A DNA stretch of 30,006 nt. Origin: Flavobacteriaceae bacterium. GTDB lineage: Bacteria > Bacteroidota > Bacteroidia > Flavobacteriales > Flavobacteriaceae. The stretch covers positions 1 through 30,006 of the forward strand of contig NZQO01000157.1 of NCBI GenBank assembly GCA_002693605.1, written 5' to 3'. Below are positions 1 to 30,006 of the stretch, piece by piece. How positions within the stretch are numbered: position 1 is the first letter of the stretch; the number at the start of each line of letters is the position of its first letter. Both the position numbers and the translations under genes were made by a program. The notes beneath the pieces were generated by a model. It was given only the letters and a program-made list of their open reading frames with translations, had not been told where the DNA came from and made no database searches.

Positions 1-162
1 CCCATCACTACCTTTATGATTGCCGAAGACCCCTATCTTATGCAGTTTGTAGACCATTTTACCGAAGCCAATCAGGGCAAGGCATTTTATACTGGGCTTC
101 AGGGCCTGGGCGAAATGATATTTACCGATTATGAACGTAACAGAAGGAAGAAACTACGCTAA
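1..162 (+). CDS. VWA-domain protein, C-terminal end (partial)
   Basis: Frame 1 is open from the window edge to a TAA at 160-162 and encodes 53 residues. The sequence contains ITTFMIAEDPYL, a FVDHF segment and a terminal IFTDYERNRRKK stretch. This matches the C-terminal end of the von Willebrand factor A proteins encoded next to MoxR/ChlI-like ATPases. In that family the VWA domain binds a metal ion and is thought to work with the ATPase as a chelatase- or chaperone-like pair. The 5' part, including the MIDAS motif, lies outside the window, so the call rests on the tail and on the AAA+ gene 64 bp downstream on the same strand. Confidence 0.7.
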   Translation, partial: PITTFMIAEDPYLMQFVDHFTEANQGKAFYTGLQGLGEMIFTDYERNRRKKLR

Positions 163-226
163 CCTGCTAAGCATACCAGTAACGCCCGTTTAAACAATTC
201 CCTAGAATTTAAAAAAAAATGATTTG

Positions 227-1690
227 ATGAAAATAGAAGAGATTAAAACCTTTGGTGCCTTAAAGAATGCCGGATACGAATACCAAACCATAAAGGAGGA
301 GCTGCGGCGCAACCTACTTCAAAAATTGATGAAAAAGGAACCTACTTTTGAAGGTATCCACGGCTATGAGTACACGGTAATTCCCGAACTAGAGCGCGCC
401 ATCCTCTCCAAGCATAATATTAACCTGTTGGGGCTTCGTGGCCAAGCCAAGACCCGTCTGGCCCGGCAAATGGTTTCGATGCTAGATGAATATGTGCCCA
501 TAGTGGCCGGAAGCGAAATCAATGACGACCCCTTTAAGCCCATTTCCCGTTTCGCCAAGAAACTCATGGCTGAGAAGGGCGATGAGACGCCGATTGATTG
601 GCTGCACCGCGATGACCGATTTTCGGAAAAATTAGCTACGCCCGATGTTACCGTTGCCGATTTGATTGGAGACGTAGATCCCATTAAGGCCGCGACCCTT
701 AAGTTAACCTATGCCGATGACCGTGTTATCCACTTCGGAATGATCCCACGGGCCAACCGCAGCATCTTCGTAATCAACGAGCTGCCCGATTTACAGGCGC
801 GCATTCAGGTGGCCCTGTTCAACATCTTACAGGAAGGAGACGTTCAAATTCGCGGGTTTAAGCTGCGGCTTCCGCTCGACATACAATTTGTATTTACCGC
901 GAACCCTGAAGATTACACGAATCGCGGCAGTATCGTTACCCCGTTGAAGGATAGGATTGGATCGCAAATACTTACCCACTATCCCGATGAAATTGAAATT
1001 GCCCGTACCATAACCGAGCAGGAAACGGCGCAGGCACTAGCCGAAAAGAAAGATATCTATGTGCCAGAACTCGCCAAGGATATTCTGGAACAGATTAGTT
1101 TCGAAGCCCGCGAGAGCGAATATATCGATGCGAAGAGCGGTGTGAGTGCGAGGTTGAGCATAACCGCCTTCGAAAACCTGCTCAGCACCGCAGAACGGCG
1201 CGCGCTCCAGCAAGGGCAGCAAAAAACCTCCGTACGTTTGGGCGATTTTATGGGAATCGTTCCCGCAATAACCGGAAAGGTAGAACTCGTATATGAGGGC
1301 GAGCAAGAGGGCGCCGCCGAAGTCGCCGCACAGCTTATTAACAGCGCGGTCGTATCACAGTTTGAGCACTATTTCCCCAAAGTCGAGAAGCTCAGAAAGG
1401 AGAGCGACATAGATCCTTATGCCGAGATTGTGACATGGTTCTTCGAGGAAAGCGGGTTCGAGCTGCTCGATTCCCTTTCTGATATCGAGTACAAGAGACA
1501 GCTCAACACCATCGCTCCGCTAGACACACTATTGGACAAGCACGTTCCCGATCTTGCCGAAAAGGACCGACCCTTTTTCAAGGAATTCGTACTATGGGCC
1601 TTGGCCGAGTACGATAAATTGAGCAAATACTATTTGGGTGATGGGCTTCAGTTTAAGGATGTCTACGGAAGCTACATTAGCGACCTGTAA
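227..1690 (+). CDS. MoxR/ChlI-like AAA+ ATPase
   Basis: A 487-residue AAA+ ATPase of the magnesium-chelatase/MoxR type. The Walker A region is GLRGQAKTR at about residues 69-77, the variant typical of this subfamily. Walker B is FVINELPDL at about 181-189, and the sensor-1 region is FTANPEDYTNRGS at about 223-235. The helical C-terminal part, rich in acidic and aromatic residues, carries no metal-binding motif. A TTG at 224 directly precedes the ATG at 227; I prefer the ATG. It follows a VWA-protein gene on the same strand, the usual pairing, suggesting an ATPase-VWA complex acting on metalloprotein or envelope-protein maturation. The substrate cannot be read from sequence. A strong terminator follows. 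Family assignment is secure; the specific role is not. Confidence 0.9.
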   Translation: MKIEEIKTFGALKNAGYEYQTIKEELRRNLLQKLMKKEPTFEGIHGYEYTVIPELERAILSKHNINLLGLRGQAKTRLARQMVSMLDEYVPIVAGSEINDDPFKPISRFAKKLMAEKGDETPIDWLHRDDRFSEKLATPDVTVADLIGDVDPIKAATLKLTYADDRVIHFGMIPRANRSIFVINELPDLQARIQVALFNILQEGDVQIRGFKLRLPLDIQFVFTANPEDYTNRGSIVTPLKDRIGSQILTHYPDEIEIARTITEQETAQALAEKKDIYVPELAKDILEQISFEARESEYIDAKSGVSARLSITAFENLLSTAERRALQQGQQKTSVRLGDFMGIVPAITGKVELVYEGEQEGAAEVAAQLINSAVVSQFEHYFPKVEKLRKESDIDPYAEIVTWFFEESGFELLDSLSDIEYKRQLNTIAPLDTLLDKHVPDLAEKDRPFFKEFVLWALAEYDKLSKYYLGDGLQFKDVYGSYISDL

Positions 1691-1728
1691 GTAGTTACGT
1701 TAGTAACACCTTGCGTTTAAGCAAGTTG

Positions 1729-1776
1729 AAACTGACGTTTTTTCCTCTTCGGAAGAAAAAATGTCAGTTTTTTTAT
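1729..1776 (+). terminator. Rho-independent terminator after the AAA+ gene
   Basis: A long hairpin with arms beginning AAACTGACG and ending TGTCAGTTT closes over a TTCG-type loop, with A/T pairs in mid-stem and a T-run from about 1768. It lies 39 bp after the ATPase stop and separates that gene from the small heat-shock gene. Confidence 0.85.
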
Positions 1777-1895
1777 TTTCAGAAGGGAAGATAATCCTGA
1801 AAAATGTTTACGAAATCCTAAATGTTAAAGCTAAAAAAGGTCTGGCAAAAAGTTTGATTTTAATGCTCCAAAATAAATGTTGAACTTAAAATTTG

Positions 1896-2384
1896 ATGAT
1901 TATGACAACCTTAAGCAAATCACCGAAAAACAGTAGTTTGGCAACGACCAATTCAGGATTGGGCGGAACGTTTCCAACATGGTCTTCTTGGATGGACGAG
2001 TTATTGAACAATGACCTGCCAAGCGTTTTCCAGTCTAACTTCAATTCGGGAATGAGCCTTCCCAAGGTAAATATTTCTGAAAAGGACGATGCCTACACGG
2101 TTGATATGGCCGCTCCCGGAATGAAAAAGGACGATTTTAATATCGAGATAGACAACCAGGTCCTCACCATTTCCTCTGAACAGAAAAACGAGAAGAAAAC
2201 GGAAGAATCGAACTATACGCGGCGCGAGTTTGGGTATGCCTCCTTTAAGCGCAGTTTTACCCTGCCCGAATCTGTAGATGATGGTAAGATCGAGGCGAAA
2301 TATAACGAAGGCATCTTGACCATTACACTTCCAAAGCGGGAAGAGGCCAAGAAAAAACCCGCACGATCGATTAAGATTAAATAA
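1896..2384 (+). CDS. Small heat-shock protein, Hsp20/alpha-crystallin family
   Basis: A 162-residue Hsp20 holdase chaperone expected to bind unfolding cytoplasmic proteins without ATP. The alpha-crystallin domain runs from about residue 56 to 147 and contains the family signature near its end: AKYNEGILTITLPK, the A-x-x-x-N-G-x-L pattern. The C-terminal tail ends in I-K-I, the I-x-I motif used in oligomer assembly. The N-terminus is Ser/Thr/Asn-rich, as usual for the variable arm. A TTG at 1893 and ATGs at 1896 and 1902 are all in frame; I chose 1896. The gene stands alone between two terminators, so it is probably monocistronic. I see no clear heat-shock operator such as CIRCE upstream. Confidence 0.93.
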   Translation: MIMTTLSKSPKNSSLATTNSGLGGTFPTWSSWMDELLNNDLPSVFQSNFNSGMSLPKVNISEKDDAYTVDMAAPGMKKDDFNIEIDNQVLTISSEQKNEKKTEESNYTRREFGYASFKRSFTLPESVDDGKIEAKYNEGILTITLPKREEAKKKPARSIKIK

Positions 2385-2403
2385 GATTTGTAGGATAATT
2401 AAA

Positions 2404-2433
2404 GAAAGACCGCCCGAAAGCGGTCTTTTTTAT
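2404..2433. terminator. Bidirectional terminator between convergent genes
   Basis: Stem AAGACCGC / GCGGTCTT with a CCGAAA loop, followed by a T-run on the plus strand and preceded by A-rich sequence (TTTCTTT on the minus strand). It sits between the convergent hsp20 (+) and TSUP permease (-) genes and can serve both. Confidence 0.85.
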
Positions 2434-2459
2434 TCGTGTTTCACCCTATGCTTTTTCCG

Positions 2460-3224
2460 CTAAACTAGCTCGGTAACCGCTCGCACGATGAGTACTATTC
2501 CGCTAAGTACCATAACGGAAATGACCCATTTCCGGAAGACTAATTTGCTCATTCGCTGCAGCAGCCATTTGCCGATGAGGTTTCCCACAATGGCACCGAT
2601 GCCAAGGGCAATTCCGTAGACCCACAGTTCGTCGGTTAGGAGCCCGAAAAACACATAGCTGCCAATTTGGGCGATTCCCAGGAAAAACGATTGGGCAGAT
2701 TTGGTCCCTACCAGTTCTTCTTTCTCGATGCCAGCGTTGAGCATAAAGGGGTTTAGTACGGGGCCCATCCCGCCGGAAAAGGTCCCTACCATAGAAATCA
2801 AGAAGCCCAAGGGGATAAAATACCAGAGCTTTACCTCGAACGACCGTTCTTTCTTTCCAAAGCGGTACTGAAAAAAGGTACTTACCAGGAACAGCCCCAC
2901 GATTATCTGTACCCAATAAATTTTTACTTCCACAAAAAGCCAGGCCGCCAGTACGGCGCCCAGCATGGCCGAGGGTACATAATACCAAAATACTTTCCAT
3001 ACAATATGCTTCCAAAAAATGATAATGCGGCTTGGCCTGCTAATAAATGTACCTAAGTTAATGACCGGTGCCGTCTGCGAGGTTCCGATAAGGAAATTTA
3101 GAACGGGAATTTGCATCAATGCGCCGCCCCCGCCGCTAATAGTGGAGAGCGTAAATGTAATAGCGCCTAAGACGAAAAGACCCAACAACAACACTATGGA
3201 AACGTCAGAAAACAGTTCGGTCAT
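2460..3224 (-). CDS. TauE/SafE (TSUP) family permease
   Basis: A 254-residue polytopic inner-membrane protein with about eight hydrophobic segments. Each half carries a glycine-rich motif: ISGGGGALMQIP near residue 29 and FSGGMGPVLNPF near residue 149. This internal pseudo-duplication is characteristic of the TSUP (DUF81/TauE/SafE) family, whose members move sulfite, organosulfonates or related anions. The substrate cannot be assigned here because no sulfur-metabolism gene is adjacent. The length is normal for the family. The gene lies 80 bp downstream of the LysM gene on the same strand and converges with hsp20. Confidence 0.88.
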   Translation of the reverse strand: MTELFSDVSIVLLLGLFVLGAITFTLSTISGGGGALMQIPVLNFLIGTSQTAPVINLGTFISRPSRIIIFWKHIVWKVFWYYVPSAMLGAVLAAWLFVEVKIYWVQIIVGLFLVSTFFQYRFGKKERSFEVKLWYFIPLGFLISMVGTFSGGMGPVLNPFMLNAGIEKEELVGTKSAQSFFLGIAQIGSYVFFGLLTDELWVYGIALGIGAIVGNLIGKWLLQRMSKLVFRKWVISVMVLSGIVLIVRAVTELV

Positions 3225-3304
3225 AAAGTGGTACAGTAGGTTGCAGTTAAATAATATCTAGCTGAACGTATAGGAACGTGTGGGGAAGATTGGGAAGAAA
3301 ACAC

Positions 3305-3682
3305 TTATTTATTCGGAATCACCAATTCCTGTCCCGAATGTATCATATCGGGGTTATCCAGTTTATCTCGATTCGCCTCGAAAATGCGCTGGTATTTCAT
3401 AGGGTCGCCATAGTACTGCTTAGCAATTTTGCTCAACGACTCGCCCTTTTCTACCGTATGGTAGGCATAAGCGGTAGTATCGGCTACCTTGATATCGGCC
3501 ATGATATCGTTCGGATTCTCGCCGCCAGACCGTTTTATTTCATCCCATAGAAGGTCTTTGTGATATTGGGTGTTGGCCGTGCCCCAGATTTTTAGCTTTC
3601 CCTCTTCCTCTTTCACATCGCCATTTTGAATTTTCAGCTTTTCGCCCAAGTCCAGAACGTTTTGATATTTTCTTTTTACCAT
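3305..3682 (-). CDS. LysM domain protein, YgaU-like
   Basis: A 125-residue protein with a C-terminal LysM domain at about residues 72-123 (YHTVEKGESLSKIAKQYYGD through GQELVIP). The N-terminal half (about 20-65) has the alternating pattern of a BON-like domain, giving the BON-LysM order of YgaU proteins. LysM domains bind peptidoglycan or related N-acetylglucosamine polymers. No signal peptide is visible, so the protein is cytoplasmic or exported by an unknown route; YgaU-type proteins are often soluble. A TATCTTTA box about 25 bp upstream is a plausible promoter. Confidence 0.85.
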   Translation of the reverse strand: MVKRKYQNVLDLGEKLKIQNGDVKEEEGKLKIWGTANTQYHKDLLWDEIKRSGGENPNDIMADIKVADTTAYAYHTVEKGESLSKIAKQYYGDPMKYQRIFEANRDKLDNPDMIHSGQELVIPNK

Positions 3683-3707
3683 GGTATTGAATTTTAAAGT
3701 TTTCCCT

Positions 3708-3715
3708 TAAAGATA
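3708..3715 (-). promoter_or_regulatory. Candidate -7 promoter element for the LysM gene
   Basis: Minus-strand TATCTTTA differs from the Bacteroidetes -7 consensus TAnnTTTG only at the last base. It lies 26 bp upstream of the LysM ATG. The same octamer recurs before several other genes here. Confidence 0.45.
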
Positions 3716-3864
3716 CAACTTTTCGCGGGGGAATGAAGACGGTATGCCCCTACGATTTTGGCGATGAAACACCTTCAGGTTATAATCCGAAAACGGGATT
3801 TACCTCAGACGATTATTTAACATAGTCTTACAGGTATTTAATATAACCTTATGATACCCAAGCG

Positions 3865-3872
3865 TATCTTTG
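3865..3872 (+). promoter_or_regulatory. Candidate -7 promoter element for the fasciclin gene
   Basis: TATCTTTG is a perfect match to the Bacteroidetes TAnnTTTG element, 26 bp before the ATG at 3899. No convincing -33 TTG is present at the expected distance. Confidence 0.5.
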
Positions 3873-3898
3873 CTAGAAACAAAAAATAAATCAACGTT

Positions 3899-4519
3899 AT
3901 GAAAATGAAATCAATTTTTTTATCACTAGCAGTTATGGCCCTAGTATTAACGGCTTGTAACGATAATGAGAAGAAAGAGGCCGAGGCAAAAGCCGAAGCT
4001 GAGCGCATGGAAATGGAAGCTCAGCAGAAAGCTGAGGAAGAAGCCATGATGCTCCAAAGGGAATTCGAGGAAAACACCATTGCGGCAAAGGCCATGGGGA
4101 ACGATCAGTTCTCGACCCTGGTAGCTGCCCTAAAGCAAGCGGGACTAGCCCAAACCTTTATGGAAGAAGGGGAGTATACCGTATTTGCGCCCACTAACGA
4201 CGCTTTTAATGCGGTTCCTAAAAATACCCTGGACAACCTCATGATGGCTGAAAACCAGGATCAGCTGCAGGGATTGCTGAAATACCATGTAGTATCGGGC
4301 GAGTGGAAGGCAGCCGATTTGATTAAGGCCATTCAAGATAACGACAACAAGTATCGCGTAACCACCTTGCAAGGTGAAAACCTAATTTTATCATTGAAAA
4401 ATGATAACGTGATGGTTACCGATGCAAAGGGAAATACAGCCACCGTTATAATGGCCGACGTAGATGCCACTAACGGGGTAATCCATGCTATTGATAAGGT
4501 AGTGATGCCAAAGGCATAA
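3899..4519 (+). CDS. Fasciclin (FAS1) domain lipoprotein
   Basis: A 206-residue envelope lipoprotein. The signal peptide ends in a lipobox, VLTAC, with the lipidated Cys at residue 20. Residues about 24-60 form a Glu/Ala/Lys-rich, probably helical linker that would hold the domain away from the membrane. The FAS1 domain fills the rest: YTVFAPTNDAF is the H1 motif, YHVVSG follows, and IHAIDKVVMP is the H2 motif at the end. FAS1 domains mediate adhesion or surface interactions. The gene is flanked by a promoter-like box and a hairpin, so it is probably transcribed alone. Confidence 0.92.
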   Translation: MKMKSIFLSLAVMALVLTACNDNEKKEAEAKAEAERMEMEAQQKAEEEAMMLQREFEENTIAAKAMGNDQFSTLVAALKQAGLAQTFMEEGEYTVFAPTNDAFNAVPKNTLDNLMMAENQDQLQGLLKYHVVSGEWKAADLIKAIQDNDNKYRVTTLQGENLILSLKNDNVMVTDAKGNTATVIMADVDATNGVIHAIDKVVMPKA

Positions 4520-4540
4520 CTGTTTCCTATTTAGTTAATG

Positions 4541-4571
4541 AAAGTTCCGGTGCTTACCGGAACTTTTTTTA
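4541..4571 (+). terminator. Rho-independent terminator after the fasciclin gene
   Basis: Perfect stem AAGTTCCGGT / ACCGGAACTT with a short GCT-type loop, followed by seven T residues, 22 bp after the stop. The minus-strand side has only a weak T-run, so any terminating effect on the convergent gene at 4650 is uncertain. Confidence 0.88.
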
Positions 4572-4649
4572 TATACCCAAACGAAGTTTGAAGGTTGCTA
4601 AAGTTATACTCGGTGCGAATTCCGGAGAACTAGAATTAGCGCACGCTGC

Positions 4650-5573
4650 TTACCATTGCCCGGCCGAAATCAGTTTCACGATTTGCGTATGGCCGGTTTG
4701 AAGGTCGCGTATTTTCAAAAAATAAATGCCCTCACTCAATGCGTAAGCTGGAAGGGGCAAGGTATGTGTTTCAGAATAAATTGCATCGTATAGTTTTTTA
4801 CCTTGAATATCACGAAGCTCCAACTCAACGCGTTGCATGATATTGGGAAAGTACACCGCCGTCTCCTTGGTAATGGGGTTGGGGAAAATACTAACTTCAC
4901 CGCTGGCCATAGGAGTGTATGTGTTTAGCACAGTTCCTTCTTCAATGCAGTGAAAATGTTCTAGCGCATTTTCCATTTTATCTAGGAGGGGGTAGATTTC
5001 GGCATCTGCCAAAACTTCTACTACTCGTTGAAGAAAATTGGACTGGGCCGTAGCAAAAATATTGGTTACCTCGTTAATATGGGTTTCGAGATATAATATG
5101 TGGGCGCTGGAGAGCACATCTACGCTCGCTACATATTCGATAAAATCCTGCTTATTAAAATCAATCGAGACATCCTTAAGCGTAAGTACGGCCAAATACC
5201 CATAGCTGCCATCTTCCAGCTGGCATTTCGTATCTATACATTGAAGGAAATTGATTGAATTTGAAAGCGTTTCGAGTATGGGTTGAATATCTGCATTTGC
5301 AATTACGGTAACCGATTGACTATCAATTATAGACGGCACGGTCTTTTTAACCGTGGTTATATGTAGTTGCAGTAGGTTGAAATCGTTGGGACTGATGGGG
5401 TCGTTAGCGAGAACATATTGCAGAAACGCATTTTTGTCAAAATCTGCCGGAATTGTATTGGTTTGCAAAAAAGTGCTGTAGCGCCAAGAACCATCGTAGG
5501 CTATACAATTGTCCTGCGCCATCGAAATAGTAGCGATAGCGAGAAATACGAAGTTAACTAGTAACGATTTCAT
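4650..5573 (-). CDS. Secreted protein with internal duplication and T9SS type A sorting domain
   Basis: A 307-residue exported protein from the ATG at 5573; an in-frame TTG seven codons upstream would spoil the signal peptide. Residues 1-20 are a signal peptide ending in MAQ. Two related units of about 90 residues follow, at about 23-112 and 117-209. Each begins with C-x-x-DGS-W/Y-x-Y, continues through a DF-x-K-x-x-F-x-x-YV motif and a H-I segment, and ends with a C-I pair. The last 75 residues are a type A sorting domain (IFPNPITKE at its start, GIYFLKI near its end), sending it through the type IX system to the cell surface or medium. The repeat unit is not one I recognise; the function is unknown. 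Confidence 0.85.
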   Translation of the reverse strand: MKSLLVNFVFLAIATISMAQDNCIAYDGSWRYSTFLQTNTIPADFDKNAFLQYVLANDPISPNDFNLLQLHITTVKKTVPSIIDSQSVTVIANADIQPILETLSNSINFLQCIDTKCQLEDGSYGYLAVLTLKDVSIDFNKQDFIEYVASVDVLSSAHILYLETHINEVTNIFATAQSNFLQRVVEVLADAEIYPLLDKMENALEHFHCIEEGTVLNTYTPMASGEVSIFPNPITKETAVYFPNIMQRVELELRDIQGKKLYDAIYSETHTLPLPAYALSEGIYFLKIRDLQTGHTQIVKLISAGQW

Positions 5574-5578
5574 ACTGA

Positions 5579-5609
5579 CTAAGTTACGATACAAATCCGT
5601 ACGGACAAA
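5579..5609 (-). promoter_or_regulatory. Candidate promoter for the duplicated T9SS protein
   Basis: On the minus strand TTTG (5606-5609) is followed after 19 bp by TAACTTAG (5579-5586), close to the Bacteroidetes TTG-N(17-23)-TAnnTTTG arrangement. Transcription would begin at or within a few bases of the ATG at 5573, suggesting a leaderless or nearly leaderless message. Confidence 0.4.
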
Positions 5610-5670
5610 ATAGGTTTAAATTTTTTTACGTTTTGCAGTATTTTACACTTCTGAATAAAAAAATGCGGGA

Positions 5671-6450
5671 TCAATCCCCCTGTAGTTCTGCTGCGATTAA
5701 AGTTGAAAGCTTCTCGATTTCCTCGTCCAAGTTCGCTCGTAAATTCAGCACATCTTGTGTAAAGGCGAGCTTCATGCCCAATAGGTTTCGTATGCGCGTA
5801 TTTTCTACCAATAGGCGATAATTGTTTGAAGGTTCGTTGGAAAGGTCTATCTCCCGAATATTCGCCTTAACCAGCGGAATGAAGTTGATATCGTTTTCCA
5901 AAATATCGTCAATTCGAATTTGGTGTACGCTCAATCTGTCTTCCAGGATATCGTTTAGCTTATTTTGGTGAAATTCCAAATCGGTGAAACGCTCGTTCAG
6001 TTGCTTGTTCTTGATAAGGCTTAGCTTGTTGGTGTTTTTTAAATTGGCGTAGGCGTTGAACGTTGGTTGATCGCTTTGCAGGTCCCAAACCGCGCTTTTG
6101 AATATGGAATCGGGAATTGGTGGAATAGGCGAATGGGAACTTTTAGCGTCGATACCCAGAATACGTATCAGCCTACTCTTTAACGTGTCTTCCTCGGCAA
6201 TAAAACGCTCTGACTGTCTTTTGGCGACGCTTAGGTTTTCTGCCAAGCTTTGCAGGATGGTTCGCTCCTCAATGCGGTTCTTGCGGTTTTCGTTCCAGGT
6301 ATTTATTTGCAGCGCGATTAAGATACCAATTACAACTAGTACTATTTCCCCTAGGGCATAGAGCAGATACTTTGCCACGGGCGACCCGGGGGCATTCCAT
6401 AGGTTTTTGGTGAGAAGCCTCTTTCTAATCTTTCCGAAGAAACGCAGCAC
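5671..6450 (-). CDS. DUF6090 family membrane-anchored protein (divergent copy)
   Basis: A 259-residue DUF6090 protein. The basic N-terminus (RFFGKIRKRLL), the single transmembrane segment in the KYLLYALGEIVLVVIGILIA stretch and the following QINTWNE are family hallmarks. The positive-inside rule puts the N-terminus in the cytoplasm and the remaining helical domain outside the inner membrane. This copy has an unusual insertion before the anchor (WNAPGSPVA in place of RFS). The second motif of the family appears as LKNTNKLSLI, with Asn replacing Gly. The start is GTG, fixed by the conserved RFF a codon later and by lack of a better ATG. It stands apart from the 9-13 kb operon and has its own promoter-like box. 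Function unknown. Confidence 0.88.
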   Translation of the reverse strand: MLRFFGKIRKRLLTKNLWNAPGSPVAKYLLYALGEIVLVVIGILIALQINTWNENRKNRIEERTILQSLAENLSVAKRQSERFIAEEDTLKSRLIRILGIDAKSSHSPIPPIPDSIFKSAVWDLQSDQPTFNAYANLKNTNKLSLIKNKQLNERFTDLEFHQNKLNDILEDRLSVHQIRIDDILENDINFIPLVKANIREIDLSNEPSNNYRLLVENTRIRNLLGMKLAFTQDVLNLRANLDEEIEKLSTLIAAELQGD

Positions 6451-6466
6451 GGGAGTTTGGTTTTGC

Positions 6467-6474
6467 TAAAGATA
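6467..6474 (-). promoter_or_regulatory. Candidate -7 promoter element for the DUF6090 gene at 5671-6450
   Basis: TATCTTTA on the minus strand, 16 bp before the GTG start, implies a very short leader. One mismatch to TAnnTTTG. Confidence 0.4.
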
Positions 6475-6522
6475 GAATAATTGCGCCACTCTTGAGGGAA
6501 GATTTTTCGGTATATATTTCGC

Positions 6523-6927
6523 CTATTCCTTGCGGAACAGTGCGTTATAGAGTAAATAACTGAGAGCGCCGGTGAGTACGGTTGCCAAGATATCCCAGAT
6601 ATCAATTGGTTTACCCAATAGCGGATGCAGAAGTTCAAAAACTACTACGCTAAAGGTGCCTAAAATGAGTAAGAAGTTTCCTTTTTTCGTTCCTCGAGAT
6701 AGTAACCCGATAAGAAAGAAGAGGGTGGCCGCGGTGCCCAGGGTGTTGCCCAAGGTGTCTGCAATATGGAAATCGTTGATGCCGTTGCGGTAAATATACG
6801 GCCGGTACAAAGGGCGGCCAAGCAACTCGTAACTAAGCAGCGCCGTGGCGCCAATTGCGAGATTGACAACTTTGTAAGTAGTGAGGCTCCAATTTTTCAG
6901 CTCGTCGAAAAATTCCTTGATTGTCAT
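6523..6927 (-). CDS. Small integral membrane protein, VanZ-like pattern
   Basis: A 134-residue protein with four hydrophobic segments, at about 23-36, 62-77, 84-102 and 110-128. The end reads HPLLGKPIDIWDILATVLTG, resembling the D-x-x-D-x-L-x-N/T-x-x-G region of VanZ-like membrane proteins, but the protein is short and I would not name a function. It starts at an ATG (6927) and ends 72 bp before the GTG of the DUF6090 gene, which seems to have its own promoter. Confidence 0.65.
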   Translation of the reverse strand: MTIKEFFDELKNWSLTTYKVVNLAIGATALLSYELLGRPLYRPYIYRNGINDFHIADTLGNTLGTAATLFFLIGLLSRGTKKGNFLLILGTFSVVVFELLHPLLGKPIDIWDILATVLTGALSYLLYNALFRKE

Positions 6928-7419
6928 ATGGGCAAGATGATTTTTGCTATAGAAAAGTATAGGTTAACCAATCATTCCGTTAACGGAAACGTGAGGATGG
7001 GGATTTTTTTTCATTTTAAATCGAAACAAATTCGGGATTTTTCTAATTGATAAAATGTGAGTATAAAAACTTCTGCTAATATAGCAATTACTTATAGTCT
7101 GTCATAAGAGTAGTCTACCATCGCTACTTGCTGTCTAGAACTAAGGGTACCGTACCCTATAACGCCCACTCTCCGTGGGGAACAACCATCCTAGGCACCT
7201 CTAGGGTTGTTTCTCACGCCATACAGAGAGGTAGTGAAACCATACCCATTGCGTATGCAAACAACTTTTTTAGGTATGTTGAAAATAACAACTGGGTGCA
7301 CTGCTATGTTGTTTCAAGGTTTTTAAAATTCCAATTGGTAATTTCGCAAGGAAAATTTCTTGTCGGAAAACAGGTGTAATGCTATCGCTCGCCTTGCAGG
7401 AAGCACGGTGACGTGCTCC
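6928..7419. other. Intergenic region with palindromes, no convincing gene
   Basis: No reading frame here looks coding: an 83-codon plus-strand frame at 7128-7379 has no family resemblance and unusual composition. The region contains a 15-bp perfect-arm palindrome (7144-7158), an imperfect hairpin (7179-7213) and a hairpin at 7398-7420 just after the DUF2200 stop. Confidence 0.5.
7144..7213. repeat. Two adjacent inverted repeats
   Basis: AGGGTAC-C-GTACCCT is a perfect short palindrome at 7144-7158. About 20 bp on, GAACAACC..CCTAGG pairs with CTAGGG..TTGTTTC across 7179-7213, giving an imperfect hairpin. No T-run follows, so these are not ordinary terminators. Confidence 0.5.
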
Positions 7420-7420
7420 T
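7398..7420 (-). terminator. Hairpin directly after the DUF2200 stop
   Basis: Minus-strand AGGAGCACG / CGTGCTTCCT with a short TCA-type loop and one bulge begins at the DUF2200 stop codon. No T-run follows, so it may stabilise the 3' end rather than terminate intrinsically. Confidence 0.35.
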
Positions 7421-7782
7421 TACTGCCTAAGGATCTTCTCCATCTTTTTTCCACGGGCTAGTTCATCGACGAGTTTGTCTAAGTACCGAACCTGTTGGGT
7501 TAAGGCATTCTCAATTTCTTCCACGCGGTACCCGCAAATGACTCCCTTAATTAAATTAGCATTGGGATTGATGGAAGCTCCCTTAAAGAAAGCTTCGAAC
7601 GTAACCTTATTGGCGATTAGCTCGTTTAATCGTGCCTCGCCATAGCCGGTTAGCCACTCGATTACCGCATGAAGTTCCTGGGTGGTCCTACCTTTCTTCT
7701 CCACCTTCGTTACGTAATGTGGGTACACCGACGCGAAGGTCATTTTTGCGATACGTTCATCGTGGCGCGCTGTACTTGTCAT
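7420..7782 (-). CDS. DUF2200 family protein
   Basis: A 120-residue cytoplasmic protein that matches DUF2200 over its whole length. Hallmarks are [18 protein letters not shown] near the start, EWLTGY, the [12 protein letters not shown] segment and a [13 protein letters not shown] stretch at the end. No signal peptide or membrane segment is visible. The biochemical function of the family is not established. The ATG at 7782 is the natural start. A TATCTTTC box about 42 bp upstream may be the promoter, and a hairpin follows the stop. Confidence 0.93.
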
Positions 7783-7823
7783 ATCAATATTCCTTTGGTT
7801 ATTGTGGTGCTAGGCGGTAAATA

Positions 7824-7831
7824 GAAAGATA
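7824..7831 (-). promoter_or_regulatory. Candidate -7 promoter element for the DUF2200 gene
   Basis: Minus-strand TATCTTTC, one mismatch from TAnnTTTG, 42 bp upstream of the ATG. Confidence 0.3.
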
Positions 7832-7913
7832 AAGTTATCGAAAATTTATGGGCGATAGCCAGAGAAACCTATTAAGAATTACCAGATGCATTTTTGTAAC
7901 CTTTATATTCGAT

Positions 7914-9053
7914 CTATTCGAAAGGAGTTTTCTCGATGGCGCTCCTAACAATGCTATCTGTTACTGAAATCAATTCACGCTCAAAGAAATCGTCCCTATT
8001 TGCGAATAAGACTATAGTAAGCGGTCGGTCTAGATAGCGGCGCACATGCGTATTTACCCCAAACCAGCCACCTCCATGCTCGGCCATACTGTCGTTTACC
8101 ACCCAGCCCATAGCATACTGTTGTTCCTTGCCGTTTGTAGTTTCGATCGAAGTTGGCTTGAATATAAGCCGATGCATTTCTTTCGATAGCAAGCTGCTGT
8201 CCCTCAAGGCTTGGTCGTACTGGAAATAATCGCTTAGGCTAGTATAAATGCCCCCGGCGCCAAACAGACCGGTAAGTGGGTGTCCATCCATCTTGTTCCA
8301 TACCCCCGAACTATCCTGGTGATAATAATGGGCCCGTTCCCGTATGCTAACCGGATGGTTGAGGTCGAATGCTACCGAATGTTCCATTCCGGCCTTTTCA
8401 AATATGTGTTTTTGTAAAAATTTATCATAACGTTCACCACTTACCTTTTCGACCACCAAAGGGATGAGTTCGTAGGTCCCGTTATTGTACCTAAAATTCT
8501 GGTGGGCAGTTTTAACCGATTTGTTCTTTTCAACATACCACTCCAAGACATCGTTATTGTTGGCAATTTTGGAAGCATCCCAATGGGTATAGAAATATTC
8601 CTCGGCGTCGTCCAGACCGGAGGTATGGTTCAGTAATTGTTGAATCGTGACATTGCGGAAGGTATCGTAGGGCAGAATATTGAAAAGGGTGTCCGATAGC
8701 GAAAGCTTTCCCTGTTCCACCAAACTTAAGATAGCAAGGGCGGTAAATTGCTTGCTTACTGAGGCCAATTCCATATTTGAAGTGGGGGTGAGGGGCTGCT
8801 TCGTTTCCAAATCTCTCAGTCCGTAGCCCTTTGAAAATAGGGTTTTCCCATTGTAGGCGACCATTACTGCGACCCCAGGCTCGTTGGAGCCCACATAGGC
8901 CGTGAATACCGAATCTAATTTTAGTTCCAGATGTTCCCACCCGGCTGTCACCGTGCCCGTGACTACGGGCTTATTCTGTTTACAGGACAACAACAGGGTA
9001 GTACTGCCTATGAGAAGTATTCTTATAATCCTATACAAATGTGATACGCGCAT
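7914..9053 (-). CDS. Serine hydrolase, class C beta-lactamase fold, lipoprotein
   Basis: A 379-residue penicillin-binding-protein-like serine hydrolase. An N-terminal hydrophobic segment ends in LLLSC (Cys 24), a lipobox, so it is probably a periplasm- or surface-facing lipoprotein. The catalytic S-x-x-K is SVSK (Ser 98, Lys 101), the Y-x-N element is YNN (Tyr 189) and the third motif is HGG (about 326-328) in place of KTG. LLNHTSGL is the usual family block between them. Members include esterases, D-amino-acid peptidases and carboxypeptidases; the substrate cannot be set. It lies 68 bp downstream of the DUF6090 operon; a TACCTTAG box in that gap (9079-9086) may give it its own promoter. Confidence 0.92.
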   Translation of the reverse strand: MRVSHLYRIIRILLIGSTTLLLSCKQNKPVVTGTVTAGWEHLELKLDSVFTAYVGSNEPGVAVMVAYNGKTLFSKGYGLRDLETKQPLTPTSNMELASVSKQFTALAILSLVEQGKLSLSDTLFNILPYDTFRNVTIQQLLNHTSGLDDAEEYFYTHWDASKIANNNDVLEWYVEKNKSVKTAHQNFRYNNGTYELIPLVVEKVSGERYDKFLQKHIFEKAGMEHSVAFDLNHPVSIRERAHYYHQDSSGVWNKMDGHPLTGLFGAGGIYTSLSDYFQYDQALRDSSLLSKEMHRLIFKPTSIETTNGKEQQYAMGWVVNDSMAEHGGGWFGVNTHVRRYLDRPLTIVLFANRDDFFERELISVTDSIVRSAIEKTPFE

Positions 9054-9121
9054 AAATACAGTGAATTCGATTGCACACCCTAAGGTACGAAACGCAGTGA
9101 TAAAATATTTAGTTCCGAATT

Positions 9122-9688
9122 TTATTCTATTTCGAACATTTCCAATGCCTTTTCGTAACTTTCCAAGAGCTGTTCTTCCTTGATTACCACATCGGTCATC
9201 GAGATAGAGAGATACATTAATAACTTTCGGATTGTTTGCTGTAGTTTTTCAAAATCTTGCGAAATCAATCCGCTCAAAAGTAGGTTGGCAAAATCCTCAT
9301 AGGCGCGCTGTTTTGTGTAGACGTCGTTAATGGCCTGTATTTTTTCCAGGTCCATTTCATTCAGTAGGCCGGTTTGCACGCCCGTATCAAAGGCGCTGTT
9401 GGAAAGGGTCAGGGTATTAACGCCCCTAAAAAAAGTAGGTTGTCCCGGAAGCTCGTGTTGGCTGCGAAGGTAATAACGGCTGCTGTCGCGCAACATCCGG
9501 TGATAGTCGATAACCTTTTCTACTTTCTCCTTGTTGTTTTGTAATTCGGCTCTTAGGTTGTTTTTCATGAGCGCCGCCTTCTCGTTTTCCCGGCTGCTTT
9601 CGGACCAGCTGGAAACCACGAACCCGAGAAATACCCCGATCATTACCGAGATTATCTGAACCAACAATTCTCCAATTCTATTTTTCAT
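9122..9688 (-). CDS. Divergent DUF6090-like single-pass membrane protein
   Basis: A 188-residue protein from the ATG at 9688 (a GTG lies two codons upstream). It lacks the family's usual MIKFFRNIR start. It keeps the same architecture: a short N-terminus, one transmembrane segment (LVQIISVMIGVFLGFVVSSW), then a charged helical extracytoplasmic domain. The SSWSE after the membrane segment stands where other copies have NNWNE. The FDTGVQTGLLNEMDLEKI segment aligns with the second DUF6090 motif (TG-x-L-x-L-I-x-x-x-E-L). I therefore read it as a distant member. It is last in the operon, 43 bp after the 9732-10472 gene from this start. Function unknown. Confidence 0.78.
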   Translation of the reverse strand: MKNRIGELLVQIISVMIGVFLGFVVSSWSESSRENEKAALMKNNLRAELQNNKEKVEKVIDYHRMLRDSSRYYLRSQHELPGQPTFFRGVNTLTLSNSAFDTGVQTGLLNEMDLEKIQAINDVYTKQRAYEDFANLLLSGLISQDFEKLQQTIRKLLMYLSISMTDVVIKEEQLLESYEKALEMFEIE

Positions 9689-9731
9689 GTGCACATTTTA
9701 TAGAGGTTGAATAATATTTCTTGTGAATAAC

Positions 9732-10472
9732 CTAGGCTTCCAGTTCGGCGGTTATCAGTTCGATAAGTTCGGTCGCGTCTTGTTGCAATTCCTGAAATGA
9801 CTCGATAATTACATTTTCGCCAATTTGTTTCCAGAGCATGTAGGCTTCCAGTTCTAGAATGAGTTGGGGGAAGTTGCTCTGAATGTTCAGGTAGCTTTGT
9901 AGCTTTGGCTGATTTCTCAACCTCCCGAACATATCTGGGTTTGCGATGCTCGAGGCCTTTTGCAAGATGTTATTGGCCCCTTCGTTATTGTTGCTCGATA
10001 CGGCCTTTATGTGTGTCTGCTTGCCAAAATAGGAGGTAAGCTCGGTTCGCAAGTGCTCGGGCAATATCTTAATATCACCGGTGCTTACGAGGGTTTGGAA
10101 GGTATTGGTGCTAAATTCGACCTCAACAGAGCCATAATCTATTTGCTGAAGTGCCGAAAGGACAGTGGTTGGCTCCAGATTGGGCTTTTCGAAAAGGGTC
10201 TTATAATTTTCGTAGCCTTGCGCCACCTGTTGCAATTGGGCGATGGTAGCGGCGTAATAGGCTCTGTCGCTCTTAATGTCCAACAGCAATTGTTCTAAAT
10301 AAGTTTCTTGAACTGCCTCGATCTTTTGGCGCTCGTTCCAATTGTTTATCTGAAGCGCGATCAATATCCCGATCACCACGAGCACTATCTCGCCAATGGC
10401 GTAGAGCAGGTATTTGCTGAAGCGGTTTTCAGAAATCGTCTGTTTGCGAATATTTCGGAAGAATTTTATCAT
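9732..10472 (-). CDS. DUF6090 family membrane-anchored protein (operon copy 4)
   Basis: A 246-residue protein starting MIKFFRNIRKQ, with the conserved YLLYAIGEIVLVVIGILIAL anchor at about 21-40 and QINNWNE at 41-47. The rest is a predicted helical extracytoplasmic domain with the second motif LVSTGDIKILPEHLRTEL at about 128-145, and ends in a short amphipathic helix. It begins 29 bp after the preceding DUF6090 stop. The first 45 codons are close at DNA level to the other operon copies, whereas the C-terminal three quarters are not recognisably alike except for the second motif. Its variable domain most resembles that of the 27747-28490 copy (shared spacing and an N-Q-P-L/K block). Function unknown. 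Confidence 0.9.
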   Translation of the reverse strand: MIKFFRNIRKQTISENRFSKYLLYAIGEIVLVVIGILIALQINNWNERQKIEAVQETYLEQLLLDIKSDRAYYAATIAQLQQVAQGYENYKTLFEKPNLEPTTVLSALQQIDYGSVEVEFSTNTFQTLVSTGDIKILPEHLRTELTSYFGKQTHIKAVSSNNNEGANNILQKASSIANPDMFGRLRNQPKLQSYLNIQSNFPQLILELEAYMLWKQIGENVIIESFQELQQDATELIELITAELEA

Positions 10473-10501
10473 CTATTATTATTTGCGGTATACGCTAGTT
10501 G

Positions 10502-11272
10502 CTACGTCTTACTTTTGCGATTTAACTTTTCTTCAATCAAACTTACTAAAACCGTCGTTTCCTTTTTTATATTTTTCAGGTATGCGATACAGTCTTTATT
10601 AATCCAATAATGAAGTGCGGCATTTCGCAAGAATATAGCTTCGTTGGTTCGTAGCTCCCTCGCCAATTGCTCATTGCTTTCTTCACGGAAAAGGGACTTT
10701 GTGAACTTCTCGTCAAATTGTAAGGCATTTGTATTGATAAACAGTGGAGAATCAATGGGTATGGCCCAATCTATATTTATCTTGAAATTTGATTCAACGA
10801 ATTCGTAAGCTTCGTAATGCTTTACAATTAGATCCCGCAATTCGGTATCTTCAATTAAGCTTAGATTTCCTGTGCTGGATAAATCTTCATAGGTAGAGGT
10901 TGAGGGGTTAAAAATAGGGTAGAGGGAGCCGAAGACCATATAATTTCCGGCACTGCGAATAAGAAGGGTATCGGCACTGGTTCTATCCTTAAAGGCATTG
11001 CTCAATTCTTGGATGGTGGTATTGTTGTTCTCTAGGCGCTCGATTTCCTCGGTAAAGCTCTCAACATCTTTTTTGTTTTCCTTGAGTAACCGATTAAGGT
11101 ACAGCGTTTCATGTTTCCTCATTTTTTCATATTCATTCCACGTATTAATCTGCAGCGCAATCAATATCCCGATTACCACGAGCACAATTTCGCCAATGGC
11201 GTAGAGCAGGTATTTACTGAAACGATTTTCGGAAATTAGACGCTGACGAATATTTCGAAAAAACTTGATCAT
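10502..11272 (-). CDS. DUF6090 family membrane-anchored protein (operon copy 3)
   Basis: A 256-residue protein beginning MIKFFRNIRQRLISENRFSK, followed by the conserved membrane anchor and QINTWNE. The extracytoplasmic part starts with a heptad-like, Glu-rich stretch (about 50-80) that may form a coiled coil. It carries the second motif as LSSTGNLSLIEDTELRDLI. Its ATG overlaps the stop of the upstream copy in an ATGA (11269-11272), so translation is probably coupled. The N-terminal 20 residues are identical to those of copy 1, though the ectodomains differ. Function unknown. Confidence 0.9.
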   Translation of the reverse strand: MIKFFRNIRQRLISENRFSKYLLYAIGEIVLVVIGILIALQINTWNEYEKMRKHETLYLNRLLKENKKDVESFTEEIERLENNNTTIQELSNAFKDRTSADTLLIRSAGNYMVFGSLYPIFNPSTSTYEDLSSTGNLSLIEDTELRDLIVKHYEAYEFVESNFKINIDWAIPIDSPLFINTNALQFDEKFTKSLFREESNEQLARELRTNEAIFLRNAALHYWINKDCIAYLKNIKKETTVLVSLIEEKLNRKSKT

Positions 11273-11991
11273 TCAGTTGTATTTAAATCGGTGGGCATAA
11301 GGGAAAGCGTACGATCAATTGAATGAATCGTCTCCTCTAAATTTGCTATAGAAGCACCAATATTGTCACGGTTTAGCATTACTATTCTCCAGGTATCGGT
11401 CTCGGCAAAGAATCGTGGTATATCGGCTACCTCAAGAATATTCCTGAATTCAAAATTGGTGGCGTGCGCCTCCATTAAGGGCAGCCACTGCTTGTTGAAG
11501 GCGTATTCAATATCGCCCAACGCCTTGTTCACGTGTGGTACCTTGTCATCGTAATATACTCCTAAGCTTTTTCTCAACTCTTTATCCCTCACATTTTGAA
11601 GTCCGGCAGACTTTAGTGCTTCGTATGAATTGGTAAGGGACTGGAATCGACTGAAATGTACAACTTCCCCCAGCCAGGTAGGAACGCTATCTAAATTATT
11701 GTTCCTGTGGGTATCATCTACCAGTTTCTCCGATGCGATATACGCCCTTTGGTGCCAGTTTTTTATTTCTATAAGATTTGTGCGATCCTGCTTCAGGTTT
11801 TCATTTATCTGCGAAAGTATCTCCCGCTCATAAGTATTGTTTTTTCGTGCCTCATTCCAGGTGTTAATTTGCAGCGCAATCAAGATGCCGATTACCACGA
11901 GCACAATCTCGCCAATAGCATATAATAGGTATTTGCTGAATCGGTTTTCAACCAACAGTCGCCGACGTATATTTCGGAAGAATTTTATCAT
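11269..11991 (-). CDS. DUF6090 family membrane-anchored protein (operon copy 2)
   Basis: A 240-residue copy starting MIKFFRNIRRRLLVENRFSK with the standard anchor and QINTWNE. The second motif reads LKSAGLQNVRDKELRKSL, a weaker form with Ala-Gly for Thr-Gly. The C-terminal region contains a FRNILEVADIPRFF stretch with no parallel in the other copies. Both ends are ATGA overlaps, with the copy above (11988-11991) and the copy below (11269-11272), the tightest packing in the operon. Function unknown. Confidence 0.9.
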   Translation of the reverse strand: MIKFFRNIRRRLLVENRFSKYLLYAIGEIVLVVIGILIALQINTWNEARKNNTYEREILSQINENLKQDRTNLIEIKNWHQRAYIASEKLVDDTHRNNNLDSVPTWLGEVVHFSRFQSLTNSYEALKSAGLQNVRDKELRKSLGVYYDDKVPHVNKALGDIEYAFNKQWLPLMEAHATNFEFRNILEVADIPRFFAETDTWRIVMLNRDNIGASIANLEETIHSIDRTLSLMPTDLNTTE

Positions 11992-12722
11992 TCTCTAGTG
12001 ACTTCGGTTAAAATATTTATAATTATGACATTGGCTTCTTGAAAATAGTTCTTCATGAACTGGGCGTACAGGACTTTCTCGTCTATTTGGTTTTCAAATT
12101 TCGCATCCTTGAGCAATGGAAAATTACTTACTTGTAACAAAGAGGAATCTGTTGCAATGCGTTTGTGGTTAATATTGCGAATAGATCCATTTGCCTTAAT
12201 GTAATCTATGATATCCTGGGAACTTTTTTCTACCCTGCGGTTCCATTCTTCAATAATCTCAATTTGTTTTTCCCACTTAAAAAGCAGTTTTTTAAGTGTG
12301 TCATTTTTAATTAGCGCTAATTTGCCCGTGTTCTTAAGTTCGTCAAGGGTAAAATTACTGGGTTTCCAAGTGGGGAAGAAAAGTGTTTTTTCGATGGTCT
12401 TATTTAGTTGTACTTCTGAAATTTCCTTATTCGGCTTACCAACTATTGATAGAATATCCATACCACCGGTTTTCGTGTAATCAATTAAGGCCAACACGTT
12501 TTCTAGTTCACTTTGGTTGGCTTTAAATTCTTGATCGAGATTTTGGATAATAAGCTGCAGCTCGTTGTGTGATTTCCGTGCCTCGTTCCAATTATTAATT
12601 TGCAAGGCAATCAATATCCCGAATACCACGAGCACTATTTCGCCAATGGCATAGAGCAGGTATTTGCTAAAGCGGTTTTCAGAAATTAGCCGCTGACGAA
12701 TATTTCGGAAGAATTTGATCAT
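11988..12722 (-). CDS. DUF6090 family membrane-anchored protein (operon copy 1)
   Basis: A 244-residue protein and the first gene of the operon. The N-terminus MIKFFRNIRQRLISENRFSK matches copy 3 exactly, and the anchor has Phe for Ile (VVFGILIAL). The ectodomain holds the second motif as LKNTGKLALIKNDTLKKLL, then Lys/Glu-rich helices. The ATG is preceded by a leader of about 140 bp with a TATCTTTA box at its far end. Its stop overlaps the next ATG. Function unknown. Confidence 0.9.
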   Translation of the reverse strand: MIKFFRNIRQRLISENRFSKYLLYAIGEIVLVVFGILIALQINNWNEARKSHNELQLIIQNLDQEFKANQSELENVLALIDYTKTGGMDILSIVGKPNKEISEVQLNKTIEKTLFFPTWKPSNFTLDELKNTGKLALIKNDTLKKLLFKWEKQIEIIEEWNRRVEKSSQDIIDYIKANGSIRNINHKRIATDSSLLQVSNFPLLKDAKFENQIDEKVLYAQFMKNYFQEANVIIINILTEVTRE

Positions 12723-12865
12723 GCAGCTGTTTCCGCTTCAGGCGCTTTTTCAGTAAGTGAAAATAGCACTACGGCCATTCCATAAATTTTAGGGTTGGTT
12801 ACTAGTATTGGCACCCACCGCAGCTTGATAGGGTTAAAAAATTAAAAACCAAATGGGTAGGAGGT

Positions 12866-12873
12866 TAAAGATA
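12866..12873 (-). promoter_or_regulatory. Candidate -7 promoter element for the DUF6090 operon
   Basis: Minus-strand TATCTTTA, 143 bp upstream of the first DUF6090 ATG and downstream of the DUF998 gene. If used, it would give a leader of about 135 nt, long enough for regulation; I recognise no riboswitch in it. Confidence 0.4.
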
Positions 12874-12955
12874 GGAATTTTCTCGATATGACGAATGTAT
12901 TTTATATGCTGCGGAATGTACTATTCCTTTAAACGGCGCAACGGCCTTCTGCGGT

Positions 12956-13567
12956 CTAAGCACTATTTTTGGAACGCGCATCATCAAAGGTGAGAAGCCG
13001 ATACGAGATAATGGCAGGTAAAGCAACCATTAGCACACAGACCAGTCTTTCATAAGCTCCATCCCAGCCATCGGGCACTAACGGAAAAAGAGGTGCCATG
13101 AGCAACCAGAAACCGCCTATCCAAAGTGATACGCGTTGTAAGGAAGGATGCACTTTTTTTAAACCGTTGCTAATCAAGAAATTTAACAATAAGAAAAGTC
13201 CCGCCAGAATGAGCACTAACGTGCGGTGTATGGAATTGCCCGGCCTTCCTGCGTACTGATTGTGTTCTGCAATCAGTATTAAGGTTATGGCCATAAGTAC
13301 AAATAGCGTTAAACCGGCTAACCACCGTTTACCGTTGTTTTTAAACAGGTATAAACCAATGGCCAGGGCAAAGAGGCCTACGGCAAAAATATCGAGTCCC
13401 CAATCCTGTATCCACCCATATTTTCCCATGGCCAGCATACTTATGGTGTCACTAATGGGGTCGTGTTTTTCATGCAGGGCGATGCCTATAATATCTCCGG
13501 CTACAACAGCAATACACCCCGTAAGACCAATAATACCGAAAAGAGTGTACTTGCTATATTTTTTCAA
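12956..13567 (-). CDS. DUF998 family membrane protein
   Basis: A 203-residue polytopic membrane protein with about six hydrophobic segments. The first loop has HDPISDTISMLAMGKYGWI, the conserved block of the DUF998 family. The start appears to be TTG at 13567: an in-frame TAG sits five codons upstream and a later ATG would remove the first membrane helix. A TACCTTTA box (13613-13620) is a plausible promoter element. No function is established for the family. A second, different DUF998 gene lies at 16964-17599. Confidence 0.85.
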   Translation of the reverse strand: MKKYSKYTLFGIIGLTGCIAVVAGDIIGIALHEKHDPISDTISMLAMGKYGWIQDWGLDIFAVGLFALAIGLYLFKNNGKRWLAGLTLFVLMAITLILIAEHNQYAGRPGNSIHRTLVLILAGLFLLLNFLISNGLKKVHPSLQRVSLWIGGFWLLMAPLFPLVPDGWDGAYERLVCVLMVALPAIISYRLLTFDDARSKNSA

Positions 13568-13775
13568 TAAAGGTGTTTCCTATGTGTTGTTAACTAGATT
13601 CGTTGTGAGGATTAAAGGTACGGCTTTTTGAAAGGGTTTGATGGCAATTTAACACGGATTCTATGGCAAAATAATTGACTTTCCTTTATCGTGAAACGCC
13701 GCACGTAGAATATCATCGAAAAGTTAGACCCACTAACCCGGGTAGAACTGACGGTGGAACGGTGCGGAATTATCC

Positions 13776-13803
13776 TTTGAACATAGTCCAATCCGTACCT
13801 TTG
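13776..13803 (+). promoter_or_regulatory. Candidate orphan promoter on the plus strand
   Basis: TTTG (13776-13779), 16 bp, then TACCTTTG (13796-13803), a perfect -7 element with a near-standard spacer. No plus-strand gene follows; transcription would run antisense to the gene fragments at 13839-14614. Confidence 0.35.
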
Positions 13804-13838
13804 GCCTGACTTCTGCCCAGCCGGCTACTTCTGGAAAA

Positions 13839-13991
13839 TTAGTGCATTAAATGTGATAGCATCCATAGAAAACTTCCCAATCCTAGAATTCCGTGGAGAT
13901 ATACTGTGTATTTGTTAACTCCTCTCTTTCTCATATCTCTTTCCAACACATATAGGCCTAGTAATGCTAACAATGCGAAAGCAATTAGATT
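13839..13991 (-). pseudogene. 3' fragment of a lost small membrane-protein gene
   Basis: Read on the minus strand, this stretch is an open frame of 50 codons ending in TAA (13839-13841). It encodes a convincing membrane-protein end: a hydrophobic helix (LIAFALLALLGLYVL), a charged loop (ERDMRKRGVNKY) and a second helix ending LGSFLWMLSHLMH. There is no start codon. The frame differs from that of the truncated esterase, whose stop overlaps its first codons. I read it as the surviving 3' end of a gene joined to the esterase by a deletion. The family is not recognised. Confidence 0.6.
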
Positions 13992-14614
13992 GGGGGAATT
14001 TGAGTATTGAGATTTTCGGCAGGTGAATAATCCACCGCCATTTTATCGGCTGGTAACAATTGGGAAAACCACTTGTCATTTAACACTGATAATGCTGGGG
14101 AAGATAATATTAGGGCATTGGGCATACTAGAGACACCGGTTTTTGTATCAGTTATCGGAAATATTGCCGTACTCGCAGCTAAGTGACTCCCAGCAGACCA
14201 TCCATACACCACTATTTTATTAGGATTTACGCGCAATTCGGCGGCATTATTTTTTAGCCAAATAATCGATTCTCTTGCATCTGCCATTGCGTCAATCGGA
14301 CTTAGGTCGTCTTGGTTTGAAAGTCTGTATTCCACCGCCATAGTGATGAAGCCTTTAGCGGCAAATCGCTTCGCTAGGCCAAACGCCCAAGAGGCGCTGC
14401 CTCCTGACCACCCTCCGCCGTGGAAAATAACCGTAGCCGGTTTGATTCCGTTACTGGTTTGGCTGGATGAGTTAAACACATGAATTTTTAGAGTGTCGCT
14501 TTGTTTAATGGCGTAGGTATAGGTGGTTTCTGAAATGCCAGCATCACTTTGGGCAATTCCATTAAAATGTACAATTGTTACTAGAATAATTGCAAGTAAA
14601 AAATGTTTCGTCAA
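13985..14614 (-). pseudogene. Alpha/beta hydrolase (esterase), C-terminally truncated
   Basis: The first 209 residues of a secreted carboxylesterase-like alpha/beta hydrolase. A signal peptide ends near GIAQ (20-22), the oxyanion motif is HGGGW (about 65-69), and the nucleophile elbow is GWSAG with Ser 140. The frame stops after QIPPI, exactly where family members continue into the P-P-x-L-x-x-H-G strand that precedes the catalytic Asp, so both Asp and His are missing. Downstream DNA encodes an unrelated membrane-protein end in another frame. The start is TTG, with an in-frame TAA directly upstream. It follows the serine hydrolase gene by 20 bp and was probably co-transcribed with it. Almost certainly inactive. 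Confidence 0.8.
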
Positions 14615-14634
14615 TTAAATTTTAAAGAAGGTTC

Positions 14635-15714
14635 CTATTTAATTTCGGCATCCCAAACAAGCGAAATCATCTTATAAAAATCGCCTTGGCTGAAGTTGTA
14701 ATCCTCTTCGGTATCTACCCGATGCACTAATACCACATTGGAAGCGGGATATATACCGAGCATATGGATTCCTACTCCGGTATGGAAAAAGGACTTCGAT
14801 TTTCTCGTTTCGGTTTCCATAAGAACGTTCCAGAGCATCCCGTACGCTATGCCGTAGTTTTCATTGTACACAGAGTGTGCTTTTGTAGAACGTTTGATCC
14901 ATTCCTTCGGTATAATTTGCTTGCCGTCCCACGTTCCGTTATTGAGGTAGAGCTGCCCGTACAGTGCCAAGTCTCTTGCCGAAAGCCGAAAGTGATAGGC
15001 CGGATAGTGAGATTTTGTTCGGTCGTACTGATAGAAGCCATCCGTTTGCGGGACGCCGTTAGTTTCCGTTTCGGCATAGATCGAAACATAGTCATTGGCG
15101 TACTGCATGCCAAGAGGTTTGGCAATATCCTCATAGAACAGGTCGTAGATACTCTTGCCCGTAATACTTTCCAAAATAAATCCGAGCACGTTAAAATCCC
15201 AATTGTTGTAAAAATAGGCCTGATTTGGCTTATGCGTGCCCCGAGGGGGCAATTGTTCCAGCATTGCCTGATTGGTGGCGGCTGAGGGGTGATAAATGCC
15301 CGATCGCGACCGCAACAGGTCGGCAACGGTAGCCAATCGCTCACTTTCAGACAAAGGGGGCGCAATATCATCTATGCCTAGCTGCCCAATGGTGGCCGTG
15401 GTATCGATGGCCCCGTTGGAAACATAAATCCCGTATAACGAGTTGATAAGTGCCTTGCGGATGGAATGGACGGTGTGCTTCCTTTTGGTAGCTCCCCATT
15501 CGTACACCACTTGACCGTTCTTTAAGATTAGCAAGGAAGAAGATCCTGCCTGGGTTAAAAACGAGCCGAGCGATTCCAGTTTTTCAGCAGAGAAGTCTTG
15601 TGACTCAGGCGGAACAGGGTCAAAGTCGAAGGTGCCTTGCGCCGTAGCGCTGTTGAAGGTGAGTAAAATTGTAAAAATGGTAATCTGTAAGGATAAAGCG
15701 AAGAAGGTGTTCAA
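14635..15714 (-). CDS. Secreted serine hydrolase, class C beta-lactamase fold
   Basis: A 359-residue exported hydrolase. The signal peptide ends at about residue 26 (SATAQ). The S-x-x-K motif is SIRK (Ser 84, Lys 87), Y-x-N is YNN (Tyr 169), and the third motif is HTG (about 311-313). LLRSRSGIYHP is the usual block before the tyrosine motif. The length fits the esterase/6-aminohexanoate-dimer-hydrolase-like branch; the physiological substrate cannot be named. The only suitable start is TTG at 15714. It lies 20 bp upstream of the truncated esterase in the same direction. Confidence 0.9.
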   Translation of the reverse strand: MNTFFALSLQITIFTILLTFNSATAQGTFDFDPVPPESQDFSAEKLESLGSFLTQAGSSSLLILKNGQVVYEWGATKRKHTVHSIRKALINSLYGIYVSNGAIDTTATIGQLGIDDIAPPLSESERLATVADLLRSRSGIYHPSAATNQAMLEQLPPRGTHKPNQAYFYNNWDFNVLGFILESITGKSIYDLFYEDIAKPLGMQYANDYVSIYAETETNGVPQTDGFYQYDRTKSHYPAYHFRLSARDLALYGQLYLNNGTWDGKQIIPKEWIKRSTKAHSVYNENYGIAYGMLWNVLMETETRKSKSFFHTGVGIHMLGIYPASNVVLVHRVDTEEDYNFSQGDFYKMISLVWDAEIK

Positions 15715-15808
15715 AACTAGATAATGGTTTTTTCTTTAGAGACGAGCAAGATAGTCACGTGTTACAAAATTAAGCTATCTCGGTGGTATGTGTTTGAAGT
15801 AAACCTGT

Positions 15809-16042
15809 CTAATTGCCATAGTGGGCGAGCCCCGGATTGACAATAAAGCGTTTGTTTTCCCTGATAAAAATGGTAGGTTTTTGCCCTATTATTCTCTTAA
15901 AGTCGTTGATAAAATGTGCTTGGTCAAAATAGCCGCAGTGGTAGGCCACGTTCGTTAGGTTAATTGGGCATTCGTTATGTAACATTCGCAATACCTCGTT
16001 AATACGAATAATACGTAGATAATGTTCGAGACTGATGCCTAC
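15809..16042 (-). pseudogene. AraC-type regulator, C-terminal remnant
   Basis: From the codon immediately after the TAA of the DUF6090 gene, in the same frame, 77 codons encode the end of an AraC/XylS DNA-binding domain. It begins GISLEHYLRIIRINEVL, the last part of the first helix-turn-helix. The second helix-turn-helix is complete (LTNVAYHCGYFDQAHF), followed by KRIIGQKPTIF. The N-terminal sensor domain and the first recognition region are missing, and I do not find them elsewhere in the window. The 60-codon TTG-initiated frame at 15991 is too short to be a working regulator. It may once have controlled the hydrolase genes downstream. Confidence 0.8.
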
Positions 16043-16825
16043 TTACTTTGTTTCACATTTTTTTTCTAATTGTAGTTTCAAGTCATCGATTTCTTGCAAT
16101 AACATGTCATAGAGTTCAACTTGCCTTGAGTTTACTCCCGCGAATTCAACCGATTCGTGCAGTAGTCTTTTTCTCATTTGGGAAGAGAGAATGCCATCGT
16201 CAAAAGAAGAAATAGCCTCCTTCAGGTTTTCATCTAATCCATTTTGTAATCTGCCTTCCACCATAGCGGCTCGGTGCGAACCATTCGCAAAATTGTCATC
16301 GTGCGCAAAAGCAAGATCCACGGCGTATTTTCCATTAATCATGATGATGCTCTTTAGTTCATCAACTCTATTAAAATAGTGGTTTAGTGTTTTTATCACA
16401 GACTTATCGGTGATTATATTAAGATTGGCGCCCGATTTTAGGTCTTGATATGCTGAATTATTGGGCTCAAAATCAGAATAAATAGCTTTTGTTGCGAGTT
16501 TAATTTGAGTGGCAATCGCAATTTTCTCTGATTTTTCATCAATAAGTAACCGTATGGATTGATTCGAAGCCACGAGACGGTCTTCTGCCAGCTGGATTAG
16601 ATTTTCCATCTGCTCTTTATCCAGTTGGACATCTTCGAGTAATCGACAATAGTATTCGTTTTCTAATGCTATTTCTTTCCGATGGTCATTCCATTCATTT
16701 ATCTGCAACGCAATCAAAATACCAATAACCACAAGAACAATTTCCCCAATTGCGTAAATTAGATATTTACTGAACTTATTTTCAGCTACCATTTTTTGTC
16801 TAATTTTACTGAAGAATTTTATCAT
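16043..16825 (-). CDS. DUF6090 family membrane-anchored protein
   Basis: A 260-residue protein starting MIKFFSKIRQKMVAENKFSK, with the standard anchor (YLIYAIGEIVLVVIGILIAL) and QINEWND. The ectodomain begins with acidic helices and carries a weak second motif, LKSGANLNIITDKSV. It ends in a lysine- and cysteine-containing tail (KKCETK) rather than the usual short helix. The stop is followed without a gap by the in-frame AraC remnant, so this gene seems to have replaced the first part of that regulator. I see no promoter-like box in the 138 bp upstream. Function unknown. Confidence 0.88.
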   Translation of the reverse strand: MIKFFSKIRQKMVAENKFSKYLIYAIGEIVLVVIGILIALQINEWNDHRKEIALENEYYCRLLEDVQLDKEQMENLIQLAEDRLVASNQSIRLLIDEKSEKIAIATQIKLATKAIYSDFEPNNSAYQDLKSGANLNIITDKSVIKTLNHYFNRVDELKSIIMINGKYAVDLAFAHDDNFANGSHRAAMVEGRLQNGLDENLKEAISSFDDGILSSQMRKRLLHESVEFAGVNSRQVELYDMLLQEIDDLKLQLEKKCETK

Positions 16826-16963
16826 TGGTTTTTAGTTAGCCAGGATAAAGCAAACGGTTTTATAACCTTAGGTTGGGGGTTAATATACACTATCTTTTCG
16901 GTTAAGCACAGCCGCTTCCAATTCCAGGTGATTCGTATCTGCACGAATCTGTCGAAATGCGCG

Positions 16964-17599
16964 TCACACCTTGCGCGCTACAGGGTTTTTATCTTTAATT
17001 TCAACGGCACAAAAGAGTATCCACATAACAAATACCAACTCTATCATTCTTTGGTAAAGGCCGATATATCCAGAATTCGATTTTGCAACTAATACATTTA
17101 CGAGTATGATACCGATTGTCCCTAACGCAATTGATTGTAACGAAAATGTATTATAATTGGATAGTTTTTTTAATCTAATTCCAATTAAAATCATAAATAC
17201 AGGAACGAATAGATACGTAAGTAAACCCACAAAATTATGGATTAACTGAGAAGCGCTCGGATCGATTAACTCTTTGTTACACCCACTATCACAGGGAAAT
17301 ATTCCTACCACTACGGTGGCAAGTCCATAGAATATTCCGATTCCATAAACTAATTTGAGTAGTTTTGAAGGTTGAAAATATCTCACTGCAAGAAAGCAAA
17401 ATACGGTAATAAAAATACCACTTGGGATAATGCCAAATATTCTTAGGAGTGTGCCGTATTCAGTGTCAATCGCATACAATTCGCTTATATATTGACCTAT
17501 TATGCTATAATTTTTAATGAGGAATCCACCTAAAATAGAAGATACCGCAAATAGGCTAACTCCTAATATTCCAACTAAAAAGGGGGTTTTATTGTTCAT
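16964..17599 (-). CDS. DUF998 family membrane protein
   Basis: A 211-residue polytopic membrane protein with about six hydrophobic segments. After the first helix it has IGQYISELYAIDTEYG, the equivalent of the DUF998 loop block. A CDSGC motif between helices 3 and 4 (about 103-107) could form an extracytoplasmic disulfide. It is only distantly similar to the DUF998 gene at 12956-13567. Its base composition is more AT-rich than that of the genes at 8-12 kb, which may indicate separate acquisition. The ATG is at 17599. Function unknown. Confidence 0.82.
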   Translation of the reverse strand: MNNKTPFLVGILGVSLFAVSSILGGFLIKNYSIIGQYISELYAIDTEYGTLLRIFGIIPSGIFITVFCFLAVRYFQPSKLLKLVYGIGIFYGLATVVVGIFPCDSGCNKELIDPSASQLIHNFVGLLTYLFVPVFMILIGIRLKKLSNYNTFSLQSIALGTIGIILVNVLVAKSNSGYIGLYQRMIELVFVMWILFCAVEIKDKNPVARKV

Positions 17600-17617
17600 T
17601 CATTGTTATGTTAAACC

Positions 17618-17785
17618 CTACCCTTGCCGAAAAGGTTGCGGTAGGAGATCAAAAGTAGTAGGCCTTTTAGTTTCATTCCAATAGTTAGTGTGCAACGCGA
17701 TCCAAATTCCACTAACAGCAATGATTAGTTCGCCCATGGCATATTTTAGATACTCACCACTCTTTTTTCTGGAAAAATCGGTCTG
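17618..17785 (-). pseudogene. Degraded DUF6090 N-terminal fragment
   Basis: Minus-strand translation gives DFSRKKSGEYLKYAMGEL, then IIAVSGIWIALHTNYWNE, which aligns clearly with the basic N-terminus, membrane anchor and N-x-W-N-E of DUF6090 proteins. The frame is closed upstream by TAG, has no start, and ends at TAG (17618-17620) about 17 codons after the WNE block. The entire ectodomain is gone. This is a relic of another DUF6090 gene between DUF998 and the haloperoxidase. Confidence 0.75.
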
Positions 17786-17846
17786 CTATATGTAGGACAG
17801 AACCTCACCGCTTGGTACAGATTACAAGGGGCGAGGGGGTGTCTCG

Positions 17847-19313
17847 TTATTTTTCTCCGCTGTGTTTTTTATAGAATTTCCATACCTCGTTAGCCACGTC
17901 TCGTCCCAATTCCAGCCCGGCCACGTTATCTGCTTGAATATGGTAACCGCCCAAGACTCTTGAAATACCTGCCATTTCTGCCGTCTCTGTAAAAGTTGGA
18001 AATTCTAAGGTTACGGTTTCTCCCAAGTTACCTGGGTCGGTCATAGCACCGGCGATTAGTTCTGCACTAGAGCCAAATTCATCACTACCGGTCCAAATTT
18101 TCAGGGCTTCTCCACATCCTCCACTAATGGTACTATGTCCGGAAACATAACTTGGAAACGGGGGGCATAAAAATGTTTCGGGTGAGTAAGGTCTCCATTG
18201 TGTTCCGTCCATTTCAATCATCCCTTTTCCTTCTCCGCCCCACGCTTTTATTTTTTGGTTCTCATAATACTTATGAACCAATGCATACGGTCTGGCATAA
18301 TCGTAGAACATTTTGGAATCCCACGAAGCTATAAAAGCATCCATGGCTACTACTTGATTATAGAAGTACATTTTTACATCCTGGTCTAACGTATGTTTGT
18401 CTCTTCTCGAAACGTCTTGGGCAAATTTCAACCAATGTCCGGCTTGCTGCACAGATTGCGGGCCGTCGCGCATAAATTCAACCAATGCTTTTTGATAATC
18501 GGTTAAATTGGCCTGCATTTCGATTACTTCTTGCACTTCCCTTTCCAATTGTTGAGACCCTATCATGGGTGGTGGACCTGGTCTAAACTGGTCTCCCGAT
18601 TGTAAGGCAATTGGCTTTACTTTGTCCCAAAAAGGTGTCAAACAGGCTGGGGCAAACTTTCCTCCTTTGCCGTCAGAAAAATATTTTGGTTGCCACCGGT
18701 TAGCGTCGACATTCGCATCTGCTGAATTAAATGGTTGATAACCTACATAATTGAAATAAGGCTTTCCATTTGATCCTTCTTCCTCTCCATATTGATTTGC
18801 GCCATCTCCTTTTCTAGCTTCAATTACCGATCTTGCCGCTAAATTTCCAATTCCCTCTGGCGTGTTTGGGTCTAAACTTTCATTGGTAGGGTCTAAACCC
18901 AATTCTCTCATATACGCTTCAAATAGGTGTTTATCGGAATAGTAATATTCGTTCATTGCGCGAAGCGCGGCATAGCTTATGGCTATTTCCTTATTTTTCA
19001 GGCTTTGTTCATTCGCTGGTCTCCTTTCCACCCCTTGAAGATACACGGGGATAGCTTTTTCATCATATCTCGACCAAGCGTCGAAAACTGCTACAAAAAT
19101 GAGCCCTAGGTATCGGGATGTAATGGTGGGCCTTGGTCGAAAACGTTCCGTGTCATTCGCTGTCGCAATTAAAGCCATTTCTCCCCACTTATAGGCAACG
19201 TTCTCTGTTCCTTGGGGCTCGATTATCTCAACTGAATTTTCTTGTATATATTGGGAATTCTTGCATCCATAGAAAATTAAGACGACGATTGATAACAGTA
19301 TAATTTTTTTCAT
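17847..19313 (-). CDS. Vanadium-dependent haloperoxidase-type lipoprotein
   Basis: A 488-residue PAP2/vanadium-haloperoxidase superfamily protein. The signal peptide ends in a lipobox, FYGC (Cys 16). The vanadate-binding residues are all present with the spacing of fungal vanadium chloroperoxidase: Lys 334 and Arg 341 (seven apart, KMFYDYARP), Ser-Gly-His at 391-393 (YVSGHS), then Arg 452 and His 458 (six apart, SRVLGGYH). The region between K/R and SGH includes the usual FLCPPFPSY turn. Such enzymes oxidise halides with peroxide; some relatives are phosphatases. A TAACTTTC box (19336-19343) may be the -7 element. The gene is intact. Confidence 0.9.
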   Translation of the reverse strand: MKKIILLSIVVLIFYGCKNSQYIQENSVEIIEPQGTENVAYKWGEMALIATANDTERFRPRPTITSRYLGLIFVAVFDAWSRYDEKAIPVYLQGVERRPANEQSLKNKEIAISYAALRAMNEYYYSDKHLFEAYMRELGLDPTNESLDPNTPEGIGNLAARSVIEARKGDGANQYGEEEGSNGKPYFNYVGYQPFNSADANVDANRWQPKYFSDGKGGKFAPACLTPFWDKVKPIALQSGDQFRPGPPPMIGSQQLEREVQEVIEMQANLTDYQKALVEFMRDGPQSVQQAGHWLKFAQDVSRRDKHTLDQDVKMYFYNQVVAMDAFIASWDSKMFYDYARPYALVHKYYENQKIKAWGGEGKGMIEMDGTQWRPYSPETFLCPPFPSYVSGHSTISGGCGEALKIWTGSDEFGSSAELIAGAMTDPGNLGETVTLEFPTFTETAEMAGISRVLGGYHIQADNVAGLELGRDVANEVWKFYKKHSGEK

Positions 19314-19637
19314 TATTCTATATCGGTTTTGCTGTGAAAGTTAAAATATTTTGAAAAAATTTTTATTGATCACCTTAAATTTTTTTACGATTAGGTGTTG
19401 CGCGTTTTGTTTTGTGGAATATAAGCGCTGTTCAATACCATGCTCACAATGGGGATACCCGTTACTTATTTAACCTAAATGGGAAGGAAACCCTAACTAA
19501 TGATAAAGGGAGAAAAGAGCGACTTATTACAGAGAGCTGTCTGTGAGTACGTAATTTTTTTCAATCTTGAAGGTAACGGTGCCTTACGTTTCTGTTTCCG
19601 TTACTGCTTGGCAATAGCGTTCGTTAGCTCGAGCTTT
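19314..19637. other. Gene-free region with one inverted repeat
   Basis: The part next to the haloperoxidase start is very AT-rich and probably holds its promoter. Near the propeller gene, GTAACGG (19573-19579) pairs with CCGTTAC (19598-19604), lying on the 3' side of that minus-strand gene. An 85-codon plus-strand frame crossing into the propeller gene does not look coding. Confidence 0.45.
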
Positions 19638-20256
19638 CTATTCATTTTTCATTTGGGTGAGGTCGGTCAACTGCTTTCCGTCATATTTCCAGAGATTTCC
19701 TTTTCGGCCCCCAAACCAGATGGTTCCTTTTTTATCTTCTATGATTGTTCTTATTGAAATTCCAGATAGTTCTTGAAAGGTTGTAAACGCTCCATTTTCG
19801 TAATAACAAACTGTTTCCCTGTCACTACCGAGCCAAATTTTCCCATCAGTGCCCTGGAATATAGCGGTAACGTTATTACTGCATAAACCAGTTTCTTCAT
19901 TGAAGTTTGTGAAGGTATTATCATCAAATTTGTCCAATCCTCCCTTTCTGTTTCCGTTTGTGCCAATCAAAATATTCTCTTTGTTAAAATTCGAAAATTT
20001 CTCACCATCATATTTGAAAAGCCCTTCCGTAGTTGTTCCAAACCATAAGTTTCCATTTTTTATCCTTCATACTGCTTGTAACAATGTCGGCATCAGTATA
20101 AACTTTCGGTTCATTTTTTTCAGCAATGTTGCTTTTCTGTCCGTTGCAAGAAATGAAAAAAAGCAAAATAAATGTAGACAGAAAAAGTTTTATTTTATAC
20201 TTGATTCCATAATATGGGTCATTGGCACATGTGGTTTTTGAAACTAGAATACTCAT
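19638..20256 (-). pseudogene. Propeller-repeat lipoprotein with a frameshift
   Basis: Two frames together make one gene. The 5' frame (20008-20256) has a lipoprotein signal (LLFFISC) and runs to MKDKKWKL, then reads out of frame. Dropping one base from a run of six A residues (plus-strand T-run 20056-20061) restores KDKNGNLWFGTTTEGLFKYD and joins the second frame (19638-19970). That frame contains two more repeats, each with an NG/DGKIWLG- or KGTIWFG-type core. These are two-component-regulator propeller (Reg_prop) repeats. The repaired protein would be about 205 residues, short for the family, so it may also be truncated. A sequencing error or phase-variable homopolymer are alternatives to a true pseudogene. 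Confidence 0.75.
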
Positions 20257-20447
20257 ATAATCCTCAAAATCAAGGGTGGGAACCTTACATCTGCCAAATT
20301 AAAAATTACCCTTTCCTCTTCCCGTAAATCACTGAAAGAGCTTGGAAACCCCGAAATCTTATTTCGAAGTTTTCCGTTAGTAAAGGCTAAAATTCCAATA
20401 ACCGCGAGGACTATTTCGCTTATAGCTTCAGCTAAACATTCAAAGTA
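20253..20447 (-). pseudogene. Degraded DUF6090 N-terminal fragment
   Basis: The minus strand encodes YFECLAEAISEIVLAVIGIL then AFTNGKL, matching the YLLYAIGEIVLVVIGILIA anchor of DUF6090. No start codon, basic N-terminus or W-N-E follows. The frame remains open for about 40 unrelated codons and ends in a TGA whose last bases overlap the ATG of the propeller gene (20253-20256). It lies directly behind the PETase-like gene. A shorter and more decayed relic than the one at 17618. Confidence 0.6.
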
Positions 20448-20469
20448 GGTTGCCCACCCACCACGGCCG

Positions 20470-21567
20470 CTACTTGTACTTTACAAGTTTAACGATCTGC
20501 CCCTCAAGGTGCACATAATACACGCTAGCGGGATATGGCGATAGGTCAATCTCGTTATTGCCCACGGTAAGGGTGCCCTCTGCCAGGCGCTGCCCTAGGG
20601 GAGAATATATCTGATAGTCAGTAGCTTCCGTAAGGTTAAAATAAACGGTGCCCTTAGTGGGGTTTGGATAATAACCTATGGTCTGGGCTGGCGAATTTAC
20701 CCCCAATACCTCACATTCGAAGTCTTGCAACACCTTCGAGGCGGCCGGTGGGCTCACCAAGAGCGCGTCGGTTAATAGCGGACAGTAACAATCGTTTCCC
20801 TCTACGTACAGTTTTAACCATGACAGGGCTAATTGGCCCATAGCACCGTCCCCTCCAGTAGGGGTGTTGGCAACGGAGTGGTTCCCGTTGGCTACCTCGA
20901 ACAGCAGCTTATCGGTTGCATTTGGCGTGGCATTATAATGGAGGTCTGCGTGCTGCCCGGGAGGTGCCACCGTATCGTCTTCCCCACTTAAAATAAGCAC
21001 GGGAGTTTCATGATCTAACTGTGGGTCGGGCAGCCAAGGGCATAGGGCTACGACCCCTTTTATGGTATTGTCGAGAACGGCGGCCCGTTGGGCACCACCC
21101 CCTCCCATGGACCAGCCACTAACGGCCAATTGGTCGAGGTTAAGGGCACCCTCCAGTGGGGAGGTCGCGCGTGTTTGTTCCTGTTTAATGGTTTCCAGGG
21201 CATCTAACAGTGCGGTGGCCCGCGCCTCTGGAAAATCAAAAATGGAGTTGGTGCCTATAATTATGGTAACTATGCCGTGCGAGGCATAGAAGGGACCCCA
21301 TTCTTCCACACTGGAGGGCTGCGCCGTGAAGCCAGGCACTATGGCAATGCTTGCATAGGGAGGGGTAGCATTGGTGGGGTAGTAAATAGTTGCCCCTGCA
21401 TAGCCAGGGCCATTGCGTATGCCATCGGCCTCGCTAAGCGTCGCTACGGTATAAGGCCCGGGATTGGTAAGACTTTCAAGCGTAATGTCCTCGCATTGGG
21501 CCAGGATCCCCTGGGTCGCGAATGCCGGCACTAACAGTAGCAATAAGATGAGATAGCTTTTTTTCAT
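20470..21567 (-). CDS. PETase/cutinase-like polyester hydrolase with T9SS sorting domain
   Basis: A 365-residue exported alpha/beta hydrolase from the ATG at 21567 (an upstream in-frame extension would disrupt the signal peptide, 1-24). The catalytic domain (about 25-285) follows PETase/cutinase order: GPYTVAT, ATIYYPT, the IVPGFTAQPSS oxyanion/aromatic loop (Phe 80 where IsPETase has Tyr), WGPFYASHG, GTNS, nucleophile elbow GWSMGGGG (Ser 153), CPW (Trp 178), acid GEDDTVAP (Asp 198) and base GNHSVAN (His 230). The Cys pair that brackets the active site in IsPETase is absent (Gly and Val instead); cysteines near 280 and 300 may form the C-terminal disulfide. The last 75 residues are a type A T9SS domain (YYPNPTKG). 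Natural role probably cutin-like ester hydrolysis; PET activity untested. Confidence 0.92.
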   Translation of the reverse strand: MKKSYLILLLLLVPAFATQGILAQCEDITLESLTNPGPYTVATLSEADGIRNGPGYAGATIYYPTNATPPYASIAIVPGFTAQPSSVEEWGPFYASHGIVTIIIGTNSIFDFPEARATALLDALETIKQEQTRATSPLEGALNLDQLAVSGWSMGGGGAQRAAVLDNTIKGVVALCPWLPDPQLDHETPVLILSGEDDTVAPPGQHADLHYNATPNATDKLLFEVANGNHSVANTPTGGDGAMGQLALSWLKLYVEGNDCYCPLLTDALLVSPPAASKVLQDFECEVLGVNSPAQTIGYYPNPTKGTVYFNLTEATDYQIYSPLGQRLAEGTLTVGNNEIDLSPYPASVYYVHLEGQIVKLVKYK

Positions 21568-21615
21568 AGATTGAATGTAAGCCACTAAGATAGGGTTTTT
21601 CTGAAATGAGCACAC

Positions 21616-21829
21616 CTATATTCGGTTTTTTGCATTGGTCACAGGGCGCGGTTGTCGGTTTTTTTCTTTGTCCTGCAAAGATCCGGTTCTGAACAAATGT
21701 ATCTTACAGATAGCTAGAAACATTTCGTTTCTGTCTTCGGAGACTAGTTCAGTGTAACGAGAGGAATCATCCAAATATAGGGAGACGTACGCGAGAGCGG
21801 CATTAATTAATTCCCTGGGGAATGATATG
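21616..21829. other. Intergenic region upstream of the PETase-like gene
   Basis: No gene is visible. On the minus strand TATCTTAG lies about 21 bp before the PETase-like ATG (just below this interval) and could be its -7 element; nothing else stands out. Confidence 0.3.
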
Positions 21830-22339
21830 TTATTCGCCGTTTAAAAAGTTAGCCACCAGCGCATTGTTTACAGACTCCATTTCACAGGTCCAACTACCAA
21901 TCCACCACCTACCTTTTGCAAAGTATAGTTGTATGCTGTTTAGACCTCTTCCTTGCGACTCCCCATTCGGGGAGGTGCGTATTTCAAATGCGCTCCATAC
22001 CTGCGCGATATTTCCATAATGGCGCACCTTTCGTTTTAGTTCCCTTTCATAAAAATCTGTTTTGGGCGATAGCCCCATGGGAATATATTCTGCTTCGAGC
22101 GAATGCGTATTGGCCTCTCCATTTTCATTTAGTCGCGTTATGGTAGCATTTTCAGAGTGCAGGTATTTATCCCTTTCAAATTGCCAAGGATCGCTGCTAG
22201 CGCCCGACACAACATCGTAGTAGGCGGTGATAATGGCGTCTATCGAAGTTACATCACTGGCAAATTTGTCGTTTTCCGTTTGACCGAAAACCAAGATAGG
22301 CATTGAGAGTAAAAGAGCCAGTACGAGTTGTTTCAACAT
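21830..22339 (-). CDS. Secreted NTF2/SnoaL-like protein
   Basis: A 169-residue protein with a signal peptide (1-20, ending VFGQ). The mature part has the pattern of a SnoaL/NTF2-like cone domain: an N-terminal helix (IDAIITAYYDVVSG), central strands with E-Y-I-P and a VRHYGNIAQVWSAFEIR strand pair, and a final RWWIGSWTCE strand. Such domains bind small ligands or act as lyases or isomerases, but active residues are not conserved across the family, so no reaction can be named. It is 262 bp upstream of the PETase-like gene on the same strand, too far to assume an operon. Confidence 0.75.
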   Translation of the reverse strand: MLKQLVLALLLSMPILVFGQTENDKFASDVTSIDAIITAYYDVVSGASSDPWQFERDKYLHSENATITRLNENGEANTHSLEAEYIPMGLSPKTDFYERELKRKVRHYGNIAQVWSAFEIRTSPNGESQGRGLNSIQLYFAKGRWWIGSWTCEMESVNNALVANFLNGE

Positions 22340-22520
22340 AATTTTATTTTTTATGGTGCGGGTGTATGTATTCCATTGGCCCTAACGACCAACCTTCTAA
22401 AGTAGTAAATACCATTTAAATGGCATACAATTTCTACTATTTCCGAGTAGTTCGCACTCAAGTCTAACCGCCAACCCCCCTCCGGCACCAGGTTAACGTC
22501 TAAACTTCACCGAACTCCAT

Positions 22521-22551
22521 AAAAAAAGCCCTCGGAATGGTACCGAAGACT
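22521..22551 (-). terminator. Rho-independent terminator after the lipocalin-like gene
   Basis: Minus-strand stem AGTCTTCGG / CCGAGGGCT (with G-T pairs), loop TACCATT, then a run of T residues. It is 23 bp beyond the stop of the 22574 gene. Confidence 0.75.
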
Positions 22552-22573
22552 TTATCTACTGTTTCCGTGCTAT

Positions 22574-23059
22574 TTAATTCTGGGTGAAGGTGAGCGTGTC
22601 GGTGCCACCATTGCCACCGCTGATGTCGATAAGGGAAATGACCGTAGGACTTACCGATATAACATCCCAATCGTCGTTCAAATCTTCAAAATCGCTACTT
22701 TCGGGAACGGGAAAGAAGATATTGAAATCATCGTCGTCTGTGCTATTACCATCATCATCGGTCGAGCTATTGCTGCTGTCATCGGTTACCGACCACGTAC
22801 CGCTAACGGTGGTGGTGCCGTTTACCGCTACCAAGCTCCCGTCGGTGTTAAAAGTGAAGACATAGCCGTTGAAATCGGTCGTTTCGTCTTCACCCGAATC
22901 GATAAATGAACTAATGCGCCAGGTACCAGTCTGTGCAATTTCAGTGGTTTGATCTGCACTGGTCTGGTTGTCGCTGGTATCGGCATTATCGTCATCTCCA
23001 CAGGAGATCAGGGTAAACGCCCCGGCAAGCAATAGGCCGAAAAGAATGTGATTTTTCAT
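22574..23059 (-). CDS. Lipocalin-like lipoprotein with an acidic Ser/Thr/Asp segment
   Basis: A 161-residue lipoprotein with lipobox LISC (Cys 20). The Asp/Ser/Thr-rich stretch after it is a surface linker. From about residue 44 the pattern GTWRISSF...NGYVFTFNTDGSL...GTWSV is that of the flavobacterial lipocalin-like family (beta-barrel-type strands with G-x-W). A second acidic Ser/Asp run (about 93-112) interrupts it, followed by two further strands. The DDD repeats may bind divalent cations. Function unknown. Followed by a clear terminator. Confidence 0.78.
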   Translation of the reverse strand: MKNHILFGLLLAGAFTLISCGDDDNADTSDNQTSADQTTEIAQTGTWRISSFIDSGEDETTDFNGYVFTFNTDGSLVAVNGTTTVSGTWSVTDDSSNSSTDDDGNSTDDDDFNIFFPVPESSDFEDLNDDWDVISVSPTVISLIDISGGNGGTDTLTFTQN

Positions 23060-23272
23060 AAAAGAGGTGTATAGGTTATTGTTTTTATTGTAACGACGCT
23101 TTACTACCCATTATTGTTTTTCTGAAATTTCTGTACCAACTTCATGGACTTCGTTCGTAACTATATGTTCGAGCAATAAGCTACGCCCCATAAACAAAGC
23201 GAATCGTCATCAGTAAGAATCCAAAATAGGCGAGAAGGGGCTAAGCAAGAATAGTCTACGCCCTTCTATCTA

Positions 23273-23506
23273 TTAAGCCAAAGCGCCGAGGCCGCCAAAA
23301 AATACGACAATAACAAAAAGTACAATCGGGATTGCTATAAGCCACCATACAAGTATGGAAGTATTCGAACGAATCTTCTCCAATTTTTCAACTTGCAAAC
23401 TAGTGGCGTATAAGATTTCCTTTAAAGTTTCGGTGTCATTAAGCCCACCGTATTTTTCATGAAATTTGATTCGTTTTTTGGTTTTTGGAATCGTGTCTTT
23501 TCCCAT
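23273..23506 (-). CDS. Small single-pass membrane protein
   Basis: A 77-residue protein: a basic N-terminal part (KTKKRIKFHEKYGG), a heptad-like stretch ending SLQVEKLEKIRSNTS, and one C-terminal membrane helix (LVWWLIAIPIVLFVIVVFFG). The charge distribution places the N-terminus in the cytoplasm. I do not recognise a family. Composition and start are compatible with a real gene; 234 and 213 bp of non-coding DNA lie around the lipocalin-like gene upstream, and about 290 bp separate it from the next gene. Confidence 0.6.
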   Translation of the reverse strand: MGKDTIPKTKKRIKFHEKYGGLNDTETLKEILYATSLQVEKLEKIRSNTSILVWWLIAIPIVLFVIVVFFGGLGALA

Positions 23507-23799
23507 ATTAATTAATCAGATTTTCGGTTAGAATTCGGCTACCATACTAATAAAATATTCTTAGAATACAAAAAGCACCCGATGTATACCCATTGCCTAG
23601 ATTGAAACTAATAATGCAATTGCTACGCAATTGTCTATTAATTAAGCTGTAAGAAATACCAGGGCGCTCCGCAATTAAGATAATTGAACGTTATTTCATC
23701 AACTTGTTACCCTAACCGGGGGCCTCACTAACTTCTAATTTTAAGTTTTTTTGTATTGCTCGGTTAATCTGATAAACGGGGATATGCGTATGCTTCTGT

Positions 23800-24267
23800 T
23801 CAGCTGATTAGATACATTAAATCGGCAAGTAGCAATACCTGAAGTATAAAAAGGATGCTGCCTATTTTCCATTTGCGGCTATACGCTACAGTTAATGCAA
23901 GTAGCAAGAAGAGTGGCAGTACAAGTCCTGACACGATGCGTAGCGAAAAATAGGAATTACCCTCGGCTGCCCGCGATCGATACCAGTTTACCTCGCTAAA
24001 TAGGGGCGAAACGGTGTATGTAATATCCTGCCCTATAAGGGCTGCTTTTGCAAATGTCTCCGATACCAAAAATTTGTCGGTCGTGGTTACCACCTTGTAC
24101 GAGTAATGATAGTTTCCGGCGGCATTGTAATAGCGCTGTTTCTCCCGTTGCACTTTTACAATTTCATCGTTACGTAGGGTTCCCGGTAAACTGAAATCGG
24201 CTAGTATAACCAGCGCCGCAACGGCGAACAAGGCATAGATAGTCAAACGGGATGTTTGGTGGTGCAT
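23800..24267 (-). CDS. Membrane protein with a large extracytoplasmic loop
   Basis: A 155-residue protein from the ATG at 24267; the in-frame extension to 24357 overlaps the preceding gene and lacks membrane-protein character. Three hydrophobic segments are visible at about 7-25, 108-128 and 132-152. The intervening loop of about 80 residues has a QREKQRYYNAAGNYHYSYKV stretch. No family recognised. It lies 25 bp after the stop of the Lnt-like gene, so the two may be co-transcribed. Confidence 0.65.
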   Translation of the reverse strand: MHHQTSRLTIYALFAVAALVILADFSLPGTLRNDEIVKVQREKQRYYNAAGNYHYSYKVVTTTDKFLVSETFAKAALIGQDITYTVSPLFSEVNWYRSRAAEGNSYFSLRIVSGLVLPLFLLLALTVAYSRKWKIGSILFILQVLLLADLMYLIS

Positions 24268-24292
24268 ATTTAGATACAATTTAATTGCGCAG

Positions 24293-25951
24293 CTAGGCCT
24301 CTTGGTTATGCTGAGGGCTAGGATGCGCACACATAGAGGGCAATTTAGTGAGCCCAATATTTCGCCTAAAAGGTAGACCCCGCAAGCGAGTAAGGTCTTT
24401 TAAGTGATACTTAAATAAGCAATGTTGGCCGCAGGTTAATCCGCTCGGTCTTCGACGTATCAATTTTGTTTTGTTGTTTTTTTTTCTTCTTCTGAGAATG
24501 AAACTAACGCTAATGAACCCTAGTAAACACAGTAAAATAAAAGTATCGCCAATTGCCGAATAAACAGTCCTAACCCCTTTTGTGGGGAGGTGGGTAATAA
24601 GTACTTTATCATCATCGGTAAAATGGCTCATTTTACTAACAACCTTTCCGGTGTAATCTGTGCCAATTGATATTCCCAGACTTGTTTGACGGATAAAATT
24701 AAAGCCTTGCTCGATTGCCCTAAATTTTGACATATCGGAATGTAGCCTTGCGACTTCTTCCCAATCGTTACTAGGGGATAATAGAATGTCAGAACCGCTT
24801 GCCCCGGTCATATACCCTGGAAAATCGAGGTCAAAGCATATCACTGCGGCAATAGTCCCAAAATCAGTTGCTGTTTTTTGGATTCCGGTAGCTTTATTAT
24901 TGCTAATGGGTTCTTCGGCACCAGGAACAGAGATACCCTTCCAATAATCAATAACCTTTTTTCCTTGGTTATTGAAGAGCACAAACTTATTTTCAAGATA
25001 CTTACTGTTGGTAGGGTCAATTACGGCCACCCCTACGCCCAAATAGATATTGTGTGCTACCGCCACCTCCCTTGCATTTTCGTAAAGCTCCAGTTCGTCT
25101 TCTTTCAAGATAACGGCATTGCCTTCTGCCCAAAAAACCAGTTCCGCGCCAGCTTGGGCTTGTTTGACACTTCTGTTGAATAAATCCTGATTTAATTTCG
25201 TTGTATTTCTTCTGGTTTCAATTTTAACCTCTTGTTCGGTTTCTTTGTTATTTATTCCTTCAATATCTATCCCGGTTTTAAGGCTGTCTAGGGCAGAAAT
25301 AGAGGCTATTCGAACCGTCTCGGGGTGCGATGCTTGAAATAGTACGCGATATATCCCAAACGATAACGTAAGGCCCAGAACAAGCCCGTAAGCGAGTAGC
25401 GCCTTTTTTATGTTTTTCCTATTGTTGCGTTGCTCATAAATCCAATTGGCAACCGATGCGAACCAGGCAATCAAGAACGTAATATACCCCAAGCCAAAAA
25501 TAGATATGGATTGTAATAATAGAAGTTGCGATTGCTGGGTGTACGCAAAATGCCCAAACGTACCGAACTGATTGAGTTGGTGATACCCATATTCAAGTAA
25601 CACTACCGAACACGGAAAGATCAAGGTGCTTAGAAAGGAGGCACGCGCATTTCGGAAAAAGGAGTCGATTAGGTAGGGTACGGATGAAAACAATGCAAAA
25701 ATCAAGGTTACGATTATTGGAATTTCGATAGGTAAAAAGGGGACAAAATCGAAACCAATATAGTAGCCTATGCCAATGGCCACATACGCTACTAAAAACC
25801 CTTGCCACCTTCTTAAGCTTCGAACGGCAAACAGTAGCATTGCCATAAAAACCCAGATGGCAAAAAAGACAACGTACTGTCCGTTGGAAAATACAGCGGC
25901 CAGTAATAGGAGTACTACGAATAGAATTTTCTTGATAATGCTAGAGATCAT
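24293..25951 (-). CDS. Lnt-like membrane protein with nitrilase domain
   Basis: A 552-residue protein built like apolipoprotein N-acyltransferase. Multiple membrane helices (about 6-210) are followed by a carbon-nitrogen hydrolase domain (about 213-455) and a last helix (about 462-484). The triad is Glu 276 (FWAEGN), Lys 338 (YWKGIS, before VPGAEEP) and Cys 372 (ICFDLDFP); Lnt itself has ICYE at this place, so Cys-Phe-Asp is a divergence. The membrane part is shorter than in many Lnt proteins, so it may be a paralogue rather than the housekeeping enzyme. The final 65 residues are Arg/Cys/His-rich and do not look like a normal tail; the gene may read through a lost stop. The Crp/Fnr gene is upstream. 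Confidence 0.8.
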   Translation of the reverse strand: MISSIIKKILFVVLLLLAAVFSNGQYVVFFAIWVFMAMLLFAVRSLRRWQGFLVAYVAIGIGYYIGFDFVPFLPIEIPIIVTLIFALFSSVPYLIDSFFRNARASFLSTLIFPCSVVLLEYGYHQLNQFGTFGHFAYTQQSQLLLLQSISIFGLGYITFLIAWFASVANWIYEQRNNRKNIKKALLAYGLVLGLTLSFGIYRVLFQASHPETVRIASISALDSLKTGIDIEGINNKETEQEVKIETRRNTTKLNQDLFNRSVKQAQAGAELVFWAEGNAVILKEDELELYENAREVAVAHNIYLGVGVAVIDPTNSKYLENKFVLFNNQGKKVIDYWKGISVPGAEEPISNNKATGIQKTATDFGTIAAVICFDLDFPGYMTGASGSDILLSPSNDWEEVARLHSDMSKFRAIEQGFNFIRQTSLGISIGTDYTGKVVSKMSHFTDDDKVLITHLPTKGVRTVYSAIGDTFILLCLLGFISVSFILRRRKKNNKTKLIRRRPSGLTCGQHCLFKYHLKDLTRLRGLPFRRNIGLTKLPSMCAHPSPQHNQEA

Positions 25952-26026
25952 TTTTACTGTTTTAATAGTAGATACAGCAAAGATGAAATAATAACTCGTT
26001 TTTTACCTGACACCTATGTGACAAAA

Positions 26027-26626
26027 TTAATTTTTGGCCAGCTTGCTTCTAATTCTGCTTAGAGATTGTCGCTCAATACCTAAATATGATGCTAAATGGG
26101 TTAAACTAATGCGATTAGTCAATGCTTGGTTTTTGGCAATAAAGTTCAAGTATCTTTCTTCGGCACTAGCAAACAAAAGGCTTTCCACTCGATCTGTTTC
26201 TCTCGTCAAAACCCTTTCGGCAACTAATCGCCCATACATTTCGTTGCCCTTATGTTTGTGGTAAGCTTCCTGTAATTTGGCGTAGGACATACTTACTATA
26301 ACCGTGGGTTCAAGGCACTGTATATGGTATTTGGAAGGTTTCTGCCTTACAAAGGAAGGATAATCGGTGGCATAGCCACGTTCAGGGATAAACCCCGTAA
26401 TTATTTCACTGCCTTTTTCGTTAACGTAATACTTTCTCAAGAGCCCTTGGCATACAAAACCGATATTCGTTTGTATTTCGCCACAGGTATAGACAAATTC
26501 CTTCTTTTTATACTTTTCGAGGGTGATAAACGACCGCGTGAAATTTTTCGCTTCAAGGCTCAACAGCGGAAATTGTTCAATGAATAAATTGAAATAGCGT
26601 TCTTTTTCGTGATCCTTTCCCGTCAT
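26027..26626 (-). CDS. Crp/Fnr family transcriptional regulator
   Basis: A 199-residue regulator with an N-terminal cyclic-nucleotide-binding-like barrel (about 10-125, strands such as KKEFVYTCGE and GFVCQGLLRKYYV) and a C-terminal winged helix-turn-helix (about 150-199, SLTHLASYLGIERQSLSRIR). The Arg of the classic R-A-A phosphate-binding cassette is not seen, so cAMP is not the likely ligand. It lacks the cysteine cluster of Fnr. Its gene is 75 bp upstream of the Lnt-like gene and oriented the same way, so it may share a promoter with it or regulate it. This flavobacterial type is common and mostly uncharacterised. Confidence 0.9.
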   Translation of the reverse strand: MTGKDHEKERYFNLFIEQFPLLSLEAKNFTRSFITLEKYKKKEFVYTCGEIQTNIGFVCQGLLRKYYVNEKGSEIITGFIPERGYATDYPSFVRQKPSKYHIQCLEPTVIVSMSYAKLQEAYHKHKGNEMYGRLVAERVLTRETDRVESLLFASAEERYLNFIAKNQALTNRISLTHLASYLGIERQSLSRIRSKLAKN

Positions 26627-26771
26627 TCTTGGTTTTCGTTCGGATGTTTTTTACTCGTTTGCAACGGTCTGGTGTTACTGTCAGTTACGGATTGAAAGGT
26701 ACTATTTTTCGGGTAAGCACCGATGTTCGCAATTGTGGGTGGATTTTGGACGTAGCCGCTTTCGTAATTTT

Positions 26772-27533
26772 TTAGTTATTATTTTTCAAATAGGTGGTAA
26801 TTGATTCAATTAGCTCTTCTGCTTTTAGGATTGCATCTCTTGACAAATTAATTTCACCGTTTGCCCGAAATTTTCTTCCAATTAATGCATTTTCGAATGC
26901 TGGTTTTCCTCGTAAAATATCAGTGTTATCCAATGCTAAGCTCCGCTCGTTGGAATATGCGTTCGACGAGGGGAAAAAAGTTCCAAATTCCATTTCAGTG
27001 TATATGAAACTTTCGATGTGTTTTTTAACGAATTGATTGTTTTCATTTGTAATATTTGAAAATCTATCGAGAACTGCGTAATATTTGAAAATAGATTCTG
27101 CCAGTTCTTGATTGTTAATCCATTGAAAGTGCGAACTAGACTCCATAGATTTATAGGCAGTTTTACTGGGTAGAAACGTTTTTTCGGAAGCGATATCCTT
27201 AATCTCATTGGCAAAATTAGATAATGCTACGTTCTCATAGTCGGGTAATGAGATGATTCGAAAACTAAATTCTATTGCCTCCTGCACATCCCTATTGTAT
27301 TCAATCTGTTTGTTCAGGTTTTCTATATCTTCGTTCAGGTTTAAAATCAACGAGTTTAGGGAGGCAGTAAGCAGGGCCTGCTCCTTGTTAAATTCGTTCC
27401 AATTATTAATTTGCAGGGCAATCAAGATTCCAATAACTACCAGGAAAATCTCTCCAAGTGCATACTTTACGTACTTTCCGGTTTTATTTACACCCATAAG
27501 GCTAAACCGTATCTTCCGAAAGAATTTTATCAT
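26772..27533 (-). CDS. DUF6090 family membrane-anchored protein
   Basis: A 253-residue protein from the ATG at 27533, fixed by the conserved MIKFFRKIR; an in-frame ATG ten codons upstream at 27563 is unlikely. It has the anchor YVKYALGEIFLVVIGILIAL and QINNWNE. The second motif is MESSSHFQWINNQELAESI, the weakest of the set. The ectodomain ends in EELIESITTYLKNNN. More AT-rich than the operon copies. Together with the next copy and a GIY-YIG gene it forms a row of same-strand genes separated by spacers of about 200 bp. Function unknown. Confidence 0.88.
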   Translation of the reverse strand: MIKFFRKIRFSLMGVNKTGKYVKYALGEIFLVVIGILIALQINNWNEFNKEQALLTASLNSLILNLNEDIENLNKQIEYNRDVQEAIEFSFRIISLPDYENVALSNFANEIKDIASEKTFLPSKTAYKSMESSSHFQWINNQELAESIFKYYAVLDRFSNITNENNQFVKKHIESFIYTEMEFGTFFPSSNAYSNERSLALDNTDILRGKPAFENALIGRKFRANGEINLSRDAILKAEELIESITTYLKNNN

Positions 27534-27746
27534 TGGGTAACGTTCCGTTATAACGAGGCACAATGTGTTTGTGTATCACTGCGTTGCGTTGTTCAAGTAA
27601 CTAATTTAGCAAATACAAACCAAACCGACCTTCCGTCAGGCACGTAAAAAATCCGCGCCGCACGACCACGCCTTGCGACCCGGTGCTCGCATTACTTGGA
27701 AGTAGGCGAGAACAAGCAATTACTTATTGTAATTATTTTGCATTCG
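27534..27746. other. Cassette-like spacer between two DUF6090 genes
   Basis: A gene-free stretch much more GC-rich in its centre than the neighbouring genes. AATTAC / GTAATT and CAAGTAAT / GTTACTTG are short inverted matches. The order and length resemble the 28587-28713 spacer, but the two are not clearly homologous. I see no promoter-like octamer in it. Confidence 0.4.
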
Positions 27747-28490
27747 TTATTTGTTGAGTTCGTGGTTTATTGATTCAGCAATTTCGGTTATATCAGCTTG
27801 TAGGTTCCTCAAACTGGCAGAGACGTTTTCCTCATTCATTTTTTTGTAGAACATAGCTATCTCAATTGACCATATTACCATATCCAAATTTTCCTGAATC
27901 CCCAATTCGTCACGCAGTAATGGTTGATTTTTGATTCTGTTCTGAAAATGGGGTTGAGATCCATAGATTCCTGCATTTTCAATTCTATCAAAATAGTGGG
28001 TGTTCCATTGGTTATTAGATTCCACGAGATAGTCTTGATTCCGTTTCAGTTCGGTTAGTTTTTTCCGTAATTCGGAAGGAATTAGTTTGATATCGCCGGT
28101 GTTTTCCAACGATGTAATGGTACTGTTTTCGAACCGGATGGTAGTGGTTATAAAATCCAGTTTATTTTGATTATCCAAAACATCATTCATGGTAAGGTTT
28201 GGTGTTTTATAAGTAGTTATATAATCGTCGTAAAGGGATATACCGTAATTTAATTCTTCCAGTTTCTGGTGAATGTGAATCGAATCTGTTTTTAAATCCT
28301 GGAGTAGGTTTAAATAGTTGGTTCTTTTAATAGCTTCAACTTTTCTGTTTTCATTCCAGTTGTTAATTTGCAGAGCGATTAAAATACCAATAACAACCAG
28401 TACGATTTCTCCAATTGCATAGAGCAGATATTTGCTGAACTTGTTCTCGGTCAGCATTCTTTGTCTAATTTTTCTGAAGAATTTTATCAT
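27747..28490 (-). CDS. DUF6090 family membrane-anchored protein
   Basis: A 247-residue copy starting MIKFFRKIRQRMLTENKFSK, with the standard anchor and QINNWNE. The second motif is a strong match, LENTGDIKLIPSELRKKL. The ectodomain has the closest layout to the 9732-10472 copy, including LQDLKTDSIH, a YDDYITTYKTPNL region where the other has YENYKTLFEKPNL, and QNRIKNQPLL where the other has FGRLRNQPKL. The two are thus sister copies despite being 18 kb apart. A TATCTTTA box lies 16 bp upstream. Function unknown. Confidence 0.9.
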   Translation of the reverse strand: MIKFFRKIRQRMLTENKFSKYLLYAIGEIVLVVIGILIALQINNWNENRKVEAIKRTNYLNLLQDLKTDSIHIHQKLEELNYGISLYDDYITTYKTPNLTMNDVLDNQNKLDFITTTIRFENSTITSLENTGDIKLIPSELRKKLTELKRNQDYLVESNNQWNTHYFDRIENAGIYGSQPHFQNRIKNQPLLRDELGIQENLDMVIWSIEIAMFYKKMNEENVSASLRNLQADITEIAESINHELNK

Positions 28491-28506
28491 TCGAGCTTGC
28501 TTTCTC

Positions 28507-28514
28507 TAAAGATA
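28507..28514 (-). promoter_or_regulatory. Candidate -7 promoter element for the DUF6090 gene at 27747-28490
   Basis: Minus-strand TATCTTTA, 16 bp upstream of the ATG. The same octamer and short distance occur before the DUF6090 gene at 5671-6450. Confidence 0.45.
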
Positions 28515-28586
28515 TGGTATTTAATTAATTGGAGTTCTTAAATAATGAAACACAATATGTTGACTGTGGATCGTTGCGGGTGCAAG

Positions 28587-28713
28587 CACTACTATGGGCA
28601 ACTATAAACCGAATTGAGACGAGCGCAGCGAACTGTGCGTAGCAAAAAGCCGCGAGGATATTCGTAAGTAGACTATAACTAGCTATGAGCTATACACGGT
28701 GTTGCCTGTAGTG
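28587..28713. repeat. Inverted-repeat element, attC-like candidate
   Basis: Outer arms CACTACTATGGGCAAC (28587-28602) and GTTGCCTGTAGTG (28701-28713) are inverted copies with a three-base insertion and one or two mismatches. They enclose about 98 bp, with TATA just inside the left arm and, six bases further in, the right arm. The middle has many short GC-rich palindromes. The element begins three bases after the GIY-YIG stop. It resembles a folded recombination site such as an integron attC, but no integrase is visible. Confidence 0.5.
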
Positions 28714-28715
28714 TT

Positions 28716-29486
28716 TTAATTTTTAGTCAAAATTTTAATCAGTTTAGATTTTTTCAGTGGTTTTAATTCAAAACTTAAATTGTCGTATGCCTTAAATTCT
28801 ACATTATAGAAAGGATTTTCTTTTAGTACGTAATATGGTTCGTAAACGTGCATGTCCGCAATAGTCTCCGTCAATGCGACTTTAATGTAACCCCTTATTT
28901 GCCTTTCTCTGATTGAAGTTAAAACTCTGTCTCCAATACTTGTGCTTTTACCTATGTACATTAATGCCTTACTTTCATCATACAAGAAATATAGTCCAAA
29001 TTTCCCAATATGGTTTTCAATAAATTCTTTAAACTCTGTTGACGGGATGAATTCCTGTTCATTGAGATAATTAAATTTATTTCTATCCTTTACAAATTGT
29101 TTGAGCCTGTAATGAGGTTTTAAAAAATCGCTGTCGAAATAATTAAACAGGTTGAAATCTTCTTTGATTGACTCTTTTTTTATTTGTTCGCAAACAATTT
29201 TTGCTTGGTCGAAGATTTCGCTTACTTCGATAAAAATATCGAAAAAAACGTTCATTTTTTGACCTTCATCACAGTAGTAAAGCTGTTTTAACTCTGTAAT
29301 GAAATGGTCGGTAATTCTTGATGCTCCAATTGCAAATAATTCCATCTCGTATTTAGATTGGAATTCGTAAAACTCTATGAGTTTAGAGGGAATTTTAGTT
29401 TGCTCGAATTCGTATTTGTCGTAACCGCAGGATTCTGCAATTTTCCTGACGTAATTTTTAAAATGTGTTGCATTTTCAAATCTCAT
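28716..29486 (-). CDS. Protein with C-terminal GIY-YIG nuclease-like domain
   Basis: A 256-residue protein. The C-terminal third (about 161-245) has GIY-YIG features: FGLYFLYD for the first motif, ALMYIGKS for the second, an Arg in IGDRVLTSIRER a helix later, and an acidic residue in YEPYYVLKENPFYN that could be the metal-binding Glu. The N-terminal 150 residues are helical and unrelated to UvrC or SLX1; I do not recognise them. GIY-YIG domains cut DNA and occur in repair, homing and restriction proteins. There is no T9SS or signal sequence, so it is cytoplasmic. It lies 31 bp after the ankyrin-like gene and is probably co-transcribed with it. Confidence 0.8.
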   Translation of the reverse strand: MRFENATHFKNYVRKIAESCGYDKYEFEQTKIPSKLIEFYEFQSKYEMELFAIGASRITDHFITELKQLYYCDEGQKMNVFFDIFIEVSEIFDQAKIVCEQIKKESIKEDFNLFNYFDSDFLKPHYRLKQFVKDRNKFNYLNEQEFIPSTEFKEFIENHIGKFGLYFLYDESKALMYIGKSTSIGDRVLTSIRERQIRGYIKVALTETIADMHVYEPYYVLKENPFYNVEFKAYDNLSFELKPLKKSKLIKILTKN

Positions 29487-29517
29487 AGTAGATGTAACTT
29501 CCTAGAATTAGGCTTTT

Positions 29518-30006
29518 TTACTTTTTCAAATCTTCGTAAGTCTTTCCGCCAGAGTTTTTTATGTGGTCAAGAAGTTTATCGGTATTTATTAGGTCAAATA
29601 AATATTCAGATTGCTCGTGCAGATATAAATATTCCATTTTGCTTATAGTAATCTCTCCATTCTCAACCTCTGTATGATGACCTTCTATTTTTTTGTCGGG
29701 AACGTCATAATTGTAATCTGTTGTCAAAAGGTCATTAAGTTTGATTTGAGCAAAGTCCACACAGGTTTGATATTGACCATACAACAGATGTTTTTTCTCA
29801 AACTCCAAACTTTCCCCTTCCTCAAACGCCAAAGTGTCTCCGATGAAGTTTATGTCCGCACCTTTTTTAAGGAAGTATTCAAATAGTTGTTTGGAAGGTG
29901 CTCGTAAAATTACTAAAGATAGAAAAGTCGGTGCCCAATGTTCAATGTTGAAATTTAAGTTCAGTTTTGAGCCAATAATTAAGTCAAATGCTTTTTTAAA
30001 TTTTGA
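29518..30006 (-). CDS. Ankyrin-like protein, C-terminal part (partial)
   Basis: The minus-strand frame stays open from the window edge to TAA/TAG-type termination at 29518 (163 codons including stop), further than the internal ATG at 29832 suggests. Residues near the start read FLSLVILRAPSKQLFEYFLK, then KGADINFIGDTLAF, an ankyrin-repeat helix pair and the G-A-D-I-N turn. The rest (LEFEKKHLLYGQYQTCVDF and onward) is a charged helical tail ending in KTYEDLKK. The N-terminal part is outside the window. Ankyrin repeats mediate protein binding; the partner may be the downstream GIY-YIG protein, but that is inference. Confidence 0.7.
   Translation of the reverse strand, partial: SKFKKAFDLIIGSKLNLNFNIEHWAPTFLSLVILRAPSKQLFEYFLKKGADINFIGDTLAFEEGESLEFEKKHLLYGQYQTCVDFAQIKLNDLLTTDYNYDVPDKKIEGHHTEVENGEITISKMEYLYLHEQSEYLFDLINTDKLLDHIKNSGGKTYEDLKK

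Follow-up and report, generated by a model that had tools for sequence, protein, structure and literature searches.

The 30,006 nucleotides of flavobacterial DNA analysed here (the window) encode a PETase-like hydrolase with a secretion tail, which raises the question of which esters such an enzyme would cleave, and whether its likeness to PETases means that it degrades PET. The reading that we favour, at a probability of about 0.85, is that the protein would belong to the PET27/PET30 group of Bacteroidetes as a secreted serine esterase, exported via the type IX secretion system (T9SS) and acting on aliphatic polyesters and lipid-like esters. The gene and its features are as follows.

20470..21567, minus strand: whole gene, T9SS-tailed PETase-family serine hydrolase of 365 aa (open reading frame and profile matches)
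21499..21567, minus strand: predicted signal peptide, aa 1-23, hydrophobic N-terminus (from PET27-PET30 alignment)
20773..21471, minus strand: catalytic alpha/beta-hydrolase domain PF12740, aa 33-265 (profile match; also whole-genome family search)
21328..21330, minus strand: Phe80, first aromatic-clamp residue, IsPETase Tyr87 (alignment)
21103..21117, minus strand: GWSMG, aa 151-155, with Trp152, nucleophile Ser153, and Met154 (alignment)
21028..21042, minus strand: CPWLP, aa 176-180, with Trp178 as second clamp residue (IsPETase Trp185) and Pro180 as its partner in evolution
20974..20976, minus strand: catalytic Asp198, IsPETase Asp206 (alignment)
20878..20880, minus strand: catalytic His230, IsPETase His237 (alignment)
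20782..20784, minus strand: Cys262, predicted disulfide partner of Cys285 (homology to C262-C285 as reported for the PET30 crystal)
20713..20715, minus strand: Cys285, predicted disulfide partner of Cys262 (same homology)
20497..20670, minus strand: T9SS type A C-terminal sorting domain, aa 300-357 (profile matches)

The preliminary description had named no strand; the open reading frame lies on the minus strand, with its ATG start at 21567 and its stop at 20470-20472, and an alternative GTG start farther upstream would lengthen it to 21615. All of the motifs that had been picked out earlier (IVPGFTAQPSS, GWSMGGGG, CPW, GEDDTVAP, and GNHSVAN) are present in the translation. PF12740 is matched over aa 33-265 with 189.3 bits against a cut-off of 28 (E 1.1e-55), a family score far above chance. 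The claimed type A T9SS sorting domain passes more narrowly, with TIGR04183 at 30.5 bits against 23 and PF18962 at 27.3 against a cut-off of 27, and is borne out by both profiles. Membership in the dienelactone hydrolase (DLH) or BD-FAE group would be the reading closest to the names of several homologues, whose sources include dienelactone hydrolase; a few of the best 60 of 180 solved relatives are likewise called DLH domain-containing protein, and four homologues (P0146, P0151, P0154, and P0155) carry a precomputed PF01738 match beside PF12740. The window protein itself matches neither PF01738 (dienelactone hydrolase) nor PF20434 (BD-FAE) at E <= 1e-3, and the best 60 of the 180 solved relatives (distinct PDB sequences at E <= 1e-3) include PETases and cutinases, led by PET30. 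We regard DLH or BD-FAE membership as extremely improbable, and the earlier placement in the PETase group stands, with the T9SS-tailed PET27-PET30 as best relatives.

The best PDB match is 7PZJ (residues 1-363, E 2.3e-156; runner-up E 5.7e-51), described as PET30 of Kaistella jeonii (PMC8767016). Over aligned positions, the window protein is 68.7% identical to PET27, 63.7% to PET28, 70.3% to PET29, 64.7% to PET30, 74.5% to a homologue from Ulvibacter antarcticus, and 33.1% to IsPETase; its catalytic domain is 79.8% identical to that of PET27, and PET27 and PET29 are 89.0% identical to each other. Among the matches listed, the closest protein is P0003 (79-80% identical). Relatives at 60-75% identity over the best segment are encoded at 22 loci of the scanned genome contigs, among them loci of the source organisms of PET27 (L008), PET28 (L016), and PET29 (L006); the genera in the record titles of these loci presumably all belong to the Flavobacteriales. 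The view that the window protein is one more member of the already described secreted PET27/PET30 group is supported.

Within this group, one close parallel is PET27 (Aequorivita sp. CIP111184, WP_111881932), which shares the T9SS tail, Phe80-Met154-Trp178, Pro180, and Cys262/Cys285, but differs after the catalytic Asp (Thr199-Val200 in the window protein, Pro-Thr in PET27), in its separate tree branch, and in its gene neighbourhood. PET28 and PET29 (Aequorivita viscosa and A. vladivostokensis) share the Phe-Met-Trp motif and the T9SS tail. PET30 (7PZJ), as described, shares the fold family, triad, T9SS tail, and lack of an active-site disulfide, but has Tyr178-Thr180 in place of Trp178-Pro180. 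PET93 and PET94 (Maribacter and Arenibacter) are also secreted flavobacterial hydrolases, reported as PET-active; unlike the window protein, they are placed outside the PET27/PET30 cluster and described as having no C-terminal Por signal (PMC13188925).

In the alignment to IsPETase (Ideonella sakaiensis, 6EQE), Ser153, Asp198, and His230 correspond to residues 160, 206, and 237, forming a Ser-His-Asp triad with G-x-S-M-G, and Trp152 and Ser231 correspond to Trp159 and Ser238. The two active-site traits that the preliminary description had singled out, Phe at the aromatic-clamp position and no active-site disulfide, are both seen: Phe80 aligns to Tyr87, and Gly195 and Val232 stand at Cys203 and Cys239. 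The window protein further differs from IsPETase in His206 and His210 at the positions of Ser214 and Ile218, a pair common to PET27-30, and in its sorting tail, which IsPETase does not have. The Phe-Met-(Trp/Tyr) binding motif is present as F80, M154, and W178. By homology, the Ser153-His230-Asp198 triad would cleave ester bonds in insoluble or medium-chain substrates, with the substrate probably held between Phe80 and Trp178.

The stretch that links the catalytic His to the last helix (HS..W-K) is 23 residues long in both the window protein and IsPETase, and 20 in LCC. As type II PETases are defined by an extended loop and a second active-site disulfide in PMC13396203 and PMC8767016, the window protein combines the long type II loop with the absence of the type II second disulfide. 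The DxDxR(Y)xxFxC signature is absent after the final helix, where the aligned window protein reads EGNDCYCPLLTD. Neither Cys262 nor Cys285, the predicted pair, varies among 43 aligned rows selected from the matches. In the same 43 family members, five cysteines in all (aa 25, 176, 260, 262, and 285) are invariant, and a second bond such as C25-C260 besides C262-C285 is conceivable.

Cleavage between A23 and Q24 is predicted from the alignment to PET27-PET30, whose site is given as 23-24 (PMC8767016). The signal peptide would export the protein, and its C-terminal tail would then direct it through the outer membrane by way of the type IX system, with the cell surface or the medium as its probable destination. 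This export route is available to the host, because its genome (2.19 Mb in 161 contigs, 68.4% complete) contains a translocon gene of the SprA family (2401.5 bits over positions 2-1903 of a profile of 2319, the match extending to base 4 of its contig) together with Por-tail proteins (30 matches, 29 of them over the cut-off and two in the window).

The substrates are best approached through the assayed relatives. PET27, PET28, PET29, and PET30 are each reported to have hydrolysed pNP esters, tributyrin, PCL, BHET, and Impranil (PMC8767016). Judged by what these four cleave (PCL, BHET, and Impranil), the window protein would most likely act on aliphatic polyesters and lipid-like esters, and, by analogy, we expect with considerable confidence that it is active on PCL and BHET. 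On the same analogy, a lipase or esterase confined to small or lipid esters, lacking any meaningful action on polyesters and resembling PETases in fold and family only, is unlikely. His206/His210 at the S214/I218 positions, as in PET27-30, the absent M5 signature, and the reported inactivity of PET28 and PET29 on PET despite the same motif would all suit such an enzyme, but the T9SS-tailed PET27-30 all reportedly hydrolysed polymeric PCL and the polyester-polyurethane Impranil.

Action on PET itself is a separate matter. In PMC8767016, terephthalate release from PET is reported for PET27 and PET30 only, and PET28 and PET29, which have the same Phe-Met-Trp motif as PET27, are given as inactive. 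Relative to IsPETase, the activity listed there is 4.7-fold lower for PET27 and ~253-fold lower for PET30; the turnover of PET by both is described as low, and PET was judged by the authors not to be the preferred substrate. More distant T9SS-tailed PET38, as well as PET53 (Aequorivita), expressed poorly and are recorded as inactive where tested, and a table of the same paper has PET57-59 as positive on PCL and not on pNP esters (PMC8767016). A second rule ties PET activity solely to sequences with the M5 motif, according to PMC12224614; the DxDxR(Y)xxFxC part of M5 is missing from PET27 and PET30 as well, though both are reported as PET-active. A residue rule drawn from PET27 and PET29 was considered and set aside: none of their nine catalytic-domain differences is diagnostic, and the window protein agrees with PET29 at six, with PET27 at one, and with neither at two. 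Neither the Phe-Met-Trp nor the M5 rule decides the PET activity of the window protein, which is not inferable because relatives with the same motif are reported on both sides (PET27 active, PET28 and PET29 inactive). By analogy, we would put even odds on a detectable but slow hydrolysis of PET, and any such action is likely to be weak.

A host that lives on PET by means of a true PET-degrading enzyme is very improbable. PET27, which is 68.7% identical and has the same Phe-Met-Trp, does reportedly free terephthalate from PET foil, but the low turnover by PET27 and PET30 noted above tells against this reading, as does the gene content. Pfam scans of the window gave no adjoining catabolic gene, none of its window neighbours is kept near the relatives, two common kinds (Hsp20-like and beta-lactamase family) apart, and the genome elsewhere has a single Ring_hydroxyl_A gene, predicted to be of ring-hydroxylating dioxygenase type. 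A search for a tannase-type MHETase gave no match in the genome, and the same search matched no control genome either, so that the empty result does not bear on terephthalate use by the host. Identities of ~60-75% among the T9SS-tailed relatives suggest that they are far older than plastics. Given its wide divergence, the family is probably old, and the natural substrate of the favoured polyester and lipid-like esterase is more likely a biological polyester or surface lipid than a plastic.

The second clamp residue varies within the family in step with residue 180. This was followed in 208 sequences, comprising the window protein, the 22 loci, and 185 of 196 further proteins (nine that were identical or contained X, and two window copies, were left out); the rows derive from the best 120 each of 1169, 1004, and 678 matches, and close relatives are over-represented. 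Pro180 is present in 91 of the 108 rows with Trp178 and in 4 of the 100 with Tyr or Phe there, and an earlier 135-row set gave the same pattern. Among 117 variable columns, column 180 ranks first against residue 178, with 7.0 supported pairs in agreement and 0.0 opposed (runner-up, net 1.7 pairs). Residue 178 changes between Trp and Tyr/Phe 23 times by parsimony on the first of four trees, and 22-26 times on the other three.

Mere shared descent as the source of this coupling has been partly tested. In sign tests on well-supported branches, the median p was 0.016 on the first tree (9 pairs), 0.0625 without the Phe rows (7 pairs), 0.0625 under a mixture model (7 pairs), and 0.5 on a catalytic-domain tree (3 pairs); the median number of opposing pairs was 0 in each of the four. 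When every branch of the first tree is counted, 17 of the 22 pairs are concordant, 5 show no difference, and none is opposed (p 1.5e-5), and a two-trait model with dependence is better than an independent one (LR 94), figures that are optimistic because many branches of the 208-homologue trees are weak. Short-tract gene conversion may also have contributed to the coupling, but column 180 alone stood out among the 117. Residues 178-180 read Trp-Asp-Ser in IsPETase and Trp-His-Thr in LCC, with no Pro coupling, and the association is at most a feature of the flavobacterial PET27/PET30 family.

For PET30, the substitution Y178W is reported to have led to a loss of activity (data on request), as is F80Y (PMC8767016). 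The first loss fits a Trp without its Pro partner; the idea of a missing Pro180 does not explain the second. We tentatively propose, at somewhat less than even odds, that residue 178 is a recurrent Trp/Tyr (rarely Phe) clamp switch in which Trp is mostly held by Pro180, that Y178W in PET30 failed without this partner, that the paired change would keep or raise activity, and that the flips reflect changes of natural substrate. The window protein is in the paired Trp-Pro state. No title among the matches listed in the literature has the 178/180 coupling as its topic. Table 2 of PMC13188925 gives the PET30 binding site as Phe Met Trp; it is Phe-Met-Tyr in PMC8767016, as presented there, and in the PET30 sequence aligned here.

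The preliminary description had also suggested a member from a possibly different lineage, and the phylogeny agrees. In a tree of 26 rows (the window protein, the 22 loci, PET30, P0003, and P0179), rooted at the midpoint with no outgroup and with several weak deep forks, the window protein pairs with P0003 (support 100/99), and this pair joins Psychroflexus gondwanensis, Ulvibacter antarcticus, and two uncultured rows at 87/83. PET27-29 fall in a separate neighbouring branch with seven of the rows that carry the polA-side label described below (99/96), and PET30 groups with Frigoriflavimonas, away from both. Among the matches listed in the open literature, a weak negative, there is no assayed enzyme from the branch of the window protein. 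In the main texts of two large screens, Psychroflexus is absent from PMC12455559 and PMC9772341 and Ulvibacter from PMC9772341; Aequorivita and Kaistella appear in PMC9772341 as reference-list mentions only, and not in PMC12455559.

With regard to distribution, the genome has one PF12740 match (at 68.4% completeness). The full-length protein as a query gave no other orthologue in 60 genomes (its own and 59 relatives) at E <= 1e-3; the other matches lie over the sorting tail, bar two weak ones in G005 and G046 that fall on the catalytic part. The catalytic domain as query, at E <= 1e-20, matched 14 of 397 sampled genomes of the family: the one it comes from, ten with 75-84% identity, and three with 47-55%; the gene is therefore patchy in the family. 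One of the last three genomes has two adjacent PETase-domain copies (G161:C35:27893-29920), 53 and 55% identical to the window protein.

Gene neighbourhoods were compared between the open reading frames of the window and those within up to 8 kb of flank at each of the 22 related loci. An operon or catabolic cluster was rejected as a candidate, as only Hsp20-like (L003) and beta-lactamase-family (L002, L003) frames recur. At six loci (L013, L014, L015, L017, L018, and L019) a polA-like gene precedes the PETase-like gene, which follows downstream within ~250 bases, and at L010 and L021 the polA-like gene is 2.9 and 4.8 kb upstream; we take this neighbour, named from its sequence in all eight loci, to be DNA polymerase I-like. 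Four Aequorivita loci (L006-L009) have another neighbour set in common. The polA-side label, scored as one for all eight, requires 2 changes on the 26-row tree versus 6.9 in shuffles, as would be expected if some lineages had inherited the gene at a fixed site. The copy in the window lies outside this site.

Base composition also sets the window copy apart. Its G+C is 0.535 versus 0.419 for the window, and at third positions 0.568 versus a mean of 0.457 for the 21 other window frames (range 0.297-0.587). In 21 of the 22 relatives (L022, with no clean frame, was left out), the gene exceeds its flanking frames by 0.003-0.064 in G+C and differs from them by -0.095 to 0.048 at third positions. The third-position excess of the window gene, 0.11, is above that of any of these 21 against their flanks. 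Because the window copy stands out more in G+C than its relatives do, the comparison leans towards a recent horizontal gain; the excess could instead reflect uneven composition of the window, with its AT-rich DUF6090 genes. Between 20000 and 22400 there are 3 sigma-70-like sites (4.1 expected) and 0 terminator-like sites (3.0 expected). The consensus TTTG-N18-21-TANNTTTG has 0 sites in the window against 0.80 expected.

Several other genes of the window may be recorded. Eight DUF6090 (PF19578) frames lie on the minus strand within 5671-6450, 9732-12722, 16043-16825, and 26772-28490, and the four at 9732-12722 follow one another directly, their ends overlapping or almost touching. All but one of the eight begin MIKFF, with a similar N-terminal part and a diverged remainder, and the eight represent a local expansion. 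Adjoining the PETase-like gene, 17847-19313 (minus strand) encodes a vanadium haloperoxidase-like protein of 488 aa with DUF6851 and a VCPO second helical-bundle domain, for which the compared flanks of the 22 related loci contain no homologue. A BD-FAE/Abhydrolase_3-type protein and a PF00144 (beta-lactamase-family) neighbour are encoded on the same strand at 13985-14614 and 14635-15714 (minus), and a further PF00144 protein at 7914-9053.

For the family, the window protein adds a branch without known assays to the small set of T9SS-exported, cold-active polyesterases. It illustrates how poorly motif rules such as Phe-Met-Trp and M5 predict PET activity in Bacteroidetes, and, as PET27 reportedly acts on PET and the 89.0%-identical PET29 reportedly does not, it offers a comparison point for the cause of that difference. 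The Trp178-Pro180 coupling frames a two-residue question for PET30, PET27, and the window protein, and, if the proposed switch is true, the flavobacterial PETase family would be a natural series of clamp variants.
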